From Actinocatenispora thailandica (GTDB lineage Bacteria > Actinomycetota > Actinomycetes > Mycobacteriales > Micromonosporaceae), in contig NZ_AP023355.1 of assembly GCF_016865425.1 (NCBI RefSeq), positions 372,001 through 436,000 on the forward strand: a DNA stretch of 64,000 bases. The letters are read 5' to 3'. Shown piece by piece: positions 1 through 64,000 of this stretch. The notes beneath the pieces were generated by a model. It had not been told where the DNA came from. It saw only the letters and a program-made list of their open reading frames with translations, and did not search any database. Each line of letters begins with the position of its first letter. Position 1 is the first letter of the stretch. The translations under genes and the position numbers were made by a program.

Positions 1-1018
1 TGCCCAGCAGTGAGTCCAGCGCGTCGCACAGCTCGGCGTCCGGCACCGGCACCATCACCGGGGCCGGGATCGGGCCGAGCGTGAACGACCGGTCCTGGTC
101 CTCGGCCAGCGCGGCCCAGTACGCCACCCGCTCACCGACCACCGCGCGCAGGTCGCAGTGTCCGGCCGGGCTCGCCGCGAGCGGCTCCCGGGCCCGCGTG
201 ATGACCGCGTCGACCTGCTCCTCGACCGCCTCGGCGGCGCCGGACAGCCGGTCCTTGTCGGCCCCGTCGGGCAGCGCCTCGACGCCGAGCCGCAGCGCGG
301 TCAACGGGGTACGCAGCCGGTGCGACAGGTCGGCGACCAGTTCCCGCTCGGCGGCGAGCAGTGCCGCGACGCGTCCCACCAGGTCGTTGAACGCGGCGCC
401 CGCCGAGGCGATCTCCGGTGGTCCGTCCGGCACCACCCGTACGGTCAGGTCGCCGTCCCCGAGGGCGCCGGCCGCGCGGGCCAGTTGCCGGGTGGCCCGG
501 ACCGGGCCGGCGGCGAGCCGGTCGGCGAGCACCGCGGCGCCGACCACCAGCAGCACGCTCACCGAGGCGAGGCCGGCCCACGCCAGGTGCACGCCGCGGT
601 GCAGCAGCGCGTCCGGTACCAGGATCTCCACGACGGCGACGCCGCCGGCCGCGGTCCGGGTCGGATGCAGGTGCACCACCCCGTCGCCGACCGGCAACGT
701 CTCGCCCCGGCCGGTACGCAGCACCCGCCGGGTCACCGCGCCCGGCGCCCACCCGGGCGGGCCGGCGACCGTACCGCCGGGCAGGTGCACGGTGAGCCGG
801 TGGGCCCGCCCGGCCGAGGTACTGGCCACCGCATGATGCAGCTCGGTGCGGTCGCCGTCCACGGCGAGCACGGTGCCGACCGCGACGACCTCGCGCTCGG
901 CCCCGGACATCGCCCGGTCGTACGCGTACTGGTAGGCCAGCCAGGCGAGCGGCACCGCGAAGACGGCCACGACCAGCACCGTGACCACGACCGACACCAG
1001 GACGAACCTGCGCCGCAT
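1..1018 (-). CDS. Sensor histidine kinase, C-terminus cut by window edge
   Basis: Two-component sensor kinase that would autophosphorylate and pass phosphate to a response regulator, which is not in view. The N-terminus has a membrane segment (about residues 5-25), then an extracellular stretch and a second membrane segment near residues 150-170. A HAMP-like linker follows, then the H-box 'LSHRLRTPL' with phospho-acceptor His at about residue 233. The ATPase domain is lost at the window edge after 'ALDSLLG'. The ATG at 1018 is chosen because GGGAGGTG lies about 9 bases upstream. It is divergent from the purine permease. The stimulus is unknown. Confidence 0.85.
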   Translation of the reverse strand, partial: MRRRFVLVSVVVTVLVVAVFAVPLAWLAYQYAYDRAMSGAEREVVAVGTVLAVDGDRTELHHAVASTSAGRAHRLTVHLPGGTVAGPPGWAPGAVTRRVLRTGRGETLPVGDGVVHLHPTRTAAGGVAVVEILVPDALLHRGVHLAWAGLASVSVLLVVGAAVLADRLAAGPVRATRQLARAAGALGDGDLTVRVVPDGPPEIASAGAAFNDLVGRVAALLAAERELVADLSHRLRTPLTALRLGVEALPDGADKDRLSGAAEAVEEQVDAVITRAREPLAASPAGHCDLRAVVGERVAYWAALAEDQDRSFTLGPIPAPVMVPVPDAELCDALDSLLG

Positions 1019-1084
1019 CGTCTCGCCCACCTCCCTGTCGCGCCCGGGCGTCCCGCAGCGCGGCCGGCGGGCCGAGTCGGTAAC

Positions 1085-1108
1085 GTGCCGGACATCGGTG
1101 TCTGGCAC
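1085..1108 (+). promoter_or_regulatory. Inverted repeat upstream of the purine permease
   Basis: GTGCCGGACA and TGTCTGGCAC form a 10-base hairpin (one G-T wobble) around the loop TCGG. It lies about 70 bases before the permease start, in the divergent gap with the sensor kinase. It could be an operator or a 5'-leader hairpin. It does not resemble a purine riboswitch that I recognise. Confidence 0.4.
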
Positions 1109-1176
1109 GCTACGGCAGGCGGACCAGGGCGGCGCTCCGGCCGACCCCGCGGCACAGGATCCTCGGAAGGACAGCG

Positions 1177-2628
1177 ATGGCGCAGGACACGGCCGTGACC
1201 GGCATCCCACCCCGGGCGCCCCGGAATCCGATCGACCGGTACTTCAAGATCAGCCAGCGCGGGTCGACGATGCCGCGGGAGATCCGCGGCGGCCTCGCCA
1301 CGTTCTTCACGATGGCCTACATCCTGGTGCTCAACCCGCTGATCCTCGGTGGGGCCGAGGACAAGCTGCACCACCACCTGAGCGGCCCGCAGCTGGTCAC
1401 CTCGACCGCGCTGGTCGCCGCGGTCATGACGATCATCATGGGGGTCGGCGGCAACCTGCCGCTCGCGATCGCCGCCGGGCTCGGCCTCAACGGTGTCGTC
1501 GCGTTCCAGCTGGCGCCGCAGATGACCTGGCCGCAGGCGATGGGGCTGGTGGTCATCGAGGGCGCGGTGATCTGCGTGCTGGTGGTCACCGGGCTGCGGC
1601 AGGCCATCATGGCGGCGATCCCGCTGCCGCTGAAGCAGGCGATCAGCGTCGGTATCGGGTTGTTCGTGGCGTTCATCGGTTTCGTCGACGCCGGTTTCGT
1701 CACCCGCATCCCGGACGCCGGCGGCAGCACCACCCCGGTGCAGCTGGGCGTCGGCAACGTGCTGCGCGGCTGGCCGACGATCATCTTCTGCATCGGCGTG
1801 CTGCTCACCCTGGTACTGCTGATTCGCAAGGTCCGGGGCGCGATCCTGATCAGCATCGTGGTCTCCACGATCCTCGCGATGGTCCTCAACGCGATCGTGC
1901 ACGTACCGGAGCACGGCTGGGGGCTGACCACCCCGGAGGTACCGGACAAGGTCGTGGCGCTGCCCGACTTCGGGTTGGTCGGCAAGGTCGACCTGATCGG
2001 CGGCTTCGCGTCGGCGGGCGTGGTCACCGCGGTGCTGTTCGTGTTCACCCTGGTGCTGTCGGACTTCTTCGACGCGATGGGCACCATCATCGGCGTCAGC
2101 AACGAAGCCGGTCTGGTGGACGACCAGGGCCGGTTGCCCGGCATCGGCCGGGTGCTGTTCATCGACGGCGTCGCCGCGATCGCCGGTGGTGCCGCGTCCG
2201 CATCCTCGAACACCTGCTTCGTCGAGTCGACGGCCGGGGTCGGCGAGGGCGCCCGGACCGGCTTCTCGAACCTGGTCACCGGCGTGTTGTTCGCGCTGGC
2301 GATGTTCTTCTCGCCGCTGGTGGGCATCGTGCCGTCGCAGGCCGCGGCGCCGGCCCTGGTGGTGGTCGGCTTCCTGCTGATGACGCAGGTCAAGGACATC
2401 CCGTGGACGAGGTTCGAGATCGCCGTGCCGGCGTTCCTGACCATCATCCTGATGCCCTTCACCTACTCGATCACCAACGGCATCGGCGCCGGCTTCCTCT
2501 CCTACGTGGTGTTGCAGGTGGCCGTCGGCAAGATCAAGCGGATCCACTGGCTGCTCTGGGTGGTGGCCGCGTTCTTCGCGGTGTACTTCGCGATCCACCC
2601 GATCGAGGCCTGGCTCGGCGTGCACTGA
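1177..2628 (+). CDS. NCS2-family purine permease (AzgA-like)
   Basis: Membrane transporter of 483 residues, predicted to import hypoxanthine, guanine or adenine by proton symport. About 12 hydrophobic segments run through the protein. The AzgA/GhxP-type features are the N-terminal 'IRGGLATFFTMAYI', the 'FFDAMGT' segment and 'SSNTCFVESTAGVGEG', the substrate-site region of this family. Length is normal. ATG 1177 follows GGAAGGA with good spacing. It stands alone, divergent from the sensor kinase. The exact purine cannot be decided from sequence. Confidence 0.92.
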   Translation: MAQDTAVTGIPPRAPRNPIDRYFKISQRGSTMPREIRGGLATFFTMAYILVLNPLILGGAEDKLHHHLSGPQLVTSTALVAAVMTIIMGVGGNLPLAIAAGLGLNGVVAFQLAPQMTWPQAMGLVVIEGAVICVLVVTGLRQAIMAAIPLPLKQAISVGIGLFVAFIGFVDAGFVTRIPDAGGSTTPVQLGVGNVLRGWPTIIFCIGVLLTLVLLIRKVRGAILISIVVSTILAMVLNAIVHVPEHGWGLTTPEVPDKVVALPDFGLVGKVDLIGGFASAGVVTAVLFVFTLVLSDFFDAMGTIIGVSNEAGLVDDQGRLPGIGRVLFIDGVAAIAGGAASASSNTCFVESTAGVGEGARTGFSNLVTGVLFALAMFFSPLVGIVPSQAAAPALVVVGFLLMTQVKDIPWTRFEIAVPAFLTIILMPFTYSITNGIGAGFLSYVVLQVAVGKIKRIHWLLWVVAAFFAVYFAIHPIEAWLGVH

Positions 2629-2691
2629 TCGGCCCGCTGGCGGCGGCGTAACCGGCTTGCCGGCGGCGGGCGGTTGCGGTCTGCTGGCGGG

Positions 2692-3147
2692 ATGCACGTC
2701 GCGGACCTGACACCCGAGTACGCCGCGGACATCGCCACCTGGCGCTACCCGCCGCCCTACCAGCGGTACGACCTGAGCGAGGCGGCGCCGCTGCTGGACC
2801 CGGCGAACGGGTTCGTCGCGCTGCTGGACGGCGCCGAGCTGATCGGGTTCCGCTCGTTCGGCCCGGACGGGCAAGTGCCCGGCGGGCGGTACGACGACTC
2901 CGCGCTCGACACCGGCGGCGGGCTGCGGCCCTCGCGTACCGGGCGTGGCCTCGGCCGGCAGGCACTGGCCGTCGGCCTGGCGTACGGGCGGGAGCGGTTC
3001 GCGCCGCCGGCGTTCCGGGTGACGGTGGCGGCGGACAACGAGCGGGCGCTGCGGGTGGTCGGCTCGTCGGGTTTCGTCCGGGTCGACGAGTTCGCGGCGA
3101 CCACCACCGGGCTGCGGTACGTCGTGCTGGTCCGGCCGGAACGGTGA
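2692..3147 (+). CDS. GNAT-family N-acetyltransferase
   Basis: Small acetyltransferase of 151 residues that should transfer acetyl from acetyl-CoA to an amine; the substrate is unknown. The acetyl-CoA loop appears as 'TGRGLGRQAL' (about residues 83-92), followed by the typical 'VAADNERALRVVGSSGF' helix-turn near residues 110-126. An in-frame TTG at 2674 would add six residues, but ATG 2692 gives the better N-terminus ('MHVADLTPEYA'). No strong ribosome-binding site is visible. A short hairpin (TGACCG/CGGTCA, 3145-3162) overlaps the stop codon. Confidence 0.8.
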   Translation: MHVADLTPEYAADIATWRYPPPYQRYDLSEAAPLLDPANGFVALLDGAELIGFRSFGPDGQVPGGRYDDSALDTGGGLRPSRTGRGLGRQALAVGLAYGRERFAPPAFRVTVAADNERALRVVGSSGFVRVDEFAATTTGLRYVVLVRPER

Positions 3148-3148
3148 C

Positions 3149-3224
3149 CGTTAGCGCGGTCACGGTGCGGGTGACGGTCGGCACGAATCGTGTTCGTTAG
3201 CGAAGGTAATGAGCTAGGCTAACG
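3149..3224 (+). promoter_or_regulatory. Promoter and candidate operator of the MarR gene
   Basis: CGTTAGC occurs at 3149-3155 and 3195-3201, and its inverse GCTAACG at 3218-3224. The last two form an inverted repeat that overlaps a -10-like TAGGCT (3215-3220). This is the expected place for autoregulation by the MarR protein encoded from 3312. The operator assignment is inference. Confidence 0.45.
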
Positions 3225-3311
3225 ATCGGAGCCGGTGCCGTGGGTGGTCCCGGTTCCGTGACGGCCCGACCGTTCACGCCACACCCGGCAGCCACGTGTC
3301 ATCCTGGTGCC

Positions 3312-3767
3312 ATGACACGTGGGGGAACCGGCTCCACCAGGAGGGTCAGCTCGGCGCAACTCGCCGCGACCCTGCGGATGGCGATCACCCGGCTCAACCG
3401 CCGGCTGCGTCGCGCCCGCCCGGTCAGCGAGCTCACCCAGAGCCAGCTGTCCGCACTGACCAGCCTGGAGCTGGCCGGCGCGCTGTCGCCGAAGGAGCTG
3501 GCCGACGCCGAGCGGGTGCAACCGCCGTCCGTGACCCGGACGGTGGCGGCGCTGGAGGGGCGCGGGCTGGTGCAACGCACGCCACACCCGACCGACGGGC
3601 GGCAGGTCATCCTCGCCCCCACCGAGCAGGGGCGACAGATCGTCGTGGCGGACCGGAAGGCGCGGGACGCGTGGCTGGCCCAACGGCTGGCCGAGCTGAC
3701 CGGCGAGGAGCGCGAGACGCTCCGTCGCGCCGCCGAGCTGCTGGCCCGCATCGCCCAGGCGGAGTAG
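3312..3767 (+). CDS. MarR-family transcriptional regulator
   Basis: Dimeric winged-helix regulator of 151 residues. The recognition region is 'LSPKELADAERVQPPSVTRTVAALEGRGLVQR', followed by the wing 'HPTDGRQVILAPTEQG' with the family's conserved DxR. ATG 3312 is preferred over upstream in-frame codons because the protein then begins at normal length. The MFS transporter starts 84 bases downstream on the same strand, the usual MarR-efflux pairing. It probably represses itself and the pump until a ligand binds. Confidence 0.9.
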   Translation: MTRGGTGSTRRVSSAQLAATLRMAITRLNRRLRRARPVSELTQSQLSALTSLELAGALSPKELADAERVQPPSVTRTVAALEGRGLVQRTPHPTDGRQVILAPTEQGRQIVVADRKARDAWLAQRLAELTGEERETLRRAAELLARIAQAE

Positions 3768-3851
3768 CCGGGGCACGCGCGCGGGGCGCCGGGTCGGACC
3801 GTCGGCAACACCGACGTACCGACCGCTTCGAGGAGGCGACCCGCCCGCCAC

Positions 3852-5231
3852 ATGAACGCTTCCGTGGCCCACACGTTCCGCTCGCTCAAGGTCCGCAACT
3901 ACCGGCTGTTCGCCACCGGCCAGGTGATCTCGCTCATCGGCAACTGGATGCAGTTCACCGCCCAGGACTGGACGGTGCTGCACCTGTCGCACAACTCCGG
4001 CGCCGCCCTCGGCTGGGTCACCGCCCTGCAGTTCCTGCCCGTCGTGGCGCTCACCCTGTACGGCGGGAAGCTCGCCGACCGGTACGACAAGCGCAAGCTG
4101 CTGATGTTCACCAACGTCGGCGCCGGGCTCGTCGCCGTCGCGCTCGGGGTGCTCACCCTCACCGGCACGATCGCGCTGTGGCACGTGCTGCTGCTCGCCG
4201 CCTGCCTCGGCACCGCGAACGCCATCGACAACCCGGCCCGGCAGTCGTTCGTGTCCGAGATGGTCGGCGGCGCGCTGCTGCCGAACGCGATCTCGCTCAA
4301 CAGCGCGGTGTTCAACGCCGCCCGGATCGTCGGCCCGGCGGTCGCCGGCGTCGCCATCTCGCTGATCGGCACCGGCCCGGTCTTCCTGCTCAACTCGCTG
4401 ACCTACGCCGCGACGCTGACCGCGCTGACCCTGATGCGCCCGGCCGAGCTGTACCGCTCCGCCCGCCGGCGGGTCCGCGACGCCCGCATCGCCGACGGCA
4501 TCCGGTACGCCGCGCGCCGGCCCGACCTGCTGCTGCCGATGGCGCTGATGCTGGTGATCGGGGCCCTCGGATTCAACTTCCAGCTGACCCTCGCGCTGCT
4601 GTCCAAGACCGTGTTCCACCGCGGCGCCGCCTCCTTCGGGCTGCTCACCACGGCGCTCGCGGCCGGCGCGCTGCTCGGCGCCCTCGCGTCGAGCCGGCGC
4701 AGCTCGCGGCCCTCCTCGTACACGGTGATCGGGGCGGCGTTCGGGTTCGGCGTGTTCGAGACGCTCGCCGGGCTGGCACCCGGCTACCCGGCCGCGGCCG
4801 GGATCCTGGTCTGCACCGGGTTCTTCATGATCTACCTGGCGCAGGCGGCGAACCAGCGGATCCAGCTCGGCGTCGGCGAGGAGTTCCGCGGCCGGGTGAT
4901 GGCCCTGTACGTACTGGTCTTCCAGGGGTCCACGCCGGTGTTCGCGCCGATCGTCGGCTGGCTCGCCGGCGCCCTCGGCGCCCGCTCCACGCTGTGGTTC
5001 GGCGGCGTCGCGTCGATCGCCGCCGCGGCCCTGGTCCTCGGGTACCGGTCCCACCGGCGCGGCGCCCGCCTGGCGATCCGGGTACGGCCGGTCCCGCACC
5101 CCCGCCTGGTCGCGCCGCTGCCCAGCAGCACACCGATCGGGGCGGCCGGCCGGCGAGACCTCGTCGACGAGCCGGTTGCTGCCGGCTCCGCGGTGACCTA
5201 TCCGGCCGGTCGCGCCCGCGCTGCCCGCTAG
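3852..5231 (+). CDS. MFS transporter, EntS/MFS_3-like efflux pump
   Basis: Twelve-helix exporter of 459 residues. The N-terminus 'FRSLKVRNYRLFATGQ' and 'GNWMQFTAQDW' are typical of the MFS_3 group that includes EntS. The loop motif 'GGKLADRYDKRKLL' corresponds to the cytoplasmic MFS signature between helices 2 and 3. It lies 84 bases after the MarR gene and is probably its target. Cargo is unknown; drugs or siderophores are usual for the family. The tail after about residue 400 is polar and low in complexity. Confidence 0.88.
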   Translation: MNASVAHTFRSLKVRNYRLFATGQVISLIGNWMQFTAQDWTVLHLSHNSGAALGWVTALQFLPVVALTLYGGKLADRYDKRKLLMFTNVGAGLVAVALGVLTLTGTIALWHVLLLAACLGTANAIDNPARQSFVSEMVGGALLPNAISLNSAVFNAARIVGPAVAGVAISLIGTGPVFLLNSLTYAATLTALTLMRPAELYRSARRRVRDARIADGIRYAARRPDLLLPMALMLVIGALGFNFQLTLALLSKTVFHRGAASFGLLTTALAAGALLGALASSRRSSRPSSYTVIGAAFGFGVFETLAGLAPGYPAAAGILVCTGFFMIYLAQAANQRIQLGVGEEFRGRVMALYVLVFQGSTPVFAPIVGWLAGALGARSTLWFGGVASIAAAALVLGYRSHRRGARLAIRVRPVPHPRLVAPLPSSTPIGAAGRRDLVDEPVAAGSAVTYPAGRARAAR

Positions 5232-5360
5232 CCGTGGTGGGGCCGCCCCGTGCCGACCGCACCACGTGCCGGCTGCTCGGGGTACGGCCGTTCGGATCGG
5301 CGCCGGGTTGGTTCGGCGGTGCCCCGGCCGGCCCGCCGCCGGACAGGTACCTGAGCGGCT

Positions 5361-5497
5361 CCCTTTGCTCTGCACACCCATACGAACCACTCGTGGTGCG
5401 GATAGGTGTGCAGAGCAGTGGTGCGCTCGGGTGCGCAGAGCAGGTGGTGCGCTCGGGTGCGCAGAGCAGTGGTGCGCTCAGGTGCGCAGAGCAAAGG
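5361..5497. repeat. Hairpin followed by four copies of an arm sequence
   Basis: CTCTGCACACC (5368-5378) pairs perfectly with GGTGTGCAGAG (5405-5415), with an inner ACCAC/GTGGT stem. The right arm then recurs as GGTGCGCAGAGCA at 5430, 5456 and 5481, with a period of about 25 bases. The last copy extends to GCAAAGG, matching the CCTTTGC before the left arm. One left arm could therefore pair with any of four right arms. It lies in the 366-base gap between the MFS gene and the next gene, which holds no other feature I can support. Confidence 0.75.
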
Positions 5498-5597
5498 GGC
5501 GCGGACGGGTGGCCGTGGGTGGGGTCGGCTGGCGCGAGCCGGCGGCGGTTCGGTGCGGGCCGGCAGAAATGTCGGCCCGCTGTGCCAGGGTGGCGGT

Positions 5598-6386
5598 ATG
5601 GACTCCACAGATCCGACCCGGACCGCCGGCACGACGAGATTGACACCGGCGCGCTACCGGGAGTGCCTGGCGGCCGACGCCGCGCGGCTGCGGGAGGTGG
5701 CCGCCGACCGGCTCGCCGCCCCGGTGCCGAGCTGCCCGGACTGGTCGGTCGACGACCTGGTCCGGCACGTCGCCCAGGTCTACCTGCACAAGGTGGCGGC
5801 GATGCAGCGCGGTGAGCGGCCAGTCGACTGGCCGCCGGACCTCGCTGCCGAGCCGACCCTCGCGCTGTTCGACCGGGCGATCGCCGAGCTGTCCGCCGAG
5901 TTCGATCGGCACGCCGCAACCGATCCGACCTGGACCTTCTACCCCGGCGACCAGACCGTCGCGTTCTGGCTGCGCCGGATGGCGCAGGAGACGGCGGTGC
6001 ACCGCATCGACGCGGAGCTGGCCGCCGGAGCGGTCACCCCGGTGCCGGACGACCTGGCGCTCGACGGTGTCGACGAGGTGCTGAGCATCATGCTCACCTG
6101 GGGCACCAACGCCTTTCCCGATGATCCGGACACCGCCGCGCTGCTGCGTGCCGGCGACGGCCGAGCCGTGTGCCTGGACACCGGCGCCGGGCGGTACGCG
6201 GTGCGGGTCAGCGCGGCGGGCGTCGAGCTGACCCCGGGCGGTGCCGGGGACGTCACGGTGCGGGCCGACCCGCCGACGATGCTGCGTTGGTTGTGGAACC
6301 GGGCGCCGGCCGACGCCGCCACGATCGACGGCGACCGGGCGCCGGTCGATCAGCTGCGTCAGCTGCTCGCCGACGCGACACTGTGA
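5598..6386 (+). CDS. Maleylpyruvate isomerase family mycothiol-dependent enzyme
   Basis: Protein of 262 residues with an N-terminal DinB-like metal-binding bundle (MDMPI_N), seen in 'CPDWSVDDLVRHVAQVYLHK' (about residues 40-59) and 'RMAQETAVHRIDAE', and a C-terminal MDMPI_C/SCP-like domain ending 'LLADATL'. Members use mycothiol as cofactor or act as mycothiol transferases; most, like this one, have no proven substrate. ATG 5598 is chosen over upstream in-frame codons, which would fall in the repeat array. Its stop overlaps a possible GTG start of the next gene. Confidence 0.82.
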   Translation: MDSTDPTRTAGTTRLTPARYRECLAADAARLREVAADRLAAPVPSCPDWSVDDLVRHVAQVYLHKVAAMQRGERPVDWPPDLAAEPTLALFDRAIAELSAEFDRHAATDPTWTFYPGDQTVAFWLRRMAQETAVHRIDAELAAGAVTPVPDDLALDGVDEVLSIMLTWGTNAFPDDPDTAALLRAGDGRAVCLDTGAGRYAVRVSAAGVELTPGGAGDVTVRADPPTMLRWLWNRAPADAATIDGDRAPVDQLRQLLADATL

Positions 6387-6460
6387 CCCCGCCGGACCGG
6401 CGGCATCCGGCGCCCCGCCGGCCGCGGCGACCGGGCCGACCAGCCGCGGACGGCCCGAGC

Positions 6461-7027
6461 GTGCGGCTGTTCGTCGCGGTCCGGCCGTCGACGGAGGCTC
6501 TCGCCGAGCTCGGCGCGCTGGTCGACGGGCTCGCCGCGTCCCGGGCCGGCGCCCGGCTGGCCGATCGGTCCCGGTGGCACGTGACCGTCGCGTTCCTCGG
6601 CGAGGTGCCGGAGAACCGGGTTCCGGATGTGTCGGCGGCACTGACCGCCGCCGCCGGTCCCGCCGCGCCGCTGCGGTTGCGGTTGGCCGGCGGCGGTCGG
6701 TTCGGCCGGGGCAGGTTCGCGGTGCTCTGGGCCGGCGTCGACGGTGCCACCGACGGCGCACTCGACGCGTTCGCCGGGCTGGCCCGCAGCGTTCGGCGGG
6801 AGCTGCGCCGGGCCCGGCTGCCGTACGACGACAAGCCGTTCCGGCCGCACCTGACGCTGGCCCGGCCCGGCGCGAAACTCGGCGCGGCCGAGCTGACCGC
6901 CGACGTCGAGCTGCTGCGCGGCTTCACCGGCGTGGCGTTCCCGGTCGACCGGCTGCTGCTGTTCCGCAGCGAGTTGGGCCCGCAGCCGAGTCATCACCTG
7001 CTCAGCGAGCACCTTCTCACCGGCTGA
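6461..7027 (+). CDS. thpR: RNA 2',3'-cyclic phosphodiesterase (2H family)
   Basis: 2H phosphoesterase of 188 residues that opens 2',3'-cyclic phosphate ends on RNA. Both catalytic HxTx motifs are present: 'HVTVAFLGEVPENR' (about residues 39-52) and 'HLTLARP' (about 131-137). GTG 6461 gives the typical start 'RLFVAVRPS'. An alternative GTG at 6383 overlaps the previous stop by four bases and would add 26 basic, low-complexity residues. I prefer the shorter form on family grounds. It is probably transcribed with the upstream mycothiol-type gene. Confidence 0.88.
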   Translation: MRLFVAVRPSTEALAELGALVDGLAASRAGARLADRSRWHVTVAFLGEVPENRVPDVSAALTAAAGPAAPLRLRLAGGGRFGRGRFAVLWAGVDGATDGALDAFAGLARSVRRELRRARLPYDDKPFRPHLTLARPGAKLGAAELTADVELLRGFTGVAFPVDRLLLFRSELGPQPSHHLLSEHLLTG

Positions 7028-7220
7028 GGCGCCCCGGCCGGCCGCCGCGGGCGTGGCGCCGCGGGCCGTCGCAAGCGACGGGCCATGCCGGCCGGCCGCG
7101 GCGCGACCGCCGTCGGCGAAGCGATTCATCCCCGCCCGCCGCCGGGCGGTTCGCCCGAGACGAGGCCGGCCGCCACCGGTGCCATCCGGGCGGACCGGAT
7201 GGTCACCCCACGCAAACCGG

Positions 7221-7263
7221 TAGATGGCGCCGCTATCTAGATGGTCGTGCGACATGCTAGGTT
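7221..7263 (+). promoter_or_regulatory. PadR promoter with palindromic operator
   Basis: TAGATGGCG (7221-7229) and CGCTATCTA (7231-7239) form an inverted repeat with one mismatch. The hexamer TAGATGG recurs at 7238. A -10 box TAGGTT lies at 7258-7263, six bases before the PadR GTG, so the mRNA is predicted to be leaderless. The palindrome sits near the -35 position, as expected for autorepression. The 190 bases before it (7028-7220) hold no gene that I can support. Confidence 0.55.
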
Positions 7264-7269
7264 CGCGGG

Positions 7270-7608
7270 GTGGAACCGGACCGGCGGGCGCAGTGGTTGC
7301 GCGGTGTGCTGGACCTGTGCGTGCTCGGCACGCTCGCCCGCGGCGAGTCGTACGGCTACCAGCTCGCGCAGGCGCTCGATGCCGCCGGCCTCGGCCCGAT
7401 CCAGGGCGGCACGCTCTACCCGGTGCTGCTGCGGTTGCAGCGGGCCGGGCTGATCGCCGCCCGCTGGCGGGGCGGCGAGGCCGGCCCGGCCCGGAAGTAC
7501 TACCGGATCACCGGGTCCGGCGTGACCACGCTGCGGCAGGCGGCGACCGACTGGTCCGGCTTCGCCGACCGGGTGACCGCGATCCTTTCGACCGGAGGTG
7601 TCGGGTGA
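7270..7608 (+). CDS. PadR-family transcriptional regulator
   Basis: Winged-helix repressor of 112 residues. 'LCVLGTLARGESYGYQLAQAL' (about residues 11-31) and 'GGTLYPVLLRLQRAGLI' (about 44-60) are the diagnostic PadR helix-turn-helix, and 'PARKYYRITGSG' is the wing. It heads an operon with an ABC ATPase and a permease, which it very probably controls. GTG 7270 is the only sensible start. Its stop lies in the first copy of a triplicated 26-base junction. Confidence 0.92.
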   Translation: MEPDRRAQWLRGVLDLCVLGTLARGESYGYQLAQALDAAGLGPIQGGTLYPVLLRLQRAGLIAARWRGGEAGPARKYYRITGSGVTTLRQAATDWSGFADRVTAILSTGGVG

Positions 7609-7660
7609 GCACGGATGCCGGAGGTGTCGGGTGAGCACGGATGCCGGAGGTGTCGGGTGA
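7592..7660 (+). repeat. Triplicated 26-base stop/start junction
   Basis: The 26-base unit that begins CCGGAGGTGTCGGGTGA is present three times, starting at 7592, 7618 and 7644 (the last copy diverges after GTGAG). Each copy holds a Shine-Dalgarno-like GGAGGTG and a GTGA start/stop overlap. PadR stops in copy 1. Copy 1's GTG (7605) opens a nine-codon ORF ending at 7634, copy 2's GTG (7631) opens the same ORF ending at 7660, and copy 3's GTG (7657) starts the ABC ATPase. Because 26 is not a multiple of three, each added unit makes another mini-ORF instead of a fusion. Confidence 0.85.
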
Positions 7661-8481
7661 GGACGGACGGATGGTTGGCCGCGCTGGCCACCGAACTGCA
7701 CCGGCACGGGCTCGGTTCGGACCTGACCGGGCACGTGGTGGCCGAGGCGGCGGCGCACCTGCGTGACAGCGGGGAGGCACCGTTGACCGCGTTCGGCGCG
7801 CCGGAAGCGTACGCGGCGGCCGTCGCGGCGAGCGTCGGTGGCCCGGCGCCCGCCGCACCCGGCCGGGCCGTCGGACCGGTGCGGCTCGCGGCCCGCGGCA
7901 TCACCAAGCGGTACCGGCGGCGCACCGTGCTCGCCGACGTCGATCTGACCGTGCGGGCCGGTGAGGTCGCCGCGGTCATCGGCGCGAACGGCTGCGGCAA
8001 GAGCACCCTGCTGCGCATCTGCGCCGGGCTGGCCCGACCGGACCGGGGCACCGTACGGATCGACGGCCGGCTCGGGTTCTGCCCGCAGGACGGCGGGGTC
8101 AGCGAGTTCCTCACCGCCGACGAGCACTTCGCGCTGGTCGGCGCCGGCCGCGGCCTGGACCGGGCGTCGGCTCGGCGTGCCGGGCGCGCCGACGCCGCCC
8201 TGCTGGACTGGGCGCCGCAGCCGCGGGTGCTGGCGCGGCACCTGTCCGGCGGCACCCGGCAGAAGCTGAACCTGGCGCTGGCCCGGCTCGGCACCCCGGA
8301 CGTGCTGCTGCTCGACGAGCCGTACCAGGGCTTCGACCGCGGCTCCTACCTCGACTTCTGGCACCAGGTGTGGCGCTGGCGAGACGGCGGCACGGCGATC
8401 GTGGTGGTCACCCACCTGCTCAACCAACTGGACCGGGTCGACACCGTGCTGGACCTGACCCGGGCGGAGGTGGCGGCATGA
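7657..8481 (+). CDS. ABC transporter ATP-binding protein
   Basis: ATPase of 274 residues. The first 70 residues are an unusual extension ahead of the ATPase fold ('RLAARGITKRYRRRTVLADVDL'). Walker A is 'GANGCGKST' (109-117), the signature is 'LSGGTRQK' (from 196), Walker B is 'VLLLDEP' and the switch His is in 'VVVTHLL'. The GTG at 7657 overlaps the last mini-ORF of the triplicated junction. An in-frame ATG at 7615 is possible but lies in the repeat. The 4-base ATGA overlap with the permease shows they form one transporter, probably an exporter controlled by PadR. Confidence 0.9.
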   Translation: MRTDGWLAALATELHRHGLGSDLTGHVVAEAAAHLRDSGEAPLTAFGAPEAYAAAVAASVGGPAPAAPGRAVGPVRLAARGITKRYRRRTVLADVDLTVRAGEVAAVIGANGCGKSTLLRICAGLARPDRGTVRIDGRLGFCPQDGGVSEFLTADEHFALVGAGRGLDRASARRAGRADAALLDWAPQPRVLARHLSGGTRQKLNLALARLGTPDVLLLDEPYQGFDRGSYLDFWHQVWRWRDGGTAIVVVTHLLNQLDRVDTVLDLTRAEVAA

Positions 8482-9170
8482 CGAGGACCCTGGTGGTGGC
8501 CGAGATGGCGCTGCGCGAGATGGCGCGGCGCCGGGTCGTGTTGATCATCCTGCTGCTGTTGCCGCTGGCGTTCTACCTGAGCCGGCGCGGCGACCATCTC
8601 GGCCAGTCGATCCGGTTCGTGTGCCTCGGGTTGGGCTGGGCGCTGTCCACCGCGGCGCTGTTCGCCGGCAGCGCCGCGCGGACGATCGAACCGCGGCTGC
8701 GACTGTCCGGATACTGCGCCCGGCATCTGATCGTCGGCCGGCTCGCCGCCCTGTGGGCGGTCGGCGTGCTGCTGAGCGCACCGTACTTCCTGCTCGTCCG
8801 GCTGGATCAGCACGACGTGCGGTACGGGGCGATCGCCGCGATCATGGCGCTGACCGTGCTGGTGTCGGCGTCGTTCGGGCTGGCCCTGAGCGTGGTACTG
8901 CCGCGCGAACTGGAGGGCACCCTGGTGCTGCTCGCGGTGGTGGGGCTGCAGATGATGCTCGACCCGGGCGATGCCTCGGCGCGGGCGCTGCCGTTCTGGT
9001 TCAGCCGGGAACTCGCCACCTACGCGGTCGACCACACCGGCGACGGGTACCTCGACCGCGGGTTGCTGCACGGGGTGCTCGCGGCGGCGGTACTCACGGC
9101 GCTGGTCGCGGTCGCCTTCCGGGTCCGGCAGGGCAGGCGGCCGCACCTGCGCTTCGAACCGATCCGCTGA
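8478..9170 (+). CDS. ABC transporter permease
   Basis: Membrane protein of 230 residues with about six hydrophobic segments: 21-35, 45-65, 80-100, 112-135, 140-160 and 195-215. It has no similarity that I can name beyond ABC-2-type half permeases. The ATG at 8478 overlaps the ATPase stop by four bases (ATGA). Together with PadR and the ATPase it makes a compact regulator-exporter cassette. Substrate unknown. A perfect hairpin terminator follows 15 bases after its stop. Confidence 0.82.
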   Translation: MTRTLVVAEMALREMARRRVVLIILLLLPLAFYLSRRGDHLGQSIRFVCLGLGWALSTAALFAGSAARTIEPRLRLSGYCARHLIVGRLAALWAVGVLLSAPYFLLVRLDQHDVRYGAIAAIMALTVLVSASFGLALSVVLPRELEGTLVLLAVVGLQMMLDPGDASARALPFWFSRELATYAVDHTGDGYLDRGLLHGVLAAAVLTALVAVAFRVRQGRRPHLRFEPIR

Positions 9171-9185
9171 GCGACGGGTGACGAC

Positions 9186-9220
9186 GAAGCCCGCCCCGGC
9201 CGATGGCCGGGGCGGGCTTC
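9186..9220. terminator. Bidirectional hairpin terminator
   Basis: GAAGCCCGCCCCGGCC (9186-9201) pairs perfectly with GGCCGGGGCGGGCTTC (9205-9220) around a three-base loop. It lies between the convergent permease and sepH genes. No T-run follows, as is common for GC-rich actinobacterial terminators. Confidence 0.85.
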
Positions 9221-9242
9221 GATCGCGCGACCGGGCAGGTGG

Positions 9243-10472
9243 TCAACGACCGCCCTGCTGGGTGTTGCCGTCGCCGAACAGCACGTCGTCCCAGCTGGGC
9301 AGCCGGGACCGGGCGCCGGTGGCGCCCTGCTCGTTGCGCCGGGGACGCAGCACCGCGAGCGACGGCACCGCCGGCAGCTCGCGCCCCTCCGCCTCGTCCT
9401 CGGTGAAGCCGGCGGTGCGGGTGTCGGTGGTGGAGCGGCGCGGCTCACCGAGGCCGGCGGGCCGGATCGGCTCGCTGCGCGCGGCCGGGCGGGCCGCCTC
9501 GGACTCGCCGGTGGGACGCAGCGGCTCGGCGTTGGGCCGCCGCTCACCGGACGGGCGCAGCGGCTCGGCGGCACGGCGCGGCGTCGCCTCGGTCGGCGCG
9601 GCGTCCGCGCTGCGCCGCTCCGGCGTCGGGAACAGCGGCTCGGCGGCCGGCCGGGCCGGTGCCGGCTCGGCCGGCCGGCTCGGCGTCGACAGCGGCCGGT
9701 CCAGCGTGGTCCGGGCGGTCTCGGGCAGCCGGCGCACCTCGCGCCGGGTGGTCTTGGTCGGCAGGCCGTGCCCGCCGCCCGGCTCCGGGCGCGTCTGCTC
9801 CGGCCGGGACCGCGTGGTGTCCGGCCGGGTCAGCGCGTGCCCGGAACGGGTCGCCGGCTCGGGCTCGGGCTCCTGGCCGAGCAGCGGCGCCGGCCGCTCG
9901 GCGGACAGGAACTGGGCCATGTCGTCGTCCGGTGTGACCACCTGGCGTGCCTTGTCCAGCGCCCACACCGCCTGCGCGGTGGCCTTGCCGGACGCCCAGC
10001 TGGCGGTGACCCGCCAGGTCCCGTCGTCTCGCCGGTACGCGTCCCAGGACACGCCCTCCGCGTCGACGCCGTGCTGGGTGAGCCGGGTGTCCACGATCTC
10101 GGCGAGGGTGGCACCGCGCTCGGAGGAGCGCAGCCGGGTGCGCCGGGCGTGCTGCGCCAGCATGGCGCGCTCCTGCAGCACCGGCCCCGCGTACCGGAGG
10201 ACCCGGTCGACCGGGACGCCGGCGATCCGGGCGACCTCCTCGGCCGACTCACCGGACCGGATCCGGGACTGGATGTCGCGCGGCGACAGCGCCGCCTCGG
10301 CCGCGGCCGGATCGGTGGCGGCGCCGAACTGGTTTCGCGGGGTCGTCTGCTCGTGCCGGACCGCCGCACCGACCCGATCGTCGATCGGCAGTGTCAGCAG
10401 GCGTCCGACCTCGTCTGCGAGGACGAGAGCCTGACCGTCCTCGGAGAGGGCGACGAAGCGTACCGGCCGCAT
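9243..10472 (-). CDS. sepH: Septation protein SepH
   Basis: Cell-division protein of 409 residues; SepH binds FtsZ and promotes its assembly in actinobacteria. The N-terminal DUF3071 domain (about residues 1-190) includes a helix-turn-helix, 'EEVARIAGVPVDRVLRYAGPVL' (about 78-99), and 'ASWASGKATAQAVW'. A long proline/arginine-rich disordered linker follows, with 'AEPLRP'-type repeats, and the C-terminus carries the conserved short motif 'LPSWDDVLFG'. A TAGGGT -10 (10519-10524) and a GGAGGA ribosome-binding site precede the ATG. Confidence 0.93.
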   Translation of the reverse strand: MRPVRFVALSEDGQALVLADEVGRLLTLPIDDRVGAAVRHEQTTPRNQFGAATDPAAAEAALSPRDIQSRIRSGESAEEVARIAGVPVDRVLRYAGPVLQERAMLAQHARRTRLRSSERGATLAEIVDTRLTQHGVDAEGVSWDAYRRDDGTWRVTASWASGKATAQAVWALDKARQVVTPDDDMAQFLSAERPAPLLGQEPEPEPATRSGHALTRPDTTRSRPEQTRPEPGGGHGLPTKTTRREVRRLPETARTTLDRPLSTPSRPAEPAPARPAAEPLFPTPERRSADAAPTEATPRRAAEPLRPSGERRPNAEPLRPTGESEAARPAARSEPIRPAGLGEPRRSTTDTRTAGFTEDEAEGRELPAVPSLAVLRPRRNEQGATGARSRLPSWDDVLFGDGNTQQGGR

Positions 10473-10633
10473 CGCTGTCCTCCGTCCCTCGACACCCCGT
10501 CACGTCACGGTACGCCGAACCCTAGCGGGTCGATGCCAGGCCACGCCGACTGTCACGGAGATAATCGTCGATCCGACACTCCCGGTACGGAGGGCATCGG
10601 TGCCGGTCAGCGCGCCGGACCGGGGTGCGACCC

Positions 10634-11749
10634 TCAGCCGAGCCGGGCCACGACGTGGTCGACGCAACGCGTCAGAGCAGCCACGTCGGCCGGCTCGATC
10701 GACGGGAACAACGCCACCCGCAGCTGGTTGCGGCCGAGCTTGCGGTACGGCTCGGTGTCGCGGATCCCGTTCGCCCGCAGCACCGCGGACACCGTCGGCG
10801 CGTCGATCCCGTCGGCCAGGTCGACGGTGCCGACCACGCTCGAACGCAGCGCCGGGTCGGTGACGAACGGCGTCGTGTAGTCGGTGCGTTCGGCCCAGTC
10901 GTAGAGGATCGCGGCCGACTCGGCGCAGCGCCGGACCGACCAGTCCAGCCCGCCCTGGTCGAGGATCCAGTCGACCTGCTCCGCGGCCAGCAGGATCGTG
11001 CCGAGCGACGGCGTGTTGTACGTCTGGTCCTTGCGCGAGTTCTCGATCGCCACCGTCAGGTCGAGGAACGCCGGGACGTACCGGCCGGTGGCGCGGACCT
11101 GCGCGGCCCGCTCCAGCGCCGCCGGGGACAGGATCGCGAGCCACAGCCCGCCCTCCGAGCCCAGGCACTTCTGCGGGGCGAAGTAGTAGCAGTCGGTCTC
11201 CGCCAGGTCGACCGGCAGCCCGCCGGCCCCGCTCGTCGCGTCGTGCAGCATCAGCCCACCGCCGACCCGCCGGACCGGGACCGCGGCGCCGGTGGACGTC
11301 TCGTTCTGCGGCGTGCCGTACACGTCGACGCCGTCCTCGGGCGTCAAACCGATCGCCGAGCCGGCCGGAGCGGACCGAACCGACGGGTCGGCGAGGAACG
11401 GTGCCGCGGTCATCGCGTCGACGAGCTTCTGCCCGAACTCGCCGAAGCTGGCCAGCTGCGCCCGCTCGCGGACCAGCCCGAACGTGGCGACCTCCCAGAA
11501 CGCGGTGGTACCGCCGTTGCCGAGCACCACCTCGTACCCGTCGGGGGCGTCGAACAGCTGCGCGATGCCGCGGCGCAGCCGCGCCACCTGGTCACGGACG
11601 GTGCGCTGGCGGTGCGAGGTACCGAGGTAGTCGCCGGCGACCGCGGACAGCGCGGCGACCTGCGCCGGCCGGATCTTGCTCGGGCCGCAGTTGAACCGGC
11701 CGTCGGCGGGCAGCAGCTCGGCCGGTATCCGAATGTCGGGCAGACCCAC
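10634..11749 (-). CDS. serC: Phosphoserine aminotransferase
   Basis: PLP enzyme of 371 residues that converts 3-phosphohydroxypyruvate to phosphoserine in serine synthesis. It is the actinobacterial form. 'FNCGPSKIRP' is the N-terminal substrate loop, 'LGNGGTTAFWE' binds PLP phosphate, and the PLP lysine is in 'YFAPQKCLGSEGG'. GTG 11749 is chosen because AGGGAG lies six bases upstream and the protein then begins like its family. An in-frame ATG at 11800 would add 17 residues. The serine-degrading enzyme sdaA is about 11 kb away, unlinked. Confidence 0.93.
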   Translation of the reverse strand: MGLPDIRIPAELLPADGRFNCGPSKIRPAQVAALSAVAGDYLGTSHRQRTVRDQVARLRRGIAQLFDAPDGYEVVLGNGGTTAFWEVATFGLVRERAQLASFGEFGQKLVDAMTAAPFLADPSVRSAPAGSAIGLTPEDGVDVYGTPQNETSTGAAVPVRRVGGGLMLHDATSGAGGLPVDLAETDCYYFAPQKCLGSEGGLWLAILSPAALERAAQVRATGRYVPAFLDLTVAIENSRKDQTYNTPSLGTILLAAEQVDWILDQGGLDWSVRRCAESAAILYDWAERTDYTTPFVTDPALRSSVVGTVDLADGIDAPTVSAVLRANGIRDTEPYRKLGRNQLRVALFPSIEPADVAALTRCVDHVVARLG

Positions 11750-11826
11750 GGCACGCTCCCTGGTCGGCGGGCTTGTCACGGCGACGCTGCCAGCCACCAT
11801 CCTGCCAACCGGGCGGCCGGCGCCGG

Positions 11827-12930
11827 TCAGAGGGTGTGCACCGTCGGATAGCCGGGGATGTCGGCGGGCCGGCGCGGTGGCGGGCCGACGTAGCGGGCGG
11901 ACGGGCGGACCAGCCGCCCCAGCTTCTTCTGCTCCAGGATGTGCGCCGACCAGCCGCCGACCCGGGCGCAGGTGAACATCGAGGTGAACATCTCGGCCGG
12001 TACCTCGGCGAAGTCCAGCACCACCGCGGACCAGAACTCGACGTTGGTGGCGAGTACCCGGTCCGGCTTGCGGGCGGCCAGCTCGGCCAGCGCCGCCCGC
12101 TCCAGCGCCGCCGCCACCTCGTACCGGGGTGCGTCGAGTTCCCGCGCGACCCGGCGCAGCGCAGCCGCCCGCGGGTCCTCCGCCCGGTACACCCGGTGCC
12201 CGAACCCCATCAGCCGCTCGCCGCGGTCGAGCACGCCCCGCACGTACGACTCGGCGTCACCGGTGCGCTCCACCTCCTCGATCATGTGCAGCACCCGGCT
12301 CGGCGCGCCGCCGTGCAGCGGCCCGGACAGGGCACCGATCGCGCCGGACATCGCCGCCGCCACGTCCGCGCCGGTCGAGGCGATCACCCGGGCGGTGAAC
12401 GTGGACGCGTTCAGGCCGTGCTCGGCGGCGGAGGTGAAGTACGCGTCGACCGCCGTGACGTGCCGCGGGTCCAGCTCGCCGCGCCACCGGATCATGAACC
12501 GCTCGACGATGGTGCCCGCCCGGTCGATGATCTTCTGCGGTACCGCCGGCAGCCCGACGCCGCGGGCCGACTGCGCGATGAACGACAGCGCCGTCACCGA
12601 CACCCGGGCCAGGTCGCTGCGGGCCCGGTCGTCGTCGATGTCGAGCAGCTGGCCGAGACCCCAGTGCGGGGCCAGCTGCGCCACCGCACTCTGCACGTCG
12701 ACCCGCACGTCACCGGTGTGCACCGGCACCGGGAACGGCTCCGCCGGCGGCAGCCCGTGCCCGAACTCGCCGTCCACCAGCAGCCCCCACACGTCCCCGT
12801 ACGAGACGCGGCCGATCAGGTCCTCGATGTCGACGCCGCGGTACCGCAGCGAACCGCCGGCCCGGTCGGGCTCGCTGATCTCGGTCTCGAAGGCGACCAC
12901 GCCCTCCAGCCCCGGTGTGAAGTCGGCCAT
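11827..12930 (-). CDS. Citrate synthase 2 family protein
   Basis: Condenses acetyl-CoA with oxaloacetate, or is a paralogue of that enzyme (367 residues). Catalytic histidines are visible in 'EHGLNAST' and 'GFGHRVYR', with 'GPLHGGAPSRV' between them. The usual catalytic Asp motif NVDF is replaced by 'NVEFWSAVVLDFAEVP', which I recall as typical of the CitA/citrate synthase 2 subgroup. 'ILEQKKLGRLVRPSARYVGP' closes the protein. GGAG precedes the ATG. It is divergent from pdxH, with 133 bases between. Confidence 0.9.
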   Translation of the reverse strand: MADFTPGLEGVVAFETEISEPDRAGGSLRYRGVDIEDLIGRVSYGDVWGLLVDGEFGHGLPPAEPFPVPVHTGDVRVDVQSAVAQLAPHWGLGQLLDIDDDRARSDLARVSVTALSFIAQSARGVGLPAVPQKIIDRAGTIVERFMIRWRGELDPRHVTAVDAYFTSAAEHGLNASTFTARVIASTGADVAAAMSGAIGALSGPLHGGAPSRVLHMIEEVERTGDAESYVRGVLDRGERLMGFGHRVYRAEDPRAAALRRVARELDAPRYEVAAALERAALAELAARKPDRVLATNVEFWSAVVLDFAEVPAEMFTSMFTCARVGGWSAHILEQKKLGRLVRPSARYVGPPPRRPADIPGYPTVHTL

Positions 12931-13063
12931 CCCGCAGTCTCCAGATCTCGTCGTCTCGCCACCGATGTCGGGTGTTCCTACCGGGTCAACCTGTCAGCCA
13001 GCGGCGAACGCTGCCCGCTGTGTCGCATTCGACACCTGGACCGGTCGGGACGCGGGAGAAGAT

Positions 13064-13738
13064 GTGCTGGTGCCCGACACGCCAGCGCCGATCGACTCCG
13101 CCCGCCTCGCCACGATGCGTGCGGAGTATGCCAGCGTCGGTATTGCGCCGGGGGACCTCGCCGCAGACTGGCACACGCAGCTGGGCCGGTGGCTCGCCGA
13201 CGCCACCGTCGCCGGGCTGCCCGAGCCGAACGCGATGGTGCTGGCCACCGTCGACGGCGCCGGCCGGCCGGCCAGCCGCACCGTGCTGCTCAAGGGGTAC
13301 GACGCGGCCGGGCTGGTGTTCTACACCAACTACGCGTCGGCGAAGGGGGAGCAGCTCGCGGCCCACCCGTACGGCTCGGTCACGTTCCCCTGGTACGGGT
13401 TGCACCGGCAGGTGCACGCCCGCGGCGCGGTGACCCGGGTCGGCCCGGAGGAGTCGGACGTGTACTTCGCGTCCCGGCCGCGCGGGTCCCAGCTCGGCGC
13501 CTGGTCCAGCCCGCAGTCGCAGGTGATCGACTCCCGGGAGGTGCTGGACGCCGCGTTCGCCTCGTACGACGCGCGGTGGCCGGAGGGCACCCCGGTACCC
13601 CGGCCGCCGCACTGGGGCGGCTTCCGGCTGGTGCCCGAGACGGTGGAGTTCTGGCAGGGCCGGGAGAACCGGGTGCACGACCGGCTGCGGTACCGGCGGG
13701 ACGGGGCGGCGTGGCGGCTGGAGCGCCTCGCCCCGTGA
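13064..13738 (+). CDS. pdxH: Pyridoxamine 5'-phosphate oxidase
   Basis: FMN enzyme of 224 residues that oxidises pyridoxamine or pyridoxine phosphate to PLP. Family motifs run in order: 'EPNAMVLATVDGAGRPASRTVLLK', 'FYTNYASAKGEQL', 'SRPRGSQLGAWSSPQSQVI' (substrate binding) and the C-terminal 'GRENRVHDRLRY'. GTG 13064 is chosen because GGGAG lies five bases upstream. An MFS gene overlaps its stop by four bases (GTGA), so the two are translationally coupled although their functions look unrelated. Confidence 0.93.
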   Translation: MLVPDTPAPIDSARLATMRAEYASVGIAPGDLAADWHTQLGRWLADATVAGLPEPNAMVLATVDGAGRPASRTVLLKGYDAAGLVFYTNYASAKGEQLAAHPYGSVTFPWYGLHRQVHARGAVTRVGPEESDVYFASRPRGSQLGAWSSPQSQVIDSREVLDAAFASYDARWPEGTPVPRPPHWGGFRLVPETVEFWQGRENRVHDRLRYRRDGAAWRLERLAP

Positions 13739-15042
13739 CCGGCACACCCGCCTCGGACACCGAACCGTCCGATACCGGTACCGCCGTGCGCCGCGGGCTG
13801 CTCGGCCGCGTCGCCGTGGACACCCGGCCGCTGCGCCACCCGGCGTACCGGCGGATGTGGATCGGCAACGGCGTCTCGTTCATCGGCTTCCAGGTCACCT
13901 CGGTGGCGGTACCGGTGCAGATGGATGCGATCACCCACCAGCCGGCGTGGAACGGCTACCTCGGCCTCGCCGGGCTGGTCCCGCTGGTGGTCTTCGCGAT
14001 CTGGGGTGGCGCCATCGCCGACGTACTGGACCGGCGCCGGCTCGTGCTGATCGGCTCGCTGTTCACCTGGGGGGTCACGCTCGCGCTGCTCGCGCAGGCG
14101 CTGATCGGGCTGCACAGCCCGGCGCTGCTGCTGGTACTGACCGCGTTGCAGGCGGTCGGCTTCGCGGTGGTGTCGCCGACCCGCGGCGCGATCGTGCCCC
14201 GGCTGGTACCGGCCGGATTGGTGCCGTCGGCGAACACGCTCAACTTCACGGTCTCCAGCGTGGCGACGGTGATCGGGCCGCTGTTCGCCGGCGCGGTGCT
14301 CGGCACCGGCCACTACGCCGCCGCGTACGGGGTGGATGCGGTGCTGTTCACCGTGTCGCTGTGGGCCAGCTTCCGGCTGCCGGCGATGCCACCGGTGGGC
14401 CGGCGGAACCGGCCCGACCTGCGGGCCGTGCTGTCCGGGCTGGCGTTCATCGCCGCCACCCCGCTGCTGTGGCTGTCGTTCGCCGCGGACCTGACCGCGA
14501 ACGTGCTGGCGATGCCGCGGGCGCTGTTCCCGGTGGTGGCCCGGACACAGTTCGGTGGCGAGGGCGCCGCCGGCTGGCTGTACTCGGCGATCGCCATCGG
14601 CGCGGTCGTCGGCGGGCTGTTCTCCGGCTGGATCGGGCGGATCCGCCGGCAGGGTCTCGCCCTGGTCGGCGCGGTCGCCTGCTGGGGGCTGGCGGTCGCC
14701 GCGGCCGGGCTGGCGCACTCGCTGCTGATCGCGGTGCTGTTCCTGGCCGCTGCCGGCTGCGCCGACCTGGTGAGCTCGGTGTACCGGCAGACGATCCTGC
14801 AACTGCACGCGCCGGACGAGCTGCGCGGCCGGTTGCAGGGCGTGTTCACCGCGGTGGTGGCCGGCGGGCCGCGGCTCGGCGACGTGCGCGCCGGCCTGAC
14901 CGCGCAGGCGTTCGGGCCGACCGCGGCATGGACAGTCGGCGGCCTCGCCGCGACCGCGGTGATCGTGCTGCTGGCGCTGGCGTTCCCGGCGCTGCGTCGC
15001 TACGACGGCCGGGCGCCGGCGCCGCGGGCCGGCGGCGACTGA
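13735..15042 (+). CDS. MFS transporter, MFS_3-like
   Basis: Exporter-type transporter of 435 residues with 11-12 predicted helices. 'LRHPAYRRMWIGNGVSFIGFQVTSVAVP' is the characteristic N-terminal entry, and 'GGAIADVLDRRRLVLIGSL' is the helix 2-3 signature. GTG 13735 overlaps the pdxH stop (GTGA). It is coupled to pdxH; transport of a vitamin B6-related compound would be a guess. It ends in a polar tail just before a degenerate GGGCCGGTGGTGG repeat. Confidence 0.87.
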   Translation: MTGTPASDTEPSDTGTAVRRGLLGRVAVDTRPLRHPAYRRMWIGNGVSFIGFQVTSVAVPVQMDAITHQPAWNGYLGLAGLVPLVVFAIWGGAIADVLDRRRLVLIGSLFTWGVTLALLAQALIGLHSPALLLVLTALQAVGFAVVSPTRGAIVPRLVPAGLVPSANTLNFTVSSVATVIGPLFAGAVLGTGHYAAAYGVDAVLFTVSLWASFRLPAMPPVGRRNRPDLRAVLSGLAFIAATPLLWLSFAADLTANVLAMPRALFPVVARTQFGGEGAAGWLYSAIAIGAVVGGLFSGWIGRIRRQGLALVGAVACWGLAVAAAGLAHSLLIAVLFLAAAGCADLVSSVYRQTILQLHAPDELRGRLQGVFTAVVAGGPRLGDVRAGLTAQAFGPTAAWTVGGLAATAVIVLLALAFPALRRYDGRAPAPRAGGD

Positions 15043-15418
15043 CGGGCCGGTGGTGGCTGACGGGCCGGTGGTGGACGGGCTGGTCGCGGCGGACGGGCTA
15101 AGGCGACTGACGGGCCGGTGGCGGCGGACGGGCCGGCGGCGACCGACGGCCGGGCGGTCTGGTTGGTGACGTCGTCGCGGCCAGACACCCCCGCCCACCC
15201 AGGGGGGCGCCCCGGCAACCACGCTACCGCCCGATCTTGCGTGTTGGCCGGCGCGACGGGCAAGCTGTGGACAACCGGCGCCCCTGTGGACAACGGCGAC
15301 CCGCCGGCCCGCCCAGCCAGGGCGTGCGGCCAGCCGAGGCGTGTGCCCGGCCGGGCGTGCGGCCACCCGGGCGTGTGACCGGCCAGGCCGGCGGGCCCGC
15401 GACCGACGGGAAGCCGCC
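15043..15418. other. Intergenic stretch with degenerate repeat and two DnaA-box-like 9-mers
   Basis: No gene is supported here. From 15043 to about 15140, 'GACGGGCCGGTGGTGG'-like words recur irregularly. TGTGGACAA, the reverse of the actinobacterial DnaA-box variant TTGTCCACA, occurs twice, at 15266-15274 and 15285-15293. An 86-codon open frame (15118-15378) has no recognisable protein features and is not called. Confidence 0.5.
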
Positions 15419-16360
15419 TCAGGACACGGTCAGGACGATCTTGCCGAGGGTGCGGCCCTGTTCCCCGAGCCGGTGCGCCGAGGCCGCCTCGGCCAGCGGG
15501 AACGTCGCCGCCACCCGAACCCGGAGCCGGCCCTCGTCGACCAGCCGGGACAGCTGCGTCAGCGCCGCCCCGTCCGGCTCGACCAGCACCGTCGCCGCGC
15601 GTACTCCGGCGGCGGACGCGGCGGCGATCGTGTCGTCGCTCGCCCCGCCCGCGATCGGGATCAGGATCCCGCCGCGCCGCAGTACCCGCAGCAGCGACGG
15701 GCCGGCGGCACCGCCGACGAGGTCGAGCACCACGTCGACGTCTCGTACCGTTGCCGGTACGTCCACGGTGGTGTAGTCGATCGGCTCGTCGACGCCGAGT
15801 GAGCGCAGCACGTCGTGCTTGCCGGCGCTGGCGGTCCCCAGCACGTACCCGCCGCGGGCCTTGGCGAGTTGTACGGCGAGGTGGCCGACGCCGCCGGCCG
15901 CGCCGGTGACCAGGACCCGCTGCCCCGGCCGTACGTCGGCGGTGTCGACGAGCGCCTGCCAGGCGGTGAGCCCGGCCAGCGGCAGGCCGGCCGCCTCGGC
16001 GTGGCTCAGCCCGCCGGGCTTGCGGGCGAGCTGCCGGGACGGCGCGGTCACGTACTCGGCGTAGCCGCCCGCCTGGCGCGGGAACCACGGCATCCCGAAC
16101 ACCTCGTCGCCGACCGCGAACCGGGTGACGCCGACGCCGACCTGCTCGACCACGCCGGAGACGTCCCAGCCGAGCACGGAGGGCCCGGGGCCGGCCGGCG
16201 CGGGCGTCTCGCCATCGGCGCGGGTCTTCCAGTCGACCGGGTTCACGCCCGCCGCGTGCACCCGGACCAGCACCTCGGTACCGATCGGCTCGGGCCGGGG
16301 CAGGTCGGCCGGCCGGAGCACCGCCGGGTCGCCGAAGCCGGCACACACGATCGCCTGCAT
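15419..16360 (-). CDS. NADP-dependent zinc-less quinone oxidoreductase (MDR family)
   Basis: Medium-chain reductase of 313 residues, probably NADPH:quinone or enone reductase. The N-terminal GroES-like half includes 'HAAGVNPVDWKTR' and 'GWDVSGVVEQVG'. The Rossmann half has 'VLVTGAAGGVGHLAVQLAK' (about residues 144-162), a typical NADP site. No catalytic zinc cysteines are seen. ATG 16360 is preferred to 16366 because AGGAG then has six-base spacing. It is divergent from an HxlR regulator 94 bases away, the standard arrangement for HxlR-controlled quinone or aldehyde stress genes. Confidence 0.9.
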   Translation of the reverse strand: MQAIVCAGFGDPAVLRPADLPRPEPIGTEVLVRVHAAGVNPVDWKTRADGETPAPAGPGPSVLGWDVSGVVEQVGVGVTRFAVGDEVFGMPWFPRQAGGYAEYVTAPSRQLARKPGGLSHAEAAGLPLAGLTAWQALVDTADVRPGQRVLVTGAAGGVGHLAVQLAKARGGYVLGTASAGKHDVLRSLGVDEPIDYTTVDVPATVRDVDVVLDLVGGAAGPSLLRVLRRGGILIPIAGGASDDTIAAASAAGVRAATVLVEPDGAALTQLSRLVDEGRLRVRVAATFPLAEAASAHRLGEQGRTLGKIVLTVS

Positions 16361-16366
16361 CACCAT

Positions 16367-16454
16367 CTCCTGTCCTCGTGCGGGGCGTCGTCACGATCAT
16401 CGGATGCCAGGTGCCGGATGGCCAGTAGGCACAATCCTGTAGCCTAGGTGCCCG
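16367..16454. promoter_or_regulatory. Divergent promoter between the oxidoreductase and HxlR genes
   Basis: A -10 box TAGCCT at 16440-16445 lies nine bases before the HxlR ATG, so that mRNA is probably leaderless or nearly so. GGCAC (16428-16432) and GTGCC (16448-16452) form an inverted repeat across this -10, a candidate HxlR operator. The oxidoreductase has its own AGGAG ribosome-binding site. Confidence 0.45.
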
Positions 16455-16904
16455 ATGGAAACCATCGATGACCAGCTCGAACACCGCTACGATGCGTACC
16501 TCGCGCAGTGCCCCTGCCGGCCGCTGCTCGACGTCATCGCGAACAAGTGGACCGCGTTGATCGTCGGCGCGCTGCTCGACCGGGAGCACCGGTTCGGTGA
16601 GCTGCGCCGCGAGATCGAGGGCATCAGCCAGAAGGTGCTCACCGCGAACCTGCGGGCGCTGGAGCGCAACGGCTTCGTGGCCCGCCGGGTCTACCCCACC
16701 TCGCCGCCCGCGGTCGGCTACTCGCTGACCGCGCTCGGCCGCAGCCTCGCCCCGCCGCTGGTCGCGGTGCGGGAGTGGACCGAACGGCACATGGACGACG
16801 TCGAGGCCGCCCGCGCCCGGTACGACACCGGCCTGCCGGTCGACGTGCCGCGTTCGGTGCCGGACGGGGCGGATCCCGCCGCCGAGCCGGCCGCGGCTCG
16901 GTAG
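16455..16904 (+). CDS. HxlR-family transcriptional regulator
   Basis: Winged-helix regulator of 149 residues. 'CPLLDVIANKW'-type entry is seen as 'CPCRPLLDVIANKWTALIV' (from residue 19), followed by 'LRREIEGISQKVLTANLRALERNGFVARRVY', the diagnostic HxlR recognition helix and wing. Cys19 is at the position of the redox-sensing cysteine of quinone- and aldehyde-responsive members, with a second Cys at 21. It probably controls the divergent reductase. The last 30 residues are an acidic/alanine-rich tail. Confidence 0.92.
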   Translation: METIDDQLEHRYDAYLAQCPCRPLLDVIANKWTALIVGALLDREHRFGELRREIEGISQKVLTANLRALERNGFVARRVYPTSPPAVGYSLTALGRSLAPPLVAVREWTERHMDDVEAARARYDTGLPVDVPRSVPDGADPAAEPAAAR

Positions 16905-16953
16905 ATTCCTGTCCGGGATCCACCGGTACGGCACAGGAAGAAGGCTGCGCGGC

Positions 16954-17865
16954 ATGGCGCTCTCGGGCGAACAGTGGGACATCGAGGCCGGCGCGCACCG
17001 CGCCACCGTGGCCGAGGTCGGCGGCGGCATCCGGGCGTACGGGGTGCGCAGCGTCCCGGTGCTCGACGGGTACGGCACCGACGAGATCTGTCCCGGTGGC
17101 GCCGGCGCCCAGCTCGCCCCGTGGCCCAACCGGCTCCGGGACGGGCGCTACGAGTTCGGTGGCGGGCAGTACCAGCTGGCGTTGAGCGAGCCGGCCCGGC
17201 ACAACGCGATCCACGGGCTGGTTCGCTGGCTGCCGTGGCGGCGGCTCGCCGGTACCCCCGACTCGGTCACCGTCGGTTGCGCGCTGCCGGCGCAGCCCGG
17301 GTACCCGTGGCCGCTGGCGCTGACCACCCGGTGGACGGTGTCCGAGCACGGCCTGCGCGCCGAGCACAGCGTGCGCAACCTGGCCGACGGGCCGGCGCCG
17401 TTCGGCCTCGGCTGCCACCCGTACCTGCGGCTGCCCGGCCCGCTCGACGAGTGGCTGTTGCGGGTACCGGCCCGCACCCTGCTGCGGACCGACGAGCGCG
17501 GCCTGCCGGTGCGCACCGACCCGGTGGCCGGCAGCGAGTACGACTTCGGTACCTCCCGGCCGATCGGCGACACGGTGCTGGACACCGCGTTCACGAACCT
17601 GGCCCGGGGCGATGCCGGGACCGTCGAGGTGACGCTGACCAGCCCCGGCGGGCACACCGTGACGCTGTGGGCGGACGAGTCGTTCGGCTGGGTGCAGCTG
17701 TTCACCGGGGACACCGCGAAGCCTCCGCGGACCCGCCGGTCGCTCGCGGTGGAGCCGATGACCTGCCCGCCGGATGCGCTGCGCAGCGGCCAGGACCTGA
17801 TCGTGCTCGCGCCGGGCGAGACCTGGCGCGGCGCCTGGGGTATCCGCGCCACCATCGCCGGCTGA
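16954..17865 (+). CDS. Aldose 1-epimerase family protein
   Basis: Galactose mutarotase-like enzyme of 303 residues that should interconvert sugar anomers. The substrate Arg is in 'PWPNRLRDGRY', and histidines are in 'HNAIHGLVRW' (about residues 83-92) and 'GLGCHPYLRL' (about 150-159). The catalytic base Glu is in 'SLAVEPMTCPPDA'. Length is right for the family. GGAAG precedes the ATG. It stands alone between the HxlR gene and a convergent membrane-protein gene; the exact sugar is unknown. Confidence 0.9.
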   Translation: MALSGEQWDIEAGAHRATVAEVGGGIRAYGVRSVPVLDGYGTDEICPGGAGAQLAPWPNRLRDGRYEFGGGQYQLALSEPARHNAIHGLVRWLPWRRLAGTPDSVTVGCALPAQPGYPWPLALTTRWTVSEHGLRAEHSVRNLADGPAPFGLGCHPYLRLPGPLDEWLLRVPARTLLRTDERGLPVRTDPVAGSEYDFGTSRPIGDTVLDTAFTNLARGDAGTVEVTLTSPGGHTVTLWADESFGWVQLFTGDTAKPPRTRRSLAVEPMTCPPDALRSGQDLIVLAPGETWRGAWGIRATIAG

Positions 17866-17869
17866 GGAG

Positions 17870-17905
17870 CCCGCCCGAGCCCGGGTGGCCGGCACGCCGG
17901 GCGGG
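17870..17905. terminator. Hairpin between convergent genes
   Basis: CCCGCCCG (17870-17877) pairs with CGGGCGGG (17898-17905), with further GC pairing possible in the 20-base loop. It fills the 58-base gap between the convergent epimerase and membrane-protein genes. No T-run is present. Confidence 0.45.
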
Positions 17906-17923
17906 TGAGTGCCGTCCGCACTG

Positions 17924-18784
17924 TCAGGCGAGGCTGAGGCCCGGATCGGTGGCGAGGGCGACGGCCTGGTCGGCGGACACGGCGGGCTGCTTGGCCCGCG
18001 GTGTCGGTGCGTTCGGAAACTTCTCCGGCGGCACGTCGTTCGGGTCGATGTTGGACACCTCGACCGAGACGACGGTGGCCGGGTCCAGCCGCGTCGCGAC
18101 GTGGATGATGAGCGCGCCGTTCGGGTTGCGCTCGGTCCGGACCGTCACCGACAGTCCCTGCGAGTGCCGGGTCTCGCAGGCGAAGGTGCCCTTCTGGTAC
18201 CGGGGCGGGCCCGGCGTGGCGCAGCCCGCGACCTGTACGGCGTCGGTGCCCGCGGCCGGCATGATGCCGATGTCGATCGACCCGGTGCCGGCCTTGGTGG
18301 TCAGCAACGCCTTCGCCTCGTACCAGGTGTGCTGCCGCTGGATCAGCTGCAGTGGCGGGAACTCGTTGGTCGGTGCCGGGTAGCTGCGCACGCTGTACGA
18401 GGCGCCCGGCACGAGCTTCCCGAGCACGCTCTTGACCTCGTCGGTGAGCCGGGTGACGCGCTGCCCGGTGCTCTCCGCCGACTGCTGGTGCGACGGGCGG
18501 GGCGACGCCGTCCCGGCCCGGTCGGGACCCGGGGTGTGTCGCACGGTGGCCCGCGGTCCGGCCGGCACCGCTTGCCGGCCGTCGGAGCCGGGCTGCAGTG
18601 CGGCGACGCCGACGACCGTCGCGACGGCGGCGACCGCGGCCACCCCGGTACCGCCGAGGCCGACGGCGCGGCGACGGCGCAGCCGCCGGCCGTCTCGCAC
18701 CAGCCGGGCCCGGTCCAGCGCACCGGGCGGCAGCTGGTCCGGCAGCGCCCGCCGCAATACGTCCTTGATGTCGTCTTCATCCAT
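17924..18784 (-). CDS. Single-pass membrane protein, putative partner of the SigE-family sigma factor
   Basis: Protein of 286 residues with a short acidic cytoplasmic N-terminus (MDEDDIKDVLRRAL), an 'RRRR' stop and one membrane segment at about residues 41-62. A Pro/Ser/Thr linker and an extracytoplasmic domain of about 180 residues with two Cys follow. It starts 34 bases after the sigma factor gene and is surely co-transcribed. Position and topology suggest an anti-sigma or sensor role. However, no canonical zinc anti-sigma motif (HxxxCxxC) is present, so its function is inference. Confidence 0.75.
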   Translation of the reverse strand: MDEDDIKDVLRRALPDQLPPGALDRARLVRDGRRLRRRRAVGLGGTGVAAVAAVATVVGVAALQPGSDGRQAVPAGPRATVRHTPGPDRAGTASPRPSHQQSAESTGQRVTRLTDEVKSVLGKLVPGASYSVRSYPAPTNEFPPLQLIQRQHTWYEAKALLTTKAGTGSIDIGIMPAAGTDAVQVAGCATPGPPRYQKGTFACETRHSQGLSVTVRTERNPNGALIIHVATRLDPATVVSVEVSNIDPNDVPPEKFPNAPTPRAKQPAVSADQAVALATDPGLSLA

Positions 18785-18818
18785 CTCGTTCAGCGCTCCA
18801 CGGTGTCGGGACGGCGGG

Positions 18819-19310
18819 TCAGGCCGTTGTCAGCTGGTGACGTAGGGCGGCGAGGCCGCGGGCGCACTGGCTCTTCACGGTGCCGGTCGAGCAGCCCAGC
18901 AGGCGGGCGGTCTGCTCGATGGACTGGTCCTCCCAGTACCGCAGCACGATCGCGGCACGCTGTCGCGGCGGCAGCGTGGCGAGTGCCTGCTCGGCGGCGA
19001 GCCGGTCGTCGGTGCCGGGCGCGTGATCGGCGACGAGGCGTTCCGGGGTGCGTTCGGAGGGCCGTTCGCGCCGGGTGAACCCGCGCCGCCGCTCGTCGGC
19101 GAGGCAGGTCACCACGATCCGCCGGACGTACGCGTCGGCGTTGCCGGCGCGGTGCAGCCGGGGCCAGCGCAGGTACAGCTTGGTCAGTGCGGCGGCGACC
19201 ACGTCCTCGGTGAGGTGCCAGTCGCCGCAGAGCAGGTAGCCGAACCGGCGGAGCGCGTCGTAGCGCGCCTCGACGAATTCTCCGTACTCTTCGTCGTCAG
19301 TACGTTGCAC
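18819..19310 (-). CDS. RNA polymerase sigma factor, SigE family (ECF)
   Basis: ECF-type sigma factor of 163 residues. Region 2 is seen in 'YDALRRFGYLLCGDWHLTEDVVAAALTKLY' and 'WPRLHRAGNADAYVRRIVV'. Region 4 is 'LPPRQRAAIVLRYWEDQSIEQTARLLGCSTGTVKSQCARGLAALR', a clear helix-turn-helix that reads -35 elements. GTG 19310 follows GGGAGG with six-base spacing. Upstream, two GGTTGCC words (19373-19379 and about 19385) may mark an autoregulated -35 on this strand. The downstream membrane protein is its likely regulator. Confidence 0.92.
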   Translation of the reverse strand: MQRTDDEEYGEFVEARYDALRRFGYLLCGDWHLTEDVVAAALTKLYLRWPRLHRAGNADAYVRRIVVTCLADERRRGFTRRERPSERTPERLVADHAPGTDDRLAAEQALATLPPRQRAAIVLRYWEDQSIEQTARLLGCSTGTVKSQCARGLAALRHQLTTA

Positions 19311-19531
19311 GCGGTGCCTCCCGCCCGGGGTCGATGCCCGTCACCGGTACGTACGTGTCCCGGCGCACAAAAGGTTGCCTGCCCGGTTGCCGTTGGGGAA
19401 CCTTCGAGTGGCCCGGCCGTCCGCCGCCGGCTCGCCGGGCGGATCAGGCGCCGTGGTGTCGACGCGCAGGGCGCGCCCGACCCGACCGCTACTCTGTTGA
19501 GCGGACGAGACGGGAGAAGGGTCGTGAGGTC

Positions 19532-19822
19532 GTGATCTTCAAGGCGGTACGGGAAGGCAAGCCGTACCCCGAGCACGGCATGTCCACGAAGCAGTGGGCC
19601 GACATCCCGCCCCGGCCGGTCCGCCTCGACCAGCTCGTCACCACCAAGCGCAATCTCGCCCTGGATCGGCTGCTCGCCGAGGACTCCACCTTCTACGGTG
19701 ACCTGTTCCCGCACGTGGTCGAGTGGTCCGGCGCGCTCTACCTGGAAGACGGCCTGCACCGGGCGCTGCGCGCCGCGCTGCAACAGCGCACCTCCATCCA
19801 CGCCCGGGTCCTGGTGCTCTGA
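19532..19822 (+). CDS. Conserved small actinobacterial protein (ParB/VapB-like)
   Basis: Protein of 96 residues. I recognise the conserved actinobacterial family with 'QWADIPPRPVRLDQLVTTK', 'LLAEDSTFYGDLFPHVV' and 'LYLEDGLHRALRAALQQR'. Some databases have labelled it a VapB-type antitoxin, but no toxin gene is next to it. The DGLHR stretch resembles the ParB/sulfiredoxin DGxHR motif, so a nucleotide-binding fold is possible. GTG 19532 is the start; a TACTCT -10 lies at 19490-19495. Real function unknown. Confidence 0.75.
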   Translation: MIFKAVREGKPYPEHGMSTKQWADIPPRPVRLDQLVTTKRNLALDRLLAEDSTFYGDLFPHVVEWSGALYLEDGLHRALRAALQQRTSIHARVLVL

Positions 19823-19844
19823 CCGGCCCGCCGGTGCGCCGCCG

Positions 19845-20735
19845 TCAGCGGGCGTGCGCGGTGACGAACGCCTGCACCGTCTGCTGGTACAGGTCCGGCT
19901 CCTCCAACTGCGGGTAGTGCGCCGAGCGTGGAAACAGCTCGACCCGGCCGCCGGGCACCTCGCCCCGGAACGCCGCCAGCTGGGATGGCCCGGTCACCAG
20001 GTCGTAGCGACCCTTCATCAGCAGTGCCGGTACCGCCAGCCCGGGCAGCAGGCCGACCATCGAGGCGAGCACGTCCGGTGCGGCGAGCAGCCGGCGGGCG
20101 GCGGCGTCGCCGCGGTCGCGCAACTCGGCCGGGAAGGCGCTCGCCAGCGTCGCCGCCAGCGCCGCGCGCGCCTCCGGCCGGTGCACGTACAGCTCCAGGT
20201 GCCGCTCGCCCAGCCCGGCGAGCAGGTCGGCCACCTCCCAGTGCTCGAACCGGGGCGCCGCGGCGAGGTTGCGGCACCGCCGCGCCGACACCGGATCGCC
20301 CAGCTCGGTGAACAGCGGTGCGGCGGCGAGCAGTTTCGCCCGGTCCGCCTCGGCAAGATCCCACCCGGGGTTCTCGAACAGCACGGCGGTGACCCGCTCC
20401 GGGTGCCGGTGCGCGTACCGCAGGGCCATCCGGCCGCCGAACGAGTGGCCGAGCACCGCCCACCGCTGGATGCCCATCGACTCGCGCAGCGCCTCGCAGT
20501 CGGCGATCACGTCGGACTCGGCGAGCGTCTCACCGTCCGACAGCGGCGCCGAGCGCAGCGTGCCGCGCTGGTCCAGCCCGATCAGGTGCAGCCGCTGGCC
20601 GAGCCGCTCGCCCTGCCACTGCATGAACTCGTAGCAGCCCATCCCCGGCCCGCCGTGCAGGTACAGCAGCGGCGCGGCGCCCGGCTTGCCCCGTACATCC
20701 AGGAACAGCCGACCGTCCGAGGTACCCGCATGCAT
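19845..20735 (-). CDS. Alpha/beta hydrolase, proline iminopeptidase-like
   Basis: Hydrolase of 296 residues. 'LYLHGGPGMGCYEF' (about residues 24-37) is the HGGP oxyanion-hole motif of prolyl aminopeptidases, and 'DQRGTLRSAP' follows. The nucleophile Ser is in 'LGHSFGGRMA', the acid is probably in 'KGRYDLVTG', and the His is in 'SAHYPQLEEP'. TAGGGT (20743-20748) lies seven bases before the ATG, so it may have its own leaderless promoter although it follows the MarR gene by only ten bases. Substrate unproven. Confidence 0.88.
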   Translation of the reverse strand: MHAGTSDGRLFLDVRGKPGAAPLLYLHGGPGMGCYEFMQWQGERLGQRLHLIGLDQRGTLRSAPLSDGETLAESDVIADCEALRESMGIQRWAVLGHSFGGRMALRYAHRHPERVTAVLFENPGWDLAEADRAKLLAAAPLFTELGDPVSARRCRNLAAAPRFEHWEVADLLAGLGERHLELYVHRPEARAALAATLASAFPAELRDRGDAAARRLLAAPDVLASMVGLLPGLAVPALLMKGRYDLVTGPSQLAAFRGEVPGGRVELFPRSAHYPQLEEPDLYQQTVQAFVTAHAR

Positions 20736-20745
20736 GGTCCCGACC

Positions 20746-21270
20746 CTAGCCGCGCGGATCGTGCGGACGGTGCCGAACGGGTACCGCGGTCACCCGGTCA
20801 GCGCGGGCGGTCTCGGTGTCGCTGTCGATCTCCTCGATCAGCCGGGCCAGCGCCGGTAGCGCGGCGCGCAGCGCGGCCCGCTGCTCCCCGTCGAGCCGGG
20901 CCTGCGCCCGGCTCAGGATCCGTTCGTTGGTGCTCTCCCACCGGGCGAGCGCCGCGTCGCCGTGCGCGGTGAGCGTGAGCCGGATCGTACGGCGGTCCGC
21001 GGGGTCGTCGTCACGCCGCACCATCCGGGCCCGGACCAGCGCGTTGACCAGTGTCGTCACCGTGTTCGGGGCGATCCGCAGGGCGCGGGCGAGCTCGCCC
21101 GGCCGGCTGCCGGGGCGCTCCGCGAGCCGGGCCATCAGCTCCAGCTGGGCCACCGACAGCGGGTTGTCCGGGGCGCTGGCCCGGGCGGCCCGGCGCATCG
21201 AGCGGCGCAGCCGGGCGACGGTGTCGGCGAGCCGCCGACCGACCTGCTCGTCGGTGCTGGCCTCGGTCAC
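20746..21270 (-). CDS. MarR-family transcriptional regulator
   Basis: Winged-helix regulator of 174 residues. 'GSRPGELARALRIAPNTVTTLVNALVRARMVRR' is the helix-turn-helix and 'DDPADRRTIRLTLTAHG' is the wing with the conserved DRR. It begins 45 bases after the stop of an EmrB/QacA-like exporter and ends ten bases before the hydrolase gene, so the three form one unit. It most likely represses the exporter operon by binding at 22721-22753. Confidence 0.9.
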   Translation of the reverse strand: MTEASTDEQVGRRLADTVARLRRSMRRAARASAPDNPLSVAQLELMARLAERPGSRPGELARALRIAPNTVTTLVNALVRARMVRRDDDPADRRTIRLTLTAHGDAALARWESTNERILSRAQARLDGEQRAALRAALPALARLIEEIDSDTETARADRVTAVPVRHRPHDPRG

Positions 21271-21315
21271 GGTGGGTCCTCACTGGGCGGCGACGGACGC
21301 CGGCGGGCCGCCCCG

Positions 21316-22728
21316 TCAGGGCCGCTGCGCGCGGGCAGCGGGTCGGTCCGCGCTGACCAGCGTGACGATACCGGCGGCCACCGCGACAATTCCGAGCAGG
21401 CCGCTGGACAATTGCACGCCGGCGCCGCCGCCGACGTGCAGCACCAGCGTGACCAGCGCGACCCCCAGCGCGGTGCCGAGCGCGCGCGCCGTGTTCACCA
21501 GGCCGCCGGCGCTGCCGGCTGCCCGCTGCGGTACCGCCGCCATCACCGCCGCGTTGTTCGCCGGGGTGAAGATCCCCAGCCCGAACCCGGTCGCGAACAG
21601 CCCCGGGACCAGCACCGCGGGCGCGGCACCCAGCAGCGCCGGTACCGCCATGCCGGCGGCCGCGAGCCCCAGTCCGAGCGCGCCGCGGGCCCGGTTGCCG
21701 ATCCGCGCCGGGAGCAGCCGGCCGCCGAGCACCGCGGCCAGCGCGAACCCGAGCGGCAGCGCCGTCAGGTACGGACCGGTCGCGGCGCCGGGCACCCCGA
21801 CGGCGGCGAGCGCGTACGGCCCGAGCACCAGCGGGCCGAACAGCACCAGGTAGCCGAGCAGTGCCGCGATCAGCCCGCCGCCGAGGACCGGCCGGCGCAG
21901 TTGGTCCAGCGCCAGCAGTGGCTCGGAAGCGCGCCGTTCCCGGGCGACGAAGGCGGCCACCGCGGCGGCGGCGAGCACCGCAGCGGCGATCGGCACGACG
22001 GCCGGTACGGACAGCCCGGAGCCGGCGGAGATGGCGAGCAGTGCGGCGGTGGTCGCGGTCGCCAGCAGCACCACCCCGCCGGTGTCGAACCGGCCGATCG
22101 GCCGGGCGTGCCGGGTGCGTGGCAGCAGGTACCGGCCGGCGATCAGGCCGGCGATCCCGACCGGCAGGTTGATCATGAACACCCAGCGCCAGCCGACCCC
22201 GTGCACCAGCAGGCCGCCGACCGTCGGACCGAGCGCCAGGCCGATCGCCTGCGCGGCCGCCTGGGTGCCCAGCGCCGAGCGCAGCCGGTTGCCGGGCACG
22301 CTGGTGGTGATCAGCGCGACGCTGTTGGCCTGCAGCATCGCCGCGCCGACGGCCTGCGCGACGCGGGCCGCGACCAGTACCGGCAGCGTCGGGGCCAGCC
22401 CGCAGCCGACCGAGGCGGCGGTGAACAGCCCGAAGCCCAGCAGGTACATCGCCTTGCGGCCGGCGGCGTCGGAGATCCGCCCGGCGGGTACCAGCAGCGC
22501 GGCGAGGGTGACCAGGTAGCCGAGCGAGACCCATTCGATCGCGGCGAGCGAGGTGTGGAAGTGGCGCCCGAGTGCCGGGAACGTCAGGGTCACGATGCTC
22601 GCGTCCAGTTGGCCCATGAACGCACCGAGGCACACGGTGGCGACCGCGAACCAGGGCGCGTACCGCGAGCTGCGTATCGCCTCGGGGCGCGGTCGTTCCG
22701 CCAGGAGCACCGCCACTTCGTTCTGCAT
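21316..22728 (-). CDS. MFS transporter, DHA2 (EmrB/QacA) drug exporter
   Basis: Exporter of 470 residues with about 14 predicted helices. 'LGAFMGQLDASIVTLTFPALGRHF' (about residues 33-56) is the DHA2 helix-1 motif, 'GRISDAAGRKAMYLLG' is motif A, and 'IGLALGPTVGGLL' is motif C of antiporters. It heads an operon with MarR and a hydrolase. The ATG at 22728 lies inside a tandem operator-like repeat, implying a short or absent leader. Probable proton-driven drug or metabolite efflux. Confidence 0.92.
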   Translation of the reverse strand: MQNEVAVLLAERPRPEAIRSSRYAPWFAVATVCLGAFMGQLDASIVTLTFPALGRHFHTSLAAIEWVSLGYLVTLAALLVPAGRISDAAGRKAMYLLGFGLFTAASVGCGLAPTLPVLVAARVAQAVGAAMLQANSVALITTSVPGNRLRSALGTQAAAQAIGLALGPTVGGLLVHGVGWRWVFMINLPVGIAGLIAGRYLLPRTRHARPIGRFDTGGVVLLATATTAALLAISAGSGLSVPAVVPIAAAVLAAAAVAAFVARERRASEPLLALDQLRRPVLGGGLIAALLGYLVLFGPLVLGPYALAAVGVPGAATGPYLTALPLGFALAAVLGGRLLPARIGNRARGALGLGLAAAGMAVPALLGAAPAVLVPGLFATGFGLGIFTPANNAAVMAAVPQRAAGSAGGLVNTARALGTALGVALVTLVLHVGGGAGVQLSSGLLGIVAVAAGIVTLVSADRPAARAQRP

Positions 22729-22753
22729 CAGAACTATTCTGCAACGGAACTAC
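22721..22753 (-). promoter_or_regulatory. Tandem operator over the exporter start codon
   Basis: TTCTGCATCAGAACTA (22721-22736) is followed, 17 bases on, by TTCTGCAACGGAACTA (22738-22753). Each copy holds a TTCTG/(C)AGAA-type dyad; AGAACTATTCT (22730-22740) is itself palindromic. The array covers the ATG of the exporter. It is the best candidate site for the MarR protein of this operon. Confidence 0.55.
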
Positions 22754-22939
22754 CCCGGTTTGGCAACCGGTCCGGGGCGTTGCGTCCACCACGTCGCAAC
22801 CCCCTGACGTGGGAAGTAGGCTCACAATCGGCCTGCAACGTGGCGGCCGCTCGGGCTCGGGTCACGGCACCCGCCGTGGACCCACGGGTCGGTCGCGCGG
22901 CAGCGGGGCGTTCGCGGCGACCGTGGGGGAGAGTGCCCG

Positions 22940-24310
22940 GTGATCAGCGTCTTCGATCTGTTCAAGATCGGCATTGGACCATCCAGCTCACACACCGTCG
23001 GCCCGATGCGCGCCGCGGCCCGGTTCGCGCACGGCCTGAAGGCCGACGGCCTGCTCGCCGGCACCGCCCGGATCCGCTCCGAGCTGTACGGGTCGCTCGG
23101 CGCCACCGGGCACGGCCACGGCAGCGAGGCCGCGGTCCTGCTCGGACTGTCCGGCGAGGACCCGGAGACCGTCGACACCGACACCGTCGCCGACCGGGTC
23201 GCGGCGATCCGGGCGACCGGCCGGCTGACCGTCCTCGGTACCCACGAGGTCGACTTCCACGACCACGACGACCTGATGCTGCACCGGCGCCGCTCGCTGC
23301 CGTTCCACCCGAACGGGATGATCTTCACCGCCTACGATGCGGCCGGCGCGGTGCTGCGCACCCGGACGTACTACTCGGTCGGCGGCGGGTTCGTGGTGGA
23401 CGAGACGGCCACCGGCGCGGACCGGATCAAGCCGGACGACACCCCGGTGCGCTACCCGTTCGGCACCGGCGCCGAGCTGCTCGGACAGGCCTCCGCGGCC
23501 GGCGCTTCGGTCAGCGAGGTGATGCTCGCGAACGAGCTGTCCTGGCGCACCGAGCCGGAGGTTCGTGCCGAGCTGCTGCACATCTGGGCGGTCATGCAGG
23601 ACTGCGTCCGGCACGGCTGCGAGACCGAGGGCACCCTGCCGGGCAGCCTGAAGGTGCACCGGCGCGCCGCCGAGATGCACCGCACCCTGACCGGCGAGCA
23701 CTTCACCACCGACCCGCTGCGGGTGATGGACTGGGTGACGCTGTTCGCCCTCGCCGTCAACGAGGAGAACGCGTCGGGCGGCCGGGTGGTCACCGCACCC
23801 ACCAACGGCGCGGCCGGCATCGTGCCCGCGGTCCTGCACTACTACTGGCGGTTCGTGCCCGGATCCGACGACGCCGGGGTGGTCCGCTTCCTGCTCACCG
23901 CCGGCGCGATCGGGGCGCTGTTCAAGCAGAACGCGTCGATCTCCGGCGCCGAGGTGGGCTGCCAGGGCGAGGTCGGCTCGGCCTGCTCGATGGCTGCCGG
24001 CGGCCTGGCGGAGGTGCTCGGCGGTACCCCGGAGCAGGTGGAGAACGCCGCCGAGATCGCGATGGAGCACAACCTCGGCCTGACCTGCGACCCGGTCGGT
24101 GGCCTGGTGCAGATCCCGTGCATCGAACGCAACGCCGTCGCCTCGATCAAGGCGATCACCGCGGCCCGGATGGCGCTGCGCGGCGACGGCCGGCACCACG
24201 TCTCGCTGGACAAGGTCATCAAGACGATGCGCGAGACGGGCGCGGACATGAAGGTCAAGTACAAGGAGACGGCGCGTGGTGGCCTCGCCGTCAACGTCAT
24301 CGAGTGCTGA
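22940..24310 (+). CDS. sdaA: L-serine dehydratase (ammonia-lyase), iron-sulfur, single chain
   Basis: Converts L-serine to pyruvate and ammonia (456 residues). It starts '[21 protein letters not shown]', the beta domain of this 4Fe-4S enzyme. The alpha domain follows with '[14 protein letters not shown]' and '[20 protein letters not shown]', and '[20 protein letters not shown]' carries cluster cysteines. Both domains are fused, as in the type-II one-chain form. GTG 22940 follows a GGGGGAGAG ribosome-binding site. It stands alone; the 210 bases upstream hold only the exporter operator. Confidence 0.95.
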
Positions 24311-24355
24311 ACCCGGCGTCATCCGGCACCCGGCCCGGCGTCGGCGGGCGCCGGC

Positions 24356-24407
24356 AGGTGAGTTTCACCTCTTGGTTACGGCGTCGTAGGCTACTAACCG
24401 GTAGCAT
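24356..24407 (+). promoter_or_regulatory. Promoter and dyad upstream of hemolysin III gene
   Basis: AGGTGA (24356-24361) and TCACCT (24365-24370) form a perfect inverted repeat with a three-base centre. TAGCAT (24402-24407) is a -10 box six bases before the ATG, predicting a leaderless mRNA. A second -10-like TAGGCT lies at 24387-24392. Confidence 0.5.
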
Positions 24408-24413
24408 CGTTGG

Positions 24414-25094
24414 ATGACCGCCACGACGCTCGGCGCCAGCGCCGCGAAGGATCCGTACGCAAGGCCGCGGATGCGCGGCTGGCTGCATGCCTACGCCGTC
24501 GGCGTCGCCGCCATCTGCGGGGTCGTCCTCTGCTCGGTGGCGGCGACCCGCCCGGGCTGGCTCGCGTTCGCCAGCTGCCTGGTCTACTCGGTGACCATCT
24601 GCGGGCTGTTCGGCACCAGCGCGCTCTACCACCGGCACGTGTGGGGGCCGCGCGGCTACGCGGTGATGAAGCGGCTCGACCACTCGATGATCTTCCTGTT
24701 CATCGCCGGCACGTACACGCCGTTCAGCCTGCTGTTGATGCCCCGGCACACCGCGCTGATCGTGCTGTCGGTGGTGTGGGGCGGCGCGCTGCTCGGGGTG
24801 GCGCTCAAGATGGCCTGGCCGCGGGCGCCGCGCTGGCTGTCGGTCCCGCTGTACATCGCGCTCGGCTGGGTGGCCGCGTTCGTGTTCCCGGACATCGTGC
24901 ACGGCGGTGGCTGGGCGCCGTTCGCACTGCTGCTCGCCGGCGGCGTGGTGTACAGCCTGGGCGCGCTCTGCTACGCGCTCAAGCGGCCGAACCCGTGGCC
25001 GCGCACGTTCGGCCATCACGAGTTCTTCCACGCCGCGACGCTGATCGCCGCCGCCTGCCACCACGTCGCCGTCTACTTCGCGGTGCTCGCCTAG
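24414..25094 (+). CDS. Hemolysin III family (PAQR-like) membrane protein
   Basis: Seven-helix membrane protein of 226 residues. Conserved family positions are 'SALYHRHVW' (about residues 63-71), 'RLDHSMIFLFIAGTYTPF' (about 83-100) and the C-terminal 'GHHEFFHAATLIAAACHH', whose Ser/Asp/His residues form the putative metal site of PAQR/TrhA hydrolases. Members are linked to lipid homeostasis; the hemolysin name is historical. It begins six bases after a -10 box and has no Shine-Dalgarno, consistent with leaderless expression. Confidence 0.92.
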   Translation: MTATTLGASAAKDPYARPRMRGWLHAYAVGVAAICGVVLCSVAATRPGWLAFASCLVYSVTICGLFGTSALYHRHVWGPRGYAVMKRLDHSMIFLFIAGTYTPFSLLLMPRHTALIVLSVVWGGALLGVALKMAWPRAPRWLSVPLYIALGWVAAFVFPDIVHGGGWAPFALLLAGGVVYSLGALCYALKRPNPWPRTFGHHEFFHAATLIAAACHHVAVYFAVLA

Positions 25095-25184
25095 CGGTGT
25101 ACGGCGGGAGAACGGGCGGGGACACCGGTGCGCGGCGCCGGCAGCGGTCTTTCGGTGCTGGCCGACATCGGTTAGCGTCCCGGC

Positions 25185-25604
25185 GTGCAACCCAACCAGC
25201 TGCCGCCGCAGGCCGGCGCCGTCCTCAACATCACGACCACGAAGCCGGTCCTCGCCTGGATGATGGCGTTCACGCCGCCCCGGGTGAGCCTGAACGGCCA
25301 GGAGATCAAGCTCCGCTGGGGCCAGAACCAGGTGCCGGTCCAGCCGGGCCGCTACGACATGCAGATGTACGTCCCGTACCTGTGGCGCATCGGCCAGGCG
25401 GGGATGCCCGTCGACGTGTACCCGGGCGCCCAGGTACCGGTGTTCTACGCCGCACCGTGGTGGGCCTACATGGGCGGCGCCATCGGGCACCAGCCGGTGG
25501 AGTCGCCCGGCAAGACCGTCGCGATCACGATCAACGTGGTGGCGCTGGTACTGCTGTTGCTGATCGTCGTCTGCAGTTGCGGCGGCGTGTTGACGTCCAA
25601 CTGA
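25185..25604 (+). CDS. Tail-anchored hypothetical protein
   Basis: Protein of 139 residues that I do not recognise beyond similar actinobacterial hypotheticals. It has an N-terminal Pro/Gln-rich stretch, a central beta-rich part ('VSLNGQEIKLRWGQNQVPVQPGRYDMQMYVPYLW') and one C-terminal membrane segment at about residues 112-134 ('NVVALVLLLLIVVCSCGGV'). It looks like a cytoplasmic domain anchored by its tail. GTG 25185 is six bases after a TAGCGT -10 (25173-25178), so the mRNA is predicted leaderless. It is the last gene before the rRNA promoters. Confidence 0.7.
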   Translation: MQPNQLPPQAGAVLNITTTKPVLAWMMAFTPPRVSLNGQEIKLRWGQNQVPVQPGRYDMQMYVPYLWRIGQAGMPVDVYPGAQVPVFYAAPWWAYMGGAIGHQPVESPGKTVAITINVVALVLLLLIVVCSCGGVLTSN

Positions 25605-25657
25605 CCGGGTCGTCCGGGGTCGGGTGTCGGCTGTGAGCGCGGACACCCGACCCCGGT

Positions 25658-25687
25658 TTGACGCCCGGATCCGCCATCGCGTAACTT
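25658..25687 (+). promoter_or_regulatory. rRNA operon promoter, upstream copy
   Basis: TTGACG (25658-25663) and TAACTT (25682-25687) are 18 bases apart. It is the first of three promoter-like sites in the 700-base gene-free stretch ahead of 16S. Confidence 0.5.
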
Positions 25688-25867
25688 TCTCTCTGCCCGC
25701 GGGGCACCGGACGAAACCGAGCCGCCGAGGCGGCCGGGTTGGACGGCTCGCGGGACATCCCAAGGTAAGGACGATCTGATCGGCCTGCCTGGGGTGCGCT
25801 GACCGAGTCGGTCGCGGAGGTTCCGCCCGAGGGTTACGACCCCGGTGGCAGCCCCCGGGAGCGGCCA

Positions 25868-25884
25868 GGTAAGCTTGGACGAGC
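25868..25884 (+). promoter_or_regulatory. rRNA operon promoter, middle copy
   Basis: The -10 TAAGCT (25870-25875) sits in GGTAAGCTTGGACGAGCA, which matches the core of the downstream promoter at 26065-26082 at almost every position. No good -35 is visible, so this may be a weaker or decayed duplicate. Confidence 0.45.
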
Positions 25885-26043
25885 AGGGCGCCGGACACGG
25901 CAGCCGAGCAAAGTCTCCAGGAGAAATCGACCGGGAGATTTCGCGCGGCAAAATGGCCGGCCTGCAAATCCTTCTCTTGGAAATTCAGAGCCATTCGGCG
26001 CTGAGCGACCAAGGGTGCCCGAAAAGATCCGCCGGGGCCGAAT

Positions 26044-26072
26044 TTGACCGCGGAAGATCGGCCGGGTAAGCT
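26044..26072 (+). promoter_or_regulatory. rRNA operon promoter, main copy
   Basis: TTGACC (26044-26049) and TAAGCT (26067-26072) with a 17-base spacer match the sigma-70 consensus best. It lies about 245 bases before mature 16S. The leader that follows includes TTGAGAACTCAACAG near 26155-26170, an antitermination/processing element commonly seen in actinobacterial rRNA leaders. Confidence 0.7.
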
Positions 26073-26316
26073 AAACGAGCAAGACGGAAACGGCAACAAA
26101 ACAAAGCCTCTGAGGCGGATGGCGAAAGCCGGAAGATTCAGATGTGCGTTTGTTTCTTGAGAACTCAACAGGGTGTTGAAAAGCCAGTGCATTATGTTTT
26201 GCCCCGTTGCCATGGCTGACCGTTGGTTGGTTGTGGTGGGGTTCCTTTGATGCAGTTCGCCTGGCTCCTTCGTTGGTGGAGGGGTTGGGTGTGTTGCTGG
26301 GATTTTCTTCAAGTTT

Positions 26317-31331
<5,015 letters not shown>

Positions 31332-31343
31332 ACAAGGTTGTGT

Positions 31344-31362
31344 GCGTCCACTGTGTAGTTCT
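31344..31362 (+). other. Right arm of the 23S precursor processing stem
   Basis: GCGTCCACTGTGTAGTTCT is the exact reverse complement of 28181-28199. The 19-base perfect duplex, extended by pairing of the 23S ends, should be the RNase III-type cleavage site that frees 23S rRNA. Confidence 0.85.
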
Positions 31363-31423
31363 GGAACCACGGTCAGAGTGCCCCGTTTTGGTGTGGGGTG
31401 TGTGGCTGGCTGGTTTGAGAGAT

Positions 31424-31541
31424 GTTTCGGTGGTTGTAGCGTGAGGGAAACGCCCGGTCCCATTCCGAACCCGGTAGCTAAGCCTTACAGCGCCGATGGT
31501 ACTGCACTCGGGAGGGTGTGGGAGAGTAGGTCGCCGCCGAA
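31424..31541 (+). rRNA. rrf: 5S ribosomal RNA
   Basis: About 118 bases. The terminal stem GTTTCGGTGG pairs with CGCCGCCGAAG. Internal landmarks are CCCGGTCCCATTCCGAACCC and the loop E/helix IV region GGGAGAGTAGGTCG. It lies 93 bases after 23S and 10 bases before the operon terminator. Ends are placed by stem pairing and may be off by a base or two. Confidence 0.92.
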
Positions 31542-31550
31542 GCTCACGTG

Positions 31551-31594
31551 AAGTCGGGCTGGAAGATCTTAGGGTCTTCCAGCCCGACTTTTTT
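31551..31594 (+). terminator. Intrinsic terminator of the rRNA operon
   Basis: AAGTCGGGCTGGAAGA (31551-31566) pairs perfectly with TCTTCCAGCCCGACTT (31575-31590) around an eight-base loop, followed by a run of T. It is a classical rho-independent terminator and the strongest in the window. Confidence 0.95.
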
Positions 31595-32187
31595 GTGCCC
31601 TCGGCTGCTTTCCCGGTCATGCGGTATTGCGAGGGCTACGAATCGGTCCGCGCCGGATCGTCCCGCTGCACCAGGCCGGTGGGAGACGCTGCGCAGCACG
31701 GCAGTCCTGCCGGCACGGCGATCCACCGGGGGACGGGTCCGCGGCCCGGCATCTCCCGACTCATCTCCGCTCCCGGATCGGGTGCGTCCGGCGACGTTCG
31801 CACCCTGGATCCGGGTGTCACTGAAACCTCAGCGGGCCCCGCTCCCGACCGTTCTTCGGATGCTCCGGATGTGTCGAGTTCCCTGGACCGGGCACGCGGG
31901 ACGCGGTACCGCGCGGGGCGTACTGCTTCCGGAGCGCGATGCTTCGGGAGCGACGGTGCCCTGGGAACCGGCGACGCTTCGTCAGGCGCGGCACGTCCGG
32001 AGCGCGATGCTCTGGGAACCGGCGACGCTTCGTCAGGCGCGGCACGTCCAGAACGCGATGCTTCGAGAACGAGGGTGCCCCGGGAACCGGCGACGATTCG
32101 GGAAGCGCGGCACGTCAGGGATCGACGATGCTCCGGCACCCGCCGCGGCCGGGAGGCCCGGCGCCGGGTGCTCGGATCGCGGACGCA
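31595..32187. other. Gene-free stretch containing a tandem repeat
   Basis: Several open frames exist on both strands, but none has recognisable features or a ribosome-binding site, and their low-complexity peptides come from the repeat array at 31931-32116. I call no gene between the rRNA terminator and the terminator of the chaplin gene. Confidence 0.6.
31931..32116. repeat. Tandem minisatellite, three copies of a 51-68 base unit
   Basis: Copy 1 spans 31931-31998 and begins GGAGCGCGATGCTTCGGGAG. Copy 2 (31999-32049) lacks 17 internal bases, and copy 3 (32050-32116) is full length but diverged. All share GGGAACCGGCGACG and GCGCGGCACGTC. A partial fourth copy follows to about 32135. Units are not inverted and there are no unique spacers, so this is not CRISPR. 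Confidence 0.8.
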
Positions 32188-32233
32188 GAACGGCGGGTCG
32201 ATCGGGATGTGATCCCAGATCGACCCGCCGTTC
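32188..32233 (-). terminator. Terminator of the chaplin gene
   Basis: GAACGGCGGGTCGAT (32188-32202) pairs perfectly with ATCGACCCGCCGTTC (32219-32233), and an inner GGGAT/ATCCC stem caps it. It lies 42 bases beyond the stop of the reverse-strand chaplin gene and could also stop read-through from the rRNA operon. Confidence 0.85.
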
Positions 32234-32274
32234 GCGTTTCGGGGCCCGGTTTCGACGAGTTCGACGGTGGCGGT

Positions 32275-32799
32275 TCAGGCCGCGCGGCGGCGCCGACTCA
32301 GGATGAGGGCAGCTGCCCCCGCGCCCAGCAGCGCCAGCGCGGCCACCACCAGGATGGTGAGGCTCGCGCCGGTGACGGGCAGCGTGGCGCCGGTGTTCTT
32401 GGTGTTGGTGACTGCCTCGACGGTGCTCGGCGACGCGCTCGGGGACTGGGAGCTCGGCGGCGTCGACTCCGATGCGCAGGCTGTTTCCGGAGCGCTCTCG
32501 CGGGTCTGCGACTCGTAGCCGCCGGACGAGGCGGTGGGGCAGGCGCTGGGGCTCTCGCTCGGCTCCGCAGCGGCGCTCGCCTTGCAGTCGCCGCTGGCGC
32601 CCGCGCCGACGCCCAGCACGCCCACGCCGTTGCCGCAGACGTTCACGGGCGCCTGGACGGGAGCGTGCACCTGGCTGCCGTTGCCGATGCCGTTGTTGCC
32701 GGCGGAGCCGGTGTCCGCGAATGCCGCGGTCGGTAAGGCGAGCGTGAGCCCGGCGGCCGCCACGGCGCCGGCGACGGCAAGTCTTGCTGTGACGCGCAT
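32275..32799 (-). CDS. LPXTG-anchored chaplin-domain surface protein
   Basis: Exported protein of 174 residues. The signal peptide covers residues 1-28 (ends 'PTAAFA'). A single chaplin domain spans about 30-73: 'GIGNGSQVHAPVQAPVNVCGN' then a Gly/Val-rich turn and 'GDCKA', with the two hallmark cysteines C55 and C72. A Ser/Pro/Glu/Thr linker holds two extra cysteines (87, 108). The cell-wall sorting signal is LPVTG (140-144), a membrane segment and a final RRRR. Chaplins are hydrophobic amyloid-forming coat proteins of aerial hyphae and spores. ATG 32799 follows AAGGGA; a TAGGGT -10 lies at 32886-32891. No sortase gene is in this window. Confidence 0.85.
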   Translation of the reverse strand: MRVTARLAVAGAVAAAGLTLALPTAAFADTGSAGNNGIGNGSQVHAPVQAPVNVCGNGVGVLGVGAGASGDCKASAAAEPSESPSACPTASSGGYESQTRESAPETACASESTPPSSQSPSASPSTVEAVTNTKNTGATLPVTGASLTILVVAALALLGAGAAALILSRRRRAA

Positions 32800-33161
32800 G
32801 TGTGTCCCTTCGATGTCGAAGACAAGGTGTACGCGCGTGTGCACGTACAGGTGACTTCCCCTCGCCGGGACAACGCGTCACCGGAACCCTAGACACGGGA
32901 TGTTCGGTTACGACCTCGAAGCGTGACGGTACTCACCGTCGATCTGCCGGCGATGCCCGAAATGGCGGCGTCGACGCAGGTCCGGGCGTACTCGGCGATG
33001 CCTAACTGGATGCCTACGGCGCCGGGTTGCAGGCCCGGTACGGCCCGCCGGCAGCGACGCACGGCGCACCGTCCTGCGAGCACCGGACGCCCCGTCCGGT
33101 GCGCCACGGTGCCGGTGCGGAGGGATCGGCGCCAGCAGCGCCGCGGCCGTGGAACGTGGTC
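32800..33161. other. Intergenic region upstream of the chaplin gene
   Basis: Contains the chaplin promoter (TAGGGT at 32886-32891, reverse strand) and an inverted repeat GGTGAC (32850-32855)/GTCACC (32877-32882) that could be an operator or leader hairpin. The rest (about 32900-33161) holds no gene that I can support. Confidence 0.5.
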
Positions 33162-33713
33162 TCAGCGAGACGGCGCCTCGGTGGGCAGGCCGGCCGCCTT
33201 CAGCACCTTCTTGCGGATCCGCTTGGACAGCCGGTCGACGTAGACCGTGCCGTCCAGGTGGTCGGTCTCGTGCTGGAAGCACCGCGCCAGCATGCCGGTC
33301 CCGTCGTACCGGACGGGCTCTCCCGTCATCGTGACACCGGTGACCGACGCCAGGGCGGGGCGGGCCAGGTCGGCGTGCTCGCCCGGTACGGACAGGCAGC
33401 CCTCGCTGTCGTCGTCCAGCTCCCGCGGCAGGTCGGGCAGCACCAGCGTCGGGTTGACCACGTGGCCGACCTGGTTGACGTCGTCGGCGTCCGGGCAGTC
33501 GAACACGAAGACGCGGGCGTCCACCCCGATCTGGTTGGCGGCGAGGCCGACCCCGTCCGCCTCGTACATGCTGGCGAACATGTCGTCGATCAGGGCGCGC
33601 AGGCCGTCGTCGAACTCGGTGACCGGCCGGCAGGGCCGGTGCAGCACCGGAGTGCCGTAGACGACGATCGGCCGCGCGATGCCGGTGCTGCCCATCTCAC
33701 CTCGAAACGCCAT
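33162..33713 (-). CDS. def: Peptide deformylase
   Basis: Metalloenzyme of 183 residues that removes N-formyl groups from nascent proteins. All three motifs are present: 'GVGLAANQIG' (about residues 54-63), 'EGCLSVPG' (about 104-111, metal Cys) and 'QHETDHLDG' (about 146-154, metal His pair and catalytic Glu). ATG 33713 gives normal length; ATG 33695 is also possible. A second deformylase elsewhere in the genome is likely, since actinobacteria often have several. It is not linked to the usual fmt gene here. Confidence 0.95.
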   Translation of the reverse strand: MAFRGEMGSTGIARPIVVYGTPVLHRPCRPVTEFDDGLRALIDDMFASMYEADGVGLAANQIGVDARVFVFDCPDADDVNQVGHVVNPTLVLPDLPRELDDDSEGCLSVPGEHADLARPALASVTGVTMTGEPVRYDGTGMLARCFQHETDHLDGTVYVDRLSKRIRKKVLKAAGLPTEAPSR

Positions 33714-33795
33714 ACCAACAGGATCGAGCCGATCCTAGCGGCGCGGTACGAGCGGCCCACCGGGGCCGGGCGCCGCCGAAGGCCATCGACGCGGC

Positions 33796-33826
33796 AGGGC
33801 CGCCCCGGGATGCCCGGGACGGCCCT
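33796..33826 (-). terminator. Terminator of the sedolisin gene
   Basis: AGGGCCGCCCCGGG (33796-33809) pairs with CCCGGGACGGCCCT (33813-33826) with one mismatch and a three-base loop. It lies 18 bases beyond the stop of the reverse-strand protease gene. Confidence 0.75.
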
Positions 33827-33844
33827 GTGCGGTACGGGTGGGTG

Positions 33845-35815
33845 TCAGTGGTGCCGGTGGTGCCCACCGCCGTGGCCGCGGTGCGACCCGCTGGCGACGG
33901 CCCTGAGGTAGCTGGTGCCGTTCGGCGACCCGACGCCGGTCACGTTGTCGTAGCCCGGCGCGGTGAACAGCGACGAGTCACGGTCGAACGTGACGAGCGA
34001 CGAGCCGGTCGGTGTGGCCACCGCGACCGGCGTGCGCTGTGGCGCGACGTCGCGGAAGGAGCCCGCCTTCAGCTGGTACATCAGCGGGTTGGCGAAGCCG
34101 ATCGGGGTGCTGCGGCCCTGGCTGGCATCCGCCTGGATGCCGGCGAACAGCGGGCAGGCCAGGCTGGTGCCACCCCAGGTCTGCAGGGTGTACTCGCCGT
34201 CGATGGTGCGGCCGACCGCCATCCCGGTGTACGGGTCGGCGAGCGCGGCGACGTCCGGGACGACCCGGGCCGGCGCCCCGCCGTACTGCTGGGAGAGGCT
34301 GGTCGGGACGACGCCCTGCTGGTACGCCGGCTGGTCGAACAGGGTGCTGGTGCCGCCGCCGGCGCCGCCGTAGAACTCACCGGGCGGGGCCTGCGAGTAC
34401 GCGGCGGGGTCCTGGCTGTAGTCGACCACCGCGCGGGTGGAGCCCCAGCCGGTCTCGAAGCCGTAGCTGCTGTCGCTGCCGACCGCGAGGCTGGTGCCGC
34501 CGACCGCGGTGACGTACGGGTCGGAGGCCGGGTAGTCGGGCTGCGCCGACGGGGTGTTGCCCGCGGTGACCTCGTCGCCGCTGTCACCGGAGGAGAAGTA
34601 CATGCCGATGCCCTCGGCCGCGGCCTGCACGAAGATCGTGTGCTCGGCGGCGATGGCGCTGGCCGGGATGTCCTCGCCCAGGTTGCCCCAGGAGTCGGAG
34701 ACGATGTCGGCCTGGTGGTTCTGGACGATCCAGTTGAGCGCGGCGTCCAGGCCGGTGTCGCAGTTCTTGGCCCCGACGTACTTGATGCTCGCGCCCGGCG
34801 CCATGGCGTGCGCCGCCTCGACGTCGATGGCCTCCTCGCCGTTCCAGCCGTCCTCGCCGCCGCACTCGCCCTGCATGTCGAACGGCTTGAAGACCTTCTC
34901 GGAGTACTGGCCCTTGGCGTAGTGGCCCTGGCCGTTGTCCACCGCGTACTGATCGGCGTCGGCCTGCATGGTCGGCGAGGCGTACGCGTCGACGATGGCG
35001 ATCGTGGTGCCGGCGCCGTTGGTACCGGTGGCGATCGCCTTCTTCACGCCGTACGCGGTCTGCAGCTGGTCGGTGCCGTAGCCGCAGATGTAGGTCGGGA
35101 ACTCGGTGCGCCCGTACGCCTGCGGCATGGTCTGGTTGTGCTCGCCCCAGAAGTTCGAGCACTGGGCCGGGGCCGGTGCCGCCTTCGGGGCGGCGCTGCG
35201 GGTCTTCGCGGCGCTGCTGTTGCTGACCACCTTGTGGTGGAACGGCGTGCGCAGCGGGCCGGTCTGGGCCAGGCCGTTGACCGACAGCACCAGGTTGCCG
35301 ACGTTCGCCGGCAGGGTCGCCTGCTTGCCCGGCGCCCGGAGCTTGTGGCCGCGGTAGGAGTACGTGTGCAGATCGGCGCCGAACGCCTTGTTCAGCTCGG
35401 CGACGGTGCCGCTGGCGCTGACGTACCGGTTGCCCTGGCCGACGCCGTCCACGGTGAGGCCCTGCTGGCGCAGGAAGTTGCGCACCGTGCGGACGCTGTC
35501 GGCGGTCGGCGCGTAGCGCGCGTTGAACTGCTTGGCCGTCAGGTACTTGCCGTACTGCTTGGAGCCCGGGGTGGACACCTGGTTGGCGAACCGCTCGGCG
35601 CTCGCGGTGTGCCGCAGCTTCAGGAAGACCTGGACGTCGACGCGCTGGCTGGAGCTGGGATTGCCGGCGCGGTTGGCTGGGGTGGCCCATGCCGGTGTGC
35701 TGCCCGACACCGCTTGTCGGGTTGGTGCGGCCTGCGCTGCGCTCGCAGCGAACGGCAACGCAAGAGCGCTGACGCCCACCGCGAGAGCGGCGCGTCGGAT
35801 GAGGGTGTGCCGCAT
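33845..35815 (-). CDS. Secreted S53 (sedolisin) serine-carboxyl protease
   Basis: Secreted protease precursor of 656 residues, active at acid pH in known members. The signal peptide is about 1-29, the pro-kumamolisin activation domain about 55-200, and the catalytic domain about 240-640. The Glu/Asp pair is E327 and D331 in 'GEEAIDVE', the oxyanion Asp is D411 in 'SSGDSG', and the nucleophile is S551 in 'GGTSLACP'. The calcium site is formed by 'FRDV' and 'GYDNVTGVGSPNG'. The extreme C-terminus is odd: 'HRGHGGGHHRHH'. ATG 35815 follows AAGGAG by six bases. It is self-processing by family rule. Confidence 0.95.
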   Translation of the reverse strand: MRHTLIRRAALAVGVSALALPFAASAAQAAPTRQAVSGSTPAWATPANRAGNPSSSQRVDVQVFLKLRHTASAERFANQVSTPGSKQYGKYLTAKQFNARYAPTADSVRTVRNFLRQQGLTVDGVGQGNRYVSASGTVAELNKAFGADLHTYSYRGHKLRAPGKQATLPANVGNLVLSVNGLAQTGPLRTPFHHKVVSNSSAAKTRSAAPKAAPAPAQCSNFWGEHNQTMPQAYGRTEFPTYICGYGTDQLQTAYGVKKAIATGTNGAGTTIAIVDAYASPTMQADADQYAVDNGQGHYAKGQYSEKVFKPFDMQGECGGEDGWNGEEAIDVEAAHAMAPGASIKYVGAKNCDTGLDAALNWIVQNHQADIVSDSWGNLGEDIPASAIAAEHTIFVQAAAEGIGMYFSSGDSGDEVTAGNTPSAQPDYPASDPYVTAVGGTSLAVGSDSSYGFETGWGSTRAVVDYSQDPAAYSQAPPGEFYGGAGGGTSTLFDQPAYQQGVVPTSLSQQYGGAPARVVPDVAALADPYTGMAVGRTIDGEYTLQTWGGTSLACPLFAGIQADASQGRSTPIGFANPLMYQLKAGSFRDVAPQRTPVAVATPTGSSLVTFDRDSSLFTAPGYDNVTGVGSPNGTSYLRAVASGSHRGHGGGHHRHH

Positions 35816-35920
35816 GTGTCTCCTTTCCTGCACTGGACAGGGACGAACGGAACGGTGGCGGATGACCGGTGGCAACAGCCGTCCAGGGACCCACGCACGG
35901 TGACTCGTTCGATTCCCCGA

Positions 35921-35953
35921 AGTATCAGATCGGTGGCCGACATAGGTTGTCAA
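35921..35953 (-). promoter_or_regulatory. Candidate promoter of the sedolisin gene
   Basis: Reading the reverse strand, TTGACA (35948-35953) is followed by CTGATA/GATACT (35921-35928) with a 19-21 base spacer, about 110 bases before the start codon. The spacing is long, so strength or sigma type is uncertain. The remaining bases up to 36062 hold nothing I can name. Confidence 0.4.
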
Positions 35954-36062
35954 GGGAAGTTTTACCCATGTCCGGCAACAGATTCGGCACGACACTCCAT
36001 TGACGACCGTCGAATCTTCCGATGATTCCGCATTGTCCACCCAGCGGGTTGGTATCGCGGCA

Positions 36063-36091
36063 AACCGCCCGACGCGATCGCGTCGGCGGTT
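36063..36091 (-). terminator. Palindromic terminator-like hairpin
   Basis: CCGACGCGATCGCGTCGG (36069-36086) is a perfect palindrome. AACCGC and GCGGTT extend it on both sides with one bulged C. It lies 80 bases beyond the stop of the reverse-strand MFS gene. The near-zero loop means it must open a few pairs to fold. Confidence 0.5.
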
Positions 36092-36171
36092 CCGGTCGCG
36101 CCGGGTCGGATTGCACGCGGGCGTGACACTGCCGGAACCGGGCATCCCGGCCGGCCGTGGCGTGCCGCGAA

Positions 36172-37371
36172 TCAGCCGACCGGTGCCGCTCGGGTACTGC
36201 GGGCGCGGTGTTCTGCGGCGACCGGCGTGAGGGCGATGGCCAGTACCGGGAAGATCGCCGCGGACAGGAACCCGACGGAGTAGTTGGAGGCGCCGACGAT
36301 CAGCCCGAGCAGCGGCGGGGTGAGCGAGGAGATCACGTTCTGGCCGGTGTTCTGGATGCCCAGGGCGCGGCCGGACCAGGACAGCCCGGCCAGTTCCGCG
36401 GTCGCGGTGAAGGCGAGCCCGTTGTCGGCCACGGTGATCACCGAACCGGCCGCGATCGCCAGCACGGCGAGCCACGGTGCCACCGCGTCGCCGAGCGCGA
36501 AGGCGAGCATCACGGCGGCGCTCGCGACGGCCAACTGGCGCATCGGTCGCAGCCGGCTGCCGACCCGGTCCGACCAGTAGCCGGTGCCGATCCGGCCCAG
36601 CGCGCCGAGGACCTGTGCCGCGGCGAGGAAGGCGCCGGCGGTCAGCGCCGCCCAGTGCCGCCGGCCGACGAGGTACTCCATGGCCAGCGCGGCGATCGCG
36701 AACTGCGGCAGGACCAGCAGCGCGCTCGCGCCGTGCAGCCGCCACAGCGTCCCGCCGCGGTACGGGTTGCCGGTGCGCGTCGTGCCGTCGGTGTCGGGCC
36801 GCGCCGGGTCGGCGGCGAGCAGCAGCACCAGTACCGCGGCGGCCAGACAGAGTGCGGCCGGCAGCAGCAGCGCGGTGCGGAAGCCTGCGTGGGCCGCGAG
36901 GCCGGGCAGGGTGAGCGCGGCGATGCCGACTCCGAGCGGTTGGGCGGTCTGCCGGATGCCCATCGCCACGCCGCGCTCGTCGCGGGCGAACCAACCCATC
37001 ACCATCCGGCCGCTGGCGGCGTTGACCGAGGCGGCCGCCGCGCCGGCGAGGCCCAGTACCACGACGAAGCCGGTGAGGCCCGGCACCGCGAGCGCCGCGA
37101 CGGCGACGAGGATCGCGGCCAGGGCCAGGCCGACCGCCATGACCAGCCGCTCGCCGTACCGGTCGGCGGCGGCGCCCCAGGCGATGAGGGTGGCGAGCAG
37201 GCCGATGGTGGGGCCGGCGACGACCAGGCCGGCGCCGGCGAGGTCGAGGTGCTCGTCGGCGCGGAGGGCCGGCACGAGCGCGGGCAGGCCGTACAGGAAG
37301 GCGCAGGAAGCTGCTTGCGCGAACACTCCGACCGCCAGTACCAGCCAACGGCGTCGATCGCCGGCCGCCAT
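36172..37371 (-). CDS. MFS transporter, CynX/NimT-like
   Basis: Transporter of 399 residues with 12 predicted helices. 'GVFAQAASCAFLYGLPALVPALR' opens helix 1, 'WGAAADRYGERLVMAVGLALA' is motif A, and 'MGIRQTAQPLGVGIAALTLP' is helix 5. ATG 37371 is chosen since GGGAG lies five bases before it. It has no regulator beside it, yet its promoter carries a long palindrome (37381-37410). Substrate unknown; organic anions, cyanate or nitroimidazoles are known for relatives. Confidence 0.85.
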   Translation of the reverse strand: MAAGDRRRWLVLAVGVFAQAASCAFLYGLPALVPALRADEHLDLAGAGLVVAGPTIGLLATLIAWGAAADRYGERLVMAVGLALAAILVAVAALAVPGLTGFVVVLGLAGAAAASVNAASGRMVMGWFARDERGVAMGIRQTAQPLGVGIAALTLPGLAAHAGFRTALLLPAALCLAAAVLVLLLAADPARPDTDGTTRTGNPYRGGTLWRLHGASALLVLPQFAIAALAMEYLVGRRHWAALTAGAFLAAAQVLGALGRIGTGYWSDRVGSRLRPMRQLAVASAAVMLAFALGDAVAPWLAVLAIAAGSVITVADNGLAFTATAELAGLSWSGRALGIQNTGQNVISSLTPPLLGLIVGASNYSVGFLSAAIFPVLAIALTPVAAEHRARSTRAAPVG

Positions 37372-37380
37372 CTCGTCTCC

Positions 37381-37410
37381 CAAGATATGAGATCAGTGTC
37401 TTATATCTTG
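37381..37410 (-). promoter_or_regulatory. Near-perfect 12-base palindromic operator
   Basis: CAAGATATGAGA (37381-37392) and TCTTATATCTTG (37399-37410) are inverted repeats matching 11 of 12 bases with a six-base centre. The site touches the GGGAG ribosome-binding site of the MFS gene and is strikingly AT-rich. Its size fits a GntR- or TetR-type dimer, but none is encoded nearby. Confidence 0.65.
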
Positions 37411-37480
37411 AACACTAAGCGGCCGGGTGCGGCACGCGCAACCGAGGTTCCACACCCTGGGAGTCCACTGTGGACGACGA

Positions 37481-37509
37481 AGCGCCCGGCCGCGGTGCGG
37501 CCGGGCGCT
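37481..37509 (-). terminator. Terminator of the transpeptidase gene
   Basis: AGCGCCCGGCCGC (37481-37493) pairs perfectly with GCGGCCGGGCGCT (37497-37509) around GGT, 31 bases beyond the stop of the reverse-strand gene. Confidence 0.85.
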
Positions 37510-37539
37510 CCCGGTGCCAGCTGCGCCGGCCGGCGGTCG

Positions 37540-39408
37540 TCAGCCGTTGAGGTTGGTGAGGAACTTGCCCACCAGCGGAGCGGCCACCGCCTGCTCGTTG
37601 GTACCGCCACCCTCGACGAACGCGGCGAACGCGATGTCGCCCTGCCAGCCGGTGAACCAGGAATGGCTCGGCGGTTCGGCGCCGGAGCCGTACTCGGCGG
37701 TCCCGGTCTTGCCGTACACCGGCCCGCCCGGTACGGACTGCAGCACCGTCGCGGTGCCGTCGGTGACCACCGAGCGCATCATCGACTTGAGCGCTGCCAG
37801 GTCCTTGGCCGGCAGCTGCGGGCCGGCCTTCGCCGGGTGGTACGCCGGCGAGGTGACGAGAGTCGGCTGGGTCCAGTGACCGCGGGCCACCGCGGCGCTG
37901 ATGCCGGCCATCGCGATCGGGCTGACCGTGGTCTTGCCCTGCCCGAAGGCGGCGGCCGCCCGGTCGACCGCGGTCTTGGCCGGTGGCACCGAGCCGCTGT
38001 TGACGTCCGGGCCGAGCTGCCATTTCGCGCCGATGCCGAGCGCGGCGGCCTGCTTGGTCAGGGTGTCCGGGCCGAGCTTGCCGGACAGCCCGACGAACGC
38101 GGTGTTGCAGGACTGCGCGAAGTCGGTGCGGAACGGCACCTTGCCCAGCTGGTAGTTGTTCTCGTTGTGGAACTTGCGGCCGGACACCGTCGCGTACTCC
38201 GGACAGTCCACTGTGGAGTCCGGGGTGACCCCGGCGGCCAGGTAGGACAGCGCGGTCACCACCTTGAACGTCGACCCCGGCGGTACCGAGGCGGTCAGCG
38301 CGAGATCGTCCGAGCCGCCGTCCGGCCCGTTCGCGACGGCGAGCACCTTGCCGGTGGAGATCCGGATCGCGACCAGCGCGGTGCGGTGCTTGGTCTGGGT
38401 GCCGAGCGCGTCGTCGGCCGCCTGCTGCACCTTCGGGTCCAGCGTCGTCGCCACCGGCTTGCCGGCGACCGGCTTGCCGCGGTACAGCGCCTGCTTGCTG
38501 CCGCTGACGGTCACGGTGACGCCGGCGCCGCCGGCGAGCCGCTGCTCGTACTGCGCCTGCAGGCCGGACTGGCCGGCGGTGTCGCCGATCTGGTAGCGGC
38601 CCGGGTGCTTGTCCATCATCTCCTTCGTCACCGGGCCGACGGTGCCGAGCAGCGCCCGGGCGAAGGTGCGGCTCGGCGCGAGCGGCAGGCTGCCGTCCCG
38701 GAAGACGGTGCCGGGCAGGTCGTGGATCTTCGACTTGACCTTCTCGTAGTCGGCCTTGCGCAACGTCACGACGTCCAGGAACGCGGTCGGCGCCGCGTCC
38801 TTGACCCGCTTCGGCAGGTCGGACAGGTCGAGGTCGAGCGCGTCGCCGAGCTGCTTCGCGAGCGCGGCGGCGTCGTCGACCCGGTTGGGCTGCACGCCGA
38901 CGTACACCACCGGCCGGTTGGTCACCATCGGCTGCCCGGAACCGTCCATGATGGACGCTCGGGGGCCCTGTTCGCTGGTCAGCACCAGATGCCCGTCGCC
39001 GGTCAGCTTCGGGTGCACGGTCGCGCCGTCCCAGGCGATCCGCCAGTCGCCGTCGGTCTTGGCCAGGTGCACGGTGGTGGTGTAACGCCAGTCGTGCCCG
39101 CCGAGCGGCCAGGACACCCGGACCGGTGCGCTGGCCTTGGCACCGTCGACCTGGACCGAACCGGCGGACAGCGTCGGGTGCACGTCGGCGAGGTCGCCGG
39201 CCACCTTGCGGTACGCCGAGGCCACCTGGGCGCCGCTGCCCTTGGCGTACGACGCCTTCTGCAGGGCGCCGGCGTGCCAGTCGGTCAGGAACGCGGACAG
39301 TGCCCTGCTCGCGTCGTCCCGATCCGAGCTGCAGGCGGCCAGTCCGCACGCTGTCACCAGCACCGCACCGGATGCAACGAGTCGCCTGGCCATCGCACCG
39401 AATCGCAT
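37540..39408 (-). CDS. Penicillin-binding transpeptidase lipoprotein with MecA-type N-terminus
   Basis: Class B-type DD-transpeptidase of 622 residues that crosslinks peptidoglycan. The signal ends in a lipobox 'GLAAC' with Cys26, so it is probably lipid-anchored. An NTF2-like MecA_N domain spans about 28-145, a dimerisation/linker domain follows, and the transpeptidase domain covers about 335-620. It has all three active-site motifs: S379-T-F-K382, S433-C-N435 and K567-T-G-T. ATG 39408 follows GGGGAG by five bases. The MecA-like N-domain is typical of low-affinity PBPs in Gram-positives, so beta-lactam tolerance is possible but unproven. Confidence 0.93.
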   Translation of the reverse strand: MRFGAMARRLVASGAVLVTACGLAACSSDRDDASRALSAFLTDWHAGALQKASYAKGSGAQVASAYRKVAGDLADVHPTLSAGSVQVDGAKASAPVRVSWPLGGHDWRYTTTVHLAKTDGDWRIAWDGATVHPKLTGDGHLVLTSEQGPRASIMDGSGQPMVTNRPVVYVGVQPNRVDDAAALAKQLGDALDLDLSDLPKRVKDAAPTAFLDVVTLRKADYEKVKSKIHDLPGTVFRDGSLPLAPSRTFARALLGTVGPVTKEMMDKHPGRYQIGDTAGQSGLQAQYEQRLAGGAGVTVTVSGSKQALYRGKPVAGKPVATTLDPKVQQAADDALGTQTKHRTALVAIRISTGKVLAVANGPDGGSDDLALTASVPPGSTFKVVTALSYLAAGVTPDSTVDCPEYATVSGRKFHNENNYQLGKVPFRTDFAQSCNTAFVGLSGKLGPDTLTKQAAALGIGAKWQLGPDVNSGSVPPAKTAVDRAAAAFGQGKTTVSPIAMAGISAAVARGHWTQPTLVTSPAYHPAKAGPQLPAKDLAALKSMMRSVVTDGTATVLQSVPGGPVYGKTGTAEYGSGAEPPSHSWFTGWQGDIAFAAFVEGGGTNEQAVAAPLVGKFLTNLNG

Positions 39409-39544
39409 CGCCACTCCCCACCTGTCGACCGCTTCGCCGACGGTACCGGTCGGGCCGCGGCGAGCCCGGCGCGCCCGCCCGGCCGAATGCGGCGTTACCA
39501 GGCGAGTTCGGGCAGCCGGGGCGGGGGCGCGGGGGAGGTGTGGG

Positions 39545-40027
39545 TCACGGCACGACGGTGACCGGCCACCGGCTGGCCCGCACCAGCCGGCCGGCGAGCG
39601 AACCGATGAGCTTGTGGCCGGCCTGCATCGAGGCGCCGACCACGACCGCGTCGGCCTGCTCGTCGTCGGCCACGCGGACCAGCTCGGTGTACGGGTCGCC
39701 CCGCCGCACCTGGAGGCTCGCCGCCACGCCGCGGGCGTTCACCAGGTCCACCACGTCGTGCTGCAACTCGTCGGCGACCTGCCCGTACGCCTCCGTCAGC
39801 GGGCCGACGTAGCCGGCGGCGAAGCCCGGCACGGTGGGGTAGCCCACGACGTAGACGAAGATCAGTCGGGAGCCCTGCCGGCGGGCCAGCCCGGTCGCGT
39901 ACGCCGCGGCCCGCAGCGAGGTGGGGGATCCGTCGACGCCGACCACCATCACCCGCGGTCCGTCGGTGCCGAGCTCATAGCGCGATTGTTCGTCCACGTC
40001 CCGAGTATCGCCGGAGGCGATAGACAT
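39545..40027 (-). CDS. Universal stress protein
   Basis: Single-domain UspA fold of 160 residues. The N-terminal strand and ATP loop is '[19 protein letters not shown]' (about residues 26-44). The C-terminal motif '[32 protein letters not shown]' approximates the G-2x-G-9x-G(S/T) nucleotide site, but the second Gly spacing is irregular, so ATP binding is uncertain. It is divergent from the secreted trypsin-like protease. In actinobacteria such genes are often DosR-type or stress-induced, but no DosR box was recognised. Confidence 0.9.
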
Positions 40028-40051
40028 TCACCATACCGGCGTATCTATATC

Positions 40052-40070
40052 TTGCCGAACTATCCGGCAA
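40052..40070. promoter_or_regulatory. Inverted repeat in the divergent promoter region
   Basis: TTGCCG (40052-40057) and CGGCAA (40065-40070) flank AACTATC. It lies in a short AT-rich island between the stress protein and the trypsin-like protease, where both promoters must be. An operator is plausible. Confidence 0.4.
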
Positions 40071-40172
40071 AAGGGATACTTTCCACGCCCTTCATCGAAT
40101 CGCATCAATTGGTGCGGGGCGCAGCGGGTGCGGCGAGACGGCGCCGCACCCACGGATCCCTGGGAGGCATCC

Positions 40173-41210
40173 ATGAGGCCCACGAGGACCTCGTTCCGAG
40201 TCGCCGCGGTCGCGGCGGCCGCCCTGCTCGCCACGGGCGCCGTCGCCACCACCGCGGCGCAGGCCGCACCCAAGACGCCGGACCGGGCCGCGGTCGCCGC
40301 ACTGGTCGACCGGCTCGGCACGCACACCGCGGGCAGCTATCTCGACCACGGCACCCAGATCGTCACGGTGACCGACGAGGCCAGCGCGGCGACGGTGCGC
40401 TCCGCCGGGCTGACCCCGAAGGTGGTCCGGTACTCCGCGGCGCACCTGCACTCCATCACCACCGAACTCGGCCGGAAGGCGACGATCCCCGGTACCGCGT
40501 GGGCGATCGATCCGCGCAACGACCGGGTCAACGTCACCGCCGACAGCACGGTCGGCCGCGCCGACCTGGCCAGGGTCCGCCAGGTCGCCGGCCGGTACGG
40601 CGCCGCCGCGCACGTGCGGGTGGTGTCCGGCACGTTCAGTACCAGGATCGCCGGCGGGGACGCCATCTACGGCGGCGGCTACCGCTGCTCGCTGGGCTTC
40701 AACGTCACCGACGGCAGCACCGCGTACTTCCTGACCGCCGGCCACTGCGGCAACGTGGCCGACACCTGGTACTCCGACTCCGGCTCCAGCCAGGAGATCG
40801 GCACCACCCAGGACAGCCAGTTCCCGGGCAACGACTTCTCGATCGTCAAGTACGTCGGCGGGGTGTCGCACCCGAGCACGGTCGACCTGTACGGCGGCAG
40901 CCAGCAGATCACCGGCGCGGCCAATGCCCAGGTCGGTGAGTCGGTGCGGCGCTCCGGGTCCACCACCGGGGTGCACGGCGGGTCCGTGACCGGACTCGAC
41001 GCGACGGTGAACTACCAGGAGGGTACGGTCAGCGGGCTGATCGACACGAACGTGTGCGCCGAGGGCGGCGACAGCGGCGGCCCGCTGTTCGACGGCAGTA
41101 CCGCGCTGGGGCTCACCTCCGGCGGCAGCGGCGACTGCTCGTCGGGCGGCGAGACGTTCTTCCAGCCGGTGACCGAACCGCTCAGCACCTACAACGTGCA
41201 CATCGGCTGA
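40173..41210 (+). CDS. Secreted S1 serine protease with pro-domain (streptogrisin-like)
   Basis: Secreted chymotrypsin-fold protease precursor of 345 residues. The signal peptide is about 1-31 (ends 'TAAQA'), the pro-region is about 32-150, and the mature enzyme starts near '[20 protein letters not shown]'. The triad is H191 in 'TAGHCG', D221 in 'NDFSIV' and S301 in 'GDSGGP'. Cysteine pairs flank the His and Ser loops as in streptogrisins A/B. ATG 40173 follows GGGAGG by five bases. A short ORF start 15 codons upstream lacks a ribosome-binding site. Confidence 0.95.
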
Positions 41211-41233
41211 GCCGGCAGGTACGGCACGGTTCG

Positions 41234-41266
41234 CGCGGCGCGTCGGGACGCCCCCGGCGCGCCGCG
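41234..41266. terminator. Hairpin between convergent genes
   Basis: CGCGGCGCG (41234-41242) pairs with CGCGCCGCG (41258-41266). The loop holds GGG/CCC that can extend the stem. It separates the convergent protease and LysR genes. Confidence 0.6.
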
Positions 41267-41270
41267 GTCG

Positions 41271-42191
41271 CTACAGGCGCCGGGCGAGGGCGAAGTCGCG
41301 GAACCGGGCGGCGGCCGGGGACAGCGGCCGGTCGGCCGGCCAGACCAGGCCGATCGAGCGCGTCGCCTGCGGCGTGACCGGCACCTCCACCAGGCCGCGC
41401 GGCGGCCGAGGCACCGACGGCGGCAGTACCGCGAGGCCCAGCCCGGCCGCGACCAGCCCGCGGATCGTGTCCACCTCCTCGCCGACACAGCTGAGCCGGG
41501 GCGTGAAACCGGCCGCCGCGCACAGCTCGTCGGTGATCCGGCGCAGCCCGTACCCGGGTTTGAGGCCGACGAACTCCTCGCCGCGCAGCTCGGCGAGCCG
41601 CACCCGGCGCCGGTCGGCGAGCCGATGGCCCACCGGTACCGCCACGACCAGTCGTTGCCGCAGCAGCAGCGCGGTGGCGAGCCGCTCACCGGGTTCGGGC
41701 AGCGGGCCGGTGAGGGCGAGATCGACCTCGCCGTCGAGCACCCGGCGCACCATCTCGGCGTGCCCGGCCTGCTGCAACGCGAACCGCACCCGCGGATGGT
41801 GCCGGCGGAACTCGCGCAGCAGCTCGGGCACCTGCACGCCGCCCATCGTGTGCAGGAACGCGAAGACCACCCGGCCGCTGTCCGGGTCGTGTTCCTCGAC
41901 GGCGCGGCGGATGCCGGTCTCCAGCGCGGTGAGCGCGGCGCCGGCCGCCTCGGCGAGTTCCCGGCCCGACCGGGTCAGTCGCACCCGGCGGCCGGTGCGC
42001 GCGAGCACCGGCACCTCCAGCGTCTCGGCCAGCTCGGCGAGCCAGCGGCTCACGGTCGGCTGCGGTACGCCCAGCGCCTGCGCGACGTGCGTCACGTGCT
42101 CGTCGGCCGCGACGGCGCGCAGCACGGCGAGGCGCGGTGCGAGGTGCCGCACCGCGGCGGCGATCGTCTCCTCCTCGGCCATCTGCATCAT
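41271..42191 (-). CDS. LysR-family transcriptional regulator
   Basis: Regulator of about 306 residues. The N-terminal helix-turn-helix is 'THVAQALGVPQPTVSRWLAELAETLEVPVLAR' and the linker is 'TRSGRELAEAAGAALTALE'. The C-terminal periplasmic-binding-like ligand domain includes 'RFALQQAGHAEMVRRVLDGEVDLALTGPLPEP'. The first helix has Trp where most LysR proteins have His in 'SxxI', a small oddity. Three in-frame ATGs (42191, 42188, 42182) could start it; none has a clear ribosome-binding site. It is divergent from an MFS pump, which it probably controls. Confidence 0.9.
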   Translation of the reverse strand: MMQMAEEETIAAAVRHLAPRLAVLRAVAADEHVTHVAQALGVPQPTVSRWLAELAETLEVPVLARTGRRVRLTRSGRELAEAAGAALTALETGIRRAVEEHDPDSGRVVFAFLHTMGGVQVPELLREFRRHHPRVRFALQQAGHAEMVRRVLDGEVDLALTGPLPEPGERLATALLLRQRLVVAVPVGHRLADRRRVRLAELRGEEFVGLKPGYGLRRITDELCAAAGFTPRLSCVGEEVDTIRGLVAAGLGLAVLPPSVPRPPRGLVEVPVTPQATRSIGLVWPADRPLSPAAARFRDFALARRL

Positions 42192-42199
42192 CCATCCAT

Positions 42200-42254
42200 G
42201 AATCGATCTGGTCCGACTACCGTATTGGACGAATCGATGCACTCACCGTAGCGT
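42200..42254. promoter_or_regulatory. LysR/MFS divergent promoter with repeated ATCGAT sites
   Basis: GAATCGAT occurs at 42200-42207 and 42231-42238, 31 bases apart (about three helical turns); each contains the palindrome ATCGAT. For the MFS gene, TTGGAC (42225-42230) and TAGCGT (42249-42254) are 18 bases apart, and the GTG start is six bases after the -10, predicting a leaderless mRNA. Confidence 0.55.
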
Positions 42255-42260
42255 CGGAGC

Positions 42261-43508
42261 GTGAGTGTTTCGGCCACCCTCCCCGCGGTCGCGCACCGGC
42301 GCGGCAGCCCCGGCTTCCGCCGCATCACGCTGGCGTTGTTCGCCGCCGGCCTGGCCACGTTCACCCTGCTGTACTGCGCGCAGGCGGTGCTGCCGCAACT
42401 CGCCCAGTCGTACCGGCTGACACCGGCCACCGCGAGCCTCGCCGTCTCGGTGGCCACCGGTGGGCTGGCGGTCTCGATCATCCCGCTGTCCGCGCTGTCC
42501 AACGTGACCGGCCGGATCCCGATGATGACCGTCGCGCTGCTCGCCGCCGGGGTGCTGGGCCTCGCCGCCGCCTTCGCGCCGTCGTTCGAGATTCTGCTGG
42601 CGTTGCGGGCGGTGCAGGGCATCGCGCTCGGTGGTCTGCAGGCGGTCGCGATGACCTACCTCGCCGAGGAGGTCGACCACGGTGCGCTCGGCTTCGCGAC
42701 CGGGCTGTACGTGGCGGGCAACGGGATCGGCGGGATGGCCGGCCGGTTGCTCGCCTCGCTGCTCGCCGATCTCGGCGGCTGGCGCCTGGCACTGGGCGCG
42801 ATCGGCGTGCTCGGACTCGTCTGTACCGTGCTGTTCCGCCTGTCGATCCCGGCCTCGCGCCGGTTCGTGCCGGAACCGTTGGCGCCGCGCCGGCTCGCCG
42901 CCGCCGTCGGTCGCGCGTTCACCGACGGTGGGCTGATCCGGCTCTATGCGGTCGGTTTCCTGTTGATGGGCTGCTTCGTCACCGTCTACAACTTCCTCGG
43001 CTTCCGGCTGCTCGCTGCGCCGTTTCGGCTGTCCGCCACCCTGGTCGGCCTGATCTTCGTGGTCTACCTCGCCGGGTCCTCCTCGTCGGCGACGGCCGGC
43101 CGGCTCGCGGACCGGTTCGGCCGGCCGAGGGTGTTCTGGATCACCGCGGTGGTCACGTTGGTCGGTCTGGCCGTCACGCTGTCCGGCCGGCTCGCCCTGG
43201 TGATCATCGGCCTGGTGCTGGTGACGGCCGGCTTCTTCGCCGGCCATTCGGTCGCGAGCGGCTGGGCCGGCGCGCGCGGCCGAGCCGTCGATGCCCAGGG
43301 AGCGGCCGTATACCTGCTCTGCTACTACCTCGGCAGCAGCGTCGGTGGCTCGCTCGGCGGCGTCGCCTACGGGTACGGGAAGTGGCCCGCGACGGTCGCC
43401 TACGGCGCGGCGCTGGTCGCCGGTGCGCTGCTGATCGGGCTCACCCTGCGTCGAGGTGTACCTGCCCTGCGTCGCCGGATCCTGAGCGTTGCCGGTGAAC
43501 ATCGATGA
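42261..43508 (+). CDS. MFS transporter, YnfM/arabinose-efflux type
   Basis: Twelve-helix exporter of 415 residues. 'LALFAAGLATFTLLYCAQAVLPQLAQSY' is the typical helix-1 start of the YnfM group, 'LSNVTGRIPMMTVALLAA' is motif A, and 'GLYVAGNGIGGMAGRLLASLLAD' is helix 5. It is divergent from a LysR regulator, the same gene pair as in many bacteria. The cargo is not predictable. GTG 42261 is immediately downstream of its -10 box. Confidence 0.9.
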   Translation: MSVSATLPAVAHRRGSPGFRRITLALFAAGLATFTLLYCAQAVLPQLAQSYRLTPATASLAVSVATGGLAVSIIPLSALSNVTGRIPMMTVALLAAGVLGLAAAFAPSFEILLALRAVQGIALGGLQAVAMTYLAEEVDHGALGFATGLYVAGNGIGGMAGRLLASLLADLGGWRLALGAIGVLGLVCTVLFRLSIPASRRFVPEPLAPRRLAAAVGRAFTDGGLIRLYAVGFLLMGCFVTVYNFLGFRLLAAPFRLSATLVGLIFVVYLAGSSSSATAGRLADRFGRPRVFWITAVVTLVGLAVTLSGRLALVIIGLVLVTAGFFAGHSVASGWAGARGRAVDAQGAAVYLLCYYLGSSVGGSLGGVAYGYGKWPATVAYGAALVAGALLIGLTLRRGVPALRRRILSVAGEHR

Positions 43509-43551
43509 CGGCCTTTGCATCGCCCGCGGCAGAGGGCACCATGGTTCCGTG

Positions 43552-43827
43552 ATGATCGGAATCGTTCCCCAACCGGGCCAGACCGTCCAGCTTTCCGGTG
43601 ACGCGTCGCCCCAGTTCCGCGAGCAACCCCTCCGCCTCTTGATCACCGAACCCCCGCTTCCGTCCACTGTGGACGCCGCTCAGGGCAAGCCGGCCGAGCG
43701 GGCCAGCTGGCTGCTGCTCACCGGCTGGGAGCTCGGCCCCCGCGGTCAGCGGGTCGTGCAACGCACCGTGTCGGTCCGCACCGCCGGTGTCGCCCTCGAC
43801 CAGACCGCTCCGCTCAGCCGCCGCTAG
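43552..43827 (+). CDS. Small hypothetical protein
   Basis: Open frame of 91 residues with GC-rich third positions, as in real genes here: 'MIGIVPQPGQTVQLSG' ... 'ASWLLLTGWELGPRGQRVVQRTVSVRTAGVALDQ'. I do not recognise a family. The preceding codon is GTG (43549), an alternative start. No strong ribosome-binding site is seen, and the frame overlaps a longer reverse-strand frame without features. It is either a small soluble protein or a chance frame; context gives no hint. Confidence 0.4.
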   Translation: MIGIVPQPGQTVQLSGDASPQFREQPLRLLITEPPLPSTVDAAQGKPAERASWLLLTGWELGPRGQRVVQRTVSVRTAGVALDQTAPLSRR

Positions 43828-44042
43828 GGTCCTCGAAGCCGGCTCGACCGGACTCCGGCTCGCGCGAGCGCAGCCTCGAGGCATCCTGGGCCAGCTCGCG
43901 CATCCGGCGGCCGGCCGCAGTCTCGGCCGGCACCGTCGGCTGTCGCCGCCGTCACGGGGGAACGGCGGTCGCCCCGGGCCCTTCTCGGAACGCGTCCCGC
44001 GATGGCGCGGCCCCCTCACTGCCGCCCCCGCCCGGAACGTCG

Positions 44043-44170
44043 GCGCCGGGAACGGCAGCGCCCGACCGGCAGTGCTGAACCGGCAGTGCTGATCGACAGC
44101 GCCGGGAACGGCAGCGCCCGACCGGCAGCGTCAGCCGGCAGTGCTGGAACCGCAGTGCTGGAACGGCAGT
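44043..44170. repeat. GC-rich minisatellite with CGGCAGTGCTG words
   Basis: GCGCCGGGAACGGCAGCGCC is repeated at 44043 and 44099-44100 (about 57 bases apart), and CGGCAGTGCTG or close variants recur about five times up to 44170. It occupies the gap after the small hypothetical gene, in front of the 3' end of the FHA gene. The rest of 43828-44224 holds no supported gene. Confidence 0.7.
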
Positions 44171-44224
44171 GCTGGACCGCGATGCCAGAACGACGGCGCC
44201 GAGCGGTGCTGCCGGAACGATCGG

Positions 44225-45346
44225 TCAGCCGCGCCGGTCGGCGGCCGAACCGGGCAGCCGGATCGCCATCGTCGGCGCCTCCGCCATCACCGGTGCGTCG
44301 TCCGCGCCACTCGCGTCCGGTCGCCGGTCGGCCCGGCACAGCTGGACGCCCTCGTGCAGCTCGACCACGTCCCAGTCGCCGAGCCGGCGCTGCTGGCCGC
44401 GGTGCAGCGTGATCGTCTCCGGTACCGCGTCCGGGCCGGACCGGGTGTGCACGGTCGTCCCGTTCGTGCTGGTGTCGGTGACGACCAGGGCGCCGTCCAG
44501 CAGCTCCAGCCGGACGTGGCTGCGACTGACCCAGTGCACCGCCTCGTCGTCGAGCAGCTCGCCGAGCCGGATCCCGCCTGGCCCCTCCGGGGAGCGGCCG
44601 ACCACCACCGGGGCGCCGGACGCCACCGGGAACCGGCCGCGGTCCTCGCCGCGGATCCAGATCGTCACCGAGGTCGCCTGCTGGCGCGGGCCGCCGTCGT
44701 GCATCGGCACGCCGTGCCGCGGGCAGACCGCCCGGCCGGACCGGACCCGCGGTGGCGGCTGCGCCGGGCCGGGGGTGCCGTACAGCACGCAACCCGGTTC
44801 CGGACACCGCCAGTACCGGCCGAGCACGGCCTGGGTGGCCGGATCCAGCGTCGGGCGCGGCATCGTCGGCGCCGCGCCGGGGCGGGTCATCAGCGCCGCG
44901 CCGCCGACCCCCGGTACCGGGATCAGGAACGGTGCGCCGGCCGCCCACGGGTGCCGGCCGGCGAACCGGGCGAAGTCGTCCCGGCTGACCACCGGCAGCC
45001 CGGTGTAGGCGGACAGCTCCAGCAGCCGGTCGTCCACCTCCGGCAACGCCTCCACCAGGCCGTCGTCGGCCCAGCGACGCAGCACCATCTTCTCGTTCGA
45101 GGTCAGTTCCAGGTCGGTGATCAGCGCCCGGTCGACCACCACGTAGACCTTGGCGCCGGGTTCGCCGAGATGCGTTCCGAGCGCGTCGATGACCAGCCCG
45201 AGCCGCAGCAGGTGCGCCGGCCGGCCGCCGTCGAGTTCGACCTGGCGCACGATCGGTGCCAGATCCACGATGGCGCGAGCGGCACCCGGGTCGGTGCACA
45301 GCCGTCGCTCGATCGAGTCCAAGACGCGGGTCACCTCGAAGCGCAC
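44225..45346 (-). CDS. FHA-domain protein with nuclease-like N-domain and zinc ribbon
   Basis: Protein of 373 residues. Residues about 60-135 ('KVYVVVDRALITDLELTSNEK' ... 'VDDRLLELSAYTGLPVVSRDDF') look like a PIN/NYN nuclease core, with acidic residues at the ends of predicted strands. Residues about 180-220 carry paired Cys ('CPEPGC' ... 'CPRHG') like a zinc ribbon. An FHA domain spans about 245-335: 'VVVGRSPEG', 'VSRSHVRLEL' and 'DTSTNGTTV', with the phosphothreonine-binding Arg, Ser, His and Asn. FHA domains read Ser/Thr-kinase signals. GTG 45346 follows GGAGG. Nuclease activity is inference. Confidence 0.8.
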   Translation of the reverse strand: MRFEVTRVLDSIERRLCTDPGAARAIVDLAPIVRQVELDGGRPAHLLRLGLVIDALGTHLGEPGAKVYVVVDRALITDLELTSNEKMVLRRWADDGLVEALPEVDDRLLELSAYTGLPVVSRDDFARFAGRHPWAAGAPFLIPVPGVGGAALMTRPGAAPTMPRPTLDPATQAVLGRYWRCPEPGCVLYGTPGPAQPPPRVRSGRAVCPRHGVPMHDGGPRQQATSVTIWIRGEDRGRFPVASGAPVVVGRSPEGPGGIRLGELLDDEAVHWVSRSHVRLELLDGALVVTDTSTNGTTVHTRSGPDAVPETITLHRGQQRRLGDWDVVELHEGVQLCRADRRPDASGADDAPVMAEAPTMAIRLPGSAADRRG

Positions 45347-45519
45347 CGTTCCTCCTCTGCTCGTGAGGGTCCATCATCGCCTACCGGGCCGGAGCTGTCG
45401 CGTTCGTCGGTGCTCGGCCGTGGCCACGTTCACCGGGCGTACCGGCACCGCGCCGGGCGGTGTCGGCGGTCGCCGCGGCCGTCGTAGGCAGGTCGAGATG
45501 CCGGCGGTCGCCGAGATGC

Positions 45520-45640
45520 CGGGTGGCCGGGCGGCGAGCCGGGCGGCCGGCGGGTCGGAGCCGGCCGGCGAGCCGGGCGGCCGGGTCGGAGCGGGCCGGC
45601 GAGCCGAGCGGCCGGCGGGTCGCAGCGGCCCGCCGGCCGG
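45520..45640. repeat. Degenerate GCCGGGCGGCCGG-type repeat
   Basis: Irregular repetition of GAGCCGGGCGGCCGG and GGCGGGTCGGAGC-like words between the FHA gene start and the reductase stop. The FHA promoter must lie between 45347 and 45520; a TAGGCG-like -10 is visible near 45376. No gene is supported in this gap. Confidence 0.55.
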
Positions 45641-45643
45641 TGG

Positions 45644-46579
45644 TCAGAGCAGCGCGAGCAGTTCGTCGAGCTCGTCTGCGGCGGGCTGCCAGTCGCCGGC
45701 GGCGGCGTTCGCCCGTACCTGCTCCGGGGTGGTCGCGCCGGCGATCACCGACCCGCACGTCGGCAGCGCGGCGAGGCCGCCGATGGCGATCTCCAGCAGG
45801 CTGCGGTCGTGCTTGTCGCCCCAGGAGACGAGCGCTTCCACGGTGTCCAGTCGCTCCTCGGTGACCAGATGCGAACGCTCCGCGATGCGGCTGCCGGCCG
45901 GCAGCTCCCGGCCGCGCCGCACCTTGCCGGTGAGCAGCCCGTTCGCGAGCGGGAAGTACGGCAGGACGCCGACGCCGTAGTGTTCGGCCGCCGGTACCAG
46001 CTCGCGCTCGATGTCGCGGTCCAGCAGCGACCACTGGTTCTGCGCCGAGACGAACGGTGCGTACCCGCCTGCGGCGGCGACGTGCGCCGCCTCCGCCAGC
46101 TGCCAGCCGGTGAGGTTCGAATGCCCGACATAGCGGACCTTGCCCTCGTTGACCAGCTCGGTGAGTGCGGCGAGCGTCTCCTCGATCGGCGTCTCCGGGT
46201 CCGGCGTGTGCAGCTGGTAGAGGTCGATGTGGTCGGTGCGCAGCCGGCGCAGTGACGCCTCGACGGCGCGCCGGATGTAGGCCCGGCCGCCCTTCGCGCC
46301 GGCGGCCGGGCCGTAGCCCATGTCGGCGCCCTGGTGGCCGAACTTGGTGGCGAGCACCACCCGGTCGCGGCGGTGTTGCAGCACCTCGCCGAGCAGCCGC
46401 TCGGAGGCGCCGCCCCCGCCGTACATGTCGGCCGTGTCGAGCAGCGTGATGCCGGCGTCCAGCGCCGCGTCCACCACCGCCCGGGTACCGGCGAGATCGA
46501 GCTTGCGTCCGAAGTTGTTGCAGCCCAGCCCGACGACGGAAACCCGCAGGCCGGAGTTGCCCAGAGACCGATAGCGCAT
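45644..46579 (-). CDS. Aldo/keto reductase
   Basis: NADPH-dependent oxidoreductase of 311 residues with a TIM-barrel. 'LLDTADMYGGGGASERLLGEVL' (about residues 46-67) carries catalytic Asp and Tyr, 'VVLATKFGHQG' the Lys, and 'HIDLYQLHTPDPETPIEETL' the His. 'CGSVIAGATTPEQVRANAAA' binds the cofactor phosphate. The start is preceded by TAGGGT (46586-46591) six bases upstream of ATG, so the mRNA is predicted leaderless. It stands alone; substrate unknown. Confidence 0.93.
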   Translation of the reverse strand: MRYRSLGNSGLRVSVVGLGCNNFGRKLDLAGTRAVVDAALDAGITLLDTADMYGGGGASERLLGEVLQHRRDRVVLATKFGHQGADMGYGPAAGAKGGRAYIRRAVEASLRRLRTDHIDLYQLHTPDPETPIEETLAALTELVNEGKVRYVGHSNLTGWQLAEAAHVAAAGGYAPFVSAQNQWSLLDRDIERELVPAAEHYGVGVLPYFPLANGLLTGKVRRGRELPAGSRIAERSHLVTEERLDTVEALVSWGDKHDRSLLEIAIGGLAALPTCGSVIAGATTPEQVRANAAAGDWQPAADELDELLALL

Positions 46580-46652
46580 GTACCGACCCTAGAACTCCGA
46601 CCTGCGGGTCCGCAGCACGGTGTGCGGGTGTCCCACCCCGTGCGCGGGTGGC

Positions 46653-47870
46653 TCAGGCGGCCCGGAGGGCGTCCACCAGCCGGACCCGGGCACCGGTGCG
46701 CAGCACCGCGTTGCGGTAGACCCGGCCGGCGAGCGCGACCAGCCCCACCACCAGCACCAGCGACAGCACCACCGACAGCACGATCTCCCACGGTGCGGCC
46801 ACCCCGAGCGAGATCCGCATCGGCATGATCATCGGCGAGAACAGCGGGATCAGCGACAGCACCCGGCCGGCCATCCCGTCCGGGTTCGCCGGGATCAGTG
46901 ACCAGCCGATCACCGCCGGTACCACGATCATCATGATCACCGGGGTGACGACGGCGTTGGCGTCCTCCTGCCGGGACACCAGCGCGCCGGCCGCGGCGAG
47001 CATCACCGCATACATCGCGAAGCCGATCACGTACCAGACGATCGCCCACACCGCGGCCCCGGTGAGCAGCGACGCGGGGATGCTCAGTACCCCGGTGGCC
47101 AGGCCGAGGCCGGCGCCGACCACGGCGAAGATCACCATCTGGATCAGCCCGACCACCGCGATGCCGAGCACCTTGCCGGCCATCAACTGCCAGGGCCGGA
47201 CCGTGGCCAGCAGCAACTCGACGACCCGGCTGGACTTCTCCTCGATCACGCCCTGCGCGACCGCCTGGCCGTTGATCATCAGCGACATGTAGATGAGGAT
47301 GACCGCGATGATGCCGAGCACGATCCGCTCGACCTGGTAGCCGCCGACCGGTTCGAGCCGCTGCACCGGCAGCTTCGCGGTGGCCATCGCGTGCCGCACC
47401 GCGCTCGGATCACCCTTCAGCGCGACGATCTGCTGCGTCAGCGCCTCGTGCTGCGCCAGCACGGTGAAGGTGTTGCCCAGCCCGGACGGCAGGTTCTTCT
47501 TCACCACCACCGTCGGCGCGTCGGCGGTGCCGACCAGCAGCGCGTCCAGTTTGCCGTCGGCGACCTGCCTGCGCCCGGCCCGCTCGTCGACGGTACGGAC
47601 GTCCACCTTCTGGCCGGTCGCCTTGGCGGCGTTGCCGAGCGGCGTCGCGAGTGTCGAGGTCTGGCCGGTGAGCCCGACCGTCGCGCTGGACGTGCTGTTC
47701 CCGATGAAGTTCATCAGGACCAGGTAGCCGCAGATGAACACGACGATGATGACCGTGCTGACCAGGAACGACTTGGCTCGCAACCGGGTGGCCAGCTCGC
47801 GCCGCGCGATCAGCCGCACCCCACCGATGGCGCTCAAGGCGCCCGGCCCGTCGTACTGTGGGTCGCTCAC
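46653..47870 (-). CDS. ABC-2 type permease (NatB-like)
   Basis: Membrane subunit of 405 residues. An N-terminal segment near residues 33-55 is followed by a large extracytoplasmic loop (about 60-205), then five to six helices including 'VLGIIAVILIYMSLMINGQAVAQGVIEEKSSRVVELLL', the signature of the NatB/YhaP group. GTG 47870 overlaps the ATPase stop by four bases (GTGA). With the ATPase it forms an efflux system; NatAB exports sodium in Bacillus, but the cargo here is unknown. Confidence 0.9.
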   Translation of the reverse strand: MSDPQYDGPGALSAIGGVRLIARRELATRLRAKSFLVSTVIIVVFICGYLVLMNFIGNSTSSATVGLTGQTSTLATPLGNAAKATGQKVDVRTVDERAGRRQVADGKLDALLVGTADAPTVVVKKNLPSGLGNTFTVLAQHEALTQQIVALKGDPSAVRHAMATAKLPVQRLEPVGGYQVERIVLGIIAVILIYMSLMINGQAVAQGVIEEKSSRVVELLLATVRPWQLMAGKVLGIAVVGLIQMVIFAVVGAGLGLATGVLSIPASLLTGAAVWAIVWYVIGFAMYAVMLAAAGALVSRQEDANAVVTPVIMMIVVPAVIGWSLIPANPDGMAGRVLSLIPLFSPMIMPMRISLGVAAPWEIVLSVVLSLVLVVGLVALAGRVYRNAVLRTGARVRLVDALRAA

Positions 47871-48790
47871 GATGCGGCCTCCTCGGTGGTCGGTGCGGAG
47901 ACGACGTTGCGGAACAGTTCGGTCAGCGCCGGTCGCTGCCGGGCGAACTCGTGCACCGGGCCGGTGGCCAGCGCCGCCGCGAGTACCGCCTGGTCGTCCG
48001 CGCCGGTCGCGAGCGACAGCGTGGTCCGGCCGTTGCGGTGGTCGACGACCGTCACGCCGGGCAGCCCGTCGGCCCACCCGGCCGGCGCGTCCGGGGCGAG
48101 CACCGACAGGTGGGCGGTGCCGGTGTCACGCAGCTCGTCGACCGGCCCGCAGGCCACCATCTGTCCACTTCGGACTATGCCGACCCGGTCGCAGAGCCGT
48201 TCGACCAGATCCAACTGGTGGCTGGAGAACACCACCGGGATGCCCTGCTCCGCCTTGCGCCGCAACACGTCGCTCATCACGTCGACCGCGACCGGGTCGA
48301 GCCCGGAGAACGGTTCGTCCAGCACCAGGATGCGCGGATCGTGCACCAGCGCGGCGGCCAGCTGCACCCGCTGCTGGTTGCCCAAGCTCAGCTTCTGCAC
48401 CTCGTCGCCGAACCGGCCGGCGACGCCGAGCTCCTCGGCCCACTGCCGCGCCGCTGCCTGTGCCACCGGCCGCCGCATGCCGTGCAGTTCGGCGAGGTAG
48501 GTCAGCTGCTCGCCGACCTTCATCTTCGGGTACAGCCCGCGTTCCTCCGGCATGTACCCGATGCGGCGCCGGGTCTCCGCGGTGATCGGCTCGGAGTCCC
48601 ACCGGACCTCGCCGGAGTCGGCCGCGAGCACCCCGAGCACGATGCGCATCGTGGTGGTCTTGCCGGCACCGTTGCTGCCGACGAAGCCGAACAGCTCGCC
48701 GGCCCGTACGTCGAAGGTCATGTCCTGCAAGGCAACCACGTCGCCGTAGCGCTTGGAGACCGCGTCGATCGTGAGGCGCGCGTCTGCCAC
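47867..48790 (-). CDS. ABC transporter ATP-binding protein (NatA-like)
   Basis: ATPase of 307 residues. Walker A is 'GSNGAGKTT', the Q-loop region 'RRIGYMPEERGLYPKMKVGEQL', the signature 'LSLGNQQRVQLAAAL', Walker B 'ILVLDEPFSGLD' and the H-loop 'SSHQ'. The signature reads LSLGN instead of LSGGQ, as in NatA/YhaQ relatives. The C-terminal 80 residues are the regulatory extension of this group. GTG 48790 follows GGGGGAG by six bases. It is the first gene of the ATPase-permease pair, 60 bases after the ArsR-type regulator. Confidence 0.92.
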   Translation of the reverse strand: MADARLTIDAVSKRYGDVVALQDMTFDVRAGELFGFVGSNGAGKTTTMRIVLGVLAADSGEVRWDSEPITAETRRRIGYMPEERGLYPKMKVGEQLTYLAELHGMRRPVAQAAARQWAEELGVAGRFGDEVQKLSLGNQQRVQLAAALVHDPRILVLDEPFSGLDPVAVDVMSDVLRRKAEQGIPVVFSSHQLDLVERLCDRVGIVRSGQMVACGPVDELRDTGTAHLSVLAPDAPAGWADGLPGVTVVDHRNGRTTLSLATGADDQAVLAAALATGPVHEFARQRPALTELFRNVVSAPTTEEAAS

Positions 48791-48849
48791 TGTCTGCTCC
48801 CCCTTCTGCTCCCGGTGGCCCGCGGCCACCGGATGTCTTGCGTGACCGG

Positions 48850-49176
48850 TCACGGCCGCGCGGCGGCCTCTCCGGACGGCGCGGCGTCGCCCGCGACGAT
48901 GGCGCGCAGCGCCGCCACGTGTGCCTGGTACGCGGTGCGGCCGGCGTCGGTGAGCGCCAGCCAGACCCGCTGCCGGGTGTTGCGGGTGGCCCGCCGCTGC
49001 TGCACGTACCCGGCGTCGACCAGGACCGCGACGTGCTTGCTCAGCACCGACGCGGAAACGTCCAGCTTCTCCTGCACGGTGGCGAACTCGGCCGACTGCA
49101 CCGCGTCCAGCAGCGCGCAGATGCGCAGCCGGTTCGGTGCGTGGATGGTCGGATCGAACCGGGGTTCGGTCGTCAT
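48850..49176 (-). CDS. ArsR-type winged-helix regulator (HTH_27)
   Basis: Small DNA-binding protein of 108 residues. 'PNRLRICALLDAVQSAEFATVQEKLDVSASVLSKHVAVLVDAGYVQQRR' is the helix-turn-helix and 'QRVWLALTDAGRTAYQAHVAAL' the wing and dimer helix. No metal-binding Cys is present, so it belongs to the metal-independent 'transcriptional regulator' group often paired with a small membrane protein. Its ATG overlaps the stop of that membrane protein gene (ATGA). It probably binds the repeated TTTCCA operators upstream of the operon. Confidence 0.9.
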   Translation of the reverse strand: MTTEPRFDPTIHAPNRLRICALLDAVQSAEFATVQEKLDVSASVLSKHVAVLVDAGYVQQRRATRNTRQRVWLALTDAGRTAYQAHVAALRAIVAGDAAPSGEAAARP

Positions 49177-49655
49177 GCCGCGCCGACGCAGCCGCTCTGC
49201 CGGCGGCGCGCCGCCCGGCGCATCGGCACCGCCCACAGCAGGATGGCGAGGGCGAGCACGCCGGAGCCGAAGAAGCCGATCCACCACCGGTCGTAGCTGG
49301 TCGCGAGGCCGATCGCCACCGCCATCACCAGCCCGGAGCCGAGCCCGGGGAGCACCAGGTGCCACACCTTGAGCCGCTGCAACCGGACGGTGAAACCGAC
49401 CTCGCGCATGTACCCGCGAAGCACCAGCAGGAGCAGGACCACCCAGCCGGCGAGGCCGACGACTCCGAGCACGGCGCCGAGCGCGCCGGACGGCAACAAC
49501 TGGACCGTCGGCATCACCGAGATCAGTGCCGCGATGGCGATGAAGTACCACCAGGGCGGGACGGTGCCGTCGAGCGCGCGGCGTGCCTGCTCGACCTCAC
49601 GCAGTGCGGTGGCGGCGTCGGCCGGGCTGGGGAGCGACAGGTGCTCTGTTTCCAT
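49173..49655 (-). CDS. Four-helix membrane protein paired with the regulator
   Basis: Protein of 160 residues with an N-terminal cytoplasmic helix ('ADAATALREVEQARRALDG', about 13-31) and four membrane segments at about 36-52, 57-76, 96-116 and 120-140. It resembles membrane proteins that sit beside HTH_27 regulators in actinobacteria, where the membrane partner may modulate the regulator. ATG 49655 lies inside a palindromic TTTCCATGGTGGAAA, so repressor binding would directly cover the start. First gene of a four-gene unit that continues into the ABC exporter. Confidence 0.78.
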   Translation of the reverse strand: METEHLSLPSPADAATALREVEQARRALDGTVPPWWYFIAIAALISVMPTVQLLPSGALGAVLGVVGLAGWVVLLLLVLRGYMREVGFTVRLQRLKVWHLVLPGLGSGLVMAVAIGLATSYDRWWIGFFGSGVLALAILLWAVPMRRAARRRQSGCVGAA

Positions 49656-49714
49656 GGTGGAAAGTCTCCGGGTTGGTTTCCACCTTGTCAAGTGACGAGT
49701 TTCCACCCTGGAAA
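49649..49714 (-). promoter_or_regulatory. Triple TTTCCA operator over promoter and start codon
   Basis: TTTCCA-TGG-TGGAAA (49649-49663) and TTTCCA-CCC-TGGAAA (49700-49714) are perfect inverted repeats. A half site TTTCCA lies between them (49677-49682). On the reverse strand a -35 TTGACA (49686-49691) sits among them. This arrangement should allow tight autorepression by the ArsR-type regulator. Confidence 0.7.
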
Positions 49715-49819
49715 AGCATGCGGTCGGGTGGCCTGGCCCCACTGGCACCCAGGTGTGACGAGGCGTGTCGTACCTGGGCGGCACGACGGGGTCGCCCCGG
49801 CCCGCCTACCGTCGGCGTG

Positions 49820-51132
49820 GTGCGGGACGAACGGGTTGCGGGAACGTGGCGACAGGTGACGGGCGCCGGGTGGCGTGGCCTGCGGCAGCTGTTGTACGGG
49901 GCGGACACCCCGATCCGCTGGCCCGGCGGCCGCCGGCGCTGGCTCAGGTGGGCGGCCCGGATCGCCGTGCTGGTGGCCACCGCCGTGCTCTACCCGGTGA
50001 CGATGATCACCACCCTGAACGGCCATCCGGGCGAGCACAGCACGATCGTGCTGGTGCTCGCCGTGGTGCAGCTGCTCCCGCTGGTACTCGCGCTGCGCTA
50101 CCCGCTGATGGGGTGGCGGATCGGGCTGCTCGCGGCGCTGCTCGCACCGGCGGTCCGGTCCGCCCCGCACTGGGGCTCCTGGCCGTGGGAACCGGCCCAG
50201 ATCCCGATCCTCGCGGTCGCGTTCGTACTGGCCGGGCTGCGGTACCGGCGGGCGGTGCTGTGGTGGATGTGGGCGCTGATGGCCGGCGTACTGCTGGTCC
50301 ACGTCGACGCCGGCAACGCGCCCGGCGGCCTGGCCGCGCTGACCGTCGGTACGGTCCTGGTCGACCTGATCGGATCCCGGCTGCGGGCCCAGCGGGCGCT
50401 GGTCGCCGAGACCGGGCGCACCGAGCTGGAGAAGGCGCGCCGGGCCGCGCTGGAGGAACGCACCCGGATCGCCCGGGAACTGCACGACGTGGTGGCGCAC
50501 CACATGTCGCTGATCGTGGTGCAGGCGCAGACCGCGCCGTACCGGCGGGACGACATCTCGCCCGGCGCCGCCGAGGAACTCGACTCCATCGGCGCCCAGG
50601 CGCCCAGGCGCGCAGCGCGCTGGTCGAGCTGCGCCGGCTGCTCGGCGTGCTGCGCAGCGACGAGAGCGCCCTGCGGGCGCCGCAGCCCGGACTGTCCGAT
50701 GTGGACGAACTGGTGGCCGGCAGCCGGCGCGCCGGGGTGCGGCTGACCTACCACGTCACCGGCACCGAGCAGGACGTGCCGGGCGCGGTGCAGGTCTGCG
50801 CGTACCGGCTGGTGCAGGAGGCGCTGTCGAACGCGACCCGGCACGCCGCCGGTGGCCCGGTCGACGTCACGGTCGAGGTGACGCCGGACCGGGTCGGGTT
50901 GCGGGTGCACAACGGGCCGGGCACCGACCGTGGCCCCGCCGTTCGTCGCGCCGGCGGCTCCGGGCACGGCCTGGTCGGGATGCGCGAACGGGTCGCGCTG
51001 CTCGGTGGTGAGCTGCACCTCGGGCCGGACCCGGACGGCGGGTTCACCGTCGCCGCCGACCTGCCGGTCGCCGTGCCGGCGCCGGCCGGGGTCGGTCCGG
51101 AGTATGACGCGGGATCCGGCTCCACGGGGTGA
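49820..51132 (+). pseudogene. NarL-type sensor histidine kinase, frameshifted by an 8-base duplication
   Basis: The first part reads in one frame to about 50606: four or five membrane segments, then the HisKA_3 box 'RIARELHDVVAHHMSLIVVQ' (phospho-acceptor His). The rest ('LVELRRLLGVLRSD' ... 'GHGLVGMRERVALLGGELHLGP') continues in another frame to 51132 as the ATPase domain. The cause is visible: GGCGCCCA occurs twice in tandem (50591-50606). Removing one copy restores one open frame. As it stands, the first frame ends at 50746 without the ATPase domain. No response regulator is adjacent, so it may be a decaying orphan. GTG 49820 follows a TACCGT -10 by seven bases. Confidence 0.85.
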
Positions 51133-51234
51133 CGTCCCGGGGCCGGCCCCGGCCCTAACTTTCGCCGCAGTGACGACGGGTGGGTGCGACGCCAGGCTGG
51201 CGATCGCCCGCCACCCGGGGCGAAGGGACGGGCG

Positions 51235-52317
51235 ATGCGACCTCGACGGGGACGGCTGGCGCTGGCGTTGCTCAGCGCGGTGCTGCTCGCGGCACCGGCG
51301 GCGAACGCGGTACTGGACGGGCCGGCGACGCCGGCCGCGGCGGCGGCACCGTCCGGTACCGCGGCGTGGCGGGCGGATCCGCGGCGGCTGCCCGACCCGG
51401 TGACCGCGACGCCGGCAGCGGTGCATGCGGCGCTGGCGGGCGCGCCCGGCTCCCTCGCGACCCGGTATCCGGAGGTGGTCGGCGAGCTGGACGGGGCGCC
51501 GGTCGCGCTGCGGTACCGGGCGAACCGGGCGGCGATGGCCGCGACCGGCGCGCCCTACGCGGGCTGGCGGGGACGCTACCTGCTGTTCGATCCGCGCGGG
51601 GACGGCCGGGTCGCGCAGGTGTTCGGTGACCTGTCCACCGCGGATCGGATCGCCGTGCTGGTACCGGGCGTCGACGACCGGCTGGCCAACTTCCACCGGG
51701 GTCTCGGCGGCAAGGCGTACCGGTCGCCGGCGGTGCAGGCGGCGAACCTGTACCGGGCCGCGGGCGGCCGGATCGCGGTGGTCGCCTGGCTCGGGTACCA
51801 GACGCCGCACGGGGTCGGCATCGACGCGGCGCGGGAACGGTTGGCCGCGACCGGTGCGGTGGCGCTGCGCCGGTTCGTCGCCGGGCTGACCGCGCTGCGC
51901 CCCAGCGCGACGATCGCGCTGCTCGGGCACAGCTACGGGTCGACCGTCATCGGCCTCGCCGCGCGGTACCTGCCGGGGCAGGTCACCGACATCGCGGTGT
52001 TCGGCAGCCCGGGGATGGGCGTCGGTACCGCCAAGGCGTTGCATTCCACCGCCCGGGTCTGGGCCGGGCAGTCCCGGCACGACTGGATCCGGTACGTGCC
52101 CGGGCTGCGGCTGTTCGGCTTCGGGCACGGCCGCAAGCCGGCGGACCCGGCGTTCGGCGCCCGGGTCTTCCCGACCGCCGACGTCAGCGACCACGACCAC
52201 TACCTCGCCCCGGGCACCGAATCGCTGGATGCGTTGGCGCGCATCGCCAGCGGCATCGGCTCGCCGGGTCGCGTGCAGCTCGCGGCGGCGGCCGGCCGGA
52301 CGGGGGGTGCGGCATGA
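51235..52317 (+). CDS. Secreted alpha/beta hydrolase (DUF1023 family)
   Basis: Hydrolase of 360 residues with an N-terminal signal (about 1-26). The core has 'IAVLVPGVDDRLANF' as oxyanion strand, the nucleophile Ser in 'LLGHSYGSTVIG' (about residue 228), the acid probably in 'WAGQSRHDWIRYVPG', and the His in 'DVSDHDHYLAPG'. DUF1023 proteins are actinobacterial lipase/esterase-like enzymes. ATG 51235 follows AAGGGA. Its stop overlaps the acyltransferase start (ATGA), suggesting a joint role at the envelope. Confidence 0.87.
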   Translation: MRPRRGRLALALLSAVLLAAPAANAVLDGPATPAAAAAPSGTAAWRADPRRLPDPVTATPAAVHAALAGAPGSLATRYPEVVGELDGAPVALRYRANRAAMAATGAPYAGWRGRYLLFDPRGDGRVAQVFGDLSTADRIAVLVPGVDDRLANFHRGLGGKAYRSPAVQAANLYRAAGGRIAVVAWLGYQTPHGVGIDAARERLAATGAVALRRFVAGLTALRPSATIALLGHSYGSTVIGLAARYLPGQVTDIAVFGSPGMGVGTAKALHSTARVWAGQSRHDWIRYVPGLRLFGFGHGRKPADPAFGARVFPTADVSDHDHYLAPGTESLDALARIASGIGSPGRVQLAAAAGRTGGAA

Positions 52318-53516
52318 GTACCACCGAGCTGCCCAGGGCGGCGACCGGGGCCGGCCCGGTACCGGGCTCGGAAACTGCTGGTACGAGGGCGAAGTGGCGC
52401 GGTTGGGCGGGTCGGCTCGAGGCGGCGACGCCGGCGCACCGGGACCGGACGGTCGATGCGTTGCGGGCGCTCGCGATGCTCGGCGTGGTCCTCGGGCACT
52501 GGCTGGTGTCCGCACTGGTCGCCGACCCGGCCCGGCCCGGCGTGCTGACCAACCACAGCCCGCTGTCCGGGTGGCCGGCGGCCGCGCCGGTCAGCTGGCT
52601 GCTGCAGCTGCTCGGGCCGTTCTTCTTCGCCGGTGGCTACGCGGCGGCCCGGGGCAGTCGCGGCCGGGCGGCGCTGCCGTGGCTGGCCGGCCGGTTGCGC
52701 CGGTTGGTACTGCCGGTGCTGGCGCTCGCTGCCGTGTTCGTCCCGGTGGCGGCGGTGCTGCCGGCCGCCGGGGTACCCGGGCCGACCCGCCAGGTGGTCT
52801 GGTCGCTGGTGTCGCACCCGCTCTGGTTCCTGCTGGTCTACCTGCTGCTCACCGCGCTCACGCCGGTACTGCGCCGCCTGACCATCCAATGTGGACTGTG
52901 GTGGCTGCTGCCGCTGGTGGGCCTGGTCGGCCTGATCGACACCATGCGGCCGGGCGGGCTGCCGGGCTGGCTCACGATCACCGTGGTGCCGGTGGGCTGG
53001 GCGGTGCCGTACACGCTGGGCATCGCGCTGGCCGAGCGGAAGCTCACCGACCGGGCCGGTGCGGTGCTGCTGCCGGCCGGCGTGCTCGCCGGTGCCGCCC
53101 TGATCGCCGCGGGGTACCCGGCGAGCGCGGTGGGCGTACCCGGCGACGGTTGGTCGAACCTGGACCCACCGTCGCTGTTCACGCTGGCGCTGGCCGCCGC
53201 GCAGCTCGGCCTGTTCCTGGTGCTGCGCCGGCGGCTGGCCCGGCTGCTGCGGCGACCGGCGGTGTGGGCGCCGATCGCGGTGCTCAACCTGGCCGCGATG
53301 ACGATCTTCTGCTGGCACCAGAGCGCGCTGCTCGCGGTCAGCTTCGCCGGGCTGCCGTTCGGCCCGGTACCGGGGCTGCTGAGCCCGGTCGGTGCCGACT
53401 GGTTCGCCCTCCGGCTGCTCTGGCTGCCCGCGTTCGCGGCCGTACTGGTCGGCTGCTGCCTGGTCTTCCACCGCGTCGAGACGCTCGGTGCCCGGCGCCC
53501 GGCGGTGAGCCGCTGA
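52314..53516 (+). CDS. Acyltransferase family 3 membrane protein
   Basis: Integral membrane acyltransferase of 400 residues with about ten helices. The N-terminal 'RDRTVDALRALAMLGVVLGHWL' (about residues 43-64) matches the family's opening motif with the conserved Arg and His; 'GPFFFAGGYAAARG' follows. Such enzymes move acyl groups onto sugars or lipids outside the membrane. It overlaps the hydrolase gene by four bases, so the pair may add and remove acyl groups on the same envelope component. That pairing is inference. Confidence 0.88.
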   Translation: MSTTELPRAATGAGPVPGSETAGTRAKWRGWAGRLEAATPAHRDRTVDALRALAMLGVVLGHWLVSALVADPARPGVLTNHSPLSGWPAAAPVSWLLQLLGPFFFAGGYAAARGSRGRAALPWLAGRLRRLVLPVLALAAVFVPVAAVLPAAGVPGPTRQVVWSLVSHPLWFLLVYLLLTALTPVLRRLTIQCGLWWLLPLVGLVGLIDTMRPGGLPGWLTITVVPVGWAVPYTLGIALAERKLTDRAGAVLLPAGVLAGAALIAAGYPASAVGVPGDGWSNLDPPSLFTLALAAAQLGLFLVLRRRLARLLRRPAVWAPIAVLNLAAMTIFCWHQSALLAVSFAGLPFGPVPGLLSPVGADWFALRLLWLPAFAAVLVGCCLVFHRVETLGARRPAVSR

Positions 53517-53576
53517 CCGGCCGGTACCCGGGTGTGCCAGGACCGCGGGTTCGGGCCAGCATTCGCGATGATCATG

Positions 53577-53589
53577 TCACAATCTGTGA
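53577..53589 (+). promoter_or_regulatory. Palindrome upstream of the MMPL gene
   Basis: TCACA-ATC-TGTGA is a perfect 13-base palindrome 30 bases before the ATG. TGTCA and TGACA (53576-53580, 53594-53598) form a wider dyad around it. TetR-type regulators often control MMPL exporters, but none is encoded nearby. Confidence 0.4.
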
Positions 53590-53618
53590 GTGCTGACACA
53601 CTGGCGGTTCTGCCGGCC

Positions 53619-55826
53619 ATGACGGATCCTCGGCACCCCGGCTCGGTGATGGCGCGCGTGGGCCGGTTCTGCGCGCGGCATGGCTGGTGGGTCGCCGCCG
53701 CCTGGCTGGTGCTGCTGGTCGGTGCCACGGTCGGCAACCGGCTGGCCGGCGGCACGTACTCCGACGACTTCCAGATCCCGAACTCACCGGCCCAGCAGGG
53801 CGCGAACCTGCTCCAGGCGCACGACGCGGCGGCCGGCGGCCAGTCCGGCCAGCTGGTGTTCACCGTCGGGCACGGCACCGTCGCCGATCACCGGTCCCAG
53901 GTCGAGACCGCCACGCACGACGTCGGCGCGCTGTCCCACGTGCTGTCCGCGAGCGATCCGCTCTCGTCCGGCACGACGTCGAAGGACGGCCGGACCGCCT
54001 ACTCCACGGTCCATTTCGACGTGAACCCGTCGACGCTCGGCAGCTCGTACGTCGACTCGGTCGACCGGGCGGTGTCGGGTGCCCGCGCCGCCGGGGTGCA
54101 CGTCGACTACGGCGGGGTGCTCGGCCAGGCCGCCCGGCCCAAGGCGAACGATGCGCTCTCCGAAGCCATCGGCATGGGCGTGGCGGTGGTCGTGCTGCTG
54201 CTCGGCTTCGGCAGCGTCTACGCGGCGGGGCTGCCCATCCTGTCCGCGCTGGCCGGCGTCGGTACCGGGATCGGGGTGCTGGGGCTGGTCGCCGCCACGA
54301 CCACCTTCGCGTCGGTGTCGCCGACGCTCGCCGTGATGATCGGGTTGGGTGTCGGCATCGACTACGCGCTGTTCCTGACCACCCGTTACCGGCAGTACGT
54401 GATGGACGGGATGGATCCGGTCGAGGCCGTCGGCCGGACCTCGGCGCACAGCGGACGTTCGGTGCTGGTCGCGGCGGTGACCGTGATCATCGCGATGATC
54501 GGGCTGTACGCCTCCGGCATCGGCTTCATCGGCAAGCTCGGGTTGGCCGCCGCGATCGCCGTCGCGGTCGCCGCGCTGGCCGCCATCACGCTGGTACCGG
54601 CCCTGCTCGGGCTGGCCGGCCGGCGCATCGACCGGCTGTGGGTGCGCCGGCCGGTCGCCGAGTCCGGGGCGGGCGGCGCGGCGACCGGCTGGCACCGCTA
54701 CGCCCGGCGGGTCAGCCGGCACCCGTGGCGCTTCCTGGGCGCCGGGCTGGCCGTCCTCGTCGTCCTCGCCATCCCGATGTTCTCGATGACCCTCGGCCAC
54801 GTCGACGCCGGCGCCGACCCGACCTCCTACACCGACCGGCGGGCGTACGACGCGATCAGCGACGCCTTCGGCCCCGGCGCCAACGGCCCGCTGACCGTCG
54901 TCGTGCAGCCGGCGGCCGGGAAGTCCGCCTCCTCGCTCGCCACCCCGGTCGGCGACGCGTTGCACAAGACCGCCGGTGTGGCGTCGGTGTCGTCGCCGAC
55001 GACCACCCCGGACGGGGCCCTGCTGGTGACCACCGTGGTACCGACCACCGGGCCGCAGGACGCTGCCACCGACCAGCTGTTGCACCATCTCACCGACGAC
55101 GTCCTGCCGTCCGCGCTGCAGGGCACCGGCGCGCAGTCCTCCATCACCGGCACGCTGCCGGCCAACCTGGACTTCCGCGACCAGGTGTCCGCCCAGCTAC
55201 CGGTGATCATCGGGGTGGTGATCGGCGCCGCCTTCCTGCTGCTGACGAGCAGCTTCCGCAGCCCCGTCCTGGCGCTCAAGGCGGCCGTGCTGAACCTGTT
55301 CTCGATCGGCGCCGCGTACGGCGTGATCGTGGCCGTGTTCCAGTGGGGCTGGGGCGGAGCGCTGCTGGGCGTGGCGGAGAAGGTGCCGATCGAGTCGTAC
55401 GTACCGATGATGATGTTCGCCATCGTGTTCGGCCTGTCGATGGACTACGAGGTGTTCCTGCTCTCGCACATCCGGGAACGCTGGCTGGCGACCGGCGACA
55501 ACCGCCGCAGCGTCGCCGAGGGGCTCGCCGCGACCGCCCGGGTGATCAGCTGCGCCGCGCTGATCATGACCAGCGTGTTCCTGGCGTTCCTGCTCTCCAG
55601 CAACGTGGTGGTCAAGATGCTGGCGCTGGGCCTCGGCGTCAGCGTGCTCATCGACGCGACCCTGATCCGCCTGGTCGTGGTACCGGCCACGATGTTCCTG
55701 TTCGGTCCGGCCAACTGGTGGCTGCCCCGCTGGCTCGACCGGCTGCTGCCGAACATCGAGGCGGAGCCGGCGCCGGAACCGCCGGAGGCCCTGCCCGGTG
55801 GCGAGCCGGCGCCGGAGTCCGCGTGA
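53619..55826 (+). CDS. MMPL-family (RND) lipid/drug exporter
   Basis: Exporter of 735 residues with two halves of one plus five helices and two large extracytoplasmic loops (about 40-180 and 410-530). 'GLGVGIDYALFLTTRYR' and its second-half counterpart 'GLSMDYEVFLLSHIRE' carry the paired Asp-Tyr proton relay of MMPL proteins. ATG 53619 is chosen; ATG 53649 is also plausible. Relatives export lipids or glycolipids of the envelope. The last codons lie inside a 41-base tandem repeat, so the C-terminal 'PGGEPAPESA' is repeat-encoded. Confidence 0.93.
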   Translation: MTDPRHPGSVMARVGRFCARHGWWVAAAWLVLLVGATVGNRLAGGTYSDDFQIPNSPAQQGANLLQAHDAAAGGQSGQLVFTVGHGTVADHRSQVETATHDVGALSHVLSASDPLSSGTTSKDGRTAYSTVHFDVNPSTLGSSYVDSVDRAVSGARAAGVHVDYGGVLGQAARPKANDALSEAIGMGVAVVVLLLGFGSVYAAGLPILSALAGVGTGIGVLGLVAATTTFASVSPTLAVMIGLGVGIDYALFLTTRYRQYVMDGMDPVEAVGRTSAHSGRSVLVAAVTVIIAMIGLYASGIGFIGKLGLAAAIAVAVAALAAITLVPALLGLAGRRIDRLWVRRPVAESGAGGAATGWHRYARRVSRHPWRFLGAGLAVLVVLAIPMFSMTLGHVDAGADPTSYTDRRAYDAISDAFGPGANGPLTVVVQPAAGKSASSLATPVGDALHKTAGVASVSSPTTTPDGALLVTTVVPTTGPQDAATDQLLHHLTDDVLPSALQGTGAQSSITGTLPANLDFRDQVSAQLPVIIGVVIGAAFLLLTSSFRSPVLALKAAVLNLFSIGAAYGVIVAVFQWGWGGALLGVAEKVPIESYVPMMMFAIVFGLSMDYEVFLLSHIRERWLATGDNRRSVAEGLAATARVISCAALIMTSVFLAFLLSSNVVVKMLALGLGVSVLIDATLIRLVVVPATMFLFGPANWWLPRWLDRLLPNIEAEPAPEPPEALPGGEPAPESA

Positions 55827-55956
55827 GGGCCCGGCCCGGTGGCGAGCCGGCGCCGGAGTCCGCGTGAGGGCCCGGCCCGGTGGCGAGCCGGCGCCGGAGT
55901 CCGCGTGAGGGCCCGGCCCGGTGGCGAGCCGGCGCCGGAGTCCCCTGAGGGCCCGA
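55793..55956. repeat. 41-base tandem repeat spanning the MMPL stop codon
   Basis: Four copies start at 55793, 55834, 55875 and 55916, each with GCCCGGTGGCGAGCCGGCGCC and GGAGTCCGCGTGAGG. Copy 1 encodes the MMPL C-terminus and stop. Copies 1-3 are nearly identical, so expansion is recent. It fills the convergent gap up to the phosphatase gene and its self-complementary parts may help termination. Confidence 0.9.
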
Positions 55957-55978
55957 CCCGGCCACCGTGCCGGTGCGG

Positions 55979-56800
55979 TCAGGGCGCCGCCGGGCCCGCC
56001 GAACCGGGCAGCATCCGGGGAAGCAACTCGGTCAGGCAGGAGCCGGGCAGGTCGAAGTCGCCGTTGACGGCGAGGTACCCGGGCGCCTCCCACGGCCGCT
56101 CGGTGTCAGCCGGCAGCGGCAGGTACCGCCCGCCGGCCTGCTGCACGATCAGCGCACCGGCTGCCACGTCCCACGGGTGGATGCCGTACGCGTAGGCGCA
56201 GCCGGCGCCGGCCGCCACGTACGCCAGGGCCAGCGCGGTCGACCCCATCCGCCGCACCGCGCCGAACTCGCGCAGCAGCGTGGTGTACTCCGCGACGCCG
56301 CGGCCGGCGGCCAGCGTGCCGGGCCCCGGGTACGAGGTGATCAGCACGTTCTGCGCGTCGGTCGCCGGGCCGGTGGAGCGCAGCGGCTCGCCGTCCCGGT
56401 ACGCGCCGTGCAGCGTCGCGGAGAACGCGGTGTCCCGCATCACGTCGTAGATCACCCCGGCGACCAGCCGGTCGTCGACCACCGCGCCGATCGACACCGC
56501 GAAGAACGGCAGCCCGAGGGCGAAGTTGGCGGTCCCGTCGATCGGGTCGACCAGCCACCGCACCGTGCCGTGCCCGCTGGCGCCGCCCTCCTCGCCGAGC
56601 ACCGCCGAGTCCGGCCAGGCGCCGAGCAGTTCGGCCCGCAGTACCTGCTCGGTGCGCCGGTCGTGCTCGGTGACCAGGTCGTGGTGGTCCCGCTTGTAGC
56701 TGGGCTGCTGGGCCTGCGCGAACGCGGCCCGCAGCGGGTCACCGACGCCGCGCGCGGCGCGAACGGCGATGTCCTCCAGCGGTACGGACAGATCGGTCAT
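55979..56800 (-). CDS. Inositol monophosphatase family protein
   Basis: Metal-dependent phosphatase of 273 residues. Metal ligands are in 'GEEGG' (about residues 70-74), 'DPIDGTANFALGLPFF' (about 85-100) and 'GIHPWDVAAGALIVQQAGG'. Substrates in the family include inositol phosphate, histidinol phosphate, fructose bisphosphate and 3'-phosphoadenosine phosphate; this one cannot be assigned. It is convergent with the MMPL gene. It precedes, on the same strand, no other gene, being followed by the repeat array. Confidence 0.92.
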   Translation of the reverse strand: MTDLSVPLEDIAVRAARGVGDPLRAAFAQAQQPSYKRDHHDLVTEHDRRTEQVLRAELLGAWPDSAVLGEEGGASGHGTVRWLVDPIDGTANFALGLPFFAVSIGAVVDDRLVAGVIYDVMRDTAFSATLHGAYRDGEPLRSTGPATDAQNVLITSYPGPGTLAAGRGVAEYTTLLREFGAVRRMGSTALALAYVAAGAGCAYAYGIHPWDVAAGALIVQQAGGRYLPLPADTERPWEAPGYLAVNGDFDLPGSCLTELLPRMLPGSAGPAAP

Positions 56801-56840
56801 GCGGCGGGTTCCTCACAGGGTGTGTCGGGGGCCGCCGGGG

Positions 56841-56950
56841 CCCGGCGGTCGGGCGGCGGTGCCCGGTGACGCCGAACGGTGCTGCCCGGCGGTCGGTCGG
56901 CGGTGCCCGGTGGCGCCGAACGGTGCTGCCCGGCGGTCGGTCGGCGGAGC
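56841..56950. repeat. 44-base tandem repeat, two and a half copies
   Basis: CCCGGCGGTCGGTCGGCGGT begins at 56841 (one variant base), 56885 and 56929, with GCCGAACGGTGCTG between copies. It lies in the gap between the phosphodiesterase stop and the phosphatase start. Confidence 0.85.
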
Positions 56951-56970
56951 CGGGTGGGTGCCGGCCAGTG

Positions 56971-57717
56971 TCAGCCGACGGCGGCCAGCACGCCGGGGAT
57001 GTCGTTCACGCACAGCGCGTCGACCCCGGCCTTGGCGAGCGCCGGCGCGCGGTCCGCGGCCGGGCACCACACCAGTACCTCCAGACCCGCGCGGTGCGCG
57101 ACCTCGACCGCGTAGCCGTGGTCGTACTGGATCGCCGGGTCCGGTTGCAGCGAGCTGGGGCCGAACGAGTCGGCGTGCAGGCCGACGAGGTCGGCGCCGA
57201 GGCCGGCCGCCGCGGCGATCGCCGGCCCGAGCGGGTACGCCAGCCAGTGCACCAGGCAGGTCGCCAGCCCCGGTACCGCCTCCTTCAGTTCGACCAGCAG
57301 CGACGGGTCGAACGCGGTCGCGAACAGCCGGCGCCGGGACAGCTCGGCGGCCAGTACCGGCGCCACCAGCGCCGCGGTGCGCCGGTCCGGCGCGGCGACC
57401 GCGTCCTCGACCGGCGTCTTGACGTCGATGTCGAGGCCGACCTCGGTGGGCAGTTCGGCGAGCACGTCGGCGAACCGCAGCACGCCCTTCCCGGCCAGTT
57501 CGTCCGCGGTCTGCTCCAGCACGAACACCCCGTCCGGAGTGGCCGGGTTGTGGTAGACCATCAGCTCGTCGTCCGCGCAGCGCTGCACGTCCAGTTCCAG
57601 CCAGTCGGTCAGCTCGATCGCGGCCCGGTACGAGGCCATGGTGTTCTCGGCCAGGCCGGCGACGGTGCCCTTGCCGAGGCCGCGATGGCCCAGCACGGCC
57701 GGGGTGGAGTCGAACAT
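56971..57717 (-). CDS. Glycerophosphodiester phosphodiesterase family protein
   Basis: TIM-barrel enzyme of 248 residues that hydrolyses glycerophosphodiesters. 'VLGHRGLG' (about residues 8-15), 'AENTMASYRAAIE' with metal Glu, 'LELDVQ' and 'VYHNPATPDG' carry the active-site set. The second His is followed by Asn where many members have Asp. ATG 57717 follows GGAAGGA. It is divergent from the carotenoid cluster and upstream of the phosphatase gene on the same strand, separated by the 44-base repeat; the two could act in phospholipid turnover. Confidence 0.9.
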   Translation of the reverse strand: MFDSTPAVLGHRGLGKGTVAGLAENTMASYRAAIELTDWLELDVQRCADDELMVYHNPATPDGVFVLEQTADELAGKGVLRFADVLAELPTEVGLDIDVKTPVEDAVAAPDRRTAALVAPVLAAELSRRRLFATAFDPSLLVELKEAVPGLATCLVHWLAYPLGPAIAAAAGLGADLVGLHADSFGPSSLQPDPAIQYDHGYAVEVAHRAGLEVLVWCPAADRAPALAKAGVDALCVNDIPGVLAAVG

Positions 57718-57834
57718 GCGCGTCCTTCCTTGCCGGGTCGGGCGCCGCCGTCGGCAGCCGTGGCGTGGCGGGCGGCGGGCGTGGTGCGCCTGACCCCTAC
57801 CCAACCAGGCGCGGGCCGCGGGCGTACGGCTGGG

Positions 57835-59277
<1,443 letters not shown>

Positions 59278-59281
<4 letters not shown>

Positions 59282-60765
59282 GGACGGTACCGGGGCGCAC
59301 CGACCGGGTGGTGGTCGTCGGCGCCGGGCTGGGCGGGCTGGCGGCGGCGATCCGGCTGGCCGGCGCGGGCCGGGCGGTGACCGTACTGGAACGGGCCGAC
59401 GGGCCCGGCGGCCGGGCGGGCCTGCTGCGCCGCAACGGTTTCCGGTTCGATGCCGGGCCGACGGTGCTGACCGCCCCGCAGCTGATCGGCGACACGCTCG
59501 CCGCGGTCGGCGAACGGCTCGACGACTGGCTCACGCTGACCCGGCTGGATCCGGCCTACCGGGCGCACTTTCCGGACGGGTCCACGCTGGACGTCAGGAC
59601 CGACACCGCTGCGATGGCCGGCGAGATCGCGGCGCTGTGCGGGCCCCGGGAGGCGGACGGCTACCTGCGGTTCGCCGACTACGCGCGCCGGCTGTACCGG
59701 ATCGAGTGGCGCGACTTCATCGACCGCAACTTCGACCGGCCCACCGACCTGCTGACGGCCAACCTGGCGCGGCTGGTCGCCGCCGGTGGGTTCCGCAGCC
59801 TCGACGCGAAGATCGGCCAGTTCTTCCGCGACCCGCGGACCCGCCGGATCTTCTCGTTCCAGGCGCTGTACGCGGGGGTCGCGCCGCACCGGGCGCTCGC
59901 GCTCTACGCGGTCATCTCGTACCTGGACACCGTCGCCGGGGTGTACTTCCCGCGCGGCGGCCTGGCCGCGGTGGCGCGGGCGATGGCCGGCGTGGCGGTC
60001 AAGCACGGCGTCGACCTCCGGTACGGCACCGAGGTGACCGGGATCGAACGGCGCGCCGGGCGGGCCACCGGGGTCACCACCGCTGGCGGGCAGCGGTTCG
60101 CCGCCGACGCGGTGGTGCTCAACCCGGACCTGCCGGTCGCGTACCGCGAGCTGCTGGGCCGGCCGCCGCGCCGGTTGCGGTACTCGCCGTCCTGCGTGCT
60201 GCTGCACCTCGGGGCGACGGCCGCGTACCGCGGTGCCGCGCACCACAACGTCCACTTCGGACGGTCCTGGCGGCCGGTGTTCGACGACGTGATCGAGCGC
60301 GGGGTACCGATGCGTGACCCGTCGCTGCTGATCACCAACCCGAGCCGCACCGACCCGACGCTCGCCCCGGCCGGGCAGCACACCTACTACCTCCTGGCGC
60401 CCGCGCCGAACCTCGCGCACCGGAACCGGATCGACTGGGCCGACTTCGGCCCCCGCTACGCCGACCGGCTGCTGTCCACCGCGGAGTCGATGGGGTACGT
60501 GGGACTGTCGGCCGCGGTGACCGAGCGGGTGGTGGTGACGCCGGCCGACTGGGCCGCGGCCGGGATGGCCGCCGGTACCCCGTTCGCGGCGGCGCACACC
60601 TTCGGCCAGACCGGCCCGTTGCGGCCGGGGAACCTGGCGCCGGGCCTGTCCAACGTGGTGTTCGTCGGGTCCGGCACCCAGCCCGGGGTCGGCGTGCCGA
60701 TGGTACTGGTCTCCGGCCGGCTCGCCGCCGAACGCATCACCGGCCCGGCGCCGGGTCGGCGATGA
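59278..60765 (+). CDS. crtI: Phytoene desaturase / carotenoid dehydrogenase family
   Basis: FAD oxidoreductase of 495 residues that introduces double bases into phytoene-type carotenoids. The N-terminal dinucleotide fold is 'VVVVGAGLGGLAAAIRLAGAG' (about residues 11-31), then 'GPGGRAGLLRRNGFRFDAGPTVLT'. The C-terminal FAD/substrate motif is 'VVFVGSGTQPGVGVPMVLVSGRLAAERI'. GTG 59278 overlaps the stop of the small ORF and the stop overlaps crtY (ATGA). The number of desaturation steps cannot be told from sequence. Confidence 0.93.
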
Positions 60766-61913
60766 CCGCCCCGGCCACCGCGGTCGACGTCGCGCTGGTC
60801 GGCGGCGGCGGGGCGGCGCACTGCCTGCTGCACGCGCTCGCCGGGGCCGGTGTCGCGCTCTCCGTCGCGGTGCTGGATCCCGTGTCGCACCAGGGAAACG
60901 ACCGCACCTGGTGTTTCTGGGACCGCGGTACCAGCCCGGTCGAGCCGGCGGTGCGCCGGCGCTGGCCGGCGCTGCGGGTCGTCGGCCCGGACGGGGTGGC
61001 ACACCAGCTGGCGCCGGTCTCGTACGCGATGGTCCGGTCGGCCGACTTCTACCGGCTGGTGCGGGACCGGTGCGCGGCGGGCGGCCTGGACGTGCGCTGG
61101 CTGTCGACGGCCGTGCACGCGGTACGGCCGGCCGGTGACCTGGTCCGGCTGGCCACCGACGCGGGCGAGCTGACCGCGCGCTGGGTGTTCGACTCCCGGC
61201 CGCGGCCGCCGGACCGGCCGGGCGCGACGACGCTGCTGCAACACTTCCGCGGTCGCTGGCTGGTCGGCGCCCGGCTCGACCGGTCCGCGGCGACCCTGAT
61301 GGACTTCACCGTGCCGCAGCCGGAGTCGGGGCTGGCCTTCGGCTACCTGCTACCGGTGGACGAGCGGCGCGCGCTGGTCGAGTACACCGTGTTCTCCCGG
61401 TCCCGGCTGGCATCCGAGGAGTACGACGTCGCGCTGTCCCGGCTGTGCGACCGGCTCGGCGTCGGCACCGCGACGGTCGAGTCCACCGAGGACGGGGTCA
61501 TCCCGATGACCGACGGCGGGTTCGCCCGCCGGGCCGCACCGCGGGTGTACCGGTTGGGTACCGCCGGCGGCGCGACCCGGCCAGCGACCGGGTACACGTT
61601 CGCCACCATGCTGCGGCAGGCGACGGTGGTGGCGGCGCGGCTCGCCGCCGGGGTCGAGCCGGTGCCGCCCCGCCCGTACCCGGTGCGGCACCTGCGCTAC
61701 GACGCGATCCTGCTGCGGGCGGTCGATCGTGGCCTGGTGGACGGCCGGCGGCTGTTCACCGACCTGCTGACGCGGCACCCGCCGGCACGCATTCTCGGCT
61801 TCCTGGACGGCACCTCGACCCGGCGGGACGAGGCGCGGATCCTGGCCGGTACGCCGATTCCCGCGATGATGCGGGCCACCGCCGGCTGGCTGGCCGGTAC
61901 CGTCCGCCGCTGA
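60762..61913 (+). CDS. crtY: Lycopene cyclase (CrtY type)
   Basis: Flavoprotein cyclase of 383 residues that closes the ends of lycopene. 'VDVALVGGGGAAHCLLHALAG' is the N-terminal nucleotide-binding fold. 'NDRTWCFWDRG', 'VFDSRPRPP', 'QHFRGRWLVG' and 'GTAGGATRPATGYTF' are the lycopene-cyclase motifs in order. ATG 60762 overlaps the crtI stop by four bases. Together with crtI it predicts a cyclic carotenoid such as beta- or gamma-carotene, provided a phytoene synthase exists elsewhere. Confidence 0.92.
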   Translation: MTAPATAVDVALVGGGGAAHCLLHALAGAGVALSVAVLDPVSHQGNDRTWCFWDRGTSPVEPAVRRRWPALRVVGPDGVAHQLAPVSYAMVRSADFYRLVRDRCAAGGLDVRWLSTAVHAVRPAGDLVRLATDAGELTARWVFDSRPRPPDRPGATTLLQHFRGRWLVGARLDRSAATLMDFTVPQPESGLAFGYLLPVDERRALVEYTVFSRSRLASEEYDVALSRLCDRLGVGTATVESTEDGVIPMTDGGFARRAAPRVYRLGTAGGATRPATGYTFATMLRQATVVAARLAAGVEPVPPRPYPVRHLRYDAILLRAVDRGLVDGRRLFTDLLTRHPPARILGFLDGTSTRRDEARILAGTPIPAMMRATAGWLAGTVRR

Positions 61914-61965
61914 CCGAGCCGAGCCGCCGGTACCGGCGTGCGCGCTGCCGGTAGCGTCAGGCGCC

Positions 61966-62679
61966 ATGGGAACCGAGCTCGCGCTGCGCCGCGCCGGGCG
62001 TGCCTGGCACGGCGCGCTCGCGGTACTGCTCACGGCCGCGCTGGTCGCGCAGGTCGTGCTGGTGTGCACCGGAGGGGACGGCGACACCGAGGTGTCGGTC
62101 ACGGCCCGGCTGGTGCGCACGTTCAGCTTCTTCACCATCCAGAGCAACCTCCTGGTGCTCGCCGACTGCCTCGTCCGGGCGGTACGGCCGGACGCCGACG
62201 GAACGCTGCGCCGGGTGCTCCGGCTCGACGCGCTGCTCGGCATCACCGTGACCGGCCTGGTGTTCGCGCTGGTCCTGGCCGGTGACAGCCACCCGACCGG
62301 GCTGGCCTGGTGGCTGAACCTGATGTTCCACTACGCGGCGCCGCCGATCGCCGTGGTGGGCTGGCTGCTGTTCGGCCCGCGCCGCCGGATCGACCCCGGC
62401 TCGCTCGGGCTCGCGCTGATCTGGCCGCTGCTGTGGATCGGCTACACGCTCGGGCACGGTGCGGTGAGCGGCTGGTACCCCTATCCGTTCCTGACCGTCA
62501 CCGACCTCGGCTACCCGGTGGCGCTGCGGAACCTCGCGTTCGTGGTGATACTCGGGCTGGTCCTGCTCGCCGCCTTCGCCGGGCTCGACCGGCTCCTCGC
62601 CCGCAGCCGCTGGACCGGCGGTACCGCCGTGGCGGAACCCGCCGCGGCGCTGCCGGAGCCGGACACCGCCGGCGACTGA
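61966..62679 (+). CDS. Pr6Pr family membrane protein
   Basis: Membrane protein of 237 residues with six predicted helices. 'FSFFTIQSNLLVLADCLVRA' and 'LNLMFHYAAPPIAVVGWLLFGPR' match the Pr6Pr/FAR-17a-like family, and 'YTLGHGAVSGWYPYPFLTVTDLGYP' is its most conserved part. Function is unknown in bacteria; eukaryotic relatives hydrolyse fatty-acid esters. TAGCGT (61952-61957) lies eight bases before the ATG, so it has its own near-leaderless promoter and is not simply part of the crt operon. Confidence 0.85.
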   Translation: MGTELALRRAGRAWHGALAVLLTAALVAQVVLVCTGGDGDTEVSVTARLVRTFSFFTIQSNLLVLADCLVRAVRPDADGTLRRVLRLDALLGITVTGLVFALVLAGDSHPTGLAWWLNLMFHYAAPPIAVVGWLLFGPRRRIDPGSLGLALIWPLLWIGYTLGHGAVSGWYPYPFLTVTDLGYPVALRNLAFVVILGLVLLAAFAGLDRLLARSRWTGGTAVAEPAAALPEPDTAGD

Positions 62680-62680
62680 G

Positions 62681-63216
62681 TCACTCGCCGGTGGTGCCGT
62701 CGATCGCCTCGCGCAGCAGGTCGGCGTGACCCACGTGGCGGGCGTACTCCTCGACCATGTGCAACAGCACGAACCGGACGCTCGCCGGCCCGAACTCGTC
62801 GTTGTCGACGATCCGGTCCAGGTCGGCCTCGCCGAGCCGCTGGTACACCGCCCGGGACTCGTCGCAGGCGGTGAGGTAATCGGCGTACACCTCGCCGGCC
62901 GGCGTCGGATCCGCCTCGTCGTACCACTCCTCGCCCTGCCCGGTCCGGTACATCCGGTACGGGTGGAACGCCGGTGCGGTGCCGCCCAGCCGCACCCCGA
63001 ACCAGTACCGCTCGGCGCCCTGCAGGTGGCGCAGCAGCCCGAGCAGGCTCAGCTCGGACGCCAACGGCCGCCGGCGCAGCTCGGCGTCGGTCAACCCGCT
63101 GCACTTCCACACCAGCGTCGCCCGGTGGAAGTCGAGCATCCCGCCGAGCACCGCCTGCCACGACCCCGCCAGTACCGGCTGCGGCCGGGCATCGCGCCGA
63201 TCACCACCTCGTCCAT
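62681..63216 (-). pseudogene. DinB-family (DUF664) protein, frameshift near the start
   Basis: Four-helix metal-binding bundle: 'LDFHRATLVWKCSGLTDAELRRRPL', 'SLLGLLRHLQGAERYWF', and 'LLHMVEEYARHVGHADLLREAIDG' with the His ligands. A strong GGAGG sits five bases before ATG 63216, which reads 'MDEVVIG' and then leaves the frame of the rest at about 63193-63195. One missing base there would give the expected 'GRDARPQP'. Either the assembly lacks a base or the gene is disrupted. Otherwise translation would need a later start in the second frame, for example near 'MLDFHRA'. Confidence 0.7.
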
Positions 63217-63340
63217 CCGGACCTCCGTTTCGTCTCGGGACGGTGCACGCCGCGCGGGCACCGAGCATCGCCGGTACAGACGGCGCTCGCGCACCGGAAT
63301 CATCGCTCCGGGACACGGGAAACCCTGGTGCCGGTCGCCG

Positions 63341-63511
63341 GTGGCGCGGCACCCGGCGGTGTCCCCGGCGGCACGGCACCCGGCGGTGTCGCCGGCGGCA
63401 CGGCACCCGGCGGTGTCGCCGGCGGCACGGCACCCGGCGGTGTCGCCGGCGGCACGGCACCCGGCGGTGTCGCCGGCGGCGTGTCACCCGGCGGTGTCGC
63501 TGGCGGGCGGC
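63341..63511. repeat. 27-base tandem repeat, six copies
   Basis: CACCCGGCGGTGTC recurs at 63350, 63377, 63404, 63431, 63458 and 63485, an exact 27-base period (GGCGGCACGGCACCCGGCGG core). Since 27 is a multiple of three, both strands stay open: Gly-Gly-Thr-Ala-Pro-type on the forward and Pro-Pro-Gly-Ala-Val-type on the reverse. It lies between the divergent DinB and hydrolase genes; no gene is called on it. Confidence 0.92.
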
Positions 63512-63554
63512 TCGACACCGATGAGTTCCGGCCGGCGGTACCGTCCACACCGGT

Positions 63555-64000
63555 ATGACGACGACACACGTGCTTCCCACCAAGGGCGCCGAGATCACCT
63601 ACGACGTGCACGGGCCGCTGCCCACCGCGGACGGCCGGCCGCCACTGGTCATGATCGGCCAGCCGATGGACGCCTCCGGGTTCGCCGCGCTGGCCGCGCA
63701 GTTCCCGGACCGCACCGTCGTCACCTACGACCCGCGCGGCCTCGGCCGCAGCACCCGCTCCGACGGCCGGGTCGACCAGATCCCGCAGACTCAGGCGGCC
63801 GATGTGCACGCGCTGATCGGTGCGCTCGACGCCGGGCCGGTCGAGATGTTCGCCAGCAGCGGCGGCGCGGTGACCGCACTGGCGCTGGTCGCGACGTACC
63901 CGAACGACGTGACCACGCTCGTCGCGCACGAGCCGCCGATGATCCCGGTCTTGCCGGACGCTGCCGCCGCGGCACGGGCCGCCGACGCCTGGCGCTCGGC
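63555..64000 (+). CDS. Alpha/beta hydrolase, 3' end outside window
   Basis: First 148 residues of a hydrolase. It has a beta-strand start 'GAEITYDVHGPLP', 'PLVMIGQPMDASGFAAL', 'VVTYDPRGLGRSTRSDG' and the nucleophile elbow 'EMFASSGGAVTALALV', where the usual first Gly of GxSxG is Ala. 'HEPPMIPVLPDA' continues the fold. TACCGT (63539-63544) lies ten bases before the ATG. The acid and His are beyond the edge, so activity cannot be judged. Confidence 0.85.
   Translation, partial: MTTTHVLPTKGAEITYDVHGPLPTADGRPPLVMIGQPMDASGFAALAAQFPDRTVVTYDPRGLGRSTRSDGRVDQIPQTQAADVHALIGALDAGPVEMFASSGGAVTALALVATYPNDVTTLVAHEPPMIPVLPDAAAAARAADAWRS

Follow-up and report, generated by a model that had tools for sequence, protein, structure and literature searches.

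A tandem repeat at the PadR/ABC transporter ATPase junction of Actinocatenispora thailandica that probably leaves translational coupling intact

What becomes of a tightly coupled operon junction when a short repeat multiplies inside it, and does the number of repeat units matter for the downstream gene? The question is raised by a locus of Actinocatenispora thailandica (G000), whose genome is a single contig of 7,426,695 bases, and was addressed starting from a window comprising the whole analysed stretch of 64,000 nucleotides (GC content 72.5%). In the window, a PadR-family regulator of 112 amino acids (7270–7608, forward strand; PF03551, E=8.4e-19) is followed on the same strand by an ABC transporter ATPase of 274 amino acids (7657–8481; PF00005, E=9.3e-23), whose HAAS-like N-terminus matches PF22564 weakly and below the cut-off of that family (E=6.6e-4). 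The next gene (8478–9170, forward strand) encodes a membrane protein with a weak ABC-2 permease match, also below its cut-off (PF01061, E=4.3e-4), and overlaps the ATPase gene by ATGA at 8478–8481. Upstream of the operon, TAGGTT, a hexamer resembling the -10 element, lies at 7258–7263 on the forward strand, 6 nt before the PadR GTG and at equal spacing in two other species of the genus (G001 and G003). Farther upstream, within 7230–7270, is a TATCTAG motif that is likewise kept in both species, and the two motifs may represent a leaderless promoter and an operator.

The repeat at the PadR/ATPase junction spans 7592–7667 with a period of 26, 2.9 copies and 98% matches according to TRF. Its self-match at offset 26 continues unbroken over 44 positions, for which the chance expectation is about 8e-17 in 7.43 Mb of random sequence of the same composition. 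Both TRF and reading of the bases confirmed the original prediction that a 26-base unit with a Shine–Dalgarno (SD) sequence GGAGGTG and a GTGA stop/start occurs three times between PadR and the ATPase, with the qualification that copy 3 is partial and departs from the unit after 7661. Copy 1 (7592–7617, forward strand) has its SD at 7594–7600 and its GTGA at 7605–7608; the C-terminus of PadR (STGGVG*) lies within it, and the PadR stop codon TGA at 7606–7608 is overlapped by the GTG at 7605. The corresponding elements are found at 7620–7626 and 7631–7634 in copy 2 (7618–7643, forward strand) and at 7646–7652 and 7657–7660 in copy 3 (7644–7667, forward strand). Each copy had been said to start a nine-codon ORF, which is correct for copies 1 and 2, while copy 3 provides the ATPase start. 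Mini-ORF 1 (7605–7634, forward strand) overlaps with its stop the start of mini-ORF 2 (7631–7660, forward strand), whose own stop overlaps the ATPase GTG at 7657; both translate identically as VSTDAGGVG*. PadR, the two mini-ORFs and the ATPase thus constitute a chain joined by 4-nt stop/start overlaps. A route skipping the mini-ORFs also exists in G000, because the ATPase frame is open from just past the PadR stop and includes an ATG at 7615–7617 (forward strand; 6 nt past that stop; -9.4 kcal/mol), from which the protein would be 14 residues longer and the mini-ORFs would be bypassed.

A survey of the family revealed 130 ATPase matches in 129 of 354 genomes, all of which were used. A PadR motif was present upstream of the ATPase in 123 of them; the remaining seven include two pieces that end at contig ends. 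Automatic tracing placed NTGA at the PadR stop in 122 of the 123 cases, the exception (L139) being a junction that was traced as open although a GTGA is readable there. The start lies in the ATPase frame in 116 of these 122 NTGA junctions and in another frame in six (G000, G003, L132, L199, L288 and L289). As shown by this comparison of genome sequences, the 4-nt PadR/ATPase overlap is the norm in the family. Direct-repeat runs of at least 14 bases at the junction occur only in the three array-bearing genomes of the genus, and three loci outside it (L202, L229 and L259) have direct matches of 11–12 bases. In two genomes of genus g25 (L141 and L144), the same junction, just upstream of index 1500, looks by eye as if 18 nt with the ATPase start had been duplicated in frame, and the second ATPase start appears to be lost in one of the two. 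Amycolatopsis oliviviridis was the only close named relative (68%) among the matches listed in the genome search. Among 301 plasmid records, none reached 80% coverage of the PadR–ATPase pair, the best being an Embleya record covered to 77% at 74%.

Four genomes, one per species, were available for comparison within the genus. G001 and G003 form the nearest pair (DNA identity 0.94–0.95), followed by G000 (0.90–0.91), with G002 as the outermost species (0.79–0.82). The PadR and ATPase orthologues show 90–91% identity in G001 and G003, and 69% (PadR) and 78% (ATPase) in G002. The comparison among relatives that had been suggested with the original prediction revealed that unit copy number does vary at the orthologous junction, with a single copy (one GTGA) in G002, 3 in G000, 10 in G003 and 11 in G001. 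These counts include the terminal unit that starts the ATPase, and the division into units rebuilds the sequence exactly; terminal copies were left out of the unit column counts. Non-terminal units in G001 and G003 are 21–28 nt long and diverged, with 36 changes in 255 nt plus 8 indels in the former and 44 changes in 236 nt plus 5 indels in the latter. The comparison shows tandem duplication of a single overlap, as read from the assemblies, in the lineage of the three genus members, and from the single-copy relatives we infer the direction from a single copy to an array. The first unit of G003 equals that of G000 except for one extra G, so a contraction in G000 from a longer array followed by re-expansion is possible. 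A dispersed origin of the 26-bp unit was rejected, as the unit is confined to this locus in the four genomes: a pattern search allowing up to three mismatches found it nowhere else, and the best matches listed by a similarity search beyond the orthologous site were short, with E values of at least 4.8e-4.

In all three species with an array, a path from each stop to an overlapping start leads from PadR into the ATPase frame. It passes through two intermediate ORFs in G000 (9 and 9 codons), three in G001 (41, 9 and 9 codons) and one in G003 (17 codons), so that 3, 11 and 10 copies correspond to 2, 3 and 1 intermediates, respectively, and steps do not track copies. The PadR C-terminus is longer in G001 and G003 than in G000, and the ATPase frame is entered 18 (G001) and 44 (G003) codons before the aligned start, giving 292 and 318 codons versus 274. 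These observations limit two further claims, namely that copy-number change adds or removes relay steps and that it alters neither protein. For exact units both claims hold: 26 nt is 2 mod 3, hence each exact copy adds one mini-ORF while both proteins remain unchanged, and the chain was kept with any number of consensus units from 0 to 11. In the relatives, by contrast, the steps do not follow the copies, 27-nt units extend the PadR C-terminus and the entry into the ATPase frame is shifted upstream. When pairs of units of 23–29 nt were placed between the G000 flanks, all were still coupled to the ATPase at the end, which rejects a strict length rule for coupling; unit lengths of 2 mod 3 yielded one mini-ORF per copy and other lengths fewer steps. 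A unit length of 2 mod 3, such as 26, therefore matters for unchanged proteins and for one mini-ORF per copy, and coupling itself is independent of it.

Selection on relay integrity was considered and rejected, since intact chains are weak evidence for it when about 28% survive random damage. With damage applied at the observed rate, the chain survived in a fraction of 0.279 (G001) and 0.284 (G003) of 20,000 simulations each, and with substitutions only in 0.229 and 0.269. Permutation of the unit order gave 0.762 (G001) and 0.790 (G003) and shuffling of the array bases 0.433 and 0.114, survival here being due in part to the terminal copy, which always offers a catch. Both arrays would be intact by chance in about 8% of cases even if they were independent, and G001 and G003 are sisters; their intact chains thus hint only weakly at selection. 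Nor does a mini-ORF count as evidence by itself, because chance relays, in which one to three mini-ORFs connect long open frames, are common: a sample of 800 kb contains 39 and the window four, two of these four being arrays. Repeats were absent from the 13 short chance relays of the sample that were checked (best identity 0.65).

The initiation signals were compared by pairing energies with the anti-SD tail and were listed up to a limit of -5.5 kcal/mol. The relay starts of G000 reach -13.8, -13.3 and -13.3 kcal/mol in copies 1, 2 and 3, the third of which starts the ATPase. In G001 the second, third and fourth of four relay starts have -10.1, -10.1 and -10.0 kcal/mol, and in G003 the second of two has -8.4 kcal/mol, while the first relay start in each of these two species is weaker than -5.5 kcal/mol. 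For the aligned ATPase start, the values are -13.3 (G000), -11.2 (G001), -10.0 (G003) and -12.1 kcal/mol (G002). The last copy thus has a strong SD of its own in each of the three species with an array (-10.0 to -13.3 kcal/mol), and direct ATPase starts could make copy number irrelevant. The distance from the PadR stop to the aligned ATPase start is 51 nt in G000, 227 nt in G001 and 181 nt in G003; over 51–227 nt direct reinitiation would be poor, so that either the relay or the SD of the last copy would be needed. In one study, a stop–start spacing of about 20 nt nearly abolished coupling in gene pairs of Haloferax and E. coli (PMC10666635). In another, removal of the SD cut reinitiation by 60–90% in three gene pairs of E. 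coli, proved fatal in another pair and left an uncoupled one unaffected (PMC6728339). A contrary result is quoted in a review, where spacing from -4 to +25 nt was without effect in one study, yet efficiency was much higher at -4 (PMC12548453). No special RNA structure was found over 7560–7720, which folds no better than shuffled sequences (z = +1.03).

The genomic background of the array was assessed with TRF in 80 stretches (1.6 Mb) and the window, using arrays of at least 2.3 copies and a score of at least 100. By a crude classification, the 128 arrays comprise 35 within open frames, 26 at the 3' ends of genes, four at co-directional junctions and 63 elsewhere. The junction arrays are the 26-bp array and three from the sample (L309, L325 and L302). 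L309 consists of 77-bp units that form a complete relay from a 1421-codon to a 443-codon open frame, and L302 has no complete relay. L325 (14623–14842) is a degenerate 82-bp array with a complete relay (28 and 56 codons) from an 844-codon to a 600-codon frame. A looser threshold placed seven of 357 arrays at co-directional junctions, adding L183 and L184, which have no relay, and L332, an 80-bp repeat of two copies that relays from its first ATGA, one base past the upstream stop, to a 101-codon frame. A 41-bp array of 4.9 copies is located in the window at 55764–55961, at the 3' end of a 769-codon frame; its unit length is also 2 mod 3, most units contain GTGA and its mini-ORF chain ends in a 96-codon frame. 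As an opposing 277-codon frame also ends there, coupling may not matter at that array. At L173 (10346–10486), a 25-bp array of 5.6 copies and 99% matches lies at a gene 3' end and its relay steps are 50 bp. Other minisatellites of the window lie at 5393–5493, 15025–15153, 31947–32062, 44029–44192, 56840–56957 and 63334–63506.

Taken together, we regard the array, with a probability of roughly two in three, as a minisatellite specific to this locus that does not disrupt translational coupling, a reading in line with the richness of the genome in minisatellites (119 arrays in the 1.6-Mb sample). The start state would have been the single 4-nt overlap standard in the family, followed by tandem copying in which each exact unit supplies an SD and a GTGA; the frame logic of this step is observed. 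Judging from work on termination–reinitiation, a ribosome ending PadR would meet a start at once and the mini-ORFs would pass it along to the ATPase. Growth and shrinkage of the array probably proceed by slippage or unequal crossing-over. The array would be mostly tolerated rather than serve as a device, with the relay holding coupling over the whole distance and the last copy, through its strong SD, permitting direct initiation as well. It is possible that copy number modestly affects ATPase output. Against this minisatellite reading stand the ATG at 7615, through which the mini-ORFs could go unused in G000, the weak first relay starts of G001 and G003, the frequent survival of randomly damaged chains and the contrary result on spacing.

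The original prediction went further and proposed that the repeat tunes the operon: copy number would be selected, reinitiation steps would lose or gain ribosomes, and slippage would set the ratio of ATPase to PadR. Variation from 1 to 3, 10 and 11 copies between species and the intact chain in all three arrays agree with such a role, and a precedent exists in M. tuberculosis, where the length of a tandem repeat correlates with the mRNA level of the downstream gene (PMC2734929). We consider it rather unlikely, however, since the number of steps does not track the number of copies, the last copy has its strong SD, chains survive under the null in 28% of runs and the copy numbers compared come from one genome per species. 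The opposite extreme, in which an ordinary minisatellite is a pure passenger, the ATPase starts from its own SD or from ATG 7615 and translation of the mini-ORFs has no effect, likewise appears improbable. Arrays at the 3' ends of genes are frequent in this genome (26 of 128), the RNA over the junction is unremarkable, the last copy has a strong SD and synonymous changes are not in excess in the mini-ORFs if each distinct change is counted a single time; yet the family-wide conservation of the 4-nt overlap argues that coupling matters, and the chain is intact in three of three arrays.

A function for the repeated peptide that the mini-ORFs would encode (consensus xSTDAGGxx) is very improbable. 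Third codon positions account for 38 of the 90 unit changes, and 36 of 90 changes are synonymous versus 28.9 expected (P 0.07) when all are counted, but the 32 distinct changes counted once include 10 synonymous ones against 10.4 under the null, which leaves coding constraint on the mini-peptide unsupported, and several copies in the relatives are read through or shifted. An assembly artefact is barely credible, for although assemblies can miscount repeats, arrays occupy the same site in three separate genomes, two of them with diverged copies, and an array of 76 bp is spanned by ordinary reads.

Several known systems resemble the junction. In mycobacterial interspersed repetitive units (MIRUs), which appear mobile, an ORF of the unit connects with the gene at the insertion site through a spacing of -4 nt, according to the review cited above (PMC12548453). 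The 26-bp array, too, lies between neighbouring operon genes and leads from an internal ORF to the next gene by a -4 overlap. The spacer of senX3-regX3 is the locus ETR-D/MIRU04. Two sources describe 77- and 53-bp MIRU units in varying arrangement at senX3-regX3 (PMC4213456) and a 77-bp unit present one to seven times at ETR-D/MIRU04 (PMC2453075); 77, 53 and 26 are all 2 mod 3. However, MIRUs are scattered and measure 40–100 bp, with 41 places in H37Rv (PMC2734929), whereas the 26-bp unit lies outside this size range, occupies one place and seems to be derived from the junction itself. Lacking both dispersal and length, the array was not classified as a MIRU. Termination–reinitiation at 4-nt overlaps (ATGA coupling) matches the PadR/ATPase and ATPase/permease junctions in internal SD and conservation in the family, but normally involves one overlap, not three in a chain. 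Short ORFs by which a ribosome is handed to the following gene, as outlined in the review (PMC12548453), share the stop that overlaps the next start; here they stand in tandem and their number varies between species. Finally, the rnc/fpg1 repeat of M. tuberculosis is also an intergenic tandem repeat whose length variation correlates with expression, but the effect there is on mRNA level, and the passages on it describe no relay (PMC2734929).

A second kind of repeat with relay properties is dispersed in the genus. Matches to this 77/80-bp family at E≤1e-6, with no more than 40 candidates per genome scored, number 25 in G000, 38 in G001, 10 in G002 and 22 in G003. Thirty of the 95 were read (L333–L362, the L358 piece being incomplete), and 23 of the 30 form relays in which mini-ORFs, one or several, link an open frame of 80 or more codons to a following one of 70 or more, compared with five of 30 on the reverse strand and none and three of 30 after 700-base shifts. 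L334, L337 and L341 belong to one array, and none of them was counted among the relays. The units carry GGAGGAA and ATGA, and their mini-ORFs have 26–27 codons, mostly of the type MSERxRAN...CLxGVPTKEERx. Examples of these genome repeats are L309 (9323–9558), L332 (17602–17768) and, on the minus strand, L328 (index 16782). With one unit per locus (22 of 36 units), the mini-ORF frame has pN/pS values of 0.69 and 0.77, which do not fall clearly below those of other frames (0.64–1.00). In the fold of one unit, part of the SD is paired (z -2.16). Weaker relatives occur in at least 17 of 350 other genomes of the family, two candidates per genome having been scored, and several are in tandem with the start ATGAGYGAGCG in common. 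They include L373–L376 and L378–L381 of genus g23, another genus of the family; a further weaker relative, L377, comes from one genome of another family (f2). A search of 397 genomes of the order gave at least one match outside the family, plasmid and phage collections gave no match, and three stretches of the 77/80-bp family had no match in Rfam. As far as its sequences tell, the 77/80-bp family has MIRU-like features, being dispersed, 40–100 bp long and present in tandem copies, with an internal ORF and -4 overlaps at gene junctions. A literature search found no report of such a MIRU-like family in this genus, which is no proof of absence. The family would represent MIRU-like elements in a non-mycobacterial genus and deserves its own study.

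More broadly, the genus may use self-coupling repeats (the 26-bp array and perhaps the 82-bp array of L325, both of local origin, and the dispersed 77/80-bp family) as adjustable relays, in which copy number would set the number of reinitiation steps and give heritable, reversible protein ratios without breaking the operon. We regard this idea as doubtful; the unit lengths 26, 77 and 80 are 2 mod 3 and 82 is not. At the PadR/ATPase junction, the array exemplifies repeat growth inside a tightly coupled operon without breakage of the chain. The series of 1, 3, 10 and 11 copies at one conserved junction would offer a natural system for estimating the loss per termination–reinitiation step, and would allow one to ask whether ribosomes that have terminated depend on an overlap at each step.
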